Below are positions 1 to 64,000 of a DNA stretch of 64,000 bases, in pieces. The stretch is taken from positions 1 to 64,000 of the forward strand of contig JAIUPH010000002.1 in NCBI GenBank assembly GCA_020161065.1, given 5' to 3'. The number at the start of each line of letters is the position of its first letter. The stretch's first letter is position 1. Origin of the DNA: Pseudomonadota bacterium. Lineage in GTDB: Bacteria; Pseudomonadota; Gammaproteobacteria; Burkholderiales; Burkholderiaceae_C. The translations under genes and the position numbers were made by a program. The notes beneath the pieces are model-generated. The model had not been told where the DNA came from. It did not search any database and saw only the letters and a list, made by a program, of their open reading frames with translations.

Positions 1-686
1 AGACCTCCGGCCGTTCGTTGCACGCGCAGGAGATGGACTTCAACGACATCCGCACGACGCTGCAGGCGCTGATCGCCATCTACGACAACTGCAACAGCCT
101 GCACACCAACGCCTACGACGAGGCGATCACGACGCCGACCGACGAGAGCGTGCGCCGGGCGATGGCCATCCAGTTGATCATCAACCGCGAATGGGGCCTG
201 GCGAAGAACGAGAACCCCAACCAGGGCGCCTTCATCATCGACGAGCTGACCGAGCTGGTGGAAGAAGCGGTGCTGGCCGAGTTCGAGAAGATCGCCGAGC
301 GCGGCGGCGTGCTCGGCGCGATGGAGACCGGCTACCAGCGCAGCAAGATCCAGGAAGAGAGCCTGCACTACGAGATGCTCAAGCACACCGGCGAGTACCC
401 CATCATCGGCGTCAACACCTTCCGCAACCCGCACGGCGACGCCGACAAGACCATCGAGCTGGCGCGCAGCACCGAGGACGAGAAGCAAAGCCAGCTGCAG
501 CGCCTGCAAGACTTCCACCAGCGCCACGCCGCCGAGGCGCCGGCGATGCTGAAGCGGCTGCAGCAGGCGGTGATCGACAACGGCAACGTCTTCGCGGTGC
601 TGATGGACGCGGTGCGCGTGTGCTCGCTCGGCCAGATCACCAGCGCGCTGTTCGAGGTCGGCGGGCAGTACCGGCGCAGCATGTAA
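1..686 (+). CDS. icmF: Fused isobutyryl-CoA mutase, C-terminal part (5' truncated)
   Basis: The reading frame is open from base 3 and runs off the left edge, so only about 227 C-terminal residues are present. They match the end of the large catalytic domain of the B12-dependent acyl-CoA mutases. Landmarks are [42 protein letters not shown] and IGVNTFRNP. The family interconverts isobutyryl-CoA and butyryl-CoA (in some members pivalyl/isovaleryl-CoA) with adenosylcobalamin. The wording of these motifs fits the fused IcmF type (mutase plus GTPase chaperone) better than MutB, but the diagnostic N-terminal cobalamin and G-protein domains lie outside the window. The gene ends with TAA. A 6-bp GC-rich inverted repeat (700-715, loop GCAT) follows the stop and may help termination, although it has no U-tract. 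Confidence 0.85.
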
Positions 687-723
687 CAGCCGGGCTCGCG
701 CCGCCGCATGGCGGCCGGGTCCA

Positions 724-736
724 GATAATCGGGACC
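724..736 (+). promoter_or_regulatory. Candidate leaderless promoter (-10 GATAAT)
   Basis: GATAAT (724-729) is followed by only seven bases before the ATG of the next gene, and there is no Shine-Dalgarno sequence. A transcript from this -10 would begin at or beside the start codon. No good -35 is visible. The same layout recurs before lipB, the 17521 gene, ruvA and the 28129 gene. Confidence 0.4.
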
Positions 737-2548
737 ATGCCGACGCCGCTAGCACCTGCCGACAGCAGTCCCGCCTTGCGTCTGGCGCGCCGCGCCTGGA
801 CGCAACTGCAGTCCGACAGCCGCCGTTCGGTGGACGAGGCCGAGCAGGCGCTGGCGCTGGCCAGCGATGTCGACCCCGCCGGCCGCGCCTGGGCGCTGCT
901 GGTGCTCGGCTTCAATCGCCTGAACCTGGCCACGCCGGCGGCAGCGATCGAGACGCTGCAGCAAGCCGGCAACGCCTTTGCCGCCATCGGCCGGCGCGAC
1001 GGGCAGATCCTGGCCGAAACCGGCATCGCCCGCGCCTGGTGGCGCCAGGGCCGGCTGCAGCAGGCCTACCAGCGCCTGCAGGTGCTGCGCGACGAAGGCC
1101 TGCAAAGCCTGCGCGGCGAGCAGCGCGGCCTGCTGCTCAACGCGCTGGCCGGCTGCCTGTCGTCGCTGGGCGATTCGGAGCAGGCCTTCGCCCACATGTA
1201 CGCCGCGCTGCGCGACACGCCGGCCACCCACGCGCCCGGCTTCGACGTGGCGCTGCACTGCAACCTGGGCCACGAGCTGATCCAGCTGGGCGACCTCGAC
1301 GCCGCGCTGGCGCAGATCGACGAAGGCCTGGAGCGCTGCCGCCGGCTGACCAACCCGCGGCTGCTGGCCGCGCTGCTGATCAACCGCGCCATCGCGCTGA
1401 TGGAGCTGGGCCGCGCCCCCGAGGCGCTGCCCGTCATCGACGAGATCTGCACCATCCCCGACGACGAGCAGGGCCGCGGCCGCAACGCCGCCTGCTTCGA
1501 GATCCTGGCCTTGGTGGCGCTGCGCGCCGGCGAAGCGCCGCGCGGCCGCGCCTTGATCGCCGCCGCCGAGGCCGCGCACCACGAAGGCATTGCCGACGAG
1601 GCGCACGAGCTGGCGCAGGCGCGCTGCCTGCTGGCGCTGGCCGATGGCGACGCGGCCGCCGCCCGCGCCTGGCTGGCGCCTTGCCGCGAGCAGCTGCTGC
1701 AGCCGCTGGCCGACGACCCCTTGAGCCCGCGCATCCGCCACAGCGGCCTGCAATTGCTGGCCGAGCTGGCCGAGCGCGACGGCCGGCTCGACGACGCCTT
1801 GCTGCTGCTGAAGGCCGACGCCCGCGTGCAGGCCGGGCGCGCGGCCGCCGCCTCGCGCGCCCGCTACCAGGCCGCGGCGCTGCAGACCGAGCTGGCGCGC
1901 ATGCAGCGCCGGCTGCGCGACCACGAGGCGCGCAGCCGCGAGACCGAGCGCGTGGCCGCCGAATTGAGCGCCATCAACCGCCAGTTGCAGCGCAAGGTGC
2001 GCGAGGTGGAAGACCTGCGCGACGCGCTGCGCGAGCAGGCCACGCGCGACGCGCTGACCGGCCTGTTCAACCGCCGCCACTTCAACGACGCGGCGCCGCC
2101 GCTGCTGGCGCAGGCGCGGCGTGACGGCCAGGCGCTGGCCGCGGTGATCATCGACCTCGACCACTTCAAGGCCGTCAACGACCGCTACGGCCACGACGTG
2201 GGCGACCGCCTGCTGCGCGCCTTCGGCCAGGTGCTGGGCGCCGAGGCGCGCGCCAGCGACCTGGTGTGCCGCTGGGGCGGCGAGGAGTTCTGCCTGCTGC
2301 TGCCGGCCACGCCGCTGGACGCCGCCTGCCGGCTGGTGGAGCGGCTGCTGCAGCGCTGGCGTTCGTCCAGCCTGGACATGCCGGGCCAGCGGCTGGAGCG
2401 GCTGAGCTTCAGCGCCGGCGTCTGCGACAGCCACACCGAAACGGGCGACATCGGCGCGCTGCTGCGCGCCGCCGACCACGCGCTGCTGCTGGCCAAGCGC
2501 AATGGCCGCGCCCAGGTGCTGAGCGCCGCCGAGCCGAGCCGGCTGTAA
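737..2548 (+). CDS. TPR-repeat diguanylate cyclase (GGEEF)
   Basis: A 603-residue soluble protein. Residues from about 15 to 400 are helical repeats of the TPR type, with recurring A-x-x-x-L-G-x-A patterns. They are followed by a coiled coil of about 60 residues and a C-terminal GGDEF domain. The active-site signature is GGEEF at residues 514-518. An RASD motif five residues before it is a canonical RxxD inhibitory site, so product-inhibited c-di-GMP synthesis is expected. There is no signal peptide or membrane span, so it is cytosolic. The open frame extends upstream to about 191, but that part is a shadow of icmF. The ATG at 737 is chosen because the TPR-like composition starts there and a -10-like GATAAT sits just upstream. 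The input sensed by the TPR part is unknown. Confidence 0.88.
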   Translation: MPTPLAPADSSPALRLARRAWTQLQSDSRRSVDEAEQALALASDVDPAGRAWALLVLGFNRLNLATPAAAIETLQQAGNAFAAIGRRDGQILAETGIARAWWRQGRLQQAYQRLQVLRDEGLQSLRGEQRGLLLNALAGCLSSLGDSEQAFAHMYAALRDTPATHAPGFDVALHCNLGHELIQLGDLDAALAQIDEGLERCRRLTNPRLLAALLINRAIALMELGRAPEALPVIDEICTIPDDEQGRGRNAACFEILALVALRAGEAPRGRALIAAAEAAHHEGIADEAHELAQARCLLALADGDAAAARAWLAPCREQLLQPLADDPLSPRIRHSGLQLLAELAERDGRLDDALLLLKADARVQAGRAAAASRARYQAAALQTELARMQRRLRDHEARSRETERVAAELSAINRQLQRKVREVEDLRDALREQATRDALTGLFNRRHFNDAAPPLLAQARRDGQALAAVIIDLDHFKAVNDRYGHDVGDRLLRAFGQVLGAEARASDLVCRWGGEEFCLLLPATPLDAACRLVERLLQRWRSSSLDMPGQRLERLSFSAGVCDSHTETGDIGALLRAADHALLLAKRNGRAQVLSAAEPSRL

Positions 2549-2615
2549 GCGCCGCCGCTGGTCGGCGCCGCGCGGCCTTGATGCAGGGCAGGCCGGGTCC
2601 GCCGGCGCAGCGGTC

Positions 2616-2664
2616 TTGAAGTAGGTCAAGGACGGCGCCCGCCGGGCTCTGGAACATGCGCCAC
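2616..2664 (+). promoter_or_regulatory. FNR/DNR-type box and promoter of the nirC operon
   Basis: TTGAAGTAGGTCAA (2616-2629) fits the FNR/DNR/NNR consensus TTGAT/C-N4-G/ATCAA. A -10-like GAACAT ends at 2657, exactly 28 nt after the box. This places the box centre at about -41.5 from a predicted start at 2664, the class II activator position. The nirE promoter has the same half-sites and the same 28-nt spacing. The layout predicts induction by an FNR/DNR-type regulator under low oxygen or NO. The regulator gene was not found here. Confidence 0.8.
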
Positions 2665-2715
2665 GGCCTTGCCAGGGCCGCTCGTACCGCTGTCCCTCCC
2701 CGCTGCCCCCGCGCC

Positions 2716-3093
2716 ATGTCATCCGCTTCGCTTCCACGTCCGTGGCTCTTGCTGTCCCTGCTGGCCCTGCTGCTGAGCGCCGCTGCCGGCGCCAGCGCCC
2801 AGGCACCCGCCACCGTCGAACCCACGCGCCAGCAGGCGCTGCTGCGCATGGTGCGGCAGGATTGCGGCGCCTGCCACGGCATGCAGCTCACCGGCGGGCT
2901 GGGCCCGGCCATCACGGCGCAGGCGCTGGCCGAGGGCGAGCGCTCGCCCGAGCTCGTCTTCGCCACCATCTGGTACGGCCGCCCCGGCACGCCGATGCCG
3001 CCCTGGCGCGGCCTGCTCAGCGAGGCCGAGGCGCGCTGGATGTCGGCCCAGCTGCTGGCCGGGCTGCCGGCGCTGAACGGAGGCCCGCGATGA
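2716..3093 (+). CDS. nirC: Cytochrome c55X-type protein NirC
   Basis: A 125-residue exported mono-heme cytochrome c. An N-terminal signal peptide with a long Leu/Ala core ends near ASA. One CxxCH heme site (CGACHG) is followed by a GGLGP stretch, and a later TPMPP supplies the likely axial Met. NirC/c55X proteins are periplasmic electron carriers in nir clusters and are linked to heme d1 maturation or electron supply to cytochrome cd1. An in-frame ATG at 2656 is rejected because it lies inside the predicted -10 element, upstream of the predicted transcription start. The ATG at 2716 gives a normal signal peptide. The gene is first in the nir operon and overlaps nirF by four bases. Confidence 0.85.
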   Translation: MSSASLPRPWLLLSLLALLLSAAAGASAQAPATVEPTRQQALLRMVRQDCGACHGMQLTGGLGPAITAQALAEGERSPELVFATIWYGRPGTPMPPWRGLLSEAEARWMSAQLLAGLPALNGGPR

Positions 3094-4295
3094 AGCGCCG
3101 CGCCTTCGTCTCCGGCGCCGCGGCCAGCGCCGTCGCATTGCCCTTGCTCGGCGGCTGCGCGGCGACGCCTTCGATCCAGCCCGCCGATCCGGTCGGCAGC
3201 GGCGACCTCGGCCTCGTGGTCGAGCGCGCCAGCGGCAGCCTGGCGGTCGTCAACACCAGCCGCCCCGCGGTGCTGGGCCGCATCGAAGGGCTGGGCGACC
3301 TCTCGCACGCCTCCATCGTCTACGCCCGCGACGGCGCGCGCGGCTTCGTCTTCGGCCGCGACGGCGCGCTGACGCGCGTCAACCTGCTGACGCGCCGCAT
3401 CGAGGCCCGCGTGCAGCAGGCCGGCAACTCGATCGGCGGCGCCATCTCGCAAGACGGCACGCTGGTCGCCGCGCAGAACTACCAGCCCGGCGGCGTCAAG
3501 GTCTTCGATGCGCGCACGCTGGCGCTGGTGGCCGACATTCCGGCGCTGGACGCGCAGGGCAAGCGCTCGCGCGTCGTCGGCCTGGCCGACCTGCCGGGGC
3601 GGCGCTTCATCTATTCGCTGTTCGACGCCGACGCCATCTGCATTGCCGACCTGTCGGACCCGCAGTCGCCGCGCGTCACCCGGCTCGACGGCATCGGCCG
3701 CCAGCCCTACGACGCGCTGCTGACGCCCGACGGCCGCCACTACATCGCCGGCCTGTTCGGCGAGGACGGGTTGGCGCTCGTCGACCTGTGGGCCGAGCGG
3801 CCGCAGGTCCAGCGCGTGCTGGGCGGCTACGGCCGCGGCCAGCAGCCGCTGCCGGTCTACAAGATGCCGCACTTGCGCGGCTGGGCCGTCGCCGGGCGCG
3901 AGGCCTGGCTGCCGGCCATCGGCCACCACGAGGTGCTGGTGGCCGACACCACCAGCTGGGCCGAGGTCGGCCGCGTCGCGGTGGCCGGCCAGCCGGTGTT
4001 CGTGATGGCGCAGCCCGACGGCCGCCGCGTGTGGGTCAACTTCGCGCTGCCCGACTACCACAAGGTGCAGGTGATCGACGTGCCCACGCGCCGCGTGGTG
4101 CACGGCTTCGAGCCCGGGCGCGCGGTGCTGCACCTGGAGTTCACGCCGCGCGGCGAGGCGGTGTGGATCAGCGCCCGCGACGACAACCGCGTGCTGGTGG
4201 TCGACACCGCGAGCTGGCGCACGCTGGCCACGCTGGACGTGCGCTCGCCCAGCGGCATCTTCTTCACCGCGCGCGCGGCGCGCGTCGGCTTGTGA
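3090..4295 (+). CDS. nirF: Heme d1 biosynthesis protein NirF (lipoprotein)
   Basis: A 401-residue beta-propeller protein of the NirF/NirN family. The N-terminus carries paired arginines (KRRAF) and a hydrophobic stretch ending in the lipobox LLGGC, so Cys23 is the predicted lipid-modified residue. It should be a periplasmic lipoprotein, possibly exported by Tat. NirF is the dehydrogenase-like enzyme of periplasmic heme d1 assembly, acting on a d1 precursor before NirN. It has no CxxCH, unlike its relative NirN downstream, as is normal. The start codon ATG overlaps the nirC stop (ATGA) and a GGAGG ribosome site precedes it. The next gene begins just past its TGA, so the operon is tightly coupled. 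Confidence 0.9.
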   Translation: MKRRAFVSGAAASAVALPLLGGCAATPSIQPADPVGSGDLGLVVERASGSLAVVNTSRPAVLGRIEGLGDLSHASIVYARDGARGFVFGRDGALTRVNLLTRRIEARVQQAGNSIGGAISQDGTLVAAQNYQPGGVKVFDARTLALVADIPALDAQGKRSRVVGLADLPGRRFIYSLFDADAICIADLSDPQSPRVTRLDGIGRQPYDALLTPDGRHYIAGLFGEDGLALVDLWAERPQVQRVLGGYGRGQQPLPVYKMPHLRGWAVAGREAWLPAIGHHEVLVADTTSWAEVGRVAVAGQPVFVMAQPDGRRVWVNFALPDYHKVQVIDVPTRRVVHGFEPGRAVLHLEFTPRGEAVWISARDDNRVLVVDTASWRTLATLDVRSPSGIFFTARAARVGL

Positions 4296-4303
4296 GCGTG
4301 GGC

Positions 4304-5308
4304 ATGAACATGACGCCGATCTTCGACGGCATCGACCAGCGCCTGCTCAACCAGTGGCAGCGCGGCTTTCCGCTGCAGCGCGAGCCCTATGCCGTGCTGG
4401 CCGACGCGCTGGGCCTGGGCGATGCCGCCGTGCTGGCGCGGCTGCAGCGGCTGCAGGCGCTGGGCGCCTTCAGCCGCATCGGCGGCGCCTGGGCGGCCGG
4501 CGCCGGCGGCGCCGCGCTGCTGTGCGCCTACGCCGTGCCGCCGGCGCGGCTGGAGGCGGTGGCGGCGCAGGTCTCGGCGCAGGCCGGCGTCAACCATAAC
4601 TATCAACGCGAGCACCACCACAACCTGTGGTTCGTGCTCACCGGCCCCGACGCCACGGCCGTCGGCCAGGCGCTCGACCGGTTGGACGCACAGACCGGCC
4701 TGCCAGCGCTGCGCCTGCGCATGCAGCGCGCCTACCGCATCGACCTCGGCTTCGACCTGCGCCAGCGCCTGGCGCACGACCACGCGCCGCAGCGCGCGAA
4801 TGCCGCGCCGGTGGCCGCCGCCGACCGCCCGCTGGCCGCCTGGCTGGAAGGCGGGTTGCCGTTGCGGCCGCGCCCCTACGACGAAGCCGCCGCCGCCTGC
4901 GGCTGGGCGCCCGAGCGCGTGCTGGCCGCGCTGCAGCGCTGGCTGGACCAGGGCACGCTGCGCCGGCTGGGCGTGATCGTGCGCCACCACGAGCTGGGCT
5001 TCGACCACAACGCGATGGCGGTGTTCGACGTGAGCGACGCGCAGGTCGACGCTGCCGGCGAGCGCCTGGCGCAGCAGCCCGGCGTCACGCTGGCCTACCG
5101 CCGCACCCGCGCGGCGGCCTGGCGCTACAACCTCTACGCCATGGTGCACGGCCGCGCCCGCGACGAAGTGCGCGCCGCGGTGGCCGCCGCCGCGCAAGGC
5201 GCCGGGCTGGACGGCGTGCCGCACGAGCTGCTGTTCAGTTGCCGCCGCTTCAAGCAGGAAGGCGGGCGCTACTTCAGCAGCGCGCCGGTGGAAGCCGTTC
5301 ATGTTTGA
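4304..5308 (+). CDS. nirDL: Siroheme decarboxylase fusion NirDL
   Basis: A 334-residue fusion of two AsnC/Lrp-like siroheme decarboxylase units. The first half (about 1-165) is NirD-like with a HNYQREHHHNLWFV signature. The second half (about 175-334) is NirL-like with a YRRTR...WRYNLYAMVHGR signature. NirD, L, G and H together decarboxylate the acetate side chains of siroheme to make didecarboxysiroheme, the d1 precursor, in the cytoplasm. NirD and NirL are separate genes in Pseudomonas aeruginosa but fused in several other denitrifiers. Possible starts are GTG 4292 or 4298 and ATG 4304 or 4310. ATG 4304 is a compromise with no strong ribosome site. The stop overlaps the nirG start by eight bases. 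Confidence 0.9.
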   Translation: MNMTPIFDGIDQRLLNQWQRGFPLQREPYAVLADALGLGDAAVLARLQRLQALGAFSRIGGAWAAGAGGAALLCAYAVPPARLEAVAAQVSAQAGVNHNYQREHHHNLWFVLTGPDATAVGQALDRLDAQTGLPALRLRMQRAYRIDLGFDLRQRLAHDHAPQRANAAPVAAADRPLAAWLEGGLPLRPRPYDEAAAACGWAPERVLAALQRWLDQGTLRRLGVIVRHHELGFDHNAMAVFDVSDAQVDAAGERLAQQPGVTLAYRRTRAAAWRYNLYAMVHGRARDEVRAAVAAAAQGAGLDGVPHELLFSCRRFKQEGGRYFSSAPVEAVHV

Positions 5309-5789
5309 CGTTATCCACCCTGACGACCTGCGCCTGATCGCGCGGCTGCACGGCGGCCTGCCGCTGGTCGAGCGGCCTTATCGCGCCGTGGCCGACGAGC
5401 TGGGCCTGGGCGAAGAGCACGTGATCGCGCGCCTGCAGGCCTTGCTGGCCGACGGCGTGCTCACGCGCTTCGGCCCGCTGTTCCAGATCGAGCGTGCCGG
5501 CGGCGCCTTCGTGCTGGCCGCGATGCAGGTGCCGGCCGCGCGCTTCGACGCGGTGGCCGCGCAGGTCAACGCGCGGCCCGAGGTGGCGCACAACTACCGG
5601 CGCGAGCATGCGTTGAACCTGTGGTTCGTCGCCGCCGCGACCAGCGCCGACGCGGTGGAGCACGCGATCCAGGCCATCGAAGCGGACACGGGATTGACCG
5701 TGCTGCGCTTTCCCAAGGAACGCGAGTTCTTCGTCGAGTTGAAGCTGCCGCTGTTGGAGCCCGTGGAAGCCGACCATGCCGCTGGATGA
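5301..5789 (+). CDS. nirG: Siroheme decarboxylase subunit NirG
   Basis: A 162-residue AsnC-type protein: an N-terminal winged-helix part (about 1-60) and a C-terminal RAM-like domain. It carries HNYRREHALNLWFV, the same signature as the NirD half of the preceding fusion, which marks it as the NirG type. It is a partner in the NirDLGH siroheme decarboxylase complex. The ATG lies inside the end of nirDL (8-base overlap) and the 3' end overlaps nirH by 14 bases, so translation is probably coupled. No metal-binding or catalytic residue beyond the conserved His/Arg signature can be assigned from sequence alone. Confidence 0.9.
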   Translation: MFDVIHPDDLRLIARLHGGLPLVERPYRAVADELGLGEEHVIARLQALLADGVLTRFGPLFQIERAGGAFVLAAMQVPAARFDAVAAQVNARPEVAHNYRREHALNLWFVAAATSADAVEHAIQAIEADTGLTVLRFPKEREFFVELKLPLLEPVEADHAAG

Positions 5790-6258
5790 CTTCGACCGCC
5801 GGCTGATCGCCGCCACCCAAGCCGGGTTGCCGCTGGTGCCTCGGCCGTTCGACGCCGTCGGCGAACGACTCGGCTGCAGCGGCGAGCAGGTGCGCCGGCG
5901 GCTGCAGGCGATGCTCGACCAGGGCCTGGTGCGCCGCATCGGCGCCGTGCCCAACCACTACCGCCTGGGCTTCACCGCCAACGGCATGACGGTGTGGGAC
6001 GTGGCCGACGAGCGCGTCGACGAACTGGGCGCCGAGGTCGGCGCGCTGCCCGGCGTCAGCCACTGCTATCGGCGCCCGCGCCGGCTGCCGCAGTGGCGCT
6101 ACAACCTGTTCGCGATGCTGCACGGCCGCAGCCGCGCCGAAGTCGAAGCGCAGCGCGGCCAGGTGCGCGCGCTGCTGGGCGCGGCCTGCCGCGCCGACGA
6201 CGTGCTGTATTCCAGCGCCATCCTCAAGAAGACCGGATTGCGTTTAAACGAAGGCTGA
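5776..6258 (+). CDS. nirH: Siroheme decarboxylase subunit NirH
   Basis: A 160-residue AsnC-type protein with the NirL/NirH signature (CYRRPRRLPQWRYNLFAMLHGR, split over about residues 95-118). It pairs with NirG, so the operon encodes a complete NirD-L-G-H set: one D-type, one G-type (both HNYxREH) and two L/H-type units. The start ATG at 5776 lies within nirG. The downstream nirJ begins five bases after the stop. It acts in cytosolic siroheme decarboxylation. Confidence 0.9.
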   Translation: MPLDDFDRRLIAATQAGLPLVPRPFDAVGERLGCSGEQVRRRLQAMLDQGLVRRIGAVPNHYRLGFTANGMTVWDVADERVDELGAEVGALPGVSHCYRRPRRLPQWRYNLFAMLHGRSRAEVEAQRGQVRALLGAACRADDVLYSSAILKKTGLRLNEG

Positions 6259-6263
6259 TTCCC

Positions 6264-7445
6264 ATGTTCCGCATCACCCAATACCTGCGCGACCTGGCGC
6301 AGGCCGAAGCCACCGGCAGCTACCCGGCGGTCCGCGCCAGTCGGCCGTCAGGGCCGGTCGTCATCTGGAACCTCATCCGCCGTTGCAACCTGACCTGCAA
6401 GCATTGCTACGCGCTGTCGGCCGACCACGAGTACGCCGGCGAGCTGAGCACTGCCGAGGTCTTCACGGTGATGGACGACCTCAAGGCCTACCGCGTGCCG
6501 GTGCTCATCCTCTCCGGCGGCGAGCCGCTGCTGCGGCCCGACCTGTTCGAGATCGCCGCGCGCGCCAAGGCCATGCGCTTCTACGTCGGGCTGTCGAGCA
6601 ACGGCACGCTGATCGACGCCGCGGTGGCCGATCGCGTGGCCGCGGCCCATTTCGACTACGTGGGCATCAGCCTCGACGGCATCGGCGCCGTGCACGACAA
6701 GTTCCGCCGCAAGGTGGGCGCCTTCGACGCCAGCCTGGCCGCCGTGCACGAGCTGCAGGCGCGCGACGTGAAGGTGGGCCTGCGCTACACGATGACCTCG
6801 CTCAACGGCGGCGAACTGCCGGCGCTGCTGCAGTTGATGCGCGACGTGGGCGCGCACAAGTTCTACTTCTCGCACCTGAACTACGCCGGCCGCGGCAACA
6901 TCCACCGCAGCAAGGACGCCCACCACCAGGCCACGCGCGAGGCGCTGGACCTGCTGTTCGACACCGCCTGGGCCGACGCGCAAGCCGGCGCCGAGCGCGA
7001 ATACGTCACCGGCAACAACGATGCCGACGGCGTCTACCTGCTGCACTGGGTGCAGCGGCGCTACCCGCGCTGGGCCGGCGCCCTGCGCGAGCACCTCGTC
7101 GCCTGGGGCGGCAACGCCAGCGGCGTGATGGTGGCCAACATCGACAACCTGGGCCAGGTGCACCCCGACACGATGTGGTGGCACCACGGCCTGGGCTCGG
7201 TGCGCGAGCGGCCGTTCTCGCAGATCTGGGACGACGTGTCTGATCCGCTGATGGCCGGCCTCAAGGCGCGGCCGCGCCCGCTGCAGGGCCGCTGCGCGGC
7301 CTGCACCGAGCGCGCCGTCTGCGGCGGCAACACCCGCGTGCGCGCGCAGCAGCTCACCGGCAATCCGTGGGCCGCCGACCCTGGTTGTTATCTCGACGAC
7401 GCGGAAATCGGCCTGCAGCCGCAGGCGGCGGAGGCCGCGGCATGA
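6264..7445 (+). CDS. nirJ: Radical SAM heme d1 enzyme NirJ
   Basis: A 393-residue radical SAM protein. The cluster-binding CxxxCxxC is CNLTCKHC (Cys41, Cys45, Cys48), followed by the GGEP motif that contacts SAM. A C-terminal SPASM-like region has four further cysteines (CAAC, then VCGG and a final PGCYL), expected to hold a second Fe-S cluster. NirJ replaces the propionate groups of didecarboxysiroheme with oxo groups to give a pre-d1 intermediate. The open frame extends upstream into nirH in another frame. ATG 6264, just after the nirH stop, gives the family-standard N-terminus. The stop overlaps the nirN ATG (ATGA). Confidence 0.93.
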   Translation: MFRITQYLRDLAQAEATGSYPAVRASRPSGPVVIWNLIRRCNLTCKHCYALSADHEYAGELSTAEVFTVMDDLKAYRVPVLILSGGEPLLRPDLFEIAARAKAMRFYVGLSSNGTLIDAAVADRVAAAHFDYVGISLDGIGAVHDKFRRKVGAFDASLAAVHELQARDVKVGLRYTMTSLNGGELPALLQLMRDVGAHKFYFSHLNYAGRGNIHRSKDAHHQATREALDLLFDTAWADAQAGAEREYVTGNNDADGVYLLHWVQRRYPRWAGALREHLVAWGGNASGVMVANIDNLGQVHPDTMWWHHGLGSVRERPFSQIWDDVSDPLMAGLKARPRPLQGRCAACTERAVCGGNTRVRAQQLTGNPWAADPGCYLDDAEIGLQPQAAEAAA

Positions 7446-8929
7446 AGGCCCTGGCCTGGGCCTGGCGGCTGGCGCTGGCCGGCGCGCTGTGCGCCGCCGG
7501 CGCCGAGCTGGCCTCGGCGCAGGGCGTGGACGCCGGCGCGCTGTACCAGCAGCACTGCGCCAGCTGCCACGGCGCGCAGCGCACCGGCGGCATGGGCCCG
7601 GCACTGCTGCCCGAAAGCCTGGCGCGGCTGCGCAAGCCGGAGGCGCTGAAGACCATCACCCAGGGCCGCGCCGCGACGCAGATGCCGGGCTTCGCCGACA
7701 AGCTGGACGCCGCGCAGATCCAGGCGCTGGTGGGCCTGGTCTACACGCCGGTGCTGCCGGCGCCGCGCTGGAGCGACGACGACATCCGCGCCTCGCGCGA
7801 GGCGATGGCCGACGCCGCCAGGCTGCCGGCCAAGCCGCAGTGGCAGGCCGACCCGATGAATCTGTTCGTCGTCGTCGAAGGCGGCGACCACCACGTCTCG
7901 CTGCTCGACGGCGACCGCTTCGAGGTCATCCACCGCTTCGCCAGCCGCTACGCGCTGCACGGCGGGCCGAAGTTCACGCCCGAGGGGCGCTGGGTCTACT
8001 TCGGCTCGCGCGACGGCTGGATCACCAAGTACGACCTGTGGAACCTGAAGGTCGTGGCCGAGGTGCGCGCCGGCCTCAACATGCGCAACGTGGCCGTCAG
8101 CGGCGACGGGCGCTGGGTGATGGCGGCCAACTACCTGCCGGGCAACGTGGTGCTGTTCGACGCCGATCTCAAGCTCGTCAAACGTTGGGATGCCGGCTCG
8201 CGCGTCTCGGCCGTCTACGATGCCACGCCGCGCAAGAGCTTCGTCGTCGCGCTGAAGGACGTGCCCGAGCTGTGGGAGCTGGCCTGGGACGGCGCCAGCC
8301 TGCGCCGCACCCGGCTGGACGAGCCGCTGGACGACTTCTTCTTCGACCAGAGCTATCGCCACGCCCTGGGGGCGACGCGCGAGCGCGCCGACGGCAGCGC
8401 CGGCGCCCAGGTGGTGGATCTGGAGCAGCAGCGCAAGGTGGCCGAGCTGCCGATCGCCGGCATGCCGCACCTCGGCTCGGGCATCACCTTCGCGTGGAAC
8501 GGCAGCACGGTGCTGGCCAGCCCCAACCTGAAGGGCGGCGCGATCGACGTCATCGACATGAAGGACTGGAAGGCGGTGAAGACCATCGCGACGCCGGGCC
8601 CGGGCTTCTTCATGCGCAGCCACGAGGCGACGCCTTATGCCTGGACCGATTCGATGATGAGCCCGACCGCCAAGGACACGCTGACCATCATCGACAAGCG
8701 CACGCTGCAGCCGGTGGCCAGCGTGCGCGAGCCCGGCCGCACGCTGGCGCACATCGAGTTCACCAAGGATGGCCGTTATGCGCTGGCCAGCGTCTGGGAA
8801 GACGACGGCGCGCTGGTCGTCTACGACGCCGCGACGCTGAAGGAAGTGAAGCGGCTGCCGATGCGCAAACCGGTGGGCAAGTACAACGTGTGGAACAAGA
8901 TCACGCGGTCGGAGGGCACCTCACATTGA
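7442..8929 (+). CDS. nirN: Heme d1 dehydrogenase NirN (cytochrome c / d1-type propeller)
   Basis: A 495-residue periplasmic protein. A signal peptide ends near ASAQG. A cytochrome c domain with CASCHG (Cys39, Cys42, His43) is followed from about residue 125 by an eight-bladed beta-propeller homologous to the d1 domain of NirS. NirN oxidises dihydro-heme d1 to heme d1, the final step before insertion into NirS. NirN and NirS are paralogues. NirN is preferred because of the gene order nirF-DL-G-H-J-N and the short MGPAL-type cytochrome domain. The last codons overlap the convergent nirE by nine bases. Confidence 0.85.
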   Translation: MKALAWAWRLALAGALCAAGAELASAQGVDAGALYQQHCASCHGAQRTGGMGPALLPESLARLRKPEALKTITQGRAATQMPGFADKLDAAQIQALVGLVYTPVLPAPRWSDDDIRASREAMADAARLPAKPQWQADPMNLFVVVEGGDHHVSLLDGDRFEVIHRFASRYALHGGPKFTPEGRWVYFGSRDGWITKYDLWNLKVVAEVRAGLNMRNVAVSGDGRWVMAANYLPGNVVLFDADLKLVKRWDAGSRVSAVYDATPRKSFVVALKDVPELWELAWDGASLRRTRLDEPLDDFFFDQSYRHALGATRERADGSAGAQVVDLEQQRKVAELPIAGMPHLGSGITFAWNGSTVLASPNLKGGAIDVIDMKDWKAVKTIATPGPGFFMRSHEATPYAWTDSMMSPTAKDTLTIIDKRTLQPVASVREPGRTLAHIEFTKDGRYALASVWEDDGALVVYDAATLKEVKRLPMRKPVGKYNVWNKITRSEGTSH

Positions 8930-9760
8930 TGGGGCCGCCAAGGCCCCGGCGAGGAACGGCGTGGCCAACTGCTCGTGCAACGCCACCACCTCGCCGACGA
9001 CGATCAGCGCCGGCGGCCGCACGCCTTGGGCGCGCGCCAGGTCGGGCAGCGTGCGCAGCGTGCCGGTGACGGTGCGCATGCCGGCGCGGGCGATGTTTTC
9101 CACCACGGCGGCCGGCGTGTCGGCGCCGCGGCCGTGCGCGATGAGCCGCTCGCACAGCAGCGGCAGCGCGCCCACGCCCATGTAGACCACCACGGTCTGC
9201 CGCGGGCGCGCCAGCAGTTCCCAGTCGAGGTCCAGCGTGCGCTGCTCGCCGTCGCCGCGCAGGTGGCCGGTGGCGAAGACCAGGGTCTGCGCGTGGTCGC
9301 GGTGGGTCAGCGGCATGCCGGCCAGCGCGGCCGCGCCCTGCGCGGCGCTGATGCCCGGAACCACCTCGAAAGGCACGCCGGCGGCGGCCAAGGCCTGCGC
9401 TTCCTCGCCGCCGCGGCCGAAGATGTAGGGGTCGCCGCCCTTCAGCCGCAGCACCGGCCGCCCGGCCAGTGCCAGGCGCAGCATCAGCGCGATGATCTGG
9501 TCCTGCGGCAGCGTGTGGTGGCCGGCGCGCTTGCCGACGTCGATGCGCTCGGCGCTCGGCGGCAGCAGGTCCAGCACCTCGTCGCTGACGAGCTGGTCGA
9601 TCAGCACCACCTCGGCTTCGCGCAAGGCGCGCACGGCGCGCAGGGTCAGGAGTTCGGGATCGCCGGGGCCGGCACCCACCAGGGTGACCTTGGCGGGACG
9701 GCCCGCCGCCGGCGGTGGCGGCGTCGGCGCCAGGTGCAGCGACAGGTGCAGATCGGACAA
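8921..9760 (-). CDS. nirE: Uroporphyrinogen-III C-methyltransferase NirE/CobA
   Basis: A 279-residue SUMT that methylates uroporphyrinogen III twice with SAM to precorrin-2, the entry to siroheme and heme d1. Family motifs are VGAGPGDPELLTLRA (P-loop-like), LKGGDPYIFGRGGEE and VVPGISAAQGAAA. It has no CysG-like N-terminal dehydrogenase domain. The start is TTG 9760, preceded at six bases by GGAG. No in-frame ATG fits. NirE is chosen over a general CobA because the gene abuts the nir operon and has its own FNR/DNR-type promoter matching that of nirC. Its 3' end overlaps nirN. Confidence 0.85.
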   Translation of the reverse strand: MSDLHLSLHLAPTPPPPAAGRPAKVTLVGAGPGDPELLTLRAVRALREAEVVLIDQLVSDEVLDLLPPSAERIDVGKRAGHHTLPQDQIIALMLRLALAGRPVLRLKGGDPYIFGRGGEEAQALAAAGVPFEVVPGISAAQGAAALAGMPLTHRDHAQTLVFATGHLRGDGEQRTLDLDWELLARPRQTVVVYMGVGALPLLCERLIAHGRGADTPAAVVENIARAGMRTVTGTLRTLPDLARAQGVRPPALIVVGEVVALHEQLATPFLAGALAAPSM

Positions 9761-9782
9761 GGTGCTCTCCCGGGGAACCAGC

Positions 9783-9831
9783 GCCGCCGATGTTCCGCAA
9801 GAGCCCGGCCGCTTTCCTTGACGTGGTTCAA
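9783..9831 (-). promoter_or_regulatory. FNR/DNR-type box and promoter of nirE
   Basis: On the minus strand TTGAACCACGTCAA (9831-9818) has the same half-sites as the nirC box. After exactly 28 nt it is followed by the same GAACAT -10-like hexamer (ending 9790), with GCCGGGCTCT shared in between. Predicted transcription start is about 9783, box centre about -41.5. This pairs nirE with the nirC operon in one anaerobic/NO regulon. Confidence 0.8.
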
Positions 9832-9880
9832 GCCGGGAAAAAGGCCCAGGGTCGCCCGTGCCCGGGGCGCCGCGACGCCC

Positions 9881-9910
9881 AAAAAAACGGGGCCCGCACT
9901 GGGGGCCCCG
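9881..9910 (-). terminator. Intrinsic terminator
   Basis: CGGGGCCC/GGGCCCCG, a perfect 8-bp stem with a 7-nt loop (9888-9910), is followed on the minus strand by TTTTTTT (9887-9881). This is the clearest Rho-independent terminator in the window. It would stop leftward transcripts just before the nirE promoter. Confidence 0.8.
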
Positions 9911-9959
9911 AAGTCGTCGCTTCCGATGCGCCGCTCAGGGCTGCCAGGCGATGAGCGGT
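9881..9959 (-). ncRNA. Candidate small RNA, about 79 nt, three hairpins
   Basis: On the minus strand a -10-like TATACT (9971-9966) points to a start near 9959. Three perfect stems follow: a 7-bp stem (9952-9958 with 9931-9937), a 4-bp stem GAAG/CTTC (9910-9923) and an 8-bp GC stem (9888-9910) followed by seven U residues. No open frame of note lies in it. The span between the nirE start and the barrel gene at 10223 is 462 bp without a CDS. The rest of it holds the nirE promoter, a 13-bp palindrome GCGCTTCAAGCGC (10084-10096) and nothing else recognised. A recognisable -35 is lacking and no RNA family was matched, so the call rests on structure only. Confidence 0.4.
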
Positions 9960-10222
9960 GAACCCAGTATAGGCAGCGGCCCTGCCGCGTGTTGCGCACA
10001 AGCGCACGCTGCCGCTGCGGCTTGGCCCGCGCATCGGGCAACATCGGCCGGGTGCCACACAAGCCACACTTTGGCGCTGCCGGGCGCTTCAAGCGCGGGC
10101 CGCCGGCTGCCGATATCTGGGTCGAACCCGGTGGATCGTGCGGCCGGGCGTCGCATGCTGCGCGCCAGCCGTTCCGGGGTGGCGCGCCACTCGGCTGCGT
10201 CACGTTTTCCAATGGCCTAGCG

Positions 10223-11635
10223 ATGGTACAGATGCAACAGACGGGGTCTTCGCCCGCTTCGGCGCGGGATGCGCGCCCGCGCGGGCCCGCTCGACGCCCG
10301 GCCTCGGGCGGCCGAGCCGGTCGGTGGGCGCGGCGCCTGCCCGTGCTGGCGTGCGCGTCGCTGCTGTGCGCCGCGGCGCAGGCCGCCGACCCCGCGCCCG
10401 CGGCGACGACGGCCGGCGCCTCCGATCCGGCCAACTGGCATTTCTCGGGCTTTGCCACGCTGGGGTGGATGCAATCGCGCGCCGACCAGCCCTGGCGCTT
10501 CTCGCGCGACCTCACGCAGCGCGGCGCCGGCGGCGACGGCAGCGCGCGCACCGACAGCCGGCTGGGCATGCAGGTGCACGGCGACCTGGCCAGCAACGTC
10601 GAGGCGGTGACGCAGGTCGTGCTGAAGGAGCGGCCCTTGAACGCCCGCGCCAGCGAGTACCTGGAGCTGGCCTTCCTCGGCTTTCGCCCGACGCAGAACA
10701 TGAGCGTGCGCGTCGGCCGCACCAGCCCCGATCTCTTCCTGCTGGCCGACGTGCGCAACGTCGGCATCGCCTACCCCTGGGTGCGGCCGAGCGTCGAGTA
10801 CTACGGCTGGATGCCGTTCTCGTCGATGGACGGCGTCGATGCCAGCGCGCAGTGGACGCTGGGCGGCGCCAACTGGGTGGCCAAGCTTGGCGCCGGGCAG
10901 ATCCGCAGCACCATCGGCGTCGTCGACCGCGACACCAGCGTCACCCTCACCGGCCGCGACACCGTGGCCGCCATGGTCTCGCGCGAGGCCGACGGTCTGC
11001 TCATCAAGGCCAGCTTCCTGCGCACGCGCATGGACGGCCGCTCGCCGCCGGCCGTGCAGCAACTGCTGCCGGCGCTGGACGCCTTGGCGCAGCTCGACCC
11101 CTTGCCGGTGGCCGGCGAAGCGGCCGCGCTGCGCGAGGCGCTGGGCTTCGGCGGCCTGACCCGCTACATGGCGCTGGGCCTGCAGTACGACAGCGGCCCC
11201 TGGACCCTGCATGCCGAAGGCAGCCGCGTGCGGCTGGAACGCGGCGTGTCCGGCGGCGACCGCGGCTACGTGAGCGCCAGCTACCGCTGGAACCGTTTCA
11301 CCGGCTACGTGATGGCGGCCCGCGCGCGCCCCGAACAGCGGGCCATGGGCTTGCAGACCGACTGGGCCGCCGCGCTCACGCCGGTGCTCGGCGCCGCGCA
11401 GGCGCAGCAGGCCGCGGCGCTGGGCATGGGCGCGCTGTACGCGGCCAATCAGGCGCGCTTCAACCAGAGCACGGTCAGCCTGGGCCTGCGTTGGGACTTG
11501 TTCGATGCGGGCGCGCTGAAGCTGCAGTGGGACAATGTGCATGTCCACGCCGACGGCACCGCCGCCTGGCGCAGCGCTTCACCATCGGACAACCGCGCGC
11601 AGGTGTGGTCCGCCGCAGTCGACGTGAGCTTCTGA
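10223..11635 (+). CDS. Outer-membrane beta-barrel (porin-like) protein
   Basis: A 470-residue exported protein. A long basic n-region precedes a hydrophobic core ending in AAAQAADP, a plausible signal peptide. The mature part has alternating aromatic/polar beta strands typical of a barrel (for example FSGFATLGWMQ, LELAFLGFRPT, RGYVSASYRWNRF) and ends in the terminal strand VWSAAVDVSF with a C-terminal Phe, the outer-membrane assembly signal. Its exact porin family and substrate are not recognised. It is the first gene of a four-gene operon with a phosphate-receptor-like protein and two c-di-GMP enzymes, which suggests a sensory rather than purely nutritional role. The start is uncertain: ATG 10223 or 10232, neither with a ribosome site. 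Confidence 0.7.
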   Translation: MVQMQQTGSSPASARDARPRGPARRPASGGRAGRWARRLPVLACASLLCAAAQAADPAPAATTAGASDPANWHFSGFATLGWMQSRADQPWRFSRDLTQRGAGGDGSARTDSRLGMQVHGDLASNVEAVTQVVLKERPLNARASEYLELAFLGFRPTQNMSVRVGRTSPDLFLLADVRNVGIAYPWVRPSVEYYGWMPFSSMDGVDASAQWTLGGANWVAKLGAGQIRSTIGVVDRDTSVTLTGRDTVAAMVSREADGLLIKASFLRTRMDGRSPPAVQQLLPALDALAQLDPLPVAGEAAALREALGFGGLTRYMALGLQYDSGPWTLHAEGSRVRLERGVSGGDRGYVSASYRWNRFTGYVMAARARPEQRAMGLQTDWAAALTPVLGAAQAQQAAALGMGALYAANQARFNQSTVSLGLRWDLFDAGALKLQWDNVHVHADGTAAWRSASPSDNRAQVWSAAVDVSF

Positions 11636-11636
11636 C

Positions 11637-12089
11637 ATGCGCAACCGACTCAAGCAGATTCTTGCGGGTGTCGCGCTGGCGTTGGCAAGCTGGCCGGGCC
11701 TGTCCGCGGGGGCGCCGTTGTACGTCGTCGTCAATGCGAGCAACCCGATCCAGAAACTGGCCGTGCGCGACGCCGTCGCGCTGTACACGGGCCGCACCCG
11801 CACCTTCCCCGACGGCCGCGAAGCGGTGGCCTACGACCAGGCCGAAGCCAGCGCCGTGCGGGCCGAGTTCTACCGCTCGCTGACCGGCATGGACCTCGCG
11901 CGCATCAACAGCTACTGGGCGCGGCTGCGCTTTTCCGGCCAGGTGCAGCCGCCGCGCATGCTCAACGACGACGGCCAGGTGGCCGCCACGGTGCGCGCCG
12001 ACCCCAACGCCGTGGGCTACCTGCGCAGCGCGCCCACCGATCCGGCGCTGAAGGTGGTGCTGGTCATGACTGCGGCGGCGGCGGATTGA
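11637..12089 (+). CDS. Small periplasmic phosphate-receptor-like protein
   Basis: A 150-residue protein with a signal peptide ending near LSAGAP. The mature part resembles the PstS-like half-domain found as short stand-alone proteins: YVVVNASNPIQKL near the N-terminus, a basic RTRTFPDG loop, and GYLRSAPTDPALKVVLV at the C-terminus. It is much shorter than transport receptors (about 320 residues), so it probably senses or delivers a ligand rather than feeding an ABC permease. None is encoded nearby. It starts one base after the barrel stop and overlaps the following cyclase gene by a single base (TGATG). Confidence 0.65.
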   Translation: MRNRLKQILAGVALALASWPGLSAGAPLYVVVNASNPIQKLAVRDAVALYTGRTRTFPDGREAVAYDQAEASAVRAEFYRSLTGMDLARINSYWARLRFSGQVQPPRMLNDDGQVAATVRADPNAVGYLRSAPTDPALKVVLVMTAAAAD

Positions 12090-13822
12090 TGGCTGCGGGC
12101 GTTCAGGCCGCGATGCGCGGCTCGACCAGCCTGCACCGACGCTTCATCGTCGTGCTGGTGCTCAGTGCATCGGCCCTGGCGCTGGTGGCCGCCGCCGTCA
12201 GCTACGCCTTCGCGCACCGCTACGCGGTCGATCGCGCGCACAACTCGCTGCGCGCGCTGACCGACGCGGTGGAAAAGACCGTGGCGGTGGCCGTCTACGC
12301 CAATGACCGCGTGCTGCTGCAGGAGCTGACCGACGGCATCCGCAAGCACCCGCTGGTGCAGCGCGTGGACGTGCGCGATGCGCAAGGCCGCACGCTGGGC
12401 GCGGGCGACGACCACCCCGACGCCGCCGCGCCGCCGGCGCCCGATTCGTTCCAGCGCGACCTGTGGTCACCCTTCGACAGCAGCGAGCGCCTGGGGCGGC
12501 TGCACATCAGCGTCGACGGCCGCTCGCTGCTGCAGGAAGCGCGCAGCCAGGCCTCGGCGCTGGGCCTGTTCATGGTGGCACTGATCGCCATCCTGGCCTT
12601 CGTGCTGCACCAGCTGGCGCTGCGCCTGCTGTCGCGGCCCTTGACGCAACTGGCCAGCGAGCTGGCGGCCATGGAGCCGGGCTCGTCCAACCGCATCAGC
12701 CTGCCCGAGCTGCATGCCAGCGACGAGATCGGCGTGGTGGCGCGCGCCACCAACCGGCTGCTGCAGGCGCACGACGACGCGCTGCACCGCGAGCGCGCCG
12801 CGCGCGAGGAGGTGTCGGCGATGGAGGCGCGCTACCGCCACATCTTCGACATCTCCAGCGCCGGCATCTTCGTGCTGACGCCCGAGGGCGAGCTGGTCTC
12901 CAGCAACCCGACGGTGGCGCGGCTGGTCGGCAGCACCGCGCAGGCGCTGGCCGCCGACGTCGGCACGCAGTTCATCGACAACGTGTTCCTCAACGCCGAG
13001 CGCGCGCGCGAGCTGATCGCGCAGGCCGTGGCCGGGCGCGAAACCACCTCCGGCGACCTCGGCCTGCGCTGCGTGGACGGCGCCTTCAAGTGGGCGCACT
13101 GCCTGTTCTCGCAGCACGAAGACCCCAACAACCACGACCACCAGCTGATCCAGGGCGTGATGTACGACATCACCCAGCGCAAGCGCGACGAGCAGGCGGT
13201 GCGCCGGCGCATCCACGTCGACCCGCTGACCGAGCTGCGCAACCGCGCCGGCATCCTGGCAGGCCTGGACGAGGCGATCGACGTCGTGCGCGATCCCGAC
13301 GCCCAGGTGACCATCTTCTACGTCGACCTCGACGGCTTCAAGGGCGTCAACGACCGCTGGGGGCATGCCGTCGGCGACCAGGTGCTGATCGAATGCGCCA
13401 AGCGGCTGCTGGCGCTGGTGCGCCGCAGCTCCGACTTCGTCGGCCGCCTGGGCGGCGACGAGATGCTGATGGCCATCCGCGGCATGGCGCCGGACAGCGA
13501 ACGCGTGCAGGAACTGGCCGCGCAGATCGTGGCCGCGATCTCGGGGCCCGTCGAGATCGGCCAGGGCCGCCTGGCCCAGGTGGGCGCCAGCATCGGCGTG
13601 GCCGGCTTCCCGCAGCACGCGCGCACGGCGCCGGAACTGCTGGCCGCCGCCGACCAGGCCATGTACCGCGCCAAGCGTTCGGGCAAGGGCCGCTTCGTGG
13701 TCGCGCAAGGCGCGCCCGGCCCGGCGCGGCCGGCCGACGCCGCGCCGCCGCCCGTCGACAAGGCCGCGCCCGCCGAGCCGCCGGCCAGCGACGAAGGGAT
13801 GGTGGCGGGAGCGCCGCGATGA
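12089..13822 (+). CDS. Membrane diguanylate cyclase with HAMP and PAS (GGDEM)
   Basis: A 577-residue inner-membrane protein. It has a first membrane span (about 18-42), a periplasmic domain to about 150, a second span (about 155-178), HAMP (about 180-235), a coiled segment, a PAS domain with C-terminal PAC (about 250-370) and GGDEF (about 380-545). The active-site loop reads GGDEM (residues 455-459), with Met for the usual Phe. The RSSD inhibitory site five residues before it is intact, and the metal-binding Asp in YVDLDGF is present, so activity is likely but worth testing. The C-terminus is an Ala/Pro-rich tail. It lies between the periplasmic binding protein and an EAL gene, overlapping both. 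The ATG at 12089 is taken; a TTG at 12086 is also in frame. Confidence 0.85.
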   Translation: MAAGVQAAMRGSTSLHRRFIVVLVLSASALALVAAAVSYAFAHRYAVDRAHNSLRALTDAVEKTVAVAVYANDRVLLQELTDGIRKHPLVQRVDVRDAQGRTLGAGDDHPDAAAPPAPDSFQRDLWSPFDSSERLGRLHISVDGRSLLQEARSQASALGLFMVALIAILAFVLHQLALRLLSRPLTQLASELAAMEPGSSNRISLPELHASDEIGVVARATNRLLQAHDDALHRERAAREEVSAMEARYRHIFDISSAGIFVLTPEGELVSSNPTVARLVGSTAQALAADVGTQFIDNVFLNAERARELIAQAVAGRETTSGDLGLRCVDGAFKWAHCLFSQHEDPNNHDHQLIQGVMYDITQRKRDEQAVRRRIHVDPLTELRNRAGILAGLDEAIDVVRDPDAQVTIFYVDLDGFKGVNDRWGHAVGDQVLIECAKRLLALVRRSSDFVGRLGGDEMLMAIRGMAPDSERVQELAAQIVAAISGPVEIGQGRLAQVGASIGVAGFPQHARTAPELLAAADQAMYRAKRSGKGRFVVAQGAPGPARPADAAPPPVDKAAPAEPPASDEGMVAGAPR

Positions 13823-15711
13823 CGGCCGTGCTCGACCCGGCCGGCGAACACGGCCGCCTGGCCGAGCTGGCCCGCTACGACGTGGTGATGGACCGCGAGG
13901 AGCCGGCGTTTTCCGACGTCGCGGCGCTGGCGGCGCGCATCTTCAAGGTGCCGCTGGCCGGGGTCAGCCTGGTCGACTCGGCGCACGTCTGGATCAAGGG
14001 CCGCCACGGCGTCGACCTCAACTGCCTGAGCCGCGACGGCGCGTTCTGCAGCTTCGCCGTCGAGTCCAACCAGGAGCTGTTCGAGGTCGTCGACACGCGC
14101 AAGGACCAGCGCTTCCGCGCCAACCCGCTGGTCACCGGCCAGCCGCACGTGCGCAGCTACCACGCGGCGGTGCTGGTCGGGCAGCGCGGCTACGCGCTGG
14201 GCACGCTGTGGATCATGGACGCCAAGGCGCGGCCGCTGCAAGCCGGCGAGGCCGACATCCTGATGGCGCTGGGCGCGCAGGTGGTGCGCCTGCTGGAGCT
14301 GCAGTACCGCTCGGCGGCGTCGGGGCTGCCGGCGCGCTCGGCCCTCGTCGCCAACCTGCAATGCGCGCTGAACCAGGCGCGCGGCGGCAGCCAGGCCTGC
14401 CGGGTGGCGCACTGCAGCCGGCTGCTGCCCTCGGGCGACTGCATGAGCGCGCGCCAGCGCAAGGCCGCGCGCGTGGGCTTCGTGCAACTGCGCAACCTGC
14501 CGCTGATCCACAGCCTGTACGGTCACGACGTGGGCCGCCAGGTGGTGCAGACGGTGGCCGAGCGCATGCAGCAATGGAAGAGCCCCGGCGACATGCTGGG
14601 CCAGGTGAACGACGCCAGCTTCGCTTTCGCGATGTTCCAGGGCGCGCGCCGCGACGACGACCGCCTGCTCGACCTGGAGCGGCTGCTGTCGCGGCCGGTG
14701 CAACTGGGCGCCGAGTCGATCAGCCTGGGCTGCAGCATCGGCCTGTCGGACAGCGCCGACGGCGCGGGCATCGCCTCGGCGCTGCTCGACCGTGCCGAAG
14801 TCGCCGCGTCGCAGGCGCAGCCGGTGGCCCGCACGACGGTGCGCATCTTCGACGACCGGCGCCTGCAGGAAGCGCGCGAGCAGGCGCGCGTCGAGCGCTG
14901 CCTGAGCGAGTGCATCGCCACGCGCCAGGTGCAGCCCGGCTACCAGCCGCAGGTGGACGTGGTCAGCGGCCGCGTCATCGGCTTCGAGGCGCTGGGCCGC
15001 CTGCAGCACGACGCCGAGGGCCTGCTGCTGCCGGGGCACTTCCTGGACACGGCCTTGTCGACCGGGCAGATCCGCCGCATCGACATGCTGATGGTCGAGC
15101 GCGTGTGCCGCGACCTGGCGGCCTGGCGCGAGCGCGGGCTGCCGGTGCTGCCGGTGGCCATCAACCTTTCGCGCGAGTCGCTGCTGCACGAATCGACGAT
15201 CGAGTCGATCTCGACCATGCTCGAAGAGCTGGAGCTGCCGCCGAGCCTGATCAGCATCGAGATCACCGAAAGCGGGCTGGAGGAATCGGCCGACCTCGTC
15301 AACCAGCGCGCGCGCGACCTCAAGCGCATCGGCCTGCGCGTCGAGCTCGACGACTTCGGCACCGGGCTATCCAACCTGGACACGCTGCGCCTGCTGGAGT
15401 TCGATTGCCTGAAGGCCGACCGCCAGTACGTGCACGGCGTCTCGGTCAACCTGCACACGGCCGCGCTGCTGCACCTGATCCGCAACGTGTCGGAGCTGTT
15501 CGGCGTGCGCCTGATCTGCGAGGGCCTGGAAGACGAGGGCGACCTGCGCTGGGCCGTCAAGCACGGCTTTCGCTACTTCCAGGGCTGGTACTTCAGCCGC
15601 GACATCGACGCCGATGCCGTGGCCCGGCTGCTGGTCGACATGGACGCGCAGCCGCCGGCGGCCTTCGCCAACGACCCCGACGCGCTGGCGCGCTTCCTGC
15701 AGCGCCCCTGA
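13819..15711 (+). CDS. GAF-GGDEF(degenerate)-EAL c-di-GMP phosphodiesterase
   Basis: A 630-residue cytosolic protein: GAF (about 25-165), a GGDEF-fold domain that has lost its signature (QVNDASF at the active-site position; about 200-345) and EAL (about 365-610). EAL catalytic and metal ligands are all present: EAL at 390-392, NLS, EITES, DDFG, LKADRQYV, CEGLED and QGWYFS. It should therefore hydrolyse c-di-GMP, with the GGDEF relic serving as a regulatory GTP site. Its ATG overlaps the stop of the cyclase gene, so synthase and hydrolase are made together. This fits a local, input-controlled c-di-GMP circuit. Confidence 0.88.
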   Translation: MTAVLDPAGEHGRLAELARYDVVMDREEPAFSDVAALAARIFKVPLAGVSLVDSAHVWIKGRHGVDLNCLSRDGAFCSFAVESNQELFEVVDTRKDQRFRANPLVTGQPHVRSYHAAVLVGQRGYALGTLWIMDAKARPLQAGEADILMALGAQVVRLLELQYRSAASGLPARSALVANLQCALNQARGGSQACRVAHCSRLLPSGDCMSARQRKAARVGFVQLRNLPLIHSLYGHDVGRQVVQTVAERMQQWKSPGDMLGQVNDASFAFAMFQGARRDDDRLLDLERLLSRPVQLGAESISLGCSIGLSDSADGAGIASALLDRAEVAASQAQPVARTTVRIFDDRRLQEAREQARVERCLSECIATRQVQPGYQPQVDVVSGRVIGFEALGRLQHDAEGLLLPGHFLDTALSTGQIRRIDMLMVERVCRDLAAWRERGLPVLPVAINLSRESLLHESTIESISTMLEELELPPSLISIEITESGLEESADLVNQRARDLKRIGLRVELDDFGTGLSNLDTLRLLEFDCLKADRQYVHGVSVNLHTAALLHLIRNVSELFGVRLICEGLEDEGDLRWAVKHGFRYFQGWYFSRDIDADAVARLLVDMDAQPPAAFANDPDALARFLQRP

Positions 15712-15741
15712 CGTTGCGGCTGACGGCGCGCGGCGCGCCGC

Positions 15742-16716
15742 CTACTCGCGGCTCGTCACCACGCCGGCGGCATGCGCCTGCTGGTCGGCGTGGTAGCTGC
15801 TGCGCACCATCGCGCCCACGGCGGCGTGGCTGAAGCCCATCGCGTAGGCCTCGCGCTCGAACATCTTGAAAGTGTCGGGGTGCACGTAGCGGCGCACCGG
15901 CAGGTGGTGGCCGCTGGGCGCGAGGTACTGGCCGATGGTCAGCATGTCGATGTCGTGCGCGCGCATGTCGCGCATCACGGCGAGGATCTCGTCGTCGGTC
16001 TCGCCGAGGCCGACCATCAGCCCGCTCTTGGTGGGCACGTCGCTCACCTGCTGCTTGAACTTGCGCAGCAGGCTCAGCGAGAACTGGTAGTCCGAGCCCG
16101 GCCGCGCCTCTTTGTACAGGCGCGGGATGGTCTCCAGGTTGTGGTTCATCACGTCGGGCGGCGCGGCCTTCAGGATGGTGAGCGCACGATCGTCGCGGCC
16201 GCGGAAGTCGGGCACCAGGATCTCGATCTGCGTGGCCGGCGACAGCTCGCGCGTGCGTTCGATGCAGGCCACGAAGTGCGCTGCGCCGCCGTCGCGCAGG
16301 TCGTCGCGGTCGACGCTGGTGATCACCACGTACTTGAGCTTGAGCGCGGCGATGGTGCGCGCCAGGTTCAGCGGCTCGTCGGCGTCCAGCGGGTCGGGGC
16401 GGCCGTGGCCGACGTCGCAGAACGGGCAGCGCCGCGTGCACTTGTCGCCCATGATCATGAAGGTGGCCGTGCCCTTGCCGAAGCACTCGCCGATGTTGGG
16501 GCAGCTCGCTTCCTCGCACACGGTGTGCAGCTTGTGCTCGCGCAGCACCTGCTTGATCTCGTAGAAGCGCGTGCTCGGGCTGCCGGCCTTGACGCGGATC
16601 CACTCGGGCTTCTTCAGCACTTCGGCGGGCACCACCTTGATCGGGATGCGCGAGGTCTTGGCCTGCGACTTCTGCTTGGCGCTGGGGTCGTAGGCGGCGG
16701 GGGTGGGGGTGGTCAT
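15742..16716 (-). CDS. lipA: Lipoyl synthase
   Basis: A 324-residue radical SAM enzyme that inserts two sulfurs into the protein-bound octanoyl chain. Both cluster motifs are visible: [12 protein letters not shown] for the auxiliary, sulfur-donating cluster and CTRRCPFC for the radical SAM cluster. The C-terminal RSSYHADQQ contains the conserved serine ligand of the auxiliary cluster. The start is ATG 16716; the open frame further upstream belongs to lipB DNA in another frame. A TACACT -10-like element lies about 30 bases upstream. It follows lipB on the same strand, the usual Burkholderiales arrangement. Confidence 0.95.
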
Positions 16717-16787
16717 CGCGGAAGGCCGGGGCTGCGAAACGGGGCCGACAGTGTAGCCAGCGCGGCTTTCCCGGCGCTGAGCGGCGC

Positions 16788-17462
16788 CTATGCCGGCCGC
16801 AGCAGCAGGCGCTGCAGTTCGGCGGCCAGGCGCTCGGCGGCCTCGTTCCAGTCGGCCGACACGCCCAGGCTGCGCAGATCCACCGTCGGCAGCCCGGCAT
16901 AGCCGCAAGGGTTGATGCGCGCATAGGGCGCCAGGTCCATGGCCACGTTCAGCGCCAGCCCGTGGTAGGCGCAATGCCGCGACACCTTGATGCCCAGCGC
17001 GGCGATCTTGCCCAGGCCCGCGAACGGGTCCTGGCCGGGTCCGGCGCTCGGCAGCGCCGCGTGGTCGAAGGGGTCGGCCAGCCGCACGTAGATGCCCGGC
17101 GCGCCGCGCACGCGGTGGCCGGTGACGCCATAAGCCGCCAGCGTGCGCAGCACCGCTTCTTCCAGCCGGTAGACGTATTCCTTGACGTAGATGCCCAGCC
17201 GGCCGAGGTCGACCAGCGGATAGGCCGTGACCTGCCCGGGCCCGTGGTACGTGACCTGGCCACCGCGCTGCGTCTGCACCACCGGGATGTCGCCGGCGCC
17301 CAGCACATGCTCGGCGCGGCCGGCCAGGCCTTGCGTGAACACCGGGTCGTGCTCGACCAGCCACAGCTCGTCGTCGGTCGCGGGGCCCCGCGCGGCGGTG
17401 AAGTCGCGCATCGCCGCCTCGATCCCGGCATAGGGCTGGCGGCCCAGCAGCTTGACTTGCAT
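16788..17462 (-). CDS. lipB: Octanoyl transferase LipB
   Basis: A 224-residue octanoyl-ACP:protein N-octanoyltransferase that supplies the substrate for LipA. Family motifs are [12 protein letters not shown], the catalytic Lys region [12 protein letters not shown] and the catalytic Cys in NPCGY. ATG 17462 is chosen over the longer open frame to 17534 because it gives the standard N-terminus ([11 protein letters not shown]). It also sits seven bases after a TACACT -10-like element with no Shine-Dalgarno, which suggests leaderless translation. Confidence 0.93.
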
Positions 17463-17520
17463 GCGCGGCAGTGTAGGGCCCGATGGACAGCGGGACGGCG
17501 CCGCGCCTATCGTGAGCCCC
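17463..17520. promoter_or_regulatory. Divergent promoter region lipB / DsbA-fold gene
   Basis: Both flanking genes show a -10-like hexamer ending exactly seven bases before their ATG: TACACT (17475-17470, minus) for lipB and TATCGT (17508-17513, plus) for the 17521 gene. Neither has a ribosome-binding sequence. Both are candidates for leaderless mRNAs. Confidence 0.4.
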
Positions 17521-18126
17521 ATGAGCACGCCCATCCGCTTCTACTTCGACTTCTCGTCGCCCTACTCCTACATCGCCAACGAATGGCTGGACGCGCTGGC
17601 CGCGCAACATGGCCGCGCGGTCGAGCGCCACGCCATCCTGCTGGGCGTGACCTTCCAGGCCGCCGAGCTGAAAAGCCCCGTGTCGTACCCGATCAAGCGT
17701 GAGTACTCGGTGCGCGACTTCGCGCGCTCGGCGCGCTTCCACGGGCTCGACTACAAGCTGCCCGACCCGTTCCCGATTCCCACGCAGAACGCCGCGCGCG
17801 TGTTCTGGTGGCTCAAGGACAGCCGCGGCGAGGCCGCCGCCGCCGCCTGGGCCAACGCCGGATTGCGCGCCGTGTTCCAGCGCGGCCTGCCGCTCAACGA
17901 CGCCGCCACGCTGAAGGCCGTGGCGGCCGAAGCCGGCATCGACCCCGCCGAGGCGGAAAGCGTCTGGAACGACCCCGTGTGGAAAGACCGCCTCAAGCGC
18001 GCCAACGAGGCCGCCATCGCCGCCGGCGTCTTCGGCGCGCCCTTCTTCATCGTCGACGGCGAGCCCTTCTGGGGCAACGACCGCCGGCCGCAGATCGAGC
18101 GCTGGGTGGCGTCAGGGGCGTTTTGA
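17521..18126 (+). CDS. DsbA-fold 2-hydroxychromene-2-carboxylate isomerase family protein
   Basis: A 201-residue cytosolic protein of the thioredoxin-fold HCCA isomerase / kappa-class GST family. It begins [14 protein letters not shown], where the serine replaces the Cys-containing site of DsbA, and ends with [20 protein letters not shown], the cis-Pro loop and substrate-binding tail. Relatives isomerise 2-hydroxychromene-2-carboxylate in naphthalene breakdown using glutathione. No other aromatic catabolic genes are nearby, so the true substrate is open. It stands alone, divergent from lipB. Confidence 0.8.
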
Positions 18127-18144
18127 AGATCGCCGCGCCGCGGC

Positions 18145-20238
18145 TCAGACAAAGGCGCAGAAGCGCACGCCCTCGGCCAGCCAACCCTTGCTGATCATCT
18201 GCTGATACACCGCCTTGTCGGTGGTGAAGCGGTGGTTGGAGTCGTTGAACATCCAGCGGTTGTTGTAGACGCGGTAGACCGGCACCGAATCGCCCGGGCA
18301 AGTGCCGTCGGGCAGCGGCAGCTTGGCGTAGAAGCCGGTGCCTTCGTAGGTCCAGCCGGGGTCGAGCTTGACCTGCTCGCAGTCGTAGCCGCTGGCGATG
18401 TAGACGTGCGAGTTGGGCCCCCGGCCCGGCGTGCCGTAGAAGCGGCAGATCGGAATCGCGCCTTCGACCGCGCTGGTCCAGCCGTAGAAGTAGTCGCCGG
18501 TGTCCAGCCAGCCGTGGCCGGCCTCGCCGCGGTTGACGCCGGCGGCGTCGCTCTTCTTGCCGGTGCGGAAGTAGTGGTTCAGGTCTTCGTTGTAGAACTC
18601 GTAGACCAGTTGGTAGTCGGCCATCACCACCGCCACGCCGGCCGTCACCAGCGCGTTGGCGATGCCGCTGCCGCAGACCTTGAGCGTGTTGCACGACGAC
18701 GAGGCCGGGAACTCGCTGGCCGCCAGCTCGATGATGTAGCGCAGCTCTTCGCCGGCGAGCTGGTCGTTGAGCCCGAAGGCCAGGCTGGCAATGCCGGCGA
18801 CGTGCGGCGCCGCCATGCTGGTGCCCTGCTTGCGGCTGTAGCCATAGCCCGTCAGCGTCGTGTCGCCCAGCCCGACCGTGGAATAGATGCCGCCCGCGGC
18901 GCCATGGCGGTCCATGTCGCCGCCGGGCGCCGCCACCTGGCCGGCGAAGCTGTAGTTGCTGTAGGACGCCAGCTCGCCGCTGCGGTCCACCGCCACCACC
19001 GTCATCACGCCTTCGCAGTTGGCCGGGACATAATGCTCGAAATCATCGGAATCGTTGCCGGCCGCCACCACCAGCAGCGCGCCCTGGCCGCGCGCCTCGG
19101 CGATGGCATCGCGGTAGCTGCGCTGGCAGCCCGTCGGGCTGTAGCCGCCGAGGCTGAGGTTGATCACGTGCGCCGGGTGCGTGTTCTTGGGCACGCCGGG
19201 AACGTCGAGCCCCGCCGCCCAGCGGATGCCGTCGACGATGTCGGACACCGTGCCGCCGCAGCGCCCCAGCACGCGCACCGGCAGGATGCGCGTGTTCCAG
19301 TCGATGCCGGCCACGCCGAGGTTGTTGTCGCCGCCGGCGGCGATGATGCCGGCCACGTGGGTGCCGTGCCAGCTGCTGGACTCGGCGGCGCTGCCGCTGC
19401 CGCAGAGGCCGGCCGTGGTCCAGTCGCCGGGATCGGTGGCGTTGCCGTCGCGCCCGTTGCCGTCGTTGCCGTTGGAGGCGCTGGAAACGAAGTCGTAGCC
19501 CTGCAGCAGGCGCGACCCGAAGTCCGGGTGCGCGACCACGCCGCTGTCGACCACCGCGACGACCGTGGCCGTCGAGCCGATGAAGTACTCCCACAGCGCC
19601 GGCGCGTCGATCCCGCCGGGATAGCCTTGACTGGCGCCGCGCAGGTTCCACTGTTGGCTGAAGCCGGGGTCGTACGACAGCCGCCGGTGCTGCAGCAGCC
19701 AATCGGGCTCGGCCCGCTCCACCGCAGACAGCTGCGCCACCCGCTCGGCCAGCGCCGGCGCCACGCCGGGATCCACCTCGGCATCGAAACGGAAGACGAC
19801 CTGCCCGCCGCTCATCGGCCGCAGGTAGCTGAGCGCGACGCCGGCGGCAGCCGCGATGTCCGCCACCAGCGCCGCCGACGGCGCCTGCCCGGCCGCCAGC
19901 GCGCGGCGGCTTTCGGGGTCGCGCAGCCGCAGCACCAGGCCGACGGCGCGCGCCTGGCCTGCCGCCGGCACTGCCGCGGCCGGCGTTGCGGCCATCGCGC
20001 GCCGCATCAGCGCGGCGCGCTGCCGGCGCTGCGCCGCGGCCGCCACCTGCGGCTCGAAGCCCTGGCGGACGAGCACGCGGGCCAGGCGCTCGCGCAGGTT
20101 CTCGGCGGGCGAGGCCGTCGGGCCGGCGGCGGAATCGTCGGCGGCCAGGGCCGGCACTGCGACCAGACAAGCGGCCGCCAAGCCCAGCACTCGCGCCATC
20201 GAGCGAAAACCATTGCGGCGCTGCCGGCCTCGATTCAT
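18145..20238 (-). CDS. Secreted subtilisin-like serine protease (S8) with C-terminal repeat domain
   Basis: A 697-residue exported subtilase. It has a signal peptide (ending near ALAAD), a pro-region (about 35-190) and a catalytic domain (about 195-530) with Asp231 in VVDSG, His291 in HGTHVAG and Ser474 in GTSMAAPH. The C-terminal 155 residues (about 540-697) hold a two-fold repeat with YEFYNEDLNHYFRT and VYRVYNNR...NHRFTTD. This resembles the DUF5648 surface-adhesion-type module of secreted proteins. ATG 20238 is preferred to 20244 because GGGAG lies six bases before it. Six or more cysteines in the mature part suggest disulfides. It is probably released or surface-attached. Confidence 0.88.
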   Translation of the reverse strand: MNRGRQRRNGFRSMARVLGLAAACLVAVPALAADDSAAGPTASPAENLRERLARVLVRQGFEPQVAAAAQRRQRAALMRRAMAATPAAAVPAAGQARAVGLVLRLRDPESRRALAAGQAPSAALVADIAAAAGVALSYLRPMSGGQVVFRFDAEVDPGVAPALAERVAQLSAVERAEPDWLLQHRRLSYDPGFSQQWNLRGASQGYPGGIDAPALWEYFIGSTATVVAVVDSGVVAHPDFGSRLLQGYDFVSSASNGNDGNGRDGNATDPGDWTTAGLCGSGSAAESSSWHGTHVAGIIAAGGDNNLGVAGIDWNTRILPVRVLGRCGGTVSDIVDGIRWAAGLDVPGVPKNTHPAHVINLSLGGYSPTGCQRSYRDAIAEARGQGALLVVAAGNDSDDFEHYVPANCEGVMTVVAVDRSGELASYSNYSFAGQVAAPGGDMDRHGAAGGIYSTVGLGDTTLTGYGYSRKQGTSMAAPHVAGIASLAFGLNDQLAGEELRYIIELAASEFPASSSCNTLKVCGSGIANALVTAGVAVVMADYQLVYEFYNEDLNHYFRTGKKSDAAGVNRGEAGHGWLDTGDYFYGWTSAVEGAIPICRFYGTPGRGPNSHVYIASGYDCEQVKLDPGWTYEGTGFYAKLPLPDGTCPGDSVPVYRVYNNRWMFNDSNHRFTTDKAVYQQMISKGWLAEGVRFCAFV

Positions 20239-20318
20239 TGCCATCTCCCGGGTATGGCCCAAATTACAGCACGGCCTAACGTCCACTCAGCGGCGTCTGC
20301 CCCCTAGTCTGCAGCGGA

Positions 20319-21647
20319 TCATCCGTCCAGATCGGCACCATCGCGCCGCAACTGCTGCTGCAGCGCCGCGACGCTGAAGCGCCCGGCCACGCGCAGCGCG
20401 GCGGCGGTGCCGGCGGCCTGGCCCATCACGAAGCAGCCGCCGCTGGCGCGCGCGGCGCTCTGGCCGAGATGCTCCATCGACGCGCAGCGCCCGGCCACCA
20501 GCAGGTTGGCCACGTTCAGCGGCAGCAGCATGCGCCAGGGCAGGTGGTTGTAGGCGTTGTCGGCGTCGCGCGCAAAGCTCCATTCGATGCGGCCGGCCTC
20601 GTGGCGTTCGCAAGGCCAGGCGTTGAGGCCGATGACGTCGGGAAAGCGGGCGCCGCCGATCACGTCGTCGCCCGTCAGGCGGTAGGCGCCGGCGATGCGG
20701 CGCGATTCGCGGATGCCGACCTGCGGTGCGATCTCGCTGATCTCGGCGGCCTCAAAGCCCGGCACCTCGGCGCGCAGGAAACGCAGGTACTCGACGATCT
20801 GGCGCCGGCCCTCGACCTCGGCGGCGCTGAGCTGGCGCGCGTCGGTGGCGTCCACCGCCTGACCTCGATCGTTGGCCAACTGGGTGACGTTGGCGCGCCA
20901 TTCGCGCGGGTTGCGCTGCGGCCGCAGGATGGCGCCCTGGCGCGGAAAGCGGTAGCGGCCGGCGGCCTGGGCCTGCGCCATCAGCGCGTCGATGGCCTTG
21001 AACTCGCCCACCGCGGCGCGGGCGCGCTCGGCGTCGACGTTGCCGATGCGAAACATCGTGCTGGGGAATAGCGCGCTGCCCGCGCCGTCGCCCAGCTCGT
21101 AAGGCACGCCGGCGAAGTGCGCGAGGTCGGCGTCGCCCGAGGCGTCGATGAACTCGGCGGCGCGGATGGCGCGCCGGCCCGAGCGCGTCTCGACCAGCAG
21201 TGCGGCGATGCGCTCATCGGCCATCACCGCGCCGACCGCCAGCGCATGGAACAGCAGCGCCACGCCGGCGCCCAGCAGCCACTGGTCGGCGGCGCACTTG
21301 TAGGCCGCCACGTCGTAGCTGCGCACGCGGATGCGGCCTTGCAGCCCGTCCTGCGGCGCGTTGAGGCCGCCCAGGGCGTCGATGCGGTCGAGCAGCTCGT
21401 CGACCACGCCGCGCACCAGCGGCTGCATCTCGCCGCCGCGCCGGCCGTACAGCCCGGCGAAGTTGGTCACGCCGCCGGCCGTGCCCATGCCGCCGAGGAA
21501 GCCGTAACGTTCGACGAGCAGCGTGCGCGCGCCGCCGCGCGCGGCGCTCACCGCGGCGGCCAAGCCGGCCGGGCCGCCGCCGAGCACGCAGACGTCGTAG
21601 TCGCCGAAGACTTCCGTCAGCCGCGCCGGCTCGGCGATCGTGGTCAT
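20319..21647 (-). CDS. FAD-dependent oxidoreductase
   Basis: A 442-residue flavoprotein of the FAD_oxidored type. The dinucleotide-binding motif is VLGGGPAGLAAAVSAARGG near residue 21. ERYGFLGGMGTAGGVTNF follows and a second FAD contact, IDASGDADLA, occurs in the middle. A C-terminal GRCASMEHLGQSAARASGGCFVMGQAAG closes the fold. The substrate is unknown. Its ATG overlaps the stop of the Bug receptor gene (ATGA), so the protein may oxidise whatever that receptor binds. No signal peptide. Confidence 0.8.
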   Translation of the reverse strand: MTTIAEPARLTEVFGDYDVCVLGGGPAGLAAAVSAARGGARTLLVERYGFLGGMGTAGGVTNFAGLYGRRGGEMQPLVRGVVDELLDRIDALGGLNAPQDGLQGRIRVRSYDVAAYKCAADQWLLGAGVALLFHALAVGAVMADERIAALLVETRSGRRAIRAAEFIDASGDADLAHFAGVPYELGDGAGSALFPSTMFRIGNVDAERARAAVGEFKAIDALMAQAQAAGRYRFPRQGAILRPQRNPREWRANVTQLANDRGQAVDATDARQLSAAEVEGRRQIVEYLRFLRAEVPGFEAAEISEIAPQVGIRESRRIAGAYRLTGDDVIGGARFPDVIGLNAWPCERHEAGRIEWSFARDADNAYNHLPWRMLLPLNVANLLVAGRCASMEHLGQSAARASGGCFVMGQAAGTAAALRVAGRFSVAALQQQLRRDGADLDG

Positions 21648-22636
21648 TCAGCCTTGATGCCGCGCATCGCGATGATGCCGCCGAGGATCGCCGCTTCGTT
21701 CTTCACGCGCAGCTTCAGCGCTTCCGGCGCCGTGCCTTGCGCGGCCCAGCCGGCGCTGAACAGGCGCTGGCGCACCTCGGCCTCGCGCAGCGCGGCGGGC
21801 ACTTCGCGCGCCAGGCGCTCCTGCGCGGCGCGGCTCAAGGCCGCCGGGCCGACCAGCGCGGTCCAGACCTCGAGGTCGAAGTTGTTGACGCCGGCATCGC
21901 GCAGCGACGACAACTCGGGCGCCAGCGTGCTGCGGCCGGCGGTCAGGCCGATCGACTTGAGCTTGCCGGCCTTGATCTGCGGCAGTGCCAGGCCGGGCGG
22001 AATCAGCGCCATCTGCACCTGGTTCTGGATCAGCGCGGTGATGACGGCCGGGTTGCCGTTGTAGGGCACGTGCACGGCGTCGAAGTTGCCGGCGCGCAGC
22101 TTGAGGTATTCCACGCCCAGGTGGCCGACCGAGCCGATGCCCACCGAGCCGTAGTTCCACTTCGAGCCGGCATTGCGCGCGGCGAGGAAGAAGTCGTGCC
22201 CCGAGGGCTTGTCGGGCTGCGTCACCAGCACCAGCGGCGCGGTGGCCAGCAGCGACAGCAGGCTGAAGTCCTTGGCCGGGTCGAACGGCAGCTTGGGGTT
22301 GAGCTGCTTGGCCGAGGTGAGGTTGCCGTTGATCACCACGCCCAGCGTGTGATCGTCGCTGGCCTTGGCCACCAGGTCGGCGGCGATGTTGCCGCTGGCG
22401 CCGGCGCGGTTTTCAACCACCACGGTCTGGCCCAGGCGCTTGCCCAAGGCGTCGGCCAGGATGCGCGCCGCGATGTCGGGCGTGGAACCGGGCGGAAAGC
22501 CCACCAGGATGCGCAGCGGCCGGTTCGGCCAGGCGCCGCCCTGGGCCTGCGCCGCGGTGGCGCCCAGCATCAGCAGGGGCAAGGCGGCGACGGTCGCGCC
22601 GACCAGGCGGCGCCGCGAAGACTTCGATCGGGACAT
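21644..22636 (-). CDS. Bug-family (TctC) solute-binding receptor
   Basis: A 330-residue periplasmic receptor with a Tat-like N-terminus (SSRRRLVGA) and a signal peptide ending ATAAQAQ. The mature protein starts with the family pattern WPNRPLRILVGFPPGSTPDIAAR, then VVVENRAGASGNIAA and VHVPYNGNPAVITAL. Bug proteins bind carboxylates and related small acids for tripartite tricarboxylate transporters. Betaproteobacteria have very many orphan copies, and no TctA/TctB membrane genes are present here. A GGAG ribosome site lies nine bases before ATG 22636. It overlaps the FAD oxidoreductase gene. Confidence 0.9.
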   Translation of the reverse strand: MSRSKSSRRRLVGATVAALPLLMLGATAAQAQGGAWPNRPLRILVGFPPGSTPDIAARILADALGKRLGQTVVVENRAGASGNIAADLVAKASDDHTLGVVINGNLTSAKQLNPKLPFDPAKDFSLLSLLATAPLVLVTQPDKPSGHDFFLAARNAGSKWNYGSVGIGSVGHLGVEYLKLRAGNFDAVHVPYNGNPAVITALIQNQVQMALIPPGLALPQIKAGKLKSIGLTAGRSTLAPELSSLRDAGVNNFDLEVWTALVGPAALSRAAQERLAREVPAALREAEVRQRLFSAGWAAQGTAPEALKLRVKNEAAILGGIIAMRGIKAE

Positions 22637-22722
22637 GGACAACCACTCCAGCCAAAAAGGAAAAGGGGAACGCGCCATTGTGCGTCCCCCCAAATGGGCG
22701 GCCCGTCGACGGGCCACTGTGC

Positions 22723-23886
22723 TTACATGCGGCAGCCGCGGCCCGGGTCGGCCAGCGCCTTGACGGCGACGCCGCGCATCTCGTTGTTGTCGCCCTTGGC
22801 CTCGCGCAGGAAGATGTCCTGCACCGGGTTGTGCTGCGGGCTCAAAGTGAAGGCGCCGCGCGGGCTGTCGATGCGCACCTTGCGCATGGCGGCGACCATC
22901 GCGTCGCGCTGCTTGAAGTCGCCCTTCACCGCGGTGAGGCCGGCGGCCAGCAGTTGCGCGGCGTCGTAGCCCTGCACTGCGTAGACGTCGGCGTTGGACT
23001 TGTAGGTCAGCGCGTAGCTTTTGCGGAAGGCGTTGTTGCGCGGCGTGTCCAGGTTGTCGGCGTAGTGCAGCGTGCTCAGCACGCCCTGGCCGCTGGCGCC
23101 GGCGGCTTCGAGCGTGCCGTCGGTCAGGAAGCCGCTGGCCACCAGCGGCACGCTTTTCTTCAGCCCGGCGGCGTCGTAGTCCTTCAGGAACTTGGAAGCC
23201 GCGCCGCCGGCGAAGAAGGCGAACACCACGTCGGGCTTCTGCGCCGCGATCTCGGTCAGCAGCGCCTGGAACTCGACGTTGGGGAACGGCAGGCTCAGGT
23301 CCTTCACCACCTTGCCGCCGCCCTTCTCGAAGCCTTCGGTGAAGCCCTTCACCGTCTCGATGCCGGCGGCGTAGTTCCAGGTGATGGTCATCGCGCGCTT
23401 GTAGCCCTTGCCGGAGGCCACCACGCCGGCGGCGTAGCCGGGCTGCCAGTTGGTGAAGCTGGTGCGGAAGATGTTGGCCGCGCACTGCGCGCCGGTGATG
23501 GCATCGGCCCCGGCGTTGGGCACGATCAGCAGCGTGTTGCTCTCCTTGGCCGCGCGCGCCATGGCCAGCGCCACGCCGCTGTGCACGGTGCCCACCAGCA
23601 CGTCGACCTGGTCGCGCTTGATCAGCTTGTTGACGTTGTCGGTGGCCTTCGACGGCTCGCTCTCGTCGTCGACCTTGAAGTACTGGATGTCGCGCCCGCC
23701 GAGCTTGCCGCCGTGCTCCTGCACGTAGAGCTTGAAGCCCTTCTCGATGGCGTCGCCCAAGGCCGTGTAGGTGCCGGTGGCCGGCAGCATCAGCCCCACC
23801 TTCAGCGGCGCCTGCTGGGCCTGGGCCGGGGTGATCAGGGCGGCCAGCGCAAGGGCCGGCAGGGCAAGCTTGAAAGTCGGGGTCAC
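22723..23886 (-). CDS. LivK-type ABC transporter substrate-binding protein
   Basis: A 387-residue periplasmic binding protein of the branched-chain amino acid / aromatic acid class (type I fold). The signal peptide ends TPAQAQQ. The mature part opens with KVGLMLPATGTYTALGDAIEKGF, then SEPSKATDNVNKLI, VGTVHSGVALAMA and FRTSFTNWQPGYAAG. The open frame runs up to 23997, but GTG 23886 has GGAG six bases upstream and gives a clean signal peptide. No permease or ATPase genes are adjacent. It is the promoter-proximal gene of the likely three-gene minus-strand unit with the Bug receptor and the FAD enzyme. Confidence 0.85.
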   Translation of the reverse strand: MTPTFKLALPALALAALITPAQAQQAPLKVGLMLPATGTYTALGDAIEKGFKLYVQEHGGKLGGRDIQYFKVDDESEPSKATDNVNKLIKRDQVDVLVGTVHSGVALAMARAAKESNTLLIVPNAGADAITGAQCAANIFRTSFTNWQPGYAAGVVASGKGYKRAMTITWNYAAGIETVKGFTEGFEKGGGKVVKDLSLPFPNVEFQALLTEIAAQKPDVVFAFFAGGAASKFLKDYDAAGLKKSVPLVASGFLTDGTLEAAGASGQGVLSTLHYADNLDTPRNNAFRKSYALTYKSNADVYAVQGYDAAQLLAAGLTAVKGDFKQRDAMVAAMRKVRIDSPRGAFTLSPQHNPVQDIFLREAKGDNNEMRGVAVKALADPGRGCRM

Positions 23887-24023
23887 GGGAGTCTCCGCGG
23901 GGTTTGGATCACTCGGCAGCATGCACTGGAGTGCATGCCGGGGCAACGGGGGTTTGCCGGATACTGCGCGCCGCCCCGACCGCGCCCCTCTAACCACCGC
24001 CTTTAGCCGCCCCCTTCGCTTGC

Positions 24024-24683
24024 ATGCTGCTGCTGGGTTTCATCTGGGTGCTTGCCGCGCCGCTGCTGCTGCTGCTGCCGTTCGCCTTGCTGGCGCGGCT
24101 GCTGCATCGCGCGCGGCCGCAGTGGCCGCGGCGCGCGCGCTGGGGCTTGGCGGCGGCGCTGACCGCGGCCGCGGTGCTGGCGCTGTGGCTGCCGGCGCGG
24201 CTGCGCTTCGCGCAGCAGTGTGCAGCGCTCGGGGCGCCGCACATCGACGCGCGGGCGCAGGCCGACGGCTTCTTCCTCGACGACAGCACGGCCAACAGCT
24301 TCGGCATGCGCTACCTGCAAGAGGAAGGCTTCGCGTGGATCGAGGCGCGCAGCATCTACCGCCGCGGCGGCTTCACCCGCTACCGCAAGGCGGGCGAGCG
24401 CATCGAGGAGGAAGAGATCGACGCGCTGACCGCGGCCTACGTGGTGAAGTCGCAGCGCGAGGCGCAGCCCGGCGGCATCTCGACGCTGCGCACCACCGTC
24501 AGCGAACGCGCCAGCGGCCGCGTGCTGGCCAGCGCCGCCAGCGCGCGCTTCGACGGCGGCGCCGCCAAGTGGGTGCTGGGCATCTTCGGCGACGCGCAAT
24601 GCCCGAACCTGACGACGTCCGCCGGCAGCGCGGCATTCCGCGCGGAAAACCACCTGGCGCGCGACACGCTGCGCGGGCCGTGA
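24024..24683 (+). CDS. Hypothetical membrane-anchored protein
   Basis: A 219-residue protein with no family recognised. Two hydrophobic segments at the N-terminus (about 2-25 and 40-58), separated by a basic Arg-rich loop, are followed by a soluble domain of about 160 residues rich in charged residues. That domain has two cysteines (in FAQQCAALG and DAQCPN). The soluble part is probably periplasmic. It lies alone between the minus-strand receptor unit and ruvA, without overlap to either. Confidence 0.6.
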   Translation: MLLLGFIWVLAAPLLLLLPFALLARLLHRARPQWPRRARWGLAAALTAAAVLALWLPARLRFAQQCAALGAPHIDARAQADGFFLDDSTANSFGMRYLQEEGFAWIEARSIYRRGGFTRYRKAGERIEEEEIDALTAAYVVKSQREAQPGGISTLRTTVSERASGRVLASAASARFDGGAAKWVLGIFGDAQCPNLTTSAGSAAFRAENHLARDTLRGP

Positions 24684-24751
24684 CGGCGCGGCTTGGCGTC
24701 GCAGCCCGCGAACGAACGTCGCCGGCCCGGCGCCCGCCCGGCGCCGGCTCC

Positions 24752-24765
24752 GATAATCGCCGCCC
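24752..24765 (+). promoter_or_regulatory. Candidate leaderless promoter of ruvA (-10 GATAAT)
   Basis: GATAAT (24752-24757) is followed by eight bases and then the ruvA ATG, with no ribosome-binding sequence. It has the same layout as the promoter before the 737 gene. Confidence 0.4.
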
Positions 24766-25347
24766 ATGATCGGACGACTCAGCGGCGTGCTGGCCGCCAA
24801 GACCCCGCCGCAACTGCTGGTCGACGTGGCTGGCGTCGGCTACGAAGTCGACGTGCCGATGAGCACCTTCTACCAGCTCGGCGCCGTCGGCGAGCGCGTG
24901 GTGTTGCTGACGCACTTCGTCGTGCGCGAGGACGCGCAGGTGCTGTTCGGCTTTCTCACCGAGGCCGAGCGCCAGGCCTTCCGCCAGCTGGTGCGCATCA
25001 GCGGCGTCGGCCCGCGCACCGCGCTGGCCGTGCTGTCGGGCCTGAGCGTGGCCGAGCTGGCGCAGGCCGTCGCGCAGCAGCAAAGCGGCCGCCTCGTCAA
25101 GCTGCCGGGCATCGGCAAGAAGACGGCCGAGCGGCTGCTGCTGGAGTTGAAGGGCAAGCTCGGCCCCGACCTGGCGCTGCCGTCGGCCGGCGCCGCGACC
25201 GCCACCGAGGCCGGCAGCGACATCGTGCAGGCCCTGCTGGCGCTGGGCTACAACGAACGCGAGGCGCAGGCCGCGCTGAAGGCCTTGCCGGCCGAGGTGG
25301 GCGTCAGCGAGGGCATCAAGCTCGCGCTGAAGGCCTTGTCGCGCTGA
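24766..25347 (+). CDS. ruvA: Holliday junction DNA helicase subunit RuvA
   Basis: A 193-residue protein of normal length. Domain I ([12 protein letters not shown]...[13 protein letters not shown]) is an OB fold. Domain II holds two helix-hairpin-helix motifs ([16 protein letters not shown] and [20 protein letters not shown]). A flexible Ala-rich linker leads to domain III (about 145-193), which contacts RuvB. It binds four-way junctions as a tetramer and loads the RuvB motor. ruvB and ruvC are not adjacent in this window. Confidence 0.96.
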
Positions 25348-25366
25348 ACTCGATTCCGGGGCCGCC

Positions 25367-25798
25367 TTGATCATCCGTTATGCCGTGGAAGCGCAGGCCG
25401 CTCGCGCCGACCTCGATGCGGTGGACGCCGGGCTCGATGCCTTCAACGACGCCGAGCCCGAGCTGCGCCGGGTGCAGCCGCTGGCCGTGCTGGCGCGCGA
25501 TGCGCAGGGCCGCGTGCTGGGCGGCGCGCTGGGCCGCAGCTGGGGCGAATGCGCCGAGCTGCAGCAGTTGTGGGTGCACGACGAAGGCCGCCGCCGCGGC
25601 GTCGGCCGCCGGCTGATGGCGCTGTTCGAGGCCGAGGCCGCCGGCCGCGGCTGCCGGCTGGTCTACCTGGACACCTTCTCCTTCCACGCGCCGGACTTCT
25701 ACCGCAAGCTGGGTTACCAAGAGGTGCTGCAGACCGCGGGCTTCACCGGCGGCATCGTCAAGTTCACCTTCCACAAGACGCTGGCGCCATCGCCGTGA
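25367..25798 (+). CDS. GNAT-family N-acetyltransferase
   Basis: A 143-residue acetyl-CoA-dependent acetyltransferase. Motif A for acetyl-CoA pyrophosphate binding is RRRGVGRRLM, preceded by a strand ending LQQLWVHDEG. The C-terminal HAPDFYRKLGYQEV is the typical beta6-beta7 region with the tyrosine general acid. The acceptor is unknown. The start is TTG 25367; no better in-frame ATG exists and the ribosome site is weak. It follows ruvA by 19 bases and may be cotranscribed. Confidence 0.8.
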   Translation: MIIRYAVEAQAARADLDAVDAGLDAFNDAEPELRRVQPLAVLARDAQGRVLGGALGRSWGECAELQQLWVHDEGRRRGVGRRLMALFEAEAAGRGCRLVYLDTFSFHAPDFYRKLGYQEVLQTAGFTGGIVKFTFHKTLAPSP

Positions 25799-25848
25799 AG
25801 CGGCCGACGATCGCCGCGGCGCCGGCCCGCCTGCCAGACCACGCACCC

Positions 25849-25872
25849 GCCCACGCCCACGCCCACGCCCAC
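25849..25872 (+). repeat. GCCCAC hexanucleotide repeat (4 units)
   Basis: Four perfect GCCCAC units lie in the 181-bp gap between the GNAT and TonB-receptor genes. The remainder of that gap has no other recognised feature apart from the ribosome site of the receptor. Confidence 0.8.
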
Positions 25873-25979
25873 GCCCGGCATCCAAACCTATGATGCGTGC
25901 GTAAGACGTCATATCCCGCGGCCGCGCCGGCGCGCGTGGTCGAACGAGGTCGAGCGTCGAAACGGGAGGGAATGACGAC

Positions 25980-28097
25980 ATGAGGACACTCAGCACGCGG
26001 TGCGCGCTGGCGCTGGCGCTGGCGATGGCGATGGGCCTGCCGGCGATCGCGCCGGCGCAGGCCCAGCAGCAGCCGGCGCCGTCACCAGCGCCGTCGCCGA
26101 CGCCAGCGCCCGCCGATGGCGCCGGCGACCGCGTCGAGATCCGCGCCCACTACGACAACGCGGTGGGCAGCAGCGACGCCGCGTCGCAAGGCGTGATCAA
26201 CGCCGAACTGCTGAAAAGCCGCCCCGCGCTGCGCCCCGGCGAGGTGCTGGAATTCGTGCCCGGCGTCATCGTCACCCAGCATTCGGGCGACGGCAAGGCC
26301 AACCAGTACTTCCTGCGCGGCTTCAACCTCGACCACGGCACCGACTTCGCCACCACCGTGGCCGGCATGCCGGTCAACATGCCCACGCACGGCCACGGCC
26401 AGGGCTACACCGACCTGAACTTCCTGATCCCCGAGCTGGTGCAGCGCATCGAGTACCGCAAGGGCCCCTACTTCGCCAGCCACGGCGACTTTGCCGCCGC
26501 CGGCGCCGCCGACATCGCCTACCGCACGCGGCTGGACGAGAACTTCGCGCAGCTCTCGCTCGGCGAGCGCGGCTACCGCCGCGGCGTGATGGCCGTCGGC
26601 ATGCCGCTTGGCGAAGACCTGTCGCTGCTGGCCGCCGTCGAAGCGCTGGACAACGACGGCCCCTGGACCGTGCCCGAAGGCCTGCGCAAGCGCAACGGCG
26701 TGCTCACGCTCAGCGGCGGCAACGCGGCGCAAGGCTGGAGCGCCAGCCTGATGGGCTACCGCGCCCGCTGGACCAGCACCGACCAGATCCCGCAGCGGCT
26801 GCTCGACGCCGGCAGCCTGGACGGCCGGCCCTTCGGCCGCTTCGACAGCCTGGACGCCAGCGACGGCGGCAGCACCTCGCGCAGCAGCCTGTCGGCCGAA
26901 TGGCACCGCAACGCCGACGGCGCGGTGAGCAGGCTCTCGGCTTACCTGATGCGTTACGAGCTGGCGCTGTACTCCAACTTCACCTACGCGCTGGAGCGCC
27001 CCGACGACGGCGACCAGTTCGCGCAGAAAGACCGCCGCCACGTCGGCGGCCTGCAGGCCAGCCACGCCTGGGGCCACCTCCTGCTGGGCTTGCCGGCGCG
27101 CACCGAACTGGGCCTGCGGTGGCGGCAGGACCGCATCCGCGTCGGCCTGTTCGACACCGTGGCGCGGCGCACCACCGCCACCACGCGCGACGACGCGGTG
27201 CGCGAGTCGATGCTCGGCGCCTACGCGCAAAGCACGCTGGAACTCGGCCCGCAACTGCGCGCCGTGCTGGGCCTGCGCGCCGACCGGCTGGCCTTGAGCG
27301 TCGACGCCTTGAGCCTGCCCGAGAACGGCGGCCGCCGCCACGCGCTGCAGCTTTCGCCCAAGCTGAGCCTGATCGCCGGGCCGTTCGCGAAGACGGAAGT
27401 CTTCTTCAACGCCGGCCGCGGCCTGCACAGCAACGACGCGCGCGGCGCCACCGCGCGCGTCGACCCGCGCAGCGGCGAGCCGGTGGACGCGGTGCCGCCG
27501 CTGGTGGCCGCGCGCGGCTTCGAGCTGGGCGCGCGCACCGAGGCCTTGCAAGGGCTGCAAAGCTCGCTGGCGCTGTGGACGCTGGCCTCCGACTCCGAGC
27601 TGGTCTACGTCGGCGACGCCGGCAGCACCGAGGCCAGCGCCGCCAGCCGGCGCCGCGGCGTGGAGTTCAACAACCGCTACACGCCGCTGCGCTGGCTGCT
27701 GATCGACGCCGATTTCGCTTGGACGCATGCGCGCTTCCGCAACGGCGACCGCATCCCCAACGCGGTGGACCGCGTCGCCTCGGTGGCCGCCACGCTGCGC
27801 GACATCGGGCCCTGGTCGGCCAGCCTGCAATGGCGCTACCTGGGCAGCGGCGCGCTGGTCGAAGACAACTCGGTGCGCGCGCGCTCGTCGCTCAGCACCA
27901 ACCTGCGCCTGGGCTACCGCATCGGCGCGCGCGCCGAGCTGACGCTGGACGTCTTCAACCTGTTCGACCGCAAGCTCGACGACATCCAGTACTTCTATGA
28001 AAGCCGCCTGCCCGGCGAAGCCGCCGCGGTGGCCGACCGCCACGTGCACCCGGCCGAGCCGCGCAGCGCGCGGCTGAGCCTGCGCCTGGCGATCTGA
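25980..28097 (+). CDS. TonB-dependent outer-membrane receptor
   Basis: A 705-residue receptor. A signal peptide ends near PAQAQQ, then a Pro/Ala-rich linker (PAPSPAPSPTPAPA). The plug domain (about 50-190) includes VLEFVPGVIVTQHSGDGKANQYFLRG and IEYRKGPYF. The 22-strand barrel has the usual C-terminal region (LTLDVFNLFDRKLDDIQYF) and a final strand ending in hydrophobic residues. The ligand is unknown. His-rich stretches in the plug (NMPTHGHGQGYTD) hint at a metal or metal-chelate but do not prove it. GGGAGGG gives a strong ribosome site. No tonB or exbBD nearby. Confidence 0.9.
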   Translation: MRTLSTRCALALALAMAMGLPAIAPAQAQQQPAPSPAPSPTPAPADGAGDRVEIRAHYDNAVGSSDAASQGVINAELLKSRPALRPGEVLEFVPGVIVTQHSGDGKANQYFLRGFNLDHGTDFATTVAGMPVNMPTHGHGQGYTDLNFLIPELVQRIEYRKGPYFASHGDFAAAGAADIAYRTRLDENFAQLSLGERGYRRGVMAVGMPLGEDLSLLAAVEALDNDGPWTVPEGLRKRNGVLTLSGGNAAQGWSASLMGYRARWTSTDQIPQRLLDAGSLDGRPFGRFDSLDASDGGSTSRSSLSAEWHRNADGAVSRLSAYLMRYELALYSNFTYALERPDDGDQFAQKDRRHVGGLQASHAWGHLLLGLPARTELGLRWRQDRIRVGLFDTVARRTTATTRDDAVRESMLGAYAQSTLELGPQLRAVLGLRADRLALSVDALSLPENGGRRHALQLSPKLSLIAGPFAKTEVFFNAGRGLHSNDARGATARVDPRSGEPVDAVPPLVAARGFELGARTEALQGLQSSLALWTLASDSELVYVGDAGSTEASAASRRRGVEFNNRYTPLRWLLIDADFAWTHARFRNGDRIPNAVDRVASVAATLRDIGPWSASLQWRYLGSGALVEDNSVRARSSLSTNLRLGYRIGARAELTLDVFNLFDRKLDDIQYFYESRLPGEAAAVADRHVHPAEPRSARLSLRLAI

Positions 28098-28115
28098 CCG
28101 CCGCGCCGGCCGCGC

Positions 28116-28128
28116 CAGAATCGCGGCC
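28116..28128 (+). promoter_or_regulatory. Candidate leaderless promoter (-10 CAGAAT)
   Basis: CAGAAT (28116-28121) ends seven bases before the ATG of the next gene, with no ribosome-binding sequence. CTGACC 16 bases upstream could act as a weak -35. Confidence 0.35.
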
Positions 28129-29361
28129 ATGGCCGACCACGACGCCGACCCCTTCGACCGCGCGCGCGAACGCTTCAACGCCGGGCTGGCCGCGCTGCAG
28201 GCCGGCGACGCGGCGCAGGCCGAGCAGGCCTTGCGCCAATCATTGGCGTTATTGCCCGGTCGCCCTTCGACGCAGCTCAACCTCGCGGTGGCCTTGTTGC
28301 GCCAGGACCGCGCGGCCGAGGCGCTGCCGTTGCTGGACGCCGTGCTGGCCGACGCGCCCGACGACGTCGACGCTTTGGGCCACCGCGGCGCGGCGCTCAA
28401 CCGCCTGCAGCAGCCCGAGCAGGCGGCGCCGGTGTTCCAGCGCCTGGTGCAGCTGGCGCCGCAGCGGCCCGAAGCCTGGTTCCACCTGGCGCAGACGCTG
28501 CAGATGCTGGGCCACGCCGAGCCCGCGCTGGCCGCCTACGAACGCTGCCTGGCGCTGCGGCCCGACCACGCCGCCGCCTGCAGCCAGCGCGGCACCGCCT
28601 TGCGCGAGCTGGGCCGCGTGGACGAAGCTGCCGCCGCCTTCGAACGCGCGCTGGCGCTGGGCGACGACGATGGCGGGCTCAACGCCTACTACCTGGCCGC
28701 GCTGCGCGGCGGCGCCGCGCCGCCGCGCTCGCCGCCGGCCTACGTGCAAGGCCTGTTCGACGACTACGCCGGCGACTTCGAGCGCCACCTCGTCGACGAA
28801 CTCGACTACCACGCGCCGGCGGCGCTGCAGCGCGCCTTGCTGGGCCTGGGCCGCAGCGACTTCGCCGAGGGGCTGGACCTCGGCTGCGGCACCGGCCTGT
28901 GCGCGCCGCTGCTGCGCCCGCTGGCCGGGCGGCTGCAAGGCGTGGACCTGTCGGCCGCGATGCTGCGCGCGGCCGCCGCGCGCGGCCTTTACGACGAGTT
29001 GCACCAGGCCGACGTGGTGCAACACCTGCAGGCGCTGGCCGCCGCCGGCCGCCAAGCGGACCTGTTGGTGGCCGCCGACGTGTTGATCTACCTCGGCGAC
29101 CTGGCGCCGCTGTTCGCCGCCGCGGCGCGCGTGCTGGCGCCCGGCGGCGTGCTGGCCTTCTCGGTGGAGATTGCCGCGCCCGAGCAGCCTTTCGTGCTGC
29201 AGCCGAGCCTGCGCTACGCCCATGGCGAGGCCGCGCTGCGCCGCCTGGCCGCCGCTCATGGGCTGCAGCCGCGGCACGAGGAACGCGGCCTGCTGCGCGT
29301 GGAGCAAGCGCAGCCGGTGGTCGGCCAGTACTGGGTGCTGCAGCGCGGCGCTCCGGCTTAG
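28129..29361 (+). CDS. TPR-repeat SAM-dependent methyltransferase
   Basis: A 410-residue cytosolic protein. Residues 10-190 are five or so TPR units (recurring LN-A-L-x-x-G-x-x-x-A-A). The rest is a class I methyltransferase: YVQGLFDDYAGDFERHLVDEL leads into motif I (LDLGCGTGL), then VDLSAAMLRAA, LLVAADVLIYLGDL and a final GLLRVEQ...GQYWVLQR. This type is frequent in proteobacteria but the substrate is not established. The alpha/beta hydrolase gene begins ten bases after its stop. Confidence 0.8.
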   Translation: MADHDADPFDRARERFNAGLAALQAGDAAQAEQALRQSLALLPGRPSTQLNLAVALLRQDRAAEALPLLDAVLADAPDDVDALGHRGAALNRLQQPEQAAPVFQRLVQLAPQRPEAWFHLAQTLQMLGHAEPALAAYERCLALRPDHAAACSQRGTALRELGRVDEAAAAFERALALGDDDGGLNAYYLAALRGGAAPPRSPPAYVQGLFDDYAGDFERHLVDELDYHAPAALQRALLGLGRSDFAEGLDLGCGTGLCAPLLRPLAGRLQGVDLSAAMLRAAAARGLYDELHQADVVQHLQALAAAGRQADLLVAADVLIYLGDLAPLFAAAARVLAPGGVLAFSVEIAAPEQPFVLQPSLRYAHGEAALRRLAAAHGLQPRHEERGLLRVEQAQPVVGQYWVLQRGAPA

Positions 29362-29370
29362 GATGAGGCG

Positions 29371-30198
29371 ATGACCCAGCGCATCGAGACCATCGCGGGG
29401 CGCCGCGTGCTGATCGACGAACCGGCCGCGCCGGCCACCGCGGCCGACACCTTGCTGCTGCTGCACGGCTGGCCCGACAGCGCCGCGTTGTGGGACGAGA
29501 CCGTGGCCGCGCTGTCGGCGCGCTTTCGCTGCGTGCGCTTCTCGTGGCCCGGCTTCGCCAGCGACGACGCGCGCGGCACGCATTCGCTGGCCGAGCTGAC
29601 CGCGCTGCTGCACCAGGTGGCGCTGCAAGCCAATGGCGGCGCGCCGGTCACGCTGGTGCTGCACGACTGGGGCTGCGTCTTCGGCTACCACTTCGCGCGG
29701 CTGCACCCGGCGCTGGTGTCGCGCGTGGTCGGCATCGACGTCGGCGACGCCAACTCGCGCGAGCACCGCGCCGGCCTGACCTTCAAGGCCCAGCTGGGCA
29801 TCGCCGGCTACCAGCTCTGGCTGGCGCTGGCCTGGGCGATCGGCGGCGGCGTGGGCGACCGCATGGCGCGCCGCCTCTCGGCGGCGATGCGCGTGCCGCG
29901 GCCGGCCGAGCAGATCCATGCGCGCATGGGCTATCCGTACTGGATGGCCTGGACCGGCGCCAACGGCGGCATGAAGGACGCCAGAACCTTTCACCCGCAG
30001 GTGCCGATGCTGTACCTGTACGGCCGCCGCAAGCCCTTCATGTTCCAGTCCACGGCCTGGACGCAGGCGCTGGCCGCGCGCCCCGGCTGCCGCGTGCGCG
30101 AGATGGACACGCGCCACTGGGTGATGCTCGACGCGCCGGCCGCCTTCCAGCGCGAGCTGCTCGACTGGCTGGGCCCCACCGCGCTGCCACGGCCGTGA
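29371..30198 (+). CDS. Alpha/beta hydrolase, Asp-nucleophile type
   Basis: A 275-residue alpha/beta hydrolase. HGWPDS at 32-37 is the oxyanion loop and the nucleophile elbow reads LHDWGC with Asp99, as in epoxide hydrolases and haloalkane dehalogenases rather than the Ser of esterases. The likely catalytic His is in MDTRHWVML near residue 250. A cap domain spans about 130-200. An epoxide hydrolase-like role is the best guess, but the cap Tyr pair needed for epoxides could not be assigned. Its stop overlaps the GTG of the next gene. Confidence 0.75.
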   Translation: MTQRIETIAGRRVLIDEPAAPATAADTLLLLHGWPDSAALWDETVAALSARFRCVRFSWPGFASDDARGTHSLAELTALLHQVALQANGGAPVTLVLHDWGCVFGYHFARLHPALVSRVVGIDVGDANSREHRAGLTFKAQLGIAGYQLWLALAWAIGGGVGDRMARRLSAAMRVPRPAEQIHARMGYPYWMAWTGANGGMKDARTFHPQVPMLYLYGRRKPFMFQSTAWTQALAARPGCRVREMDTRHWVMLDAPAAFQRELLDWLGPTALPRP

Positions 30199-30683
30199 AC
30201 CCGCGCGACCTGCTCGAACTGGCCAGCTTCGTGGTCACCGTGTTCGGCCTGCCGTTTGCCATCTGGCAGTACCTGAAGCAGCAGCGCGCCGAGCGCGAGA
30301 ACGAAGAGGAAGAGGCCTACCTGCACCTGGCCGACGCCTACAACGATTTCCTGAAGGTGGTGCTGGCCAACGCCGACCTGCAGTTGCGCAGCGCGGCGGC
30401 GCTGCCCAGCCCGACGCCCGAGCAGCGCGAGCGCATGCTGGTGGTGTTCGACATGCTGGTCTCGCTGTTCGAGCGCGCCTTCCTGGTGGCCTGGAAGCCG
30501 GCGATGTCCGACCGCGAGCAGCGGCGCTGGAACTCGTGGGACGACTACATGCGCGAATGGTGCCGGCGCGAGGACTTCGCCAACGCGCTGCCCTTTCTGC
30601 TGCGCGGCGAAGACCTCGAATTCCAGCGTTATATCCAGCGCGTGGCGCGCGAGGAAGGCGCGTCGGTGTTCGCCGGCGGCTGA
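30195..30683 (+). CDS. Hypothetical single-span membrane protein
   Basis: A 162-residue protein of unknown function, no family recognised. One membrane helix (FVVTVFGLPFAIWQYL, about residues 12-28) is followed by an acidic-basic coiled stretch (RAERENEEEEAYLHL) and a helical cytoplasmic domain rich in Trp and Arg. The start is GTG 30195, overlapping the hydrolase stop (GTGA). Translational coupling with the hydrolase is likely. Confidence 0.65.
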   Translation: MNPRDLLELASFVVTVFGLPFAIWQYLKQQRAERENEEEEAYLHLADAYNDFLKVVLANADLQLRSAAALPSPTPEQRERMLVVFDMLVSLFERAFLVAWKPAMSDREQRRWNSWDDYMREWCRREDFANALPFLLRGEDLEFQRYIQRVAREEGASVFAGG

Positions 30684-30738
30684 ACCCTGCCGACGCCTTC
30701 GGCGCCCTCCAGCGGCCTCCAGCGGCCTTCGGCCGACT

Positions 30739-32091
30739 TCAGCGCCGCTGCAGCCGCAGCCGCACCGCCTGCCGCGGCCGCAGCGTGACGTGCAGGCGCG
30801 GCGGCGGCAGCGGCTCGGCGGTGGGCGTGATGCGCAGGCGCTGCAGCAGCAGCGCGCCGATCAGCGTCATCTCCAGCAGCGCGAAGTGCTGGCCCAGGCA
30901 CACGCGCGGCCCGATGCCGAACGGCAGGTAGGCGCCGCGCGCCGGCGGCTCGGCCTCGGGCATGAAGCGCGCGGGGTCGAAGCGCTCGGGCGCGGCGAAG
31001 AAGCGCGCGTCGCGCTGCAGCACCCACGGCGTCACGCGCAGCAGCGTGCGCGCCGGCACGGCGTGGCCGCCGAGCGTGATCGGCCGCGTCGTGCGCCGCG
31101 TCATCAGCGCGGCGATCGGCGGGTACAGGCGCATCGCCTCCTTCAGCGTCGCGCCCAGCCAGGGCAGCGCGGCCACGTGCTCGGGGCCGGGCACGGCGCC
31201 GCGCAGCACGCGGTCGACCTCGTCGGTGGCGCGGGCGGCGGCCGCTTCGTCGCGTGCCAGCAGCGCGGCCCACCAGGTCAGCGCGGTGGCGCTGGTCTCG
31301 TGGCCGGCGAGGAAGCCGATCATGCATTGGTCGAAGATCTCCTGCTCGGCCAGCGCGGCGCCGCTCTCGTCGTCGCGCACCGCGCGCAGCATGGCCAGCA
31401 GCGTGTCGCCGCGCGCCGCCTCGGGTCGCGCCAGGTGGCCGGCGATGAGGCCGCGCAACTGCCGCAGCGCGCGCCGCTTGGCAGCCTTGCCGGGCAGCGG
31501 CAGCCAGTCGGGCAGCGTGCGCGGCCAGAACATCTCGCGAAAGCCGATCTCGCCGAGCCGGCGCACCGCGGCCGCGCTGGCGCGCGCGTCGGCGCCGGCG
31601 GCACTGCCGAACAGCGTGTGCAGGATGACGTCCATCGCCAGGCCGCTGAACAGCGCGTCCATGTCGACCTCGGCCGCATCCGCGCCCGCCGGCAGCGCGG
31701 CATCCAGCCCGGCGGCGGCGGCATCGGTCATCAGCCGCGCATAGCCGGCCACCTTGCGCGGCGTGAAGGCCTGCATCAGCAGCCGGCGCTGGCGCCGCCA
31801 GGTGTCGCCTTCGGTGACCAGCACGTTCTGCCCCGAGATCTCGGCAAAGACCTCGGGCCCGCGCCGCCAGCGCACCAGCGCGTCGGCCTGCTCGACCAGC
31901 GCCTCGCGCGCCAGCTCGGGGTGGAACAGGTCGAGCGTGCGCTCGGCCAGTATCGGCACGCGCACCAAGTCGCCATGGCGGCGCTGCAGCGCTTCGCAGT
32001 GGCCCAGGTAGTCGCGCGCCATCGCGCGCAGCAGCGGCAGCCCCCACCAGCGCCGCGGCGGGCCGGGGATGGCGTCGAACGGCAGGCTCAT
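30739..32091 (-). CDS. Cytochrome P450
   Basis: A 450-residue P450. The I-helix oxygen-activation motif is AGHETSA, the K-helix ExxR is KEAMR, the PERF-like motif is PERFDPARF, and the heme loop is FGIGPRVCLG with Cys398 as the thiolate ligand. There is no N-terminal membrane anchor (it begins MSLPFDAIPGPPR), so it is a soluble class I type needing ferredoxin and reductase partners, which are not nearby. The sequence leans towards the fatty-acid hydroxylase-like P450s. It is divergent from the thiolase gene, with 115 bp between. Confidence 0.92.
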   Translation of the reverse strand: MSLPFDAIPGPPRRWWGLPLLRAMARDYLGHCEALQRRHGDLVRVPILAERTLDLFHPELAREALVEQADALVRWRRGPEVFAEISGQNVLVTEGDTWRRQRRLLMQAFTPRKVAGYARLMTDAAAAGLDAALPAGADAAEVDMDALFSGLAMDVILHTLFGSAAGADARASAAAVRRLGEIGFREMFWPRTLPDWLPLPGKAAKRRALRQLRGLIAGHLARPEAARGDTLLAMLRAVRDDESGAALAEQEIFDQCMIGFLAGHETSATALTWWAALLARDEAAAARATDEVDRVLRGAVPGPEHVAALPWLGATLKEAMRLYPPIAALMTRRTTRPITLGGHAVPARTLLRVTPWVLQRDARFFAAPERFDPARFMPEAEPPARGAYLPFGIGPRVCLGQHFALLEMTLIGALLLQRLRITPTAEPLPPPRLHVTLRPRQAVRLRLQRR

Positions 32092-32206
32092 GGCGCGATG
32101 ATGGCGCAGCCGGCCGGCGAGGCGGCTGGCGGCCGACGGCCTCGCGCCGAAGGTCTACGATGCCGCTTGCCGTCCGCCCGATCCACCCACCGCCCGGAGC
32201 CCCGCC

Positions 32207-33385
32207 ATGCAAGACCCCATCGTCATCGTCTCCGCCGCCCGCACGCCCATCGGCGGCCTGCTGGGCGACTTCGCCAACCTGGCCGCCTGGGAGCTGGGCG
32301 CCACCGCCATCAAGGCCGCGGTGGCGCGCGCCGGCGTGCCCGGCGACAGCGTCGACGAGGTGCTGATGGGCAACTGCCTGATGGCCGGCCAGGGCCAGGC
32401 GCCGGCGCGCCAGGCCACGCTGAAGGCCGGGCTGCCGCAGGCGGCCGGTGCCGTGACGCTGAGCAAGATGTGCGGCAGCGGCATGCGCGCGCTGATGTTC
32501 GGCCACGACATGCTGGCCGCCGGCAGCGCGCGCGTGCTGGTGGCCGGTGGCATGGAGAGCATGACCAACGCGCCGCACCTGAGCTTCGTGCGCAAGGGCA
32601 TCAAGTACGGCCACGCGCAGATCTTCGACCACATGGCGATGGACGGCCTGGAAGACGCCTACGAGCGCGGCAAGGCGATGGGCGTGTTCGCCGAGGCCTG
32701 CGCCGCCAAGTACGGCTTCACGCGCGAGGCGCAGGACGCCTTCGCGATCACCAGCACGACGCGCGCCAAGACCGCCAACGAAGACGGCAGCTTCGACTGG
32801 GAGATGGCGCCGGTATCGCTGCCGGGCAAGTCGGGCGAGACGCTGGTGAAGTTCGACGAGCAGCCGTTCAAGGCGCGCATCGACAAGATCCCGTCGCTGA
32901 AGCCGGCGTTCAAGAAGGACGGCACCATCACCGCGGCCAACGCCAGCAGCATCAGCGACGGCGCCGCGGCGCTGGTGCTGATGCGCGAGAGCACCGCCAC
33001 GCAGATGGGCTGCAAGCCGCTGGCGCGCATCGTCAGCCACGCGGTGCACGCGCAGGCGCCGGAATGGTTCAGCACCGCGCCGGCCGGGGCGATCGACAAG
33101 GCCTTGAAGAAGGCCAACTGGGACGCCAAGAGCGTCAACCTGTGGGAGGTCAACGAAGCCTTCGCCGCGGTGACGATGGCTGCGATGGCCGAGTACCGGC
33201 TACCGCACGAGATCGTCAACGTGCACGGCGGCGCCTGCGCCCTGGGCCACCCGATCGGCGCGAGCGGCGCGCGCATCGTCGTCACGTTGCTGGGCGCGCT
33301 GAAGCAGCGCGGCCTCAAGCGCGGCGTGGCCGCCTTGTGCATCGGCGGCGGCGAGGCCACGGCGGTGGCGCTGGAGATGCTGTGA
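32207..33385 (+). CDS. Acetyl-CoA acetyltransferase (thiolase)
   Basis: A 392-residue thiolase of normal length. The nucleophilic Cys89 lies in KMCGSGM. The second active-site set is NVHGGACALGHPIGASGAR, containing the His, and the C-terminal acid/base Cys lies in CIGGGEATA. It condenses or cleaves acetoacetyl-CoA and related 3-ketoacyl-CoAs (family knowledge). The ribosome site CGGAG is seven bases before the ATG. It is translationally coupled to an M20 peptidase-like gene, an unusual partner, so the pathway is not obvious. Confidence 0.92.
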   Translation: MQDPIVIVSAARTPIGGLLGDFANLAAWELGATAIKAAVARAGVPGDSVDEVLMGNCLMAGQGQAPARQATLKAGLPQAAGAVTLSKMCGSGMRALMFGHDMLAAGSARVLVAGGMESMTNAPHLSFVRKGIKYGHAQIFDHMAMDGLEDAYERGKAMGVFAEACAAKYGFTREAQDAFAITSTTRAKTANEDGSFDWEMAPVSLPGKSGETLVKFDEQPFKARIDKIPSLKPAFKKDGTITAANASSISDGAAALVLMRESTATQMGCKPLARIVSHAVHAQAPEWFSTAPAGAIDKALKKANWDAKSVNLWEVNEAFAAVTMAAMAEYRLPHEIVNVHGGACALGHPIGASGARIVVTLLGALKQRGLKRGVAALCIGGGEATAVALEML

Positions 33386-34560
33386 CGGCCACCACCACCG
33401 TCGACACCCTGGGCCCGCTGCACGCCGACATGACGGCGTGGCGGCGCGACATCCACGCCCACCCCGAGCTGGGCTTCCAGGAAACGCGCACCGCCGACCG
33501 CGTGGCCTCGCTGCTGCAGGCCTGCGGCATCGCGGTGACGCGCGGCGTCGGCAAGACCGGCGTCGTCGGTACGCTGAAGTCGGGCGCCAGCCATCGCAGC
33601 ATCGGCCTGCGCGCCGACATGGACGCGCTGCCCATCGCCGAGGGCAACGCCTTCGGCCACCGCTCCACGCACGCCGGCGTGATGCACGCCTGCGGCCACG
33701 ACGGCCACACCGCGATGCTGCTGGGCGCGGCGGTGCAGCTGGCGCGCACCAAGCGCTTCGACGGCACGGTGCACTTCATCTTCCAGCCGGCCGAAGAAGG
33801 CCTGGGCGGCGCCAAGGCGATGATCGACGACGGCCTGTTCACGCGCTTCGCGTGCCAGCGCATCTTCGGCATGCACAACCGGCCGCGGCTGGCGGTCGGC
33901 CGCTTCAACGTGAAGAGCGGGCCGATGATGGCCGGCGGCGCGTTCTTCGACATCCGCGTGACCGGCCGCGGTGCGCACGGCGCGCGGCCCGAGACCGGCG
34001 TCGACGCTGCGCTGGCGGCGGCGCAGATCGCCGTCAGCCTGCAAAGCATCGTCGCGCGCAACGTGGCGCCGCTGGACAGCGCCGTGCTGTCGGTGACGCG
34101 CATCCGCGCCGGCGACGCCTACAACGTGATCCCGCAGACGGCCGAGCTGGGCGGCACGGTGCGCGCCTTCTCGCGCGAGGTGATGGACGCCGTGGGCCGC
34201 CACATGAAGCGCGTGGCCGAAGGCACGGCGGCGGCCTTCGGTGCCAGCGCCGAGGTCGACTTTCGCGTGCTGTTCGCGCCCACCGTCAACGACCCCGCGC
34301 AGGCCGACGTGGCGGCGCGCATCTGCACCGAGCTGGTCGGCGCCGACCAGGTCGACCGCAACCCGCCGCTGGTGATGGCGTCGGAAGACTTCTCCTTCAT
34401 GCTGGAGCAGGTGCCGGGCTGCTACATCAACATCGGCAACGGCGAAGGCAGCGAAGGCGGCTGCGAGGTGCACAACCCGGCCTACGACTTCAACGACCAG
34501 GCGCTGCCGCTGGGCGCGGCCTTCTTCGTGCGGCTGATCGAGAGCGAGCTGGCGGCTTGA
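33382..34560 (+). CDS. M20-family amidohydrolase (hippurate hydrolase-like)
   Basis: A 392-residue zinc amidohydrolase/carboxypeptidase. It opens with WRRDIHAHPELGFQET, then RADMDALPI, the metal motif HACGHDGHT, the catalytic QPAEEG and a late SEDFSFM. This set matches HipO/AmaA-like N-acyl-amino-acid hydrolases. The start is GTG 33382, overlapping the thiolase stop (GTGA) with GGAG five bases upstream. ATG 33430 would cut into the conserved N-terminus. Cytosolic; the substrate is probably an N-acyl amino acid. Confidence 0.88.
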   Translation: MTATTTVDTLGPLHADMTAWRRDIHAHPELGFQETRTADRVASLLQACGIAVTRGVGKTGVVGTLKSGASHRSIGLRADMDALPIAEGNAFGHRSTHAGVMHACGHDGHTAMLLGAAVQLARTKRFDGTVHFIFQPAEEGLGGAKAMIDDGLFTRFACQRIFGMHNRPRLAVGRFNVKSGPMMAGGAFFDIRVTGRGAHGARPETGVDAALAAAQIAVSLQSIVARNVAPLDSAVLSVTRIRAGDAYNVIPQTAELGGTVRAFSREVMDAVGRHMKRVAEGTAAAFGASAEVDFRVLFAPTVNDPAQADVAARICTELVGADQVDRNPPLVMASEDFSFMLEQVPGCYINIGNGEGSEGGCEVHNPAYDFNDQALPLGAAFFVRLIESELAA

Positions 34561-34567
34561 AGGCCCG

Positions 34568-35920
34568 TCAGCGCGTCGGCGCCCACACCATCGCCACCTC
34601 CAGCCCCGGCTGCGCGTTGCGGATGCGCAGCTCGCCGCCGTGCGCCTGTGCGACCAGCCGGCACAGGTACAGCCCCAGGCCCACGCCGCCGGCGGCGCGG
34701 GTGCGCGCGCTGTCGGGGCGATAAAAGGCTTGCGCCAGGCGCGGCAACTGCTCGTCGGGCACGCCCGGGCCATGGTCGCGCACGCCGAGCGCGAGGCGGC
34801 CGTCATCTTCGCGGCGCAGGAACAGCTGCGCCGGCGCCGCCGCGTCGCCGCCGCCGTGGCGGCGCGCGTTGTCGAGCAGGTTGCGCAGCAGCAGCTTCAG
34901 CCGCGTGGCATCGGCCTGCACGGGCGGCAGGTCGTCGGCTAACGCCAGATCGAGGCGGTCACGGTCGGCCGCCAGCGCGCGCGCCAACGCCGCCAGGTCC
35001 ACCGGCTCCAGCTGCAGCGCCTGCGCGCCGGCGGCGATGCGCTCGCCTTCCAGCAGGCTCGTGATCAGCTCGCGCATCTCGGCCAGGTCGCGCAGCAGCG
35101 CGGCCTTGGGCGGGCCGTCGTCGACCAGCTCGGCGTTCAGCCGCGCGCGCGTCAGCGGGCTGCGCAGCTCGTGGCTGATGGCCAGCAGCAGCGCGCGCTG
35201 GTCTTCCAGCCGGTGGCGCAGGCTGGCGGCCATGCGGTTGACGCGGCCGGCCAGCTCGCCCAGCTCGTCGGGCCGCGGCACGGCGATCGGCGGCTCGAAC
35301 TGGCCGCGGCCGAAGCGCGCCACGCCGTCGCCGATGGCGCGCAGCGGCCGCAGCAGCCGGTGCACGACGGCGTAGGCCAGCAGCGTCAGCGCCAGCAGCA
35401 CGGCCAGCGTGGTCCAGGCGATGCGCCGCGAGCGCCCGGCATCGGGCAGCGAAGCCAGGCCGAAGACGATGCGGTGGCCGTCGGCGCTGTGGCGCACCTG
35501 GGCCCAGCTGCGCGCCGCATCGCGGTCACCGGGGCCATCGCGGTCGCGGTCGCCGTCGCGGTCGCCGTCGCCGTCGCCGGGGCCGGGGCCGGGGCCGGGG
35601 CCGGGGCCGCGATCACGGTAGCGGCCCGGGTGCGAGTCGAAGTGCACCCGTGGCCCGTCGATGCGCACGGTGATCGGCAGCCGCTGCACCAGCGCGCGCG
35701 CCTTGTCGGCATCGGGCGGGCTGCCCAGTTCGGCGGCCAGGCGGTCGACGTAGTCGCTGGCCAGCGGCCGCGCCCAGCCCTGCCAGCCGGTGGCCAGCAC
35801 GCGCTGCATGCCGAACAGGAACACCGCCGCGGTGGCCAGCGCCAGCAGCACGAACAACAACAGCAGCCGCGCGCGCAGCGAATGGGCGAGGCGCCGCCGC
35901 GCGTGGCGCCAGGGCTTCAC
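34568..35920 (-). CDS. Two-component sensor histidine kinase (Cpx/Rst-like)
   Basis: A 450-residue sensor. It has TM1 (about 18-42), a periplasmic domain to about 160, TM2 (about 165-188), HAMP, HisKA with His250 in ISHELRSPLTR, and HATPase with NLLDNARRHGG, DHGPGVP and GVGLGLYL. The periplasmic domain has an odd run of about 28 Gly-Pro, Gly-Asp and Arg-Asp dipeptides (about 105-132) from hexanucleotide repeats. The start is GTG 35920, overlapping the regulator stop. With the preceding response regulator and a Spy/CpxP-like gene it resembles an envelope-stress system. Confidence 0.9.
   Translation of the reverse strand: MKPWRHARRRLAHSLRARLLLLFVLLALATAAVFLFGMQRVLATGWQGWARPLASDYVDRLAAELGSPPDADKARALVQRLPITVRIDGPRVHFDSHPGRYRDRGPGPGPGPGPGDGDGDRDGDRDRDGPGDRDAARSWAQVRHSADGHRIVFGLASLPDAGRSRRIAWTTLAVLLALTLLAYAVVHRLLRPLRAIGDGVARFGRGQFEPPIAVPRPDELGELAGRVNRMAASLRHRLEDQRALLLAISHELRSPLTRARLNAELVDDGPPKAALLRDLAEMRELITSLLEGERIAAGAQALQLEPVDLAALARALAADRDRLDLALADDLPPVQADATRLKLLLRNLLDNARRHGGGDAAAPAQLFLRREDDGRLALGVRDHGPGVPDEQLPRLAQAFYRPDSARTRAAGGVGLGLYLCRLVAQAHGGELRIRNAQPGLEVAMVWAPTR
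35525..35608 (-). repeat. In-frame hexanucleotide repeats in the sensor kinase gene
   Basis: Five GGGGCC-type units (35579-35608) next to an array of CGGTCG/CCGTCG units (35539-35577) encode the Gly-Pro and Gly/Arg-Asp dipeptide run of the periplasmic sensor domain. Units are multiples of three, so slippage would change length without breaking the frame. Confidence 0.8.
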
Positions 35921-36609
35921 GCCGGCGCCCCGGCCGCGAAGCGGTAGCCGGCGTTGCGCAGCGTCTTGATGCAGTCCAGCGGCTCCAGCTTGCGGCGCAG
36001 GCGGCTGACCAGGATGTCGACGGCGCGCGTGTGCAGGTCCAGCGCATCGTGGCCGCGCAAGCGGTTGAGGATCTCGTCGCGGCTCCACACGCGCTGCGGC
36101 TCGCGCGCCAGCAGCAGCAGCAGCTCGAACTCGGTGCCGGTCAGCTCCACCGGCCGGCCCTGGCGCAGCACCTCGCGGCGCTGGGCGTCGATCGACAGGC
36201 CGTCGAAGTGCAGCTCGGGTGCAACGTTGGCTGCCACCGGGCGCGCGCGGCGCAGGATGGTCGCCAGCCGCGCCGCCAGCTCGCGCGGCTCGAAAGGCTT
36301 GGGCAGGTAGTCGTCGGCGCCCAGCTCCAGGCCGACCACCTTGTCCGACAGCTCGCCGCGGGCGGTGAGCATCAGGATGGGCAGCGCGGCCAGCGCGGGG
36401 TCGGCGCGGATGCGGCGGCACAGCTCGAAGCCGTCCATCTCGGGCAGCATCACGTCGAGGATCGCCGCGTCGATGCCGCCGCGCGCCAGCCGCGCCAGCC
36501 CTGCCGATGGCCGCGCGGCGGCTTCGAGCGTCAGGTCGAAACGTTCGAGGTAAGCCGCCAGCGGCGGCGCCAAGGCTTCGTCGTCGTCGATCAGCAGCAC
36601 GCGCGGCAT
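35917..36609 (-). CDS. OmpR/CpxR-family response regulator
   Basis: A 230-residue regulator. The receiver domain (1-120) has the acidic pocket IDDDE, phospho-acceptor Asp52 in AILDVMLPEMDG, and the Lys in LPKPFEP. A winged-helix DNA-binding domain (about 135-228) ends with VDILVSRLRRKL and the YRF motif. It pairs with the overlapping sensor kinase gene (GTGA). The Spy/CpxP-like gene just upstream, on the same strand, is the likely first target and probably shares the promoter. Confidence 0.92.
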   Translation of the reverse strand: MPRVLLIDDDEALAPPLAAYLERFDLTLEAAARPSAGLARLARGGIDAAILDVMLPEMDGFELCRRIRADPALAALPILMLTARGELSDKVVGLELGADDYLPKPFEPRELAARLATILRRARPVAANVAPELHFDGLSIDAQRREVLRQGRPVELTGTEFELLLLLAREPQRVWSRDEILNRLRGHDALDLHTRAVDILVSRLRRKLEPLDCIKTLRNAGYRFAAGAPA

Positions 36610-36626
36610 CGGGCGACCCGGCCGCG

Positions 36627-37082
36627 TCAGCCGCGGTGGCGGCGCCCGCCGCGTTCCAGCGCCTCGCGCAGCTTGGCCTGCTGCTCGGGGCGCAGGCTGT
36701 CGTAGAAGTCGCCGAAGGCATTGATCAGCTCGGGCGACTTCTGCTGCACGGCGCTGAGCTTGTTCTGCAGCAGGTTGGCGGCCTGGCCGCGGTCGAAGCT
36801 GGCGCCGCTGATCAGCGCCTGCAACTCGGCGCGCGGGCGGGCGGGGTCGGCCACCAGCGTCTGGCGCTGCGCCTGCATCAGCGTGGCCAGCGCGTCGAGC
36901 TTGGCCTTTTGCGCGGCGTCCAGGTCGAGGCGGCGGCTGGCGTAGTCGACCATGTGGGCGCGCATCTCGGCGCGGTCGCCATGCCAGCAGCCATGCGAAT
37001 GCGCGGCCCAGGCACCGAGCGCGCCGAACAAGGCGGTGGCACCGAACAGACCGAACAGCGAGCGGCGGATCCAGGGTTTCAT
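36627..37082 (-). CDS. Spy/CpxP-family periplasmic protein
   Basis: A 151-residue exported helical protein. The signal peptide ends AWAAHSHG. A His-rich mature N-terminus (HSHGCWHGD) is followed by LDLDAAQKAKLDALATLMQ and FDRGQAANLLQNKL, the LTxxQ-like helices of the Spy/CpxP/CnrX fold. Such proteins act as periplasmic chaperones or metal-stress sensors and often restrain the cognate kinase. It precedes the response-regulator gene by 17 bases, which places it in one operon with that system. The 268-bp region before it (37083-37350) has no gene. Confidence 0.8.
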   Translation of the reverse strand: MKPWIRRSLFGLFGATALFGALGAWAAHSHGCWHGDRAEMRAHMVDYASRRLDLDAAQKAKLDALATLMQAQRQTLVADPARPRAELQALISGASFDRGQAANLLQNKLSAVQQKSPELINAFGDFYDSLRPEQQAKLREALERGGRRHRG

Positions 37083-37223
37083 CGGGAGACTCCAAACGGG
37101 TTGAACGAGGCTCCATGCTCGGCGCCGCCGCGCCGCGCGTCCTTTCGCCGCGGTATCGCCGGGTAACGTTTTATGTCAGTCGCGCCGCCGTATCGCATCG
37201 ACCGGATTCTCCCCTCGGGGACC

Positions 37224-37240
37224 GGTCGCCGCAGGCGACC
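37224..37240. repeat. Hairpin in the gap downstream of the MBL-fold gene
   Basis: GGTCGCC-GCA-GGCGACC is a perfect 7-bp stem with a 3-nt loop. It is flanked by CTCCCCT on the left and AGGGGGAG on the right, which can extend the structure. Further GC-rich inverted pieces (GCCCCC/GGGGGGC near 37310) lie in the same gap. It probably ends transcription of the MBL-fold gene, but there is no U-tract. Confidence 0.4.
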
Positions 37241-37350
37241 AGGGGGAGCAGCGTTGGCAAGCGGGCCGAGCCCGATCCGGGTCTCCCGGTCGGGTTTCGG
37301 AGCCCCCGCCGGGGGGCGGCCGCCCCAGCGGCCGGGGGCCGTCAATGCCT

Positions 37351-38484
37351 TCAGTCGGCCGGCCAGGGGGTGTTCTTGGGCAGGCGGGCGATTTCGGCAT
37401 CGGCTTCGGCAGGGCTGACCGGCATGCGCTCGGGCGTGTCGACGGCGCGCCACCAGGGGCTGGCGGTGCCGTCGGCTTGCGCCGGCTCCACCGCTTCGCC
37501 CAGGCGCGGCATCAGCAAGGGCACGTTCAAGGCCGGGGCGCGCGCCAGCAGCACCTCGGCCGGCTGGTCCCAGGGGTGCAGCGCCAGGCTGAAGGTGCCC
37601 CAGTGGATGGGCAGGAAGGTGCCGCCGCCCAGCATCGCCCAGGCGGCCAGCGCGTTGTCCGGGCCGAGGTGGATGTCGCCCCACGACGGGTGGTAGGCGC
37701 CGACCTCCAGCATCACCAGGTCGAACGGGCCCAGGCGCTGGCGGATGGTTTCGTACTCGGTGGTGAGGCCGGTGTCGCCGCTGAAGAACACGCGGTGGCG
37801 CGCCGTGCGCAGCACCAGCGACGACCACAGCGTGGCGTTGCGGTCCTTCAGCCCGCGGCCCGAGAAATGCTGCGACGGCGCCGCCGTCACCTCCAGCTCG
37901 CTGCCCGGCAGGCGATGGCGCTCCCACCAGTCCAGCTCGGTGATGCGGCCGGAGTCGACGCCGAAGGCCTGCAGGTGGGCGCCCACGCCCAGCGAGGTGA
38001 CGAAAGGCACGCCCAGGCGCGCCAGCTCGCGGATGCTGGGGTAGTCCAGGTGGTCGTAGTGGTCGTGCGAGACCAGCACCAGGTCGATCGGCGGCAGCGC
38101 CTTCAGCGGCACCGGCACCGGCTGGAAGCGCTTCGGCCCCGCCCAGCGCGAGGGCGAAGCGCGCGGGCCCCACACCGGGTCGGTCAGCACGCGCAGGCCG
38201 TCGATCTCGATCAGCACCGTCGAATGGCCCAGCCAGGTGGCGCGCAGGCCGCTGGCCGCCGGCCGCGCCCACAGCGGCCGCGGGTCCAGCGCCGGCAGCG
38301 GCGCGCCGGGCACGCGGCGGCTGCCGCCGCAGAGGAACTCACGCAGCGTCGGCCGCGGCGCCGAGAGGTCGCGCAGCCCCGGCAGCACCGGGTGCAGGTT
38401 GCGAAAGCCGGTGCCCGCCCAGCGCGGCGAGGCCTGCATGCGTTCCAGCCGCAAGCCGCTGGCGCGTTGACCGAGGGAGATCAT
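37351..38484 (-). CDS. Metallo-beta-lactamase-fold hydrolase (NAPE-PLD/UlaG-like)
   Basis: A 377-residue MBL-fold protein. The zinc-binding motif is SHDHYDHLD, the second-shell GDTG gives the bridging Asp, and IHWGTF supplies the last His. The region before the motif (TWLGHSTVLIEIDGLRVLTDPVWG) is diagnostic of the NAPE-hydrolysing phospholipase D / UlaG branch. Its substrate is probably a lipid or a cyclic/phosphodiester compound. It has no signal peptide. The ATG lies nine bases after CACAAT on the minus strand and lacks a clear ribosome site. Confidence 0.85.
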   Translation of the reverse strand: MISLGQRASGLRLERMQASPRWAGTGFRNLHPVLPGLRDLSAPRPTLREFLCGGSRRVPGAPLPALDPRPLWARPAASGLRATWLGHSTVLIEIDGLRVLTDPVWGPRASPSRWAGPKRFQPVPVPLKALPPIDLVLVSHDHYDHLDYPSIRELARLGVPFVTSLGVGAHLQAFGVDSGRITELDWWERHRLPGSELEVTAAPSQHFSGRGLKDRNATLWSSLVLRTARHRVFFSGDTGLTTEYETIRQRLGPFDLVMLEVGAYHPSWGDIHLGPDNALAAWAMLGGGTFLPIHWGTFSLALHPWDQPAEVLLARAPALNVPLLMPRLGEAVEPAQADGTASPWWRAVDTPERMPVSPAEADAEIARLPKNTPWPAD

Positions 38485-38593
38485 CGTCGGCCGATTGTGC
38501 CTACGCCGTCTTGGGGATGACGCTGGCCATGGGATTCGATGCATAGTGCGTGCCCGCTTGCCAACGCCCAGCCGCCGCGCCCGCCCCACGCCG

Positions 38594-39085
38594 ATGAACC
38601 AAGCCCGTCCGCTGCTGGTGATCGCGCGCGGCCGCCGCACGCAAGGCGACGATGCCCTGGCGCCGCTGTTGCTGGACCTGCTGCGCAAGGCGCTCGACGA
38701 CGACGAGTCGCTGCGCCTGGACCTGCTGGAAGAGCAGCAGTACCAGCCCGAGCTGGCACTGGCGCTGGCCGGCCGCGAGCGCGTGCTGCTGCTCGAAACC
38801 GACCTCCATGTCAGCCCCCCGTTCGTCACCGAGACGGTGGAGCCCGGCCGCGACGCCAGCCTGGCCAGCCAGGCGCTGACGCCGGCGTCGCTGCTGGCCG
38901 TGGTGCGCGAGCTGCACGGCCGCGCCCCGCCGCCGACCACGCTGCTGCGCCTGCACGCGCACCGCTTCGAGCCCGGCCGCCGCCCCAGCCGCGCCGGCGC
39001 CGAGGCGCTGCCGTCGGCGCTGCTGTGGGTGCTGGGCTGGGTCGACGGCAGCCGCGCGGCCGGCCAGCCGCCGGTCAACGGGTGA
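38594..39085 (+). CDS. Hydrogenase maturation protease-like protein (orphan)
   Basis: A 163-residue protein resembling the HyaD/HycI endopeptidases that trim the C-terminus of nickel-iron hydrogenase large subunits. Supporting features are LLVIARGRRTQGDDALAPLL at the N-terminus (usually GxGNxxxxDDxxGP), ALAGRERVLLLETD as the second strand and a late HG...P. The GN motif is missing (GRRTQGDD) and the metal ligands are only partly matched. No hydrogenase or hyp gene lies in the window. The assignment is tentative. It ends with TGA directly abutting the TCA of the convergent metalloprotease gene, with no base between. Confidence 0.5.
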   Translation: MNQARPLLVIARGRRTQGDDALAPLLLDLLRKALDDDESLRLDLLEEQQYQPELALALAGRERVLLLETDLHVSPPFVTETVEPGRDASLASQALTPASLLAVVRELHGRAPPPTTLLRLHAHRFEPGRRPSRAGAEALPSALLWVLGWVDGSRAAGQPPVNG

Positions 39086-40252
39086 TCAGCGGGTGATTGA
39101 GTCCGAAGTCTCGGTGTTGAGCGCCGGCTTGTAGGTGTAGCCGGCGATCGTGACGTTGGTCACCGTGAAAGTCAGCACCCCGGCGGCGCCCAGCGGTGCG
39201 GCAATGAAGTTGACGGTGCCGGTGCTGCCGGTGACGCCGCTTGGCGAGCCGCTGGCAATGCCCGACCAGGTGCCGCTGACCGTGGCGCCGGACACGACCG
39301 CGCCGAGCTGGTTGACCACCGTGACCGCGGCCGTGCCGTAGGGGCGCTGGCCGCCCGCCGTCTGCAGGCCCATGGTGATGCCGGCGATGCGCACCGTGGG
39401 CGCCGGCGCCGCCACCGTGATGGTGGTCGTCTTGGTGCTGCTGAGCCCCAGGTTGTCGGTCACCTTGAGCTGCGCCGTGTAGCTGCCGGCGGCGGTGTAG
39501 ACGTGGCTGGCGCTGGCCCCGCTGGCGCTGCCGCCGTCGCCGAAAGTCCACTGGTAGCTGGCGATGCTGCCGTCGGCGTCGGCCGATCCGGCGGCCGAGA
39601 AGGCCACGGTCAGCGGCGCGGTGCCGCTCACCGGCGTGGCGCTGAGCACCGCCGTCGGCGCCTGGTTGACGACGGCGATCGAGTCCGAGGTCTCGGTGTT
39701 GGCCGCCGGCGTGTAGGTGTAGCCGTTGATCGTCACGCCGGTCACCGTGAACACGAAGCTGCCGACGCCGCCGCTGGCCGCGCTGGTGAAGCTGGCGACG
39801 CCGCTGCCGTTGGTCGTGACGCTGCCGCTGCCCGTCGCCAGGCCCGACCAGGTGCCGCTGACCGTGGCGCCGGCGATCGCCGCGCCCTGGCCGTTGACGA
39901 CCTTGACGGCGGCCACGCCGACGTTGAGGCTGCCCGACTTGGCCACGCTCATCGCGATGTCGGCCACGCGCACGGTCGGCGGCGGCGCGGCCGCGCTGAC
40001 CGTGATGGCCACCGTCTTGCTGCTGCTGGCCCCCAGGTTGTCGGTGACGGTGAGCTGTGCCGTGTAGCTGCCGGCGGTCGAGTAGACGCGGCTGGCCGTC
40101 GCGCCGCTGGCGGTGGCGCCGTCGCCGAAGGTCCACAGGTAGCTGGCGATGCTGCCATCGGGGTCGCTCGAACCGGCCGCCGAGAAGGCCACCGTCAGCG
40201 GCAGCGTGCCGCTGGTCGGCGTCGCGCTCAGCACCGCCACCGGCGGCTGGTT
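39086..40252 (-). repeat. Tandem duplication inside the PKD metalloprotease gene
   Basis: Two units of about 585 bp (40252-39668 and 39667-39086) encode the PKD plus Ig-like pairs. They begin NQPPVAVLSATP and NQAPTAVLSATP and both end in NTETSDSI. Offset is 195 codons. The copies have diverged but still share long stretches. Confidence 0.75.
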
Positions 40253-41716
40253 GGCCACCGCCAGCGAGGTGATCTTCAGGCTGTAGTTGCCCAGGCTGCC
40301 GTAGTTGCTGTAGCCGTCGGTCGCCGGGTTGCCCTTGCCGACGCCCTGCACGCTGACGTAGTAGACGCCCGCCGTCGTGACGTTGAAGCTGATGCCGGCG
40401 TTCAGCGCGTCGGTCGGGTTGGCGCTGGCCAGCACGGTGCCGGCGGCGTTGCGCAACTGGATCAGCGCGTCGAGGTTGGGCGAGCGCGCGGCCGGGCTCA
40501 GCGTCACCGTCACGGCGCCGGCAGCGGCGCTGAAGCTGAACATGTCGACGTCGGTCGGCCGCTCGATCACGCCCGACACGCCATAGCTGTTGATGCCGCC
40601 CGCGGTGGTCGGCGTCAGGATGGTTGCCGTGGCCTGGGTGTCGCCGTGGTCGTCCAGGCGGATCGGCAGGCCGTTGGCCTCCATCACCACGTAATCGTCC
40701 TGCACGTTGTTGGCGCCGCTGTACTGGCCCTTGCTCCACTGCACCAGCAGCTTGGTGTAGCCCGAGCCCATGATCGGCGCCCAGCCGGTGGCGCCGCTGC
40801 CATGGCCGGAGTAGTAGGCCGTGGTCGCGGTGCCGTCGTGCTGCAGCCCCATGTTGTGGCCGGCCTCGTGCGAGACGGCCTCGGCCACGTACTTCTCGTT
40901 GCCCGTGCCCAGCATGTCGTAGAACACCAGCGCCGGCTTGTGGCTGTTGCCGACCTCGTCGAAGGCGCCGACGTAGGCCACGCCGCCGCAGCTGCAGTTG
41001 TAGACGCCGCTCAACTTCGTAATGACGACCGTGGTGCCGAACACCTGGTCGGCGCTGCTGCTGCGGGTCAGCACGTCGGCCGCCGGTGCCTCGGTGGTGA
41101 CGTCGACGTCGAAAGGCGCGTAGTCCTCGGCCACGCGCTGCCAGATGGCCTGGATGCGCTGCAGCTCGGCGGTGTTGAACGAATAGGGCAGCCCGTCCAG
41201 GTCGAAAGGCAGCGCGGTGATCGTCGTGCTGCCGCTGTTCCAGGCGGTGCCGGCAATCGTCGCGCCCTTGAAGTTGAGGTAGATCGTGCGCTTGGCGCCG
41301 GGCCGGCTGTGCAGCAAGAAGGTCTGGTCCACCGGCAGCAGGTTGCCGTCGAGCACGCTCTGCTCGGCCGCCGTGGCCGCCGGCAGCGGGCCTTCGAGCT
41401 GGTCTTCGACGAACAGCCGGCCGTTGCGGTCGATGCGCAGGTTGCGGTCGTTCAGCAGCAGCGCCTTGAACTCGTCGGCCGACTTGCCGTAGTACGCCGC
41501 CACATCGGGCAGCGCCGTGCCCAGCAGCTCGACGGCGCGCGCCCCGCCCGACTTGGGGTCGATCAGCACCAGCTCGGGGAACGCCGCCTTGGCGCCGTGC
41601 ACGCGCAAGGCCGCGGGGTTGGGCGGGTCGGCGGCCAGCGTCGTCAGTGGTGACACGACGCCGGCGGCCAACAGCAAGGCCGCCGCGGCCCAGCGCAGCA
41701 AGGGTTTCAGGCTCAT
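39086..41716 (-). CDS. Secreted zinc metalloprotease with two PKD and two Ig-like domains
   Basis: An 876-residue secreted protein. It has a signal peptide (ending TLAAD), a pro-region, a reprolysin-like catalytic domain (about 140-350) with the zinc motif HEAGHNMGLQH (His283, His287, His293) and a Met-turn in PIMGSG, and a PPC-like beta domain (about 375-485). Then come two copies of a PKD plus Ig-like unit (489-683 and 684-876). The PKD units carry LWTFGDG/QWTFGDG. The protein ends soon after SDSITR, with no anchor or sorting motif seen. Likely an extracellular protein-degrading enzyme that binds substrate through its C-terminal modules. Confidence 0.88.
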   Translation of the reverse strand: MSLKPLLRWAAAALLLAAGVVSPLTTLAADPPNPAALRVHGAKAAFPELVLIDPKSGGARAVELLGTALPDVAAYYGKSADEFKALLLNDRNLRIDRNGRLFVEDQLEGPLPAATAAEQSVLDGNLLPVDQTFLLHSRPGAKRTIYLNFKGATIAGTAWNSGSTTITALPFDLDGLPYSFNTAELQRIQAIWQRVAEDYAPFDVDVTTEAPAADVLTRSSSADQVFGTTVVITKLSGVYNCSCGGVAYVGAFDEVGNSHKPALVFYDMLGTGNEKYVAEAVSHEAGHNMGLQHDGTATTAYYSGHGSGATGWAPIMGSGYTKLLVQWSKGQYSGANNVQDDYVVMEANGLPIRLDDHGDTQATATILTPTTAGGINSYGVSGVIERPTDVDMFSFSAAAGAVTVTLSPAARSPNLDALIQLRNAAGTVLASANPTDALNAGISFNVTTAGVYYVSVQGVGKGNPATDGYSNYGSLGNYSLKITSLAVANQPPVAVLSATPTSGTLPLTVAFSAAGSSDPDGSIASYLWTFGDGATASGATASRVYSTAGSYTAQLTVTDNLGASSSKTVAITVSAAAPPPTVRVADIAMSVAKSGSLNVGVAAVKVVNGQGAAIAGATVSGTWSGLATGSGSVTTNGSGVASFTSAASGGVGSFVFTVTGVTINGYTYTPAANTETSDSIAVVNQAPTAVLSATPVSGTAPLTVAFSAAGSADADGSIASYQWTFGDGGSASGASASHVYTAAGSYTAQLKVTDNLGLSSTKTTTITVAAPAPTVRIAGITMGLQTAGGQRPYGTAAVTVVNQLGAVVSGATVSGTWSGIASGSPSGVTGSTGTVNFIAAPLGAAGVLTFTVTNVTIAGYTYKPALNTETSDSITR

Positions 41717-41820
41717 GGGGGACTACGGCAGGAACGACAACAGCGCGCGACTCTAGGGGGGGCGGCCGGCGCCGCGATGCGGTCAACTGCAAGCGTTCGT
41801 TACCAGTGGTCACCGATCGC

Positions 41821-43002
41821 TCAGCCGTTGGTGATCGTCGGTGATGGGGGCGATGGTGTTGGCACGGCGGTGGCGCCGGCGTCGGGCACCGTGGGCGCGG
41901 GCGCTGCCGCGTTTGCAGGGTTCGCCGGGTTCGCCGGCGCGCCGCCGGCCGCGGCTGCGCGGCCGAGCAGCCGCGCCACCACGCCCATCTTGTGCACCAC
42001 CGCCGGCGGCAGCAGGAAGGGATAGCTGTCGCTCAAGCCCAGGCTGCGGTTCATCGCGTTGAGGAACTGGGCCACGGGCAGCCATTGCGACAGCAGCAAC
42101 TGGTCGGGCGGCAGCGCCTGCAGCGGCTGTTGCGCCGGGTCGGCCTGGGCGGCGGCGCTGTGCAGGCTCAGGCCCCAGGCGCCGGCGGTCTGCACGGCGT
42201 CCTGCACCAGCAGCCAGTGGGCGCAGGTCTCGGCCCAGTCTTCGTGCGGGTGGGCGCTGGCGTAGGCGCTGATGTAGCGCGACGCCCAATCGCCCGGCGG
42301 GCCTTCGCGGTGGTAGCGCATCAAGGCGTCGCCGTAGTCGGCGCGCTCGTCGCCGAAAGCGGCGCGGAACTCGTCGGCGGCGGCGGCGTCGCCGGCAATC
42401 CAGCGGTGGTGCAGGTAGTGCGCGCCTTCGTGCCGCAAATGGCCCAGCAGCGTGCGCCAGGGTTCGCCGAAAGCGGCGCGCGCCATCTCGCGGCGCACGT
42501 CGTCGGCCTCGTCGAGGTTGAGCGTGATCAGCCCGGTGGCGTGGCCGGTCATCACCGGCTCGGCGCCGGGCTGCGGCGCCAGGATGTGCAGGCCGAGGCC
42601 GAGCGCATCGTCGGGCCCCTGCTTGGGCTGCGGCGAAAGCCCCAGCCGCAGCAGCGTGTACAGCCAGCGCCGCTTGGCCTGCTCGACGCGCGCCCAACGA
42701 TCGAGATGCCCTGGCTGCGAGAGGTCGGGGATCGTCAGGTTGAGCCGGCAGCTGCGGCACAGCGGATGCGGGTCACCGGCGTCGAGCATCCAGTTGCACA
42801 CGCCGTACTGGCTGCTGTTGGCGCAGGGCCGCAGCGGGGCGCCGCTGTCGCCTTCGGCCGGAGCGTCGATCGCCGCGTCGGGCGCCCAGGCCAGCAGCCG
42901 CAGCAAGCCCGGCACGAAGCCGAGCCGCGCGCCGCAGTTGCCGCATTGGTGGTTCTCGAAAAAAACGGTTTGTTGGCAGCGGCTGCAGGCGAAAGGCGTC
43001 AT
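41821..43002 (-). CDS. Putative zinc-ribbon metallopeptidase (DUF2248/peptidase_Mx type)
   Basis: A 393-residue cytosolic protein. Two zinc ribbons lie at the N-terminus: CSRCQ...CGNCG (about 6-25) and a CAN...C, CRSC group (about 60-86). They are followed by a catalytic HEGAHYLHH motif near residue 190 (HExxH) and a distal DWAETCAHWL. The C-terminal 50 residues are Ala/Pro/Asn low complexity. The layout matches the family annotated as putative zinc-binding metallopeptidases, whose substrate is unknown. ATG 43002 starts directly at the first ribbon. Confidence 0.8.
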   Translation of the reverse strand: MTPFACSRCQQTVFFENHQCGNCGARLGFVPGLLRLLAWAPDAAIDAPAEGDSGAPLRPCANSSQYGVCNWMLDAGDPHPLCRSCRLNLTIPDLSQPGHLDRWARVEQAKRRWLYTLLRLGLSPQPKQGPDDALGLGLHILAPQPGAEPVMTGHATGLITLNLDEADDVRREMARAAFGEPWRTLLGHLRHEGAHYLHHRWIAGDAAAADEFRAAFGDERADYGDALMRYHREGPPGDWASRYISAYASAHPHEDWAETCAHWLLVQDAVQTAGAWGLSLHSAAAQADPAQQPLQALPPDQLLLSQWLPVAQFLNAMNRSLGLSDSYPFLLPPAVVHKMGVVARLLGRAAAAGGAPANPANPANAAAPAPTVPDAGATAVPTPSPPSPTITNG

Positions 43003-43253
43003 GACGAGATGAGACCAGCACCGGCCGGCCGCCGGCAGCCGCCGACGGCGCGTGCGCGTGTAGGACGAGGACGACAGCACGCTGGGAACGACACGCAAAA
43101 GAGCGACACGCGATTCGGCCCGCGATTCAGCCCACGATTCGGCCGCCGCCGACATCACGTCGGTCGGCCCTTCCCACGCCGGCATGCGACGTTGTCCGAC
43201 AGCGGCGCCCCAGCCGCGGCGAGACGATGGCGCATCCCTGATCGGAGCCGATC

Positions 43254-43877
43254 ATGCCTACCACCCGCCACCTGCTGCCCCGTCTGTCGATGGTCTTGCT
43301 GCCGGCCGCGGCCGTGCTGATGGCTTCGCTCGCTGCGCAAGCGCAGACTGGCGTGCAGAGCGACGTCGAAGCCGCCACCGCCGCGGCGTTGCGCGAGCAA
43401 TCGTCGCTGCGCGTGGAGCTGACGCAGACCGCCGTGATGCCGTCGTCGGCGGCCACGCCGAAGGCTCCGGCAATGCCGGTCGCGGGCCAGCCCGCCGCCT
43501 TCGACGCCGCCACGCAGACCACGGTGTGGGCCGGCGTCGGCCGTGCCGCCATCGGCCTGGGCGTTCAGCAGCCCTGGCGCGCGCCGACCTGGGCCGCGCC
43601 GGCGGCGGCCGAACCGCAGCGCGACGGCCACTTGCTGCTGGCCCTGTCGCTCAAGACCTCGGGCAACAGCCGCGTCGTCTGGCAGTCCGAGCCGCTGGGC
43701 GCCACGCCGGCCGATGGTGGCATCGCGGCACCGGCGCGCACGCTGGACCTGCGCCGCAGCGACCCCTACCGCAGCCTGCTGCGCGGTTCGCTGCGCATGC
43801 AATTGGGTCGCGACACGGCGCTGACGCTCAAGCCGCGCGGCCGCCGCCTCGGCGTGGTGCTCAGCAGTCAGTGGTAG
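43254..43877 (+). CDS. Hypothetical exported protein
   Basis: A 207-residue protein with a signal peptide (MPTTRHLLPRL then a hydrophobic core, cleavage near AAQAQ). No family is recognised. The mature part is Ala/Pro-rich, with a central TTVWAGVGRAAIGLGVQQPW and a basic C-terminus (LKPRGRRLGVVL). CGGAG lies six bases before the ATG. It is divergent from the zinc-ribbon peptidase. The 251-bp divergent gap holds a TGTAGGAC motif at 43060-43067. Confidence 0.65.
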   Translation: MPTTRHLLPRLSMVLLPAAAVLMASLAAQAQTGVQSDVEAATAAALREQSSLRVELTQTAVMPSSAATPKAPAMPVAGQPAAFDAATQTTVWAGVGRAAIGLGVQQPWRAPTWAAPAAAEPQRDGHLLLALSLKTSGNSRVVWQSEPLGATPADGGIAAPARTLDLRRSDPYRSLLRGSLRMQLGRDTALTLKPRGRRLGVVLSSQW

Positions 43878-43919
43878 GCGCCCTTCGCGCTCGCCCGTTT
43901 CGCGGGGTGCGCGGCCGAC

Positions 43920-43937
43920 TGTAGGAGCCAGACTACA
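43920..43937 (+). promoter_or_regulatory. Inverted repeat TGTAG-N8-CTACA before the hybrid kinase
   Basis: TGTAGGAGCCAGACTACA is a perfect 5-bp inverted repeat with an 8-bp spacer. A CAGAAT -10-like hexamer (43959-43964) implies a start near 43971, so the repeat is centred near -42, an activator position. Related half-sites occur at 43060, 62065, 62965 and 63013. Confidence 0.45.
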
Positions 43938-43975
43938 TACGCCGCGGCGGCCGCTGGGCAGAATCGCCCGGCCCC

Positions 43976-46900
43976 ATGCCGCCCATGCCGAATACCGCCG
44001 ACGCCGCCCCCACCGCCGCTTCCGCCGCCACGTCCATCCCCGTTCGCTCGCGCGGCTGGCTGCCGCTAGGCACCGGCGTCGCTTTCGCGGCGGCGCTGGT
44101 CGCCATCGTGCTGATCGCGCTGGTGACCTTCTATGCCACGGTCGGCACGCGCGAGGCCTCGGCGCGCACCAAGACCTCGATGGAGACGCTGGAGCAGCTG
44201 CAGACCCTGCTGTCGGGCCTCAAGGATGCCGAGACCGGCCAGCGCGGCTTCCTGCTGACCGGCGCCGAGCCCTACCTCGAGCCCTACAACAGCGGCCGCG
44301 CCGCGCACGCCGCGCACGAGCAGAAGCTGCGCGAGCTGCTGGCCGACGACCGGCGGCAGATGGAGCGGCTCGACGCGCTGGCGCCGCTGGTGGCGCAGCG
44401 CATGGCCGAGCTGGAAGAGTCGATCGAGCTGCGCCGCAAGGGCGACATCGCGTCCGCGGTCGACATGGTGCGCAACAACCGCGGCAAGGCGACGATGGAT
44501 CGCATCCGCCAGGTGGTGGCGACGATGATCGCCGACGAGCAGGCCACGCTGCAGCAGCGCCAAGCGGGCTGGGACGCCAGCTCCGCGCGCACCGCGCGCA
44601 TCGTGCTCGGCGGCGCGCTGCTGCTGCTGGCGCTGACGCTGGCGGCGGCGATCGTCGCCGCGCGCGACCACCGCGCGCGCGAAGACGAGCTGTGGATCCG
44701 CGCCGGCACCACCGCGCTGGTGCGCGAGCTGCAGGGCGAGCAGCGGCTGGACCAGCTGGCCGAACGGCTGCTGGCGCTGCTCGGCCGCCTGCTCGACGCC
44801 CCGCTGGCAGCGCTGTACGGGCGCGAGGCCGACGGCAGCCTGCAACTCCTGGCCGCGCTCGGCGCCGCGCGCGACACGCTGCCGCCGCGCATCGCGCCCG
44901 GCGACGGGCTGGCGGCCCAAGCCGCTGCCAAGGGCCGCGCGCTGCATGTGCGCGAGCTGCCGGCCGAACACGCGCTGCAGCTCGGCTCGGCACTCGGCCG
45001 CAGCCGCCCGCGCGAGCTGATGGTGGTGCCGGCGCGCCACCACGGCCAGGTGCAGGCGGTGCTGGAGCTCGGCTTTCTGCGCCCGGTCGACGCGGCGCAG
45101 CGCAGCTTGCTGGCGCGCGCCGCCGATGCGCTGGCCGCCGCCGTCGACGGCGCTCGCGACCGCAGCCGGCTGGAGCAGTTGCTCGAAGAAACGCGCCGGC
45201 AGGCCGAGGAGCTGCAGGCGCAGGAAGAAGAGCTGCGCGTCAGCAACGAAGAGCTGGAGCAGCAAAGCAGCGTGCTGCGCGAATCGCAGGTCGAGCTGCA
45301 GGCGCAGACGCGCGCGCTGGCCGCCGCCAGCCGCTACAAGAGCGAGTTCCTGGCCAACATGTCGCACGAGTTGCGCACGCCGCTGAACAGCTCGCTGATC
45401 CTCTCGCGGCTGCTGATCGACAACAAGCCCGGCACCCTGGACGCCGAACAAGTGCGTTATGCGCGCGCCATCCACGACGCCAACAACGACCTGCTGGCGT
45501 TGATCAACGACATCCTCGACCTGTCCAAGATCGAGGCCGGCCGCGCCGACCTGCACGCCGAAAGCGTCGACCTCGCGGCGCTGGTGCAGCGCCTGCGCAG
45601 CGGCTTCGAGATGACGGCGCGCGACAAGGGCCTGCAGTTCGACACCGTCATCGAGCCCGGCACGCCGGCCACCCTGCGCAGCGACGGCCAGCGCCTGGCC
45701 CAGGTGCTGAAGAACCTGCTGTCCAACGCCATCAAGTTCACCGCCCAGGGCCGCGTGGCGCTGCGGCTGCGGCCGTCCGCGGCGCTCGGCGGCGACGGCG
45801 GCGTGCGCTTCGAGGTGCACGACACCGGGCTCGGCATCGCGCCGGACAAGCAAGGCCTCATCTTCGAAGCCTTCCGCCAGGCCGACGGCAGCACCAGCCG
45901 CCAGTTCGGCGGCACCGGGCTCGGCTTGTCGATCTCGCGCGAGCTGGTGCAGCGCATGGGCGGCCACATCGCGGTGGACAGCACGCCGGGCCGCGGCAGC
46001 GTGTTCAGCGTGGAGCTGCCGGCCGAGCTTCCGGCGCAGGCCGAGGCATCGGCCGCGCCGGCTGCCCCCGCCGCGGCGGCGCCGTGGTCGGCGGCCATGC
46101 CATCCTTGCCGCCGGCGCCCTTGCCACCGCCGGCCGCGGCGGCGGCGCCGGCCACCCCGCGCCCGGCCGACGGCCGCCGCGTGCTGCTGGCGGTGGAAGA
46201 CGACAGCCGCTTCGCCGACGTGCTGCAAGGCCTGGTGCACGAGGCCGGCTTCGACTGCGTGGTCGCCGGCAGCGCCGCCGAGGCGCTGGCGCTGGCGCGC
46301 GAGCTGCTTCCCGCCGGCGTGCTGTTGGACGTGGGCCTGCCCGACGTGTCGGGCCTGTCGGTGCTGGAGCGGCTGAAGGCCGACCCCGCCACCCGCCACA
46401 TCCCGGTGCACGTGGTCTCGGCCAGCGAGCGCAGCCCGGCGGCGCTGCAGATGGGCGCCATCGGCCACCTCGTCAAGCCGGCGCGGCGCGAGCAGCTCGT
46501 CGAGGCCATCGAACGGCTGCGCGACCATGCCGACCAGCGGCCGCGCCGGCTGCTCATCGTCGAGGACGACGCCACGCTGCGCGACAGCCTGCAGCAACTG
46601 CTGGGCGGCAGCGGCGTCGAGATCGTCACCGTGGGCACCGTGGCGGCCGCGCTGCAGGCGCTGGCCGGCAACAGCTTCGACTGCATGGTGACCGACCTCT
46701 CGCTCCCGGACGGCAGCGGCTTCGACCTGCTGGAGCGCATGGCCACCGACCCGGCCAGCGCCTTCCCGCCCGTCATCGTCTACACCGGCCGCGCGCTGAG
46801 CCGCGACGATGAGACGCGCTTGCGGCGTTATTCGCAGTCCATCATCGTCAAGGGCGCGCGCTCGCCCGAGCGGCTGCTCGACGAAGTGACGCTGTTCCTG

Positions 46901-47371
46901 CACCGCGTGGAGTCGCAGCTGCCCGGCGAGCAGCAGCGACTGCTGCGCGCCGCGCGCCAGCGCGACGCCGTGCTCGACGGCCGCCGCATCCTGCTGGCCG
47001 AGGACGACGTGCGCAACATCTTCGCGCTGAGCGCGGTGTTCGAGCCGCTCGGCGTCAAGCTCGACATCGCGCGCAACGGCCGCGAGGCGGTGCAGCGGCT
47101 GCAGGCCGCCGACGCGCCCGACATCGACCTCGTGCTGATGGACGTGATGATGCCCGAGATGGACGGCCTGGCCGCGATGCGCGCCGTGCGCGCCAGCGCC
47201 GCGCCGCGGCTGCGCGACGTGCCCATCATCGCGCTCACCGCCAAGGCCATGGCCGACGACCGCCAGCAATGCCTGGACGCCGGCGCCAACGACTACCTGG
47301 CCAAGCCGATCGACATCGACCGCCTGGTCTCGCTGTGCCGGGTGTGGATGCCCGTGTGGATGCCCAAATGA
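43976..47371 (+). CDS. CHASE3-GAF hybrid histidine kinase with three receiver domains
   Basis: A 1131-residue inner-membrane sensor. It has TM1 (about 31-54), a CHASE3 periplasmic domain (about 60-200; contains LKDAETGQRGFLLTGAEPYL), TM2 (about 206-228), GAF (about 240-390), a coiled coil, HisKA with His464 in MSHELRTPLN, and HATPase with NLLSNAIKFT and GTGLGLS. A Pro/Ala-rich linker precedes three receivers with phospho-Asp at 785, 907 and 1056. The stop overlaps the cheR ATG. Multi-step phosphorelay is likely, but no Hpt domain is encoded nearby. Confidence 0.92.
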   Translation: MPPMPNTADAAPTAASAATSIPVRSRGWLPLGTGVAFAAALVAIVLIALVTFYATVGTREASARTKTSMETLEQLQTLLSGLKDAETGQRGFLLTGAEPYLEPYNSGRAAHAAHEQKLRELLADDRRQMERLDALAPLVAQRMAELEESIELRRKGDIASAVDMVRNNRGKATMDRIRQVVATMIADEQATLQQRQAGWDASSARTARIVLGGALLLLALTLAAAIVAARDHRAREDELWIRAGTTALVRELQGEQRLDQLAERLLALLGRLLDAPLAALYGREADGSLQLLAALGAARDTLPPRIAPGDGLAAQAAAKGRALHVRELPAEHALQLGSALGRSRPRELMVVPARHHGQVQAVLELGFLRPVDAAQRSLLARAADALAAAVDGARDRSRLEQLLEETRRQAEELQAQEEELRVSNEELEQQSSVLRESQVELQAQTRALAAASRYKSEFLANMSHELRTPLNSSLILSRLLIDNKPGTLDAEQVRYARAIHDANNDLLALINDILDLSKIEAGRADLHAESVDLAALVQRLRSGFEMTARDKGLQFDTVIEPGTPATLRSDGQRLAQVLKNLLSNAIKFTAQGRVALRLRPSAALGGDGGVRFEVHDTGLGIAPDKQGLIFEAFRQADGSTSRQFGGTGLGLSISRELVQRMGGHIAVDSTPGRGSVFSVELPAELPAQAEASAAPAAPAAAAPWSAAMPSLPPAPLPPPAAAAAPATPRPADGRRVLLAVEDDSRFADVLQGLVHEAGFDCVVAGSAAEALALARELLPAGVLLDVGLPDVSGLSVLERLKADPATRHIPVHVVSASERSPAALQMGAIGHLVKPARREQLVEAIERLRDHADQRPRRLLIVEDDATLRDSLQQLLGGSGVEIVTVGTVAAALQALAGNSFDCMVTDLSLPDGSGFDLLERMATDPASAFPPVIVYTGRALSRDDETRLRRYSQSIIVKGARSPERLLDEVTLFLHRVESQLPGEQQRLLRAARQRDAVLDGRRILLAEDDVRNIFALSAVFEPLGVKLDIARNGREAVQRLQAADAPDIDLVLMDVMMPEMDGLAAMRAVRASAAPRLRDVPIIALTAKAMADDRQQCLDAGANDYLAKPIDIDRLVSLCRVWMPVWMPK

Positions 47372-48222
47372 CGGCGCCGCCGGCTGGCGCCGAGCAAGGC
47401 GACGGCGCGCTGTTCGACCTCGAGCTCAAGCTGCTGCTGGAGGCGGTGTACCTGCGCTACCAGTACGACTTCCGCCACTACGCCTTGAGCTCGCTGCGCC
47501 GCCGCGTGCGCCAGGCGCTGGGGCAGCTGGGCTTCGCGCGCATTGCCGACCTGCAGCCGCAGGTGCTGCGCGACCCACAGCTGTTCGCGCGGCTGCTGCA
47601 GTTCCTCACCGTGCAGGTCAGCGAGATGTTCCGCGACCCCGCGCAGTTCGCCGCGCTGCGCCGCCTCGTCGTGCCCGAGCTGCAGACCTATCCGTCGCTC
47701 AAGGTCTGGGTGGCCGGCTGCGCCAACGGCGAGGAGGTGTGGTCGCTGGCCATCGTGCTGCACGAGGCGGAACTCCTCGAACGCTGCCTGATCTATGGCA
47801 CCGACATCAACGCCGAGGCGCTGGCGCGGGCCGAAGCCGGCGTTTATCCGTTGGACCGCGCGGCCCTCTTCAGCAGCAACTACCTGGCCGCCGGCGGCCA
47901 GCATTCGCTGTCGCAATACTTCACCGAGGCCTACGGCAGCATCGCGTTCGACCGCTCGCTGCGCCGCCACCTCGTCTTCGCCGACCACAGCCTGGCCACC
48001 GATGCCGTGTTCTCCGAAGTGCACCTCGTGTTCTGCCGCAACGTGCTGATCTACTTCGACCGCAGCCTGCAAGACCGCGCCGTGGGCTTGTTCCGCGACG
48101 CGCTGGTGCGCCGCGGCTTCCTCGGCCTGGGCAGCCGCGAGACGCTGCAGTTCGGCGCCCACGCCGGCGCCTTCGAGCCCTTGCAGGTGGACGCCGGCGT
48201 GCGCCTGTACCGCCGCCGCTGA
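47368..48222 (+). CDS. CheR-type protein-glutamate methyltransferase
   Basis: A 284-residue protein with an N-terminal helical domain (about 15-85) and a SAM-binding domain with GCANGEEVWSLAI (canonical GCSTGEEPYSLA), YGTDINAEAL and CRNVLIYFD. It transfers methyl groups from SAM to glutamates of chemoreceptor-like proteins. No methyl-accepting protein is encoded near, so the substrate may be the hybrid kinase, which has a CHASE3 coiled region, or a remote receptor. It overlaps the kinase stop by four bases and is followed after five bases by cheB. Confidence 0.9.
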   Translation: MTAPPAGAEQGDGALFDLELKLLLEAVYLRYQYDFRHYALSSLRRRVRQALGQLGFARIADLQPQVLRDPQLFARLLQFLTVQVSEMFRDPAQFAALRRLVVPELQTYPSLKVWVAGCANGEEVWSLAIVLHEAELLERCLIYGTDINAEALARAEAGVYPLDRAALFSSNYLAAGGQHSLSQYFTEAYGSIAFDRSLRRHLVFADHSLATDAVFSEVHLVFCRNVLIYFDRSLQDRAVGLFRDALVRRGFLGLGSRETLQFGAHAGAFEPLQVDAGVRLYRRR

Positions 48223-48227
48223 AGGCC

Positions 48228-48845
48228 ATGGCAGCCGTCTGGCCCGAGGTCGATGCCGTGGTGCTGGGCGCCTCGGCCGGCGGCGTGGAAGCGCTGCTGG
48301 CGCTGCTGCCGGCGCTGCCCACCGCGGCGCCGGCGCCTTCTTGGCTGATCGTCCTGCACCGCGGCGTGCAGTCGCACGGCGACCCCTCGCTGGCCGCGCT
48401 GCTGGCGCGCGCGTGCCCGCTGCCGCTGGCCGAGGCCGAAGACCGCCAGCCGCTGTGCGGCGGCCAGGTGCTGCTGGCGCCGGCCGACTACCATCTGCTG
48501 GTCGACCGCGACGGCGCGCAGCCGGTGGCCGCGCTGTCGGTGGACGCGCGGGTGCGCTGGTCGCGGCCGGCGATCGACCCGCTGTTCGAAAGCGCGGCGC
48601 AGGTCTTCGGCGACCGCCTGCTGGCCATCGTGCTGACCGGCGCCAGCGCCGACGGCAGCGACGGCGCCGCCGCCGTGCGCGCGGCCGGCGGCGAGCTGTG
48701 GGTGCAAGACCCCGACGAAGCCACCGTGGCGACCATGCCGCGCGCCGCGCGGCAACGCGCCGGCGGCGCCGACCGCGTGCTGACGCTGGCCGCGCTGCGC
48801 GCCGCGCTGGCCGCCACCGCCGCGCGCGGCGCAGATCCCTTGTAG
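48228..48845 (+). CDS. Stand-alone CheB-type methylesterase
   Basis: A 205-residue CheB catalytic domain without the usual N-terminal receiver. Catalytic Ser lies in LGASAGGVEALL, His in VLHRGVQS, and Asp in TGASADGSDGAA. Without the receiver it cannot be phospho-controlled in cis. The separate receiver protein encoded next, or a receiver of the hybrid kinase, could do this in trans. It acts opposite CheR. Confidence 0.9.
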   Translation: MAAVWPEVDAVVLGASAGGVEALLALLPALPTAAPAPSWLIVLHRGVQSHGDPSLAALLARACPLPLAEAEDRQPLCGGQVLLAPADYHLLVDRDGAQPVAALSVDARVRWSRPAIDPLFESAAQVFGDRLLAIVLTGASADGSDGAAAVRAAGGELWVQDPDEATVATMPRAARQRAGGADRVLTLAALRAALAATAARGADPL

Positions 48846-48865
48846 TAGGAGCGGAGTAGGACGAC

Positions 48866-49906
48866 ATGCCCACGAGAGTGCTCAACATCCTGGCGGTGGA
48901 CGACACGCCGCAGAACCTGCTGGCGCTGCAGGGCCTGCTCGACCTGCCCGAGACGCGGCTGCTGAGCGCCGAGTCGGGCCCGGCGGCGCTGGAGATGCTG
49001 CTGCGCAACGACGACATCGCGCTGGCCCTGCTCGACGTGCAGATGCCCGGCATGGACGGCTACGCGCTGGCCGAGCTGATGCGCGGCACCGAGCGCACGC
49101 GCCACGTGCCCATCATCTTCCTCACCGCCAACGGCCCCGAGGAGCAGCGCCGCTTCCGCGGCTACGAGGCCGGCGCGGTCGACTTCCTCATCAAGCCGCT
49201 CGACCCGCTGGTGCTGCGCAGCAAGGTGCAGGTCTTCGTCGACCTGTACCGCCAGCGCCTGCAGCTGGCGCAGCGCGTCGACGAGCTGGAGCGCATGCGC
49301 CGGCTCAACACCACGATGCTGGCGGCGCTGTCGAACGACCTGCGCACGCCGCTGGCGGCGCTGACACTCAACGCCGAGCTGCTGCTGCGCCGCGGCGACC
49401 AGGCCGGCGCCCGCATCAAGGCCGCCACCGTGGTGCTGGCGCGCCAGGTCGAGCACCTGCTCAACCTGGGCGGCGAGCCCTGCGCGCGGCTGCAGCCGCA
49501 GCTGGCCGAGCAGGCGCTGGCCGCGCTGGTGCAGCAACGCCTGGCGGCGCCCGCCAACCAGGAGCTGCTGGGCGGCAGCGTGGCCTGCAACGCCGAAGGC
49601 GACGACCGCGTGCGCGTCGACGCCGAGCTGCTGGGCCGCGCCATCGACGACCTGCTGCTGCAGGCCGCCACCCACGCCAACCAGGGCCCGGTGCGCGTGC
49701 GCATCGACGGCCTGGGCCCGCAGGCGGTGCTGCTGGAGGTGGCCTTCGACGCCCCGCTGCCGACCGCCGCGCGCGAGCACCTGCTCGACTCCGGCCTCGA
49801 GCTGCCGCAGCGCGTGGCCCACGCCCACGGCGGCACGCTGATCGCCCGCTCGAAAGAACGCGAGGGCACGCGCTTCGAGATGATGCTGCCGCGCGGCGCG
49901 GGCTGA
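48866..49906 (+). CDS. Receiver domain fused to a kinase-like domain lacking the phospho-His
   Basis: A 346-residue cytosolic protein. The receiver (about 5-125) is intact, with VDDTP, Asp57 in ALLDVQMPGMDG and Lys in IKPLDP. A HisKA-like dimerisation segment (about 140-185) reads LSNDLRTPL, with Asn157 (codon AAC at 49334) where His is expected. The following HATPase-like region (about 215-346) lacks recognisable N and G boxes apart from a terminal GTRFEMMLP. It cannot autophosphorylate by the usual route and probably acts as a phospho-Asp-controlled adaptor or dimeric regulator for the upstream kinase/CheBR set. Confidence 0.85.
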   Translation: MPTRVLNILAVDDTPQNLLALQGLLDLPETRLLSAESGPAALEMLLRNDDIALALLDVQMPGMDGYALAELMRGTERTRHVPIIFLTANGPEEQRRFRGYEAGAVDFLIKPLDPLVLRSKVQVFVDLYRQRLQLAQRVDELERMRRLNTTMLAALSNDLRTPLAALTLNAELLLRRGDQAGARIKAATVVLARQVEHLLNLGGEPCARLQPQLAEQALAALVQQRLAAPANQELLGGSVACNAEGDDRVRVDAELLGRAIDDLLLQAATHANQGPVRVRIDGLGPQAVLLEVAFDAPLPTAAREHLLDSGLELPQRVAHAHGGTLIARSKEREGTRFEMMLPRGAG

Positions 49907-49933
49907 AGCGCCGCGGCGCGCGGCCGGCCGGCG

Positions 49934-52900
49934 TCAAGGCGGCGGCAGCGGCAGCGTCACCACCCGGACCTCGCCGTCGCGCAGCGCGCGCAGGTCGAGC
50001 GGCGCGCCGACGGCCAGCGCGTGGTCGGCATCGGCGCCCTCGCCGCCTGCGCCACCTTTTGTCACCAGCCGCAGCGTCAGCGTGCGGCCGCGGTGGCGCA
50101 GCGTCAGCGTCAGCTCGCGCCAGTGCGGCGGCAGGCAGGGCCGCAGGCGCACGGTGTCGCCCGCGCGCGTCAGCCCGGCCAGCGACTCGACGGCGGCGCG
50201 CAGCAGCCAGCCGGCCGAGCCGCTGTACCAGCTCCAGCCGCCGCGGCAGGCGTGCGGCGGCCGCGTGTGGATGTCGCCGGCCAGCACGAAAGGCTCCAGC
50301 GCATAACGCTCGCCTTGAACGGCATCGCGCCAGCGGTGCGCCGGGCTGACGGCCTGCCAGACCTGCCACGCGGCGTCGGCGTCGCCCTGCGCGGCAAAGG
50401 CCATCAGGCCCCAGACGGCGGCGTGGTTGTACTGGCCGCCGTTCTCGCGCACGCCGCCGGGGTAGGCCTGGATGTAGCCGGCGCTCGGCCGCGCATGCTG
50501 CAGCGGCGGCGCCAGCAGCGGCAGCAACGCCTGGCGGACATCGAGCAGCTGCTCGCGCACGCTGTGCATCGCCTGCTGCGCGCGCTCGGCGTCGCCGGCG
50601 CCGGACAGCACGGCCCAGGCCTGCGCGATCAGGTCGATGCGGCATTCGTCGCCGGCGTCACTGCCCAGCGGCGTGCCGTCGTCGAAGAAGGCGCGGCGGT
50701 ACCAGCGGCCGTCCCAGCCGTCGGCGTCCAGCGCGCGCTGCCAGGCGCGGCGCGCCGCGCTCCAACGTTCGACGCGATCGGCATCGCCGCGCGCCGCGGC
50801 CAGCGGCAGGTAGGCGCGCACCACGTCGCACAGGAACCAGGCGAGCCACACCGATTCGCCGCGGCCCTGGAAGCCGACGCGGTTCATGCCGTCGTTCCAG
50901 TCGCCGCTGCCGATCAGCGGCAGGCCGTGGGCGCCGGTGCGCAGGCTGTGGTCGATGGCGCGCGCGCCGTGCTCGTAGAGGCTGGCACGCTCGGCGCTGA
51001 CGGTCGGCGTTTCGTAGACGTCCTCGCGGTCGGCCGGCACCTCGGCGCCGGCCAGGAAGGGCAGTGGCTCGTCGAGCAGCGCCGCGTCGCCGCCGCGCTC
51101 GACGTGCAGCGCCAGCGCGTAGGGCAGCCACAGCAGGTCGTCGCTGACGTGGGTGCGCACGCCGGCGCCGGCGGGCGGGTGCCACCAGTGCTGCACGTCG
51201 CCGGCCGCGAACTGCCGCGTGGCGTGCAGGCGGATCTGCGCGGCCAGCCGCTCGGGCGCGTGCCAGACGAGGCCCATCGCGTCCTGCAACTGGTCGCGAA
51301 AGCCGAAGGCGCCGCCGGCCTGGTAGAAGCCGGCGCGCGCCCACAGCCGGCAGGCCAGCGTCTGGTACGGCAGCCAGTGGTTGACCAGCGCGTCGAAGCG
51401 CGGGTCGGGGCTTTGCACCTGCACCGAGTCGGCGGCCTGCGTCCAGTCCCATTGCGCACGCTGCGCCTGCAGCCGTTGCGCGGGGTCGGTCGCCAGCGCC
51501 GACAGCGCCAGCCGGCGCGCCGCCGCCGGCGTCGGCGCATGGCCCAGCAGCAGCGTGGCGCGGCCGCGCGCGCCGGCCGCCAGTGGCAGCGTGCAGGCGA
51601 TGGCGCCGCAGGGGTCCAGCCCCAGGCCGGCGCGGCGGCCCAGGCGCGCCGGCAGCACGCGGCGGCCGCGCGCGTCGAACAGCTCGCGGCGGTCGCAGGT
51701 CCAGTCGCCGTCGTCGCCGCGGTCGTCGCCGCGGTTGTCGTCTTGATCATCGCAGTCGTCGTCGGGCTCGTCGGCCGCGCGCGGCGCGCGCTCGCGCCGC
51801 CAGGCCAGGAAGGCGGTGGCCGGCGTGCCCAAGCCGGGCCCGGGGTCGAGCTGCGTGGCCAGCAGCACGGTCTGCGCCGCGGCGGCCGGCAGGCCCACGC
51901 CCTGCGGGCCGGTGACCAGCCGCTCGGCGCGCGTGGCCACGCTGGCCGCGGCGGCGCGCGAGTCGCCGAGCTGCCATTCGGCCACCGCCACCAGGCGCAG
52001 GCGGCGCGGCTCGCGGCCGAGGTCGTCGATCTCGATGCGCAGTTGCTTGACCGCGTCGTCCGCGTCGACGCACCAGGTGAGCTCGATCTGCAGCCCGGCG
52101 ATCGCCTGGCGGATGCGCGTCCAGCCCGGCGCGTGCGTCACCTGCGCGGCGGCGGCCGGGCCCAGCGGCCAGACGCGGCCGCGGTCGACGTCGTGCAGCA
52201 GCAGCCATTCGCCGGCGGGGTCGCGCAGCGGGTCGTTCGACCACGGCGTGATCTGGTGCTGGCGGCTGTTCCAGGCCCAGCTCATGCCGGCGCCGATCTC
52301 CGAGACCTGGCAGCCGAAGCCGGCGTTGGCGAGCACGTTGACCCACGGCCGCTGCGGGCGGCGATCGGGCTCGATGGCAAAGCCGAAGGCGCCGTCGGCG
52401 GCGTCGAACGCGCCCTGCGGCGCCGGCAGCAGCTGCGGCGGCAGCAGCGGGTCGTCGACCACCAGGCGCGGCAGCGCGGCCAGGCGCTCGGCGTCGCGCT
52501 GCAGCTCGTCGAGCACGCGGTCCAGCTGCTGCGCCAGGCTGCGGCCGTCGGCGGCCAGGCGCACGCGGGCCAGCGCCAGCAGCGTCTGCCGCTCGCCGAG
52601 CTGCAGGTCGTCGTCGCGCAGCAGGTGCAGCTTGCAGCGCTGGGGCTCGGGCCAGCGCTCGTCCTGCTGGGCGAGGTGGCGCTCGCGCAGCTGCTGCAAC
52701 TGGCGCTGCACCGGCATCAGGTACGACGCCGGCTCGCCGTTGACGAACACCAGGTCGACGCCCAGCCCGGCGGCCGACCAGCCGCGCGAGGCGCTCTTCA
52801 GCAACTGCAGCAGCGGCAGGCCGCTGTCGTCGGCCACGTGCACCAGCAGCAGCGGCCGCTCGCCCGACAGGCCCAGCCGCCACAGCAGCGCGCGCTCGCA

Positions 52901-55900
52901 GGCGTCGCCATCGCGGCGCTGGGCCAGCGCCGGCTCGCGCGGGGCCGACCAGGCCAGCAGCGTCTGCAGCCGCTGCAGCGCGTGCCAGTTGGCGGCGTCG
53001 ACCGCCAGCTCGCGCAGCCGGATGGCCGACATGGTGTGCGCCATCGCGCTGGCGCGCTGCACCTGGGCCGGGTGGCGATAACGGTCGATCCGCGCGGCCA
53101 GGGCGTCGGCGTCGCGCGCCGCGGCGCAGGCGAAGACGAGGCTGGTCTTGGCGCCCGGCGCCAGCGTCAGCCGCACGCGCAGCACGGCCACCGGGTCGAG
53201 CCCGGTGTCCAGCGGCTGCCCGGGCAGGCCGGCCACGGCATCGGCCTGCGGCAGCGCCTGCGCGCCGCCGTCGCCGCGCGGCCAGGCGCTGCTGCCGTGG
53301 CGGCCCAGCCAGCGCGCGCGGTCGACGCAGGCCTGCAGCGGCGGCTCGCCGCCGTCGGCGGTGCCCACGAGACCACTCGCAAGGCCACCCGCGACGCCAC
53401 CCGCAACGCCACCGCCGGCGACGAAGAAGGCCGCCAGCATCGGCGCTTCGTCGGGCAACCGCGGCTGGCGGTGCAGGTACAGCGCGCGGTCTTCGGCGTC
53501 CCAGTGGGCGCGCACGAAGAGGTTGGAGAAGGCCGGGTGCGCCAGGTCGGCGGCCGGCGCGGCCAGCGTCACCTCGGCGGCGAAGCTGATCACCAGCGCC
53601 AGCGGCGCGTCGCCGCGGTGCTGCAGTTCCACCTGGCGCAGCTCGCAATCGTCCTCGGGGCTGATCCACACCGTGCTGCGCGCCAGCAGTTCGCCGGGCC
53701 AATCGGCGTCGAACACCGCGCGGTCGGGGTGCAGCCGCGTGCGGTAGCGCGCCGCCGGATCGGGCGCCGGGTGCGCCGTCAGCGAATGGCGCCGCGGCGG
53801 CGGGCGGGCGCCGGCGTCGTCGGCTTGTTCGTCGCCATCACCATCGCCATCGCCATCGCTATCGCTATCCCCATCGAAGCGGCGCCCGACCTCGCGTTCG
53901 ACGTACAGCCAGCTGCCGTACGCGTCGCGCAGCAGGTCGTCGCGCCAGCGGGTCAGCGCCACGCCCTGCCAGCGGCTCAAGCCGCCGCCGTCGCTGCGCA
54001 GCCAGGCGGCCTGCGCGCCGTTGCCCAGCAGCAGCGTGGCGGGCAGCGCGTCGGCCAGCGGCGTGGTTTCCAGCGACCACTGCTGGCGCGCGCCGCCGCG
54101 GTCGGCGCGGCCGGGCGGCACGGCCGGCGGCTCGGCCAGGCGCGGCAGCTCGCGCGGCGGACGTTCGTGCAGCAGCGTGGCGACGGCGCGCAGATACGGC
54201 TCGACGCTTGCCCATTGGCGCGGACCCCGATCGCGGTCGGGCAGCACGGCGCGCGGGCCCGCCTCCTCCTGCGTCAGCAGATCGGTGAAGGCCAGCAGGC
54301 TCATCGCCTGGTGGTGCGCCATGAAGGTGTGCACCAGCACCGGCCCCGGCGCTTGGCCGCTCTGGCGCTGCGGCGTGTAGTCGAGCGACTCGATGAAGCC
54401 CAGCGAGCGCCGCGCGCCCAGGCCCTGCAGCGCCTGCAGGTTGGCCAGCGCGGCGTCGGGGTCGACCAGCGCGGCCAGCGCGGTGGCGTAGGGCGCCAGC
54501 ACGCGCTCGTCGGCCGGCGTGCGGCGCAGCGCGAGGCGGGCCACGCCCTGCGGGCCGTACTGGTAGGCGAACGTCTCGTCCTGCACCGCGATGGCCGATT
54601 CCGAGATGCCCCAGGGCGTGCCGTGCGCCGCCCCCTCCTGCTGCTGCAGCCGCACCGCGCTGCGCGTGGCCTCGGCCAGCACGCTGCCGGCCGGTTCGTC
54701 GAGCAGCAACGAAGGCATCAGGTACTCGAACATCGAGCCGGCCCACGACTTCAGCCCGGCATGGCTGCCGCGCGCGAAGAACGGCCGGCCGAGCGCCGCC
54801 CAGTGCTCGGCCGGCAGGTCGCCCTTGGCGATGGCGACCAGGCTGGTCAGCCGCGCCTCGCTGGCCAGCAGGTCGTAGTGGCTGTCGTCGAGCTGGCCGC
54901 TGTCGGCGCGCAGGCCGATGTGCAGCAGCCGGCGCCGGCGGTCGTACAGGCAGCGGTAGTCGGGCTGCAGCGCCAGGCGGCGCGCGCGCTGGGCCAGCGC
55001 GCGCAGCCGCTCGGTGCTGGCCGCGGCGGCGCCTTCGGCCGTGTCGCGCAGCGCCGATTCCAGCGTCGCCAGGTGGTCGTGCAGCAGCCACAGCGGGCCG
55101 GTCTCGTCGGCGGCGTTCAAGCCGTGGCCGCCGAGGTTCAAGTCGTCCAGCTCGCGCCGCGCCGCCTGCAGCCGCTGCGCCAGCGCCGGCCGTTCGGCAT
55201 CGGCCGGCGGCCACGGCGGCGCCTGCGTGGCCAGCAGCGACAGCGCGCCCAGCGTCGGCGCGGCCGCCAGCACCGGCAGCAGCGGCCGCAGCCGGCGCGC
55301 CGACTGCTCCAGCGCCTGCTGCACGGCGTGGTCTTGCGCGGCGCCGCGGCAGCCGCGTTCGGCCAGCCGCTCGCAGGCCTGGGCCAGCACCAGCAGCGCC
55401 GCCGAGGCGTTGCCGCTGTCGACGGTGGACACGTAGGCCGGCGGCAGCAGCGCCAGCGTGCGGGTGTCGATCCAGTTGTAGAAGTGGCCGCGGTGGCGCG
55501 GCAGCCGCTCCAGCGTGTCCAGCGTGGCGGCGACGCGCTCGGCCATGTCGGCGCAGCCGATGAAGCCCAGGCGCTGGGCGCAGGCCACCGCCAGCAGGTA
55601 CATGCCGATGTTGGTGGGCGAGGTGCGGTGCGCCACCATGGTGTGCGGCTGCATCTGCACGCTGTCGGGCGGCAGGTGGTGGTCTTCGGCGCCGACGTAG
55701 CGTTCGTACAGCCGCCAGGTGTCGCGCGCCAGTTCGTGCAGCGTTTCGCGCTCGGCCTCGTCGAGGCGCTCGCGGCGCGGCCGCGCGTGTGGGCGGCTGG
55801 CCAGCCACACCCACAGCGGCGCCGCCGCCCACAGCGCCAGCAAGGCCAGCAGCGGCAGCCAGTCCACCGGCGCGCCGGCCAGCGCCAGCAGGCCCGACAG

Positions 55901-58900
55901 CAGCAGCAGCCCGGCCGCCGCCGCCGGCGTGCGCGCGTGCTGCGCGGCGATGCTGCGCAGGTCGGGCCGCGCCGCGGCCTGCGCGGCGGCCGCGGTGGTC
56001 CACTGCAGCAGCTCGCGGCGGGTGACGAAGTGGCGCAGCAGCGCGCGCACGATGGCGTCGCCGTCGAGCAGCGCGCGGTCGAGCAGCAGCGCCACGTGCC
56101 ACACCGGCGTGAGCAGCGCGCGCGCCAGGTCGGCGCCGCCGGCGCGGAAGAAGGGCGCCAGCGCGATGTCGTCGCGGCTGGGCGCCAGCGCCGCCAGCGC
56201 GCCCAGCAACGGGCCGGCGCCGTAGGCGGCGGCCACCACCGCCAGCGTCCAGCCGATGGGCAGCGCGCCGCTCCACAGCACCCACAGCAACAGCAGCGCC
56301 GCCAGCGGCGCCACCAGCGAGCGGCGCAGGTTGTCGACCAGCTTCCAGCGGTCGATCATCGGCAGGCCGTCGCGGCCAGCGCGGCGCAGGAAGGGCAGCA
56401 ACTGCCAGTCGCCGCGCGTCCAGCGGTGCAGGCGCGAGGCGGCCACGTCGGCGTGCAGCGGCGCGTCTTCGACGAAGACGATGTCGCTGACCACCGCGCA
56501 GCGCGCGTAGCTGCCTTCCAGCAGGTCGTGGCTAAGCACCTGCTGCTCGGGCAGCCGGCCGACCAGCACGCGGCGCGCAGCGGCCACGTCGATCAGCCCC
56601 TTGCCGCTGAAGCTGCCTTCGCCGAACAGGTCTTGATAGACCTCGGAGCTGGCGGCGCTGTAGGGGTCGACGCCGGTGCGGCCGGCGAACAGCCAGTGGA
56701 AGCCGGTCTGCGTCTCGCCGGCCGGCAGCGGCGTCTGCAGGCGCGGCTGCAGGATGCCGTGGCCGGCGACGACGCGGCGCTGCGCCGCGTCGAGCTGCGG
56801 CCGGTTGAGCGGATGCGCGGCCACCGCCACCAGCGCGTGCAGCCGGCCGGGCGGCATGTCGGTGTCGCTGTCCAGCGTGACGACGTGGCGCACGCCGGCC
56901 GCCGGCCGCGACAGCGCGCCGAGGTCGATGAAGGGCGACGGCGTGGCGCCGCCACCGCCAGCAGCGCCAGCAGCGCCCGCATCGACCGCATCGCCCGCAC
57001 CGCCCGCGTCGCCCGCGTCGCCCGCATCGCCTTCGTCAGCGTTCTCGGCCGCCAGCAGCCGCACCAGCTGTTCGAGCTTGCCGCGCTTGCGCTCCCAGCC
57101 GATGAAGCGTTGCTGCGTCTCGCACCAGGTGCGCGGCCGGTGCAGCAGCAAGAAGCGCAGCGGCTGCCCGGCGGCCGCCGGATGGCGCTGGTTGAGGCCG
57201 TCGATCGCCTGCCGCGCCAGCGCCAGCTGCGCCTCGTCGGCCGGCGCGCTGGCGGCTTCGGCATCGGGCCAGTCGCTGAGCAGCGCGAACTGCACCGGCC
57301 CTTCCGGGTTGGCCAGGTGGTGCTGTTCGAGCTGCGCGGCCAGCGCTGCAATGGCCTCGGCGCTGCCCAGCAGCGCGGGAATGACGACCAGCGTGCGCTG
57401 CGCCTCGGGGATGCCATCGGCCAGCGCCAGCCGCGGCAGGCGCTGCGGACGCAGCGATTCGCTGATCAGCCGGTTGACCATGGCCACCACCGCCTCGCTG
57501 GCCGGGGCCATCAGCAGCAGCGCGGTGAGCGCGAGCATCCAGCCCGGCAGCGCCGGCGGCGCGGCGTGGTGCAGCAGCCAGGCGGTGCCGCCGGCGCTGG
57601 CCAGCAGCAGGCCGGGCAGCATCAGCAACGTGGCCCAGCGGCGCAGCGCCGCGCTGCCCTGGCGCGGCCAGCGGCGCGGCCGCAAGCCCAGGCCCTGGCG
57701 CAGCACGGCTTCGCCGTCGCCGTCCCACCACCAGCCGGGGGCGCCGCGCGGGTCTTCGGCGTCCAGCGCGCGGCGGCACAGGTCGCGCAGCAGCCGCGCC
57801 ACCTCGGCCTCGGACTGGCCCGACTCGCGCGCCAGCCGCTGCACGGCCAGCAGGGTGCGGTTCTGCGTGCCGTCGCTTTCGGCGGCGTAGACGGGGCATT
57901 CGGCCAGCCGCTGCAAGGCCTGGCAATCGCGCTGGAACAGCTCGGCCCAGTCGATGCGGTCAATGCGGCGCAGCGAGGTGATCGCGTTGCGCACGCTTTG
58001 CTGGTCTTCGATGGCCTGCGCCTGCTGCCGCGCCTCGGCTTCGGCGGCGTGCGGCAGGCGCAGCGTGAGCCAGGCCGCGAGGTCGCGCTCGCGCTCGACG
58101 CTCAGCTCGTCCTGGCGCTGTTCGAGCTGCAGCAAGAAGGCCTCGGCAACGCCGCGGCGGTTCAGCTCGGCGTGCAGCGCGTCGAGCGCGTCGATGCTGC
58201 GCGCGGCCTCGGGCGTGTCGAACCATTGGTGTGCCGCGTCGCGCGCGGCCTGGGTGGCGACCACGCGCTCGGCCAGCCGGCGCAGGTTCTCCACCAGCAC
58301 CACGCGCAAGGTGGTGGGCAGCGCCCACAGCTCGGCCAGCGTCAGCGCCTGGCGTCGCTGGTAGGCGCCGAGGTAGGCGCCGAGCAAGGCCTCGTCGAGG
58401 TGGCTGTCGCTGTGCGCGACGTAGGCCCAGGCCAGGCCGTAGATGCGCGGCAGGCCGGCCAGCGGGGCGTCGCGCAGGCGCGGCAGCCGGCGGTAGAAGC
58501 TGCGCGACAGCGCGCCGCGGATGGCCTGCGACTGCTCGGCGATGAGCGGCGCGTTGTCCAGCAGCCAATGGCCCGCCGGCCCCAGGTGGGCGCCTTCGCG
58601 GGCCCGCCGCTCCAGCAGCGCGCCGGCGCGGCGCAGCACGGCCACGTTGTCCTGCAACCGGGGGAAGAAGGGCTCGGCGCGCGCGCCGTTGGCGCGCTCG
58701 GCATTGCCGGCGCTGCTGGCGGTGCTGCCTTGGGCTTGCGGCTGCAGCCGGTGCACCGCGGCCAGGCTGTCGCCATGCTGCTCGAAGCGCGCGGGGCCGA
58801 AGATCTCGGCGCGGATCGGCGCTTCGACCGGTGCCACCGCCGGCACCACGTAGGCCAGCGCCGGCAGGCCTTCGCCGATGCCCGCGACGCGCGCGGCAGC

Positions 58901-58921
58901 AGCGGCGGCCCCGGCGGTCAC
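49934..58921 (-). CDS. ndvB: Cyclic beta-1,2-glucan synthase-like giant (GT84-GH94)
   Basis: A protein of about 2,995 residues, like NdvB/Cgs. It has an N-terminal soluble part and TM segments about 427-480, then a family-84 glycosyltransferase domain with DSDTDMPPGR near 684 and HRWTRGDW near 830. Further TM groups lie about 870-917 and 1003-1040, then glucoamylase-like and carbohydrate-binding regions. A C-terminal GH94 phosphorylase domain has GSGDWNDGMNRVG near 2670. The family makes and cyclises periplasmic beta-1,2-glucan from UDP-glucose. The start is uncertain. GTG 58921 is chosen because the frame further upstream is a shadow of a small gene. Four low-complexity inserts (acidic or Gly/Ala-rich) are encoded by short repeats. 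Confidence 0.85.
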   Translation of the reverse strand: MTAGAAAAAARVAGIGEGLPALAYVVPAVAPVEAPIRAEIFGPARFEQHGDSLAAVHRLQPQAQGSTASSAGNAERANGARAEPFFPRLQDNVAVLRRAGALLERRAREGAHLGPAGHWLLDNAPLIAEQSQAIRGALSRSFYRRLPRLRDAPLAGLPRIYGLAWAYVAHSDSHLDEALLGAYLGAYQRRQALTLAELWALPTTLRVVLVENLRRLAERVVATQAARDAAHQWFDTPEAARSIDALDALHAELNRRGVAEAFLLQLEQRQDELSVERERDLAAWLTLRLPHAAEAEARQQAQAIEDQQSVRNAITSLRRIDRIDWAELFQRDCQALQRLAECPVYAAESDGTQNRTLLAVQRLARESGQSEAEVARLLRDLCRRALDAEDPRGAPGWWWDGDGEAVLRQGLGLRPRRWPRQGSAALRRWATLLMLPGLLLASAGGTAWLLHHAAPPALPGWMLALTALLLMAPASEAVVAMVNRLISESLRPQRLPRLALADGIPEAQRTLVVIPALLGSAEAIAALAAQLEQHHLANPEGPVQFALLSDWPDAEAASAPADEAQLALARQAIDGLNQRHPAAAGQPLRFLLLHRPRTWCETQQRFIGWERKRGKLEQLVRLLAAENADEGDAGDAGDAGGAGDAVDAGAAGAAGGGGATPSPFIDLGALSRPAAGVRHVVTLDSDTDMPPGRLHALVAVAAHPLNRPQLDAAQRRVVAGHGILQPRLQTPLPAGETQTGFHWLFAGRTGVDPYSAASSEVYQDLFGEGSFSGKGLIDVAAARRVLVGRLPEQQVLSHDLLEGSYARCAVVSDIVFVEDAPLHADVAASRLHRWTRGDWQLLPFLRRAGRDGLPMIDRWKLVDNLRRSLVAPLAALLLLWVLWSGALPIGWTLAVVAAAYGAGPLLGALAALAPSRDDIALAPFFRAGGADLARALLTPVWHVALLLDRALLDGDAIVRALLRHFVTRRELLQWTTAAAAQAAARPDLRSIAAQHARTPAAAAGLLLLSGLLALAGAPVDWLPLLALLALWAAAPLWVWLASRPHARPRRERLDEAERETLHELARDTWRLYERYVGAEDHHLPPDSVQMQPHTMVAHRTSPTNIGMYLLAVACAQRLGFIGCADMAERVAATLDTLERLPRHRGHFYNWIDTRTLALLPPAYVSTVDSGNASAALLVLAQACERLAERGCRGAAQDHAVQQALEQSARRLRPLLPVLAAAPTLGALSLLATQAPPWPPADAERPALAQRLQAARRELDDLNLGGHGLNAADETGPLWLLHDHLATLESALRDTAEGAAAASTERLRALAQRARRLALQPDYRCLYDRRRRLLHIGLRADSGQLDDSHYDLLASEARLTSLVAIAKGDLPAEHWAALGRPFFARGSHAGLKSWAGSMFEYLMPSLLLDEPAGSVLAEATRSAVRLQQQEGAAHGTPWGISESAIAVQDETFAYQYGPQGVARLALRRTPADERVLAPYATALAALVDPDAALANLQALQGLGARRSLGFIESLDYTPQRQSGQAPGPVLVHTFMAHHQAMSLLAFTDLLTQEEAGPRAVLPDRDRGPRQWASVEPYLRAVATLLHERPPRELPRLAEPPAVPPGRADRGGARQQWSLETTPLADALPATLLLGNGAQAAWLRSDGGGLSRWQGVALTRWRDDLLRDAYGSWLYVEREVGRRFDGDSDSDGDGDGDGDEQADDAGARPPPRRHSLTAHPAPDPAARYRTRLHPDRAVFDADWPGELLARSTVWISPEDDCELRQVELQHRGDAPLALVISFAAEVTLAAPAADLAHPAFSNLFVRAHWDAEDRALYLHRQPRLPDEAPMLAAFFVAGGGVAGGVAGGLASGLVGTADGGEPPLQACVDRARWLGRHGSSAWPRGDGGAQALPQADAVAGLPGQPLDTGLDPVAVLRVRLTLAPGAKTSLVFACAAARDADALAARIDRYRHPAQVQRASAMAHTMSAIRLRELAVDAANWHALQRLQTLLAWSAPREPALAQRRDGDACERALLWRLGLSGERPLLLVHVADDSGLPLLQLLKSASRGWSAAGLGVDLVFVNGEPASYLMPVQRQLQQLRERHLAQQDERWPEPQRCKLHLLRDDDLQLGERQTLLALARVRLAADGRSLAQQLDRVLDELQRDAERLAALPRLVVDDPLLPPQLLPAPQGAFDAADGAFGFAIEPDRRPQRPWVNVLANAGFGCQVSEIGAGMSWAWNSRQHQITPWSNDPLRDPAGEWLLLHDVDRGRVWPLGPAAAAQVTHAPGWTRIRQAIAGLQIELTWCVDADDAVKQLRIEIDDLGREPRRLRLVAVAEWQLGDSRAAAASVATRAERLVTGPQGVGLPAAAAQTVLLATQLDPGPGLGTPATAFLAWRRERAPRAADEPDDDCDDQDDNRGDDRGDDGDWTCDRRELFDARGRRVLPARLGRRAGLGLDPCGAIACTLPLAAGARGRATLLLGHAPTPAAARRLALSALATDPAQRLQAQRAQWDWTQAADSVQVQSPDPRFDALVNHWLPYQTLACRLWARAGFYQAGGAFGFRDQLQDAMGLVWHAPERLAAQIRLHATRQFAAGDVQHWWHPPAGAGVRTHVSDDLLWLPYALALHVERGGDAALLDEPLPFLAGAEVPADREDVYETPTVSAERASLYEHGARAIDHSLRTGAHGLPLIGSGDWNDGMNRVGFQGRGESVWLAWFLCDVVRAYLPLAAARGDADRVERWSAARRAWQRALDADGWDGRWYRRAFFDDGTPLGSDAGDECRIDLIAQAWAVLSGAGDAERAQQAMHSVREQLLDVRQALLPLLAPPLQHARPSAGYIQAYPGGVRENGGQYNHAAVWGLMAFAAQGDADAAWQVWQAVSPAHRWRDAVQGERYALEPFVLAGDIHTRPPHACRGGWSWYSGSAGWLLRAAVESLAGLTRAGDTVRLRPCLPPHWRELTLTLRHRGRTLTLRLVTKGGAGGEGADADHALAVGAPLDLRALRDGEVRVVTLPLPPP
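53836..53880 (-). repeat. Hexanucleotide repeat encoding an Asp-Gly run in ndvB
   Basis: CATCGC/TATCGC-type units encode the DGDSDSDGDGDGDGDE run at about residues 1680-1700 of the glucan synthase. A second array of 9-bp and 6-bp units (about 56945-57035) encodes an Asp-Ala-Gly run at about 628-659. Both keep the reading frame. Confidence 0.75.
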
Positions 58922-58934
58922 GGCGCCGCCGTCG

Positions 58935-59219
58935 TCAGTGGCCGCCGGCAGCCGCCACCAGCAGCAGCAAGGCGGCGGTGGCGCCGACCAGCGTGGTGAC
59001 GAAGCGCGGCGCCAGGCGCTGGTGCATGCGCTCGGCCCACAGCGCTGCGCGGAACCAGCGGCCGCAGCCGGCGCGGCAGTGCTGCAGGTGGCGGCCCAGC
59101 GCCTCGGCATCGGCCTGCTGATGGTCGGCCTGACGATGCAACGCCTGCAGCGGCAGCGGACCGGCCACCGCGGCGGTGGAAACGGCCATCGAGGCCAGGG
59201 CGCTGGCACGCACGCTCAT
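58935..59219 (-). CDS. Small membrane protein upstream of the glucan synthase
   Basis: A 94-residue protein not recognised from any family. It begins MSVRASALASMAVSTAAVAGP, a helical Ala-rich stretch. A His/Gln-rich middle with two cysteines follows (LQHCRAGCGRWF), and then one C-terminal membrane span (FVTTLVGATAALLLLVAAAGGH). GGAG lies eight bases before ATG 59219. Its stop ends 13 bases before the chosen ndvB start, and the composition is more protein-like than the overlapping frame of ndvB. It may be a partner or leader of the synthase. Confidence 0.6.
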   Translation of the reverse strand: MSVRASALASMAVSTAAVAGPLPLQALHRQADHQQADAEALGRHLQHCRAGCGRWFRAALWAERMHQRLAPRFVTTLVGATAALLLLVAAAGGH

Positions 59220-59302
59220 CGCAATCACTCCACGACAACAACAGGGTTCAACGGGACGGAGGGTCGCCGCGCGGCAGCCGAAGCAGGCTGCCGCGGCGCC
59301 GA

Positions 59303-59761
59303 TCAGCTGCCGATTTCGAGCCGGTTCTCGACGTTGGTCACGCCCTTGACGCCGGCGGCCAGGCGCGTGGCGCGCTCGCGCGAATCGGCGTCCGGCGCCT
59401 TGCCGGTCAGCGTGACGCGGCCGTTGCTGGTGTCGACGTTGATCTTCAGCGCGCTGAGCTTGTCGTCCTTGGCCAGCTCGCCGTTGACGCTGGCGGTGAT
59501 GGCGGCATCGCTGACGGCGTCGCCGACGCGGGCGGCGGCGTTCTCCACCTTCTGGCCGGCCTGGTCGGCGGCGCGTTCGGTGGCGGCCTTGGCTTCCTCG
59601 GCCTTCTTCTCGACGGTGGCGACGGCGCTGTCGACCTTCTGGCCGACCGAGCGGTCGTCCTGGCGGTTGCAGGCGCCCAGCAGCAGCAGGGCGGCCGCCG
59701 CGGTGGCCAGCACGGCGGCGTTGCGGACGGGGTGGCGAACGGGATGGCGGTTGCGGTTCAT
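59303..59761 (-). CDS. BON-domain lipoprotein
   Basis: A 152-residue OsmY-like protein. A basic N-terminus and hydrophobic core end in LLLLGAC (Cys31), a lipobox. A coiled Ala/Glu-rich segment (about 40-85) is followed by one BON domain (about 85-150) with the diagnostic GRVTLTGKAPDADSRERA and GVTNVENRL. BON proteins bind phospholipid and protect the envelope in stress. A periplasm-facing membrane location is expected. No clear ribosome site. Confidence 0.85.
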   Translation of the reverse strand: MNRNRHPVRHPVRNAAVLATAAAALLLLGACNRQDDRSVGQKVDSAVATVEKKAEEAKAATERAADQAGQKVENAAARVGDAVSDAAITASVNGELAKDDKLSALKINVDTSNGRVTLTGKAPDADSRERATRLAAGVKGVTNVENRLEIGS

Positions 59762-59883
59762 GGCGGGTCGGTCCAGGCGGGTGATGGGGAGGCCCTCACT
59801 GTCGGCCGGCGCCAGCAGCGCGGCCATCGTCCTGGGCGACATTCGCGTGTCGGACAGCGCCGACACCCCGGCTACCTGCCGTT

Positions 59884-60666
59884 TCAAATGAGCGGCGCGC
59901 GCGCCATCTCCAGCGGCCAGCGCAGGCGCGCCATCTGGGCCAGCGCCTTGGGATCGGGCAGCACCAAGCGCCCACCGTCCTGCAGCTCGTACAAGCCGCG
60001 CTGGCGCAGCTGGCGCAGCACGCGGTGCGTATGGACCAGCGACAGCCCCATCGCATCGGCGATGTGCTGTTGCGTCAGCGGAAAGCGCAGGCCCAGGGTG
60101 GCGGCCTCGTCGTCGTGCGGCAGCGCGCGCGCGTACAGCGTGACCAGCAACGCGGCCACGCGCTCCAGCGCGCTGCGCCGGCCGACGCTGAGCAGGTTGT
60201 CGTCGACCAGGCTGTTCTGGTTGGCCGACAGCCAGGTGATGCCGTAGCCCAGCGAGGGCAGCTCGCGGTGCAGCGTCCACACCGCATCGCGCGCGAAGCG
60301 GCACACGTGCACGTCGGTCAGCGCCTGCACGCCGTGGCTGGCGGCGTCGCTCATCTTCTGCTGCAGCCCGATGAAGTCGCCCGGCAGCAACACGTGCAGG
60401 ATCTGCCGGCGGCCGCCGCCCAGCGTCTTGAAGCGAATGGCCCAGCCGCGCAGCAAGGTGAACAGCGGCGTGTCGTCGGTGTTCTCGGCGATCAGCATCT
60501 CGCCGGCGCGGTAGCTCACGTCGGCGCGCTTGAGCTCGTCGATCAGCGTCAGCTCGGTGTCGTTGACCGGCTGGTACAGGTCCAGCCGCCGCAGCGGGCA
60601 CTCCACGCAGCGCACCGCGCCGCCGAGGTCGCCGCCGGCGCTGCGCGCAACAAGCTTGTCGGACAC
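59884..60666 (-). CDS. Crp/Fnr-family transcription regulator
   Basis: A 260-residue regulator. A cyclic-nucleotide-type sensor domain (about 30-150) and a C-terminal helix-turn-helix (about 190-235) with TQQHIADAMGLSLVHTHRVL are visible. Cysteines sit at 20, 23 and 122, the numbering of three of the four Fe-S ligands of E. coli FNR. The fourth (Cys29) is Asp. The recognition helix lacks the FNR E-x-x-S-R pattern (it reads V-H-T-H-R), so it is unlikely to bind the TTGAA-N4-GTCAA boxes near nir. The start is GTG 60666 with AGGAG five bases upstream. ATG 60671 is out of frame. Confidence 0.85.
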   Translation of the reverse strand: MSDKLVARSAGGDLGGAVRCVECPLRRLDLYQPVNDTELTLIDELKRADVSYRAGEMLIAENTDDTPLFTLLRGWAIRFKTLGGGRRQILHVLLPGDFIGLQQKMSDAASHGVQALTDVHVCRFARDAVWTLHRELPSLGYGITWLSANQNSLVDDNLLSVGRRSALERVAALLVTLYARALPHDDEAATLGLRFPLTQQHIADAMGLSLVHTHRVLRQLRQRGLYELQDGGRLVLPDPKALAQMARLRWPLEMARAPLI

Positions 60667-60715
60667 GGCATCTCCTGCTGCTCTGGGGACCTCCGCACCT
60701 CCGAAGGCGTTTGCG

Positions 60716-61327
60716 TCACGCCGCCGCTTGCGGTGCGCCGCCGGCCGGCGTGTCGGGGTCGGGGTCCGTATCGGGGCGCGGTGGCGGCGCGGGCGACGAC
60801 GCCGCGGCCGCGCCGCTGCCGCTGGCCAGCACGGCGCCGATGATCAGCGACTGCAAGGGCGCGCGGCTCAACTGCCGCAGCAGCCAGCGCCCGGCGCGGC
60901 CGGGCAACGGCCGCAGCTGCTGCGCCACCAGCGGCCAGCGCCAGGGCTTGGCCACCGCCACCGCGGCCGCGGCGGCAGCCACCAACGCCACGCTGGCAAA
61001 GGGATGGCGGCGCACCACGGGCGTCAGCGATTGATGCACTTCCTCGGCCACCGCTTCGCCGGCGGCGCGCCAGGGGTTGGCGCGCCACCAGTCGGCCGCC
61101 GCCTCGAAGACGAAGCCGACGATGGCATTGCCCGCCAGCTGCCGGCGCCAATGGCGCCAGGTGGCCGCCAAGCGGCGCGGACCGCGAGCGCCGCTGGCCG
61201 CGGCGGCACGCGGCAGCCACGCCTGCTGAAGCTGGTTGCGCGAGGCCTGCAGACGTGCCAACGCCCGCTGGCGCGGGTCGTCGGCATCGATGCGGTTTTC
61301 AGCAGGGGTCGGCAGCGCTTCGTCCAC
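60716..61327 (-). CDS. Hypothetical membrane protein
   Basis: A 203-residue protein of unknown function. A basic N-terminal half with Arg/Gln/Trp-rich helices is followed by two hydrophobic segments (FASVALVAAAAAAVAVA near 120 and SLIIGAVLASGSGAAAA near 165) and a Pro/Asp-rich C-terminal tail. The start is GTG 61327 with GGGGG upstream. It precedes the Crp/Fnr gene on the same strand and follows the YqjD-like gene by 28 bases. It is probably one operon with that gene, as in other Burkholderiales stress clusters (inference). Confidence 0.65.
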   Translation of the reverse strand: MDEALPTPAENRIDADDPRQRALARLQASRNQLQQAWLPRAAAASGARGPRRLAATWRHWRRQLAGNAIVGFVFEAAADWWRANPWRAAGEAVAEEVHQSLTPVVRRHPFASVALVAAAAAAVAVAKPWRWPLVAQQLRPLPGRAGRWLLRQLSRAPLQSLIIGAVLASGSGAAAASSPAPPPRPDTDPDPDTPAGGAPQAAA

Positions 61328-61355
61328 GGATCGACCCCCAGTCTTTCAGCTTCGG

Positions 61356-61715
61356 TCAGCGGTCGCTGCGGCCCCGCGACAGCCAGCCGATCAGCGCCGC
61401 CACCGCGGCACCGGCGACCGCTGCGATCAACACCGACTTGACCGGCTCGTCGCGGATGTAGTCGGCGCTGCGGTCGCCGGCCTTGGCCACTTGTTCCTTC
61501 ACCTGGTGCGTGGCGTGGCGCGCACGGTCCATGCTGCGACGGGTGAGGTCTTCCACCTGGGCGGCAGCGCGGCTGAGCACGCTGGGGGCCGCTTCACGCA
61601 GCTTCTCGATGCCGGACTCCAGCGTGTCGAGGCCGTTGTTGACGAGGTCGCGGGTGTTCTCGATCGCGGCCGCGGTGTCGTTCGTGCCGATGGTGGAACC
61701 GATCTTGGCGGTCAT
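61356..61715 (-). CDS. YqjD/ElaB-family (DUF883) protein
   Basis: A 119-residue protein. A long amphipathic helix region (about 15-90) leads to a C-terminal membrane anchor, VKSVLIAAVAGAAVAALIGWL, with basic RGRSDR at the end. This is the YqjD/ElaB layout. In E. coli such proteins anchor ribosomes to the inner membrane in stationary phase and are RpoS-controlled. AGGAGAG lies before ATG 61715. Confidence 0.85.
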   Translation of the reverse strand: MTAKIGSTIGTNDTAAAIENTRDLVNNGLDTLESGIEKLREAAPSVLSRAAAQVEDLTRRSMDRARHATHQVKEQVAKAGDRSADYIRDEPVKSVLIAAVAGAAVAALIGWLSRGRSDR

Positions 61716-61764
61716 GGATTTCTCTCCTGTGGTTGAAGGATAAGCGCTGAGCGCTGGGTCAGGG

Positions 61765-61929
61765 TCAAGGTTTGCGGATGAGGCCGAACAGGAAGGTGGC
61801 GATGGCCATGATCACGAACACGAAGAACAGGATCTTGGCGATGCCGGCGGCGCCAGCGGCAATGCCGCCGAAACCGAACAGCGCAGCGATCAGCGCGATC
61901 ACGAAGAAGACGACGGCATAGTGCAGCAT
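61765..61929 (-). CDS. DUF1328 small membrane protein (first copy)
   Basis: A 54-residue protein, below usual ORF-size limits. It begins [22 protein letters not shown], continues [18 protein letters not shown] and ends LFGLIRKP: two membrane helices around a [13 protein letters not shown] turn, the DUF1328 signature. AGGAGA lies seven bases before the ATG. Expressed under stress in relatives; function unknown. A second copy lies at 62726. Confidence 0.85.
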
Positions 61930-62086
61930 GATGAGTCTCCTGAGGTTGGGCGGGCTTACGGGGCCTGGGGTCTGTCGGGTTGCTCATCGCAGGCTTGCGG
62001 TCTGCGATGGAGTTACTTTAGGTTTGGGGCCGGGCTGTCGGCAGCGGTGGGCATCGCGTGATGCTGTAGTCGCAACCGGCATCGCT

Positions 62087-62106
62087 GCGTAGGACCGGGC
62101 CTACGC
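62087..62106. terminator. Hairpin at the end of the ferritin-like gene
   Basis: GCGTAGG-ACCGGG-CCTACGC is a perfect 7-bp stem with a 6-nt loop. It overlaps the stop codon of the ferritin-like gene. No U-tract follows, so it may be a weak terminator, a transcript end protector or a binding site (it holds the TAGGA/CCTAC motif). The rest of the 171-bp gap up to the first DUF1328 gene has another TGTAGTC half-site (62065-62071). Confidence 0.35.
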
Positions 62107-62691
62107 GTGCAGCAGGTCGGCCAGTTCGTCGGCGTGCTCTTCCTCGTCGTGCAGGATGTCTTCCAGCAAGCGGCGCGTGGTGGGGTCCTTGTCGCCGATC
62201 AGCGTGATCATCTGGCGATAGCCTTCGACGGCCACGCGCTCGGCCACCAGGTTGGCGCGCAGCATCGCCTTGAGGTCGAGCGAGGCGTCGTAGTCGGCGT
62301 GGCTGCGCTTGAGCAGCGTGTCGGGCGCGAAGTCGGGCTCGCCGCCGAGTTGCACGATGCGCTCGGCCAGGCGGTCGCCGTGGCCGGTTTCCTCGTTGGC
62401 GTGGACGAGGAATTCGCTGGCGATCGCCGGCGAGTTCATGCCCTTGGCGGTGAAGTGATGGCGCTTGTAGCGCAGGATGCACACCAGCTCGGTGGCCAGC
62501 GCGTCGTTCAGCAGCTTGACGATGGCGTCGCGCCAGGGCCCGTAGCTCGGCGTGACGGCGCCTTCGTCGAGATGCTGGCGCGCCCGGTCGAGCGCGCTTT
62601 CATCGAGCGTCAGCGCGTTGGCGTCGCTGGCGCGTTCGTTCTTCTGGCCGTTCTTCTTCGGGGCGGTCTTGCGGGCGGATGGCTGGCTCAT
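62101..62691 (-). CDS. Ferritin-like (bacterioferritin/Dps-type) protein
   Basis: A 196-residue four-helix protein. A Lys/Arg-rich N-terminal tail (SARKTAPKKNGQK) precedes the ferritin-like core. Diiron ligands fit ALATELVCILRYKRHH (first Glu), HANEETGHGDRLAERI (Glu and His), LVAERVAVEGYRQ (Glu) and LEDILHDEEEHADEL (Glu and His). A basic tail is typical of DNA-binding Dps proteins. It probably stores iron and detoxifies peroxide. AAAGGT lies before the ATG. It follows the second DUF1328 gene by 34 bases and is probably cotranscribed. Confidence 0.85.
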   Translation of the reverse strand: MSQPSARKTAPKKNGQKNERASDANALTLDESALDRARQHLDEGAVTPSYGPWRDAIVKLLNDALATELVCILRYKRHHFTAKGMNSPAIASEFLVHANEETGHGDRLAERIVQLGGEPDFAPDTLLKRSHADYDASLDLKAMLRANLVAERVAVEGYRQMITLIGDKDPTTRRLLEDILHDEEEHADELADLLHA

Positions 62692-62725
62692 GGCGTTACC
62701 TTTCGGGTTCGGGGGTGATGACGGC

Positions 62726-62902
62726 CTACTTCTTGATCGCGTTGACGCCCATCAGGATCATCGCGACGACGACCAGGAAGGCGACCAGGAACAGCACGAA
62801 CAGCACCTTCGCGATGCCGGCAGCGCCGGCCGCGACGCCGCCGAAGCCGAGGACGCCGGCGACGATGGAGATCAGTGCAAAGATCAAAGCCCACTTCAGC
62901 AT
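62726..62902 (-). CDS. DUF1328 small membrane protein (second copy)
   Basis: A 58-residue protein: [20 protein letters not shown], then [15 protein letters not shown] and [11 protein letters not shown]. It shares the [13 protein letters not shown] turn with the first copy, and both hydrophobic helices. AAAAGGAA lies six bases before ATG 62902. It is first in a two-gene unit with the ferritin-like gene. The promoter region holds the hairpin and the CTGTAGGA pair described separately. Confidence 0.85.
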
Positions 62903-62964
62903 GGCGATTCCTTTTCAGCGCAAGGCGGACCGGACGTCGGCCGCGTTCCGACACTGTTCGACCA

Positions 62965-63020
62965 CTGTAGGAATCGTCCGCCGCGCCAGGCATCGGCGCG
63001 GCGGACGCGGCGCTGTAGGA
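62965..63020. repeat. 12-bp inverted repeat between two CTGTAGGA copies
   Basis: GTCCGCCGCGCC (62976-62987) and GGCGCGGCGGAC (62995-63006) form a perfect 12-bp stem with a 7-nt loop. Identical CTGTAGGA octamers stand on both sides (62965-62972 and 63013-63020), 48 bp apart. The element lies in the 290-bp divergent gap between the second DUF1328 gene and the 63193 gene. Nothing else is recognised in that gap except the ribosome sites of both genes. Confidence 0.75.
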
Positions 63021-63192
63021 CGAAGCCGCTTGCGCTGCTAGATCACGTGCAGCGCGCGGCCGCCTGCAGCGCGCGACGGCCGCGCGCCGCGGTTGTCGGA
63101 CTCGGCCGACACGCCGAGGCGCCATCGGCCGGGTGCGCGGCGCCCGCGCGCCGACGACGATGCGATCGCAACGCGCCCAAAGGAGCCGCACG

Positions 63193-63618
63193 ATGCCCTC
63201 CACGCCGACCACGCCCACCCCGACGCCGGCCTCGATGACCGAGCTGCCCACCTCGTTCGGCGCGCTCAAGCCCGTCGGCCACGTGCTGATCGCGCTGCGC
63301 ACGCCGCAGCAGCAGAGCATCCTCGAAGTGGCGTTGCAGGAAGACGGCTGGCCGCCCGAGCACGTGGCCGAATTCAAGCCGCGCGACAGCGTGCAGGAAC
63401 TCAGCGCGATGCTCGACAACGCCGGCGCGATGGCCGGGTTCGGCTACGAGATCACGCTGATGCGGCGTTATCTGCAACTGGCGCGCGACGGCCACCGCTG
63501 GCTGCTGGTGCGCGCCGACGACGACGCCAGGGCGCAGCGCGTAGGCGAACTGGCGCGGCTGTACGGCGCCTCGGCCGCGGTGCGCTACCGCACGTTCACG
63601 ATCGAGGAGCTGGTGTAG
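63193..63618 (+). CDS. Hypothetical protein
   Basis: A 141-residue protein of unknown function. A Thr/Pro-rich N-terminus (PSTPTTPTPTPAS) is followed by a compact alpha/beta domain with HVLIALRTPQQQSILEVALQED, a SVQELSAMLDNAGAMAGFGYEI helix and YLQLARDGHRWLLVRADDD. The layout recalls small cytosolic stress proteins of Burkholderiales, but no family is assigned. AGGAG lies eight bases before ATG 63193. Its 3' end overlaps the convergent BrkB-like gene by 23 bases. Confidence 0.65.
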   Translation: MPSTPTTPTPTPASMTELPTSFGALKPVGHVLIALRTPQQQSILEVALQEDGWPPEHVAEFKPRDSVQELSAMLDNAGAMAGFGYEITLMRRYLQLARDGHRWLLVRADDDARAQRVGELARLYGASAAVRYRTFTIEELV

Positions 63619-64000
63619 CCGTCGTCGCCGCCGGCGCACTGTCGCGCCGCGAGCCCACGCGGTGCGCGAAGACCCAGGTGAACTCGGCACCGAACAGGAA
63701 GATCTGCGCCGAGTAGTAGACCCACACGAGCACGGCGACCAGCGAACCCGCGGCGCCGAAGCCCGAGCCGACGGCGCCGCGGCCGATGTACAGGCCGATC
63801 AACTGGCGCCCCACCGCGAACAGCGCCGCGGTGACGACGGCGCCCACCCAGACGTCGGACCACGCGATGCGCACGCGCGGCATCAGCTTGTAGATCAGCG
63901 CGAACAACACCGTGACGAGCGCGAAGTCGAAGATCGAGCCGATCAAGTCGACCACCACCTGCCAGTCGGCCACGTACGGCAGCCACCAGGTGCGCAGCGC
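63596..64000 (-). CDS. YihY/BrkB-family membrane protein, C-terminal part (5' truncated)
   Basis: The frame is open to the right edge of the window, so only the last 134 residues are seen. Three hydrophobic segments are visible: FDFALVTVLFALIYKLMP, VWVGAVVTAALFAVGRQLI, and SLVAVLVWVYYSAQIFLFGAEFTW split over two segments. The motif YYSAQIFLFGAEF is diagnostic of the YihY/BrkB family. Function is poorly known (often misnamed ribonuclease BN). The missing N-terminal part lies beyond the window. Confidence 0.85.
   Translation of the reverse strand, partial: ALRTWWLPYVADWQVVVDLIGSIFDFALVTVLFALIYKLMPRVRIAWSDVWVGAVVTAALFAVGRQLIGLYIGRGAVGSGFGAAGSLVAVLVWVYYSAQIFLFGAEFTWVFAHRVGSRRDSAPAATTATPAPRS

Follow-up and report, generated by a model that had tools for sequence, protein, structure and literature searches.

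We describe a conserved three-gene unit in which a porin-fold outer-membrane barrel, a secreted single-lobe relative of the phosphate-binding protein PstS and a membrane diguanylate cyclase are encoded side by side; a separate EAL gene that follows them in the sequence studied here lies outside this unit. We propose, with a confidence of about 55%, that the porin and the half-PstS protein form an input pair that regulates the adjoining receptor by contact, in analogy to YfiBNR but with two unrelated parts.

Four closely packed genes on one strand

In the window (the whole 64-kb stretch of DNA analyzed), four genes follow each other on the forward strand. The barrel gene (10223..11635, +), taken from the list of open reading frames with a start codon that is uncertain between ATG 10223, ATG 10232 and GTG 10343, is separated by one base from an open reading frame for a secreted 150-aa protein, the half-PstS protein or PBP (11637..12089, +). 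The stop codon of the latter shares one base with the ATG of the diguanylate cyclase gene (TGATG; 12089..13822, +), which in turn shares four bases (ATGA) with the start of a gene for a degenerate GGDEF-EAL protein (13819..15711, +). These joints of +1, -1 and -4 bear out an earlier note on this DNA, which had described four genes abutting or overlapping by a few bases; its statement that no transporter is encoded agrees with our not having seen an ABC-transporter gene within the 64-kb window. Both flanking genes are on the reverse strand: one for a tetrapyrrole methylase (8921-9760) and, on the other side, one inside 15742-17742 for a lipoyl synthase-like radical SAM protein. A promoter scan found 0 sites (0.2 in shuffled sequences), one terminator-like site was present (1.7 in shuffles), and Rfam, at gathering scores, matched nothing in the window.

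The periplasmic protein is a PstS lobe with a conserved insert

The fold of the half-PstS protein is homologous to that of PstS and PBP_like_2 phosphate-binding proteins, but the protein consists of the PstS middle lobe only, together with a conserved insert, and the second lobe is absent: its 150 residues align only to positions 103-237 of 1twy_B, that is, to one lobe rather than two. The insert, at about residues 88-107, is missing from PstS and is the most conserved part of the protein, with W94 and P106 nearly invariant across 202 sequences. We take the phosphate motif of the PstS middle lobe to be R..GSGT, which is also visible in the aligned PstS rows. This motif is not kept: the window's protein reads QAEASAV at the aligned residues and, among the 202 PBP sequences, R occupies the first place of the motif in 3%, G the fifth place after R in 3%, and T is outside the four commonest residues at the last place. 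The PstS-like binding protein of the earlier note is hence right as to homology, whereas the two-lobed form and the phosphate motif have gone, and the complete ligand-binding protein that it had placed in the circuit proved to be a single lobe. With one lobe, no phosphate motif and no transporter gene in sight, its suggestion of phosphate or phosphonate as the ligand is unsupported, and phosphate/phosphonate sensing was rejected as the default reading on the loss of the second lobe and the motif. We also rejected the half-PstS protein as a YfiR homologue (profile versus profile, P 0.1). A viral library searched with the PBP model gave no match at E <= 0.001; the genomes in which we found the family are mostly those of beta- and gammaproteobacteria, with a few genomes or MAGs under other names.

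A smaller share of probability goes to a ligand-loaded co-receptor, in which the lobe binds a small molecule admitted by the porin and, once loaded, docks on the cyclase in the manner of NspS-MbaA, the porin doing nothing but admit the ligand. This would agree with the PstS ancestry of the lobe and with the adjoining porin-fold barrel, and solute-binding proteins needed by c-di-GMP receptors have a precedent in ArtI/STM1987 (PMC8846402). A lobe that has lost its counterpart offers no clam-shell site, however, and the absent phosphate motif, the absence of any transporter gene seen, and the position of the most conserved residues in a stretch that PstS does not have all argue against it.

The barrel is a general porin fold

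Judging from its predicted structure, the barrel is a general porin fold, Porin_4-like in relatives, in agreement with the porin-like barrel reported earlier. The AF2 model (pLDDT 82.2, with residues 1-55 below 50) retrieved OmpF-, PorB- and BpsOmp38-type porins in Foldseek at E ~1e-12, and Pfam Porin_4 was found at E <= 0.1 in 35 of the 46 aligned barrel members (best 2.5e-14). The window's barrel itself had no Pfam Porin_4 match, and a barrel profile compared with PDB sequences gave nothing credible. OprO and OprP, which are phosphate porins, do appear in the Foldseek results, but in the company of many others, so that the barrel bears no sign of phosphate selectivity.

A CHASE8-like cyclase followed by a separate EAL protein

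The cyclase carries, in order, a membrane segment, a CHASE8-like periplasmic domain, a second membrane segment, HAMP, PAS and GGDEF, which fits the membrane cyclase with a periplasmic sensor claimed before; the two membrane segments were assigned by inspection and the HAMP (weak, below cut-off), PAS and GGDEF domains by Pfam. Its active-site motif, GGDEM, is intact and its I-site reads RSSD. Pfam CHASE8 was sub-threshold in the whole protein (E 0.013), and among 54 N-terminal regions only three, that of the window being one, reached E 0.01 (best 2e-6). When the profile of these 54 regions was aligned by hhalign with 16 CHASE8 receptors from the host's order, 12 of them with YfiR adjoining, we obtained a probability of 96.4 and an E-value of 1.4e-9 over 180 columns, which take in the membrane segments and the start of HAMP. 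The N-termini of 11 PBP-linked chemoreceptors, used as a control, scored 0.3 against one profile and 2.5 against the other, from a shallow alignment of 11 close sequences (Neff 1.7). By these profile comparisons, the N-terminal region of the cyclase is a remote homologue of the CHASE8 receptors of the YfiN kind. Across 60 genomes of the order, YfiR (DUF4154) adjoins CHASE8 at 18 of 32 places; the host genome has 0 CHASE8 and 0 YfiR/DUF4154 (PF13689) Pfam matches at E <= 0.001.

The fourth protein matches Pfam EAL at 7.3e-55 and a degenerate GGDEF at 2.7e-9. Compared by eye with the EAL signature, its motifs EALGR, N, EITES, DDFGTG, K, E and QG are presumably complete, and its N-terminus, which has no Pfam match, looks GAF-like. 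We regard it as a candidate soluble phosphodiesterase of accessory role, in keeping with the EAL phosphodiesterase gene of the earlier note. Within the three samples of loci introduced below (A, B and C), a separate EAL gene directly 3' of the cyclase occurs in the window and in L109 only, a Pseudomonadota MAG whose PBP is 69% identical in the best segment. The close relatives of the window that were compared have either a fused GGDEF-EAL receptor or the cyclase alone.

The porin/half-PstS pair adjoins five kinds of receptor

We examined the surroundings of PBP genes in three samples, which share a few genomes and yield 202 distinct PBP sequences. Sample A was drawn from 200 genomes of the order. 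PBP homologues occur in 44 of them, counting that of the host, and in none of the four further genomes of its family in the draw; 67 of its 69 places were examined and 66 have a PBP open reading frame. Sample B holds the best 80 of 98 confirmed named loci from a scan with a five-sequence PBP subfamily profile; picked by PBP similarity and not by neighbors, it samples the cyclase-linked subfamily. Sample C comes from 200 genomes of the family, with 45 matches (own included) and 60 of 72 non-own places examined; one of two further genomes of the host's genus had a PBP match. Neighbors were labeled with our own profiles and seed searches, and Pfam confirmed nine non-cyclase receptors, all three kinds among them.

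The barrel gene lies beside the PBP gene or one gene off at 54/66 (A), 76/80 (B) and 55/60 (C) places, and in three of the four misses of sample B the contig starts too close upstream. Five kinds of receptor adjoin the pair, namely cyclases, GGDEF-EAL proteins, chemoreceptors, histidine kinases and SpoIIE-type phosphatases: the PBP cluster includes a GGDEF or GGDEF-EAL gene at 15/66 (A), 71/80 (B) and 10/60 (C) places, a chemoreceptor at 3/66, 0/80 and 21/60, a histidine kinase at 6/66, 1/80 and 0/60, and a SpoIIE-type phosphatase at 1/66, 0/80 and 3/60, respectively. Places without a recognized receptor (41/66, 8/80 and 26/60) include those with a second barrel only and one contig end. Since the 6.3-Mb host genome contains 33 GGDEF matches, including two from the operon itself, a GGDEF gene in the PBP cluster at so many independently found loci of sample B is unlike chance. 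The gene-order search proposed in the earlier note thus kept three of its four genes: barrel, PBP and cyclase are widely found together, but the separate EAL gene, which it had counted as part of the operon, recurs at a single one of the 80 named loci (L109) and nowhere in samples A and C. Environmental relatives in which the three genes are retained include Roseateles oligotrophus and Rhodoferax antarcticus.

Catalytic motifs were counted in 84 receptors including the window's (55 GGDEF-only and 29 GGDEF-EAL). Nearly all GGDEF-only receptors (53/55) have GGDEF, GGDEM or GGDEL, the other two reading GGEEF and GSDEF. GGDE[FLY] is found in only 10 of the 29 GGDEF-EAL receptors, from which we infer that the pair may, in a good number of relatives, promote the degradation of c-di-GMP instead of its synthesis. 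The RxxD inhibition site is as in the window in 17/84 receptors.

That 73 of the 201 labeled PBPs have no recognized receptor beside them counts against the pair as a receptor input and suggests that it may serve a separate function; some pairs adjoin genes read as htpG or ppc. Both observations would suit an uptake or envelope-maintenance unit with which the cyclase, sensing a ligand of its own, is merely co-transcribed. We consider this unlikely in view of the GGDEF gene in the cluster at 71/80 subfamily loci and of two results given in the next section, namely that PBP type follows receptor type and that the PBP tracks the N-terminal region of the receptor, not its GGDEF domain.

The PBP phylogeny follows receptor type

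On a PBP tree of 201 rows, a quick one built from 122 columns and with many open forks, receptor labels need 33 changes, compared with a mean of 87.8 when shuffled. Among the 128 receptor-linked PBPs there are 10 changes of receptor type against a shuffled mean of 32.7 (the lowest of 200 shuffles being 28), and without sample B and the window there are 26 against 53.2. The histidine-kinase label is hardly clustered, with 6 changes for 7 rows, a value as low in 32/500 shuffles.

Distances were compared across 57 non-redundant operons out of 80 complete ones. PBP distance correlates with that of the receptor's first 240 residues (r 0.86), and does so given GGDEF (partial r 0.78), whereas its correlation with GGDEF given these 240 residues is close to nil (partial r 0.03); with the barrel, given GGDEF, the partial r is 0.69. 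None of 500 permutations reached 0.78 or 0.69. Operon co-inheritance inflates these correlations and, combined with unequal rates, could yield part of them, while saturation of the GGDEF domain may lower the share of GGDEF.

PBPs linked to cyclases are best told apart from those linked to chemoreceptors by columns 93, 91 and 90, all inside the insert. Phylogeny could explain this separation, since columns 116, 55, 107 and 133, outside the insert, part the two classes almost as well and a test on independent pairs had only three pairs, too few for receptor-specific columns. The insert columns as determinants of receptor specificity are a lead only.

A model of the input pair

In the contact reading that we prefer, the half-PstS lobe would touch the cyclase at its CHASE8-like periplasmic domain, probably by way of the insert, and would also contact the porin from the periplasmic side, either in turn or at the same time. 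How the lobe is seated on the receptor would depend on the porin's state or on a solute close to or inside the pore, and the lobe would act on the receptor by protein contact, as YfiR does on YfiN, through either repression or activation. The signal would then run via HAMP and PAS to GGDEF, setting c-di-GMP synthesis, and the soluble EAL protein would act locally as a brake. Pairs of this type in relatives would instead feed into GGDEF-EAL receptors, chemoreceptors, histidine kinases or SpoIIE-type phosphatases.

More tentatively, and at somewhat less than even odds, the pair may be a general plug-in sensory front end of Gram-negatives, in which a porin and a PstS lobe turned into a contact adaptor without ligand binding are combined with exchangeable receptors and report on the porin or the outer membrane, not on phosphate. 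Owing to their kinship with PstS, short proteins of the half-PstS type are probably annotated as parts of phosphate transport; if the proposal is true, they serve as adaptors in an unstudied envelope-sensing module, through which cyclases, chemoreceptors and kinases that lack an assigned stimulus would receive their input. CHASE8-type domains would then have two small periplasmic partners unrelated to each other, YfiR and the PstS lobe, and what CHASE8-type receptors sense would become directly testable.

Comparison with known systems

LapD is a membrane HAMP protein of c-di-GMP signaling, a degenerate receptor of c-di-GMP that combines a degenerate GGDEF and an inactive EAL domain within one membrane protein. 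The window's cyclase differs in its intact GGDEM and in having the EAL domain on a separate protein.

In V. cholerae, the c-di-GMP receptor MbaA needs NspS, a periplasmic protein of solute-binding type. NspS and ArtI are taken to be complete binding proteins with two lobes, and neither is known to have a porin gene as partner. The window shares with NspS-MbaA and ArtI/STM1987 a periplasmic component of solute-binding ancestry and a c-di-GMP receptor, but its periplasmic protein is a single lobe. Likewise, it shares a homologous lobe and fold with PstS and PBP_like_2 proteins and departs from them in the points set out above: one lobe, an insert, a phosphate motif not kept and no ABC genes seen in the window. 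According to a review of c-di-GMP sensing, arginine sensing with STM1987 in Salmonella requires the binding protein ArtI, and SBP_bac_3 was the only one of 27 PBP-clan families to have been studied in c-di-GMP networks (PMC8846402).

A close parallel is with tripartite c-di-GMP systems such as YfiBNR of P. aeruginosa (PMC4887326) and HmsCDE of Y. pestis (PMC8846402 and PMC5550408). In YfiBNR, YfiR represses YfiN and the outer-membrane protein YfiB counteracts YfiR (PMC2837407). As in the window, an outer-membrane protein, a small periplasmic protein and a membrane cyclase are encoded together, and the cyclase has a periplasmic sensor domain, HAMP and GGDEF; that of the window is CHASE8-type by hhalign and has a PAS domain in addition. 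This shared arrangement of the three proteins, with a CHASE8-type cyclase in both, would also fit a diverged YfiBNR, with the small protein as YfiR and the barrel replacing YfiB by descent, an already disfavored and highly improbable reading. The periplasmic part is a PstS lobe in the window and DUF4154/YfiR in YfiBNR, the outer-membrane part a porin-fold barrel as opposed to an OmpA/Pal lipoprotein, and, unlike YfiBNR, relatives of the window's pair also adjoin chemoreceptors, kinases and SpoIIE-type phosphatases. The contrast with Yfi drawn in the earlier note therefore applies to the barrel and the periplasmic protein, but not to the cyclase, which is Yfi-like. In the open-access literature, as seen through titles and the openings of abstracts, we recognized no description of a porin/PstS-like/cyclase module. 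Envelope proteins that steer a cyclase are known; what is new here is their make-up, a porin and a half-PstS protein.

Other barrel/half-PstS pairs

The genome from which the window comes carries a second pair of genes for an outer-membrane barrel and a half-PstS (PBP), on another of its contigs (C32, locus L088). This pair is distant (30% identity, E = 1.6e-10). It lies downstream of two genes picked out by motif search, one resembling a large hybrid histidine kinase and the other a response regulator.

A variant gene order is found at seven loci (L090, L095, L096, L100, L104, L105 and L107), where the PBP comes first, followed by the barrel and then by a 408-997-aa protein with either an EAL domain or GGDEF and EAL domains. 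The PBPs of these loci are divergent, with the usual G52 replaced by M, as judged by eye. Elsewhere, the barrel/PBP pair or the whole module occurs in tandem copies on one contig (L043/L044, L073/L075, L143 and L145). Pairs that lack an adjacent receptor gene are also seen, and the gene downstream, judged by eye, looks like htpG at L042, L043 and L048 and like ppc at L067 and L071.

Other genes in the window

An additional GGDEF domain is encoded at 2039-2512 (+), within an 848-aa open frame; the whole genome has 33 GGDEF matches. Behind the module, a subtilase (Peptidase_S8) with a DUF5648 domain at its C-terminal end is encoded at 18145-20286 (-). Upstream of the module, a gene for a heme protein of the cytochrome d1 type that also has a cytochrome c domain (7367-8929, +) adjoins a tetrapyrrole methylase gene (8921-9760, -), and the two may belong to a heme d1 locus for denitrification.
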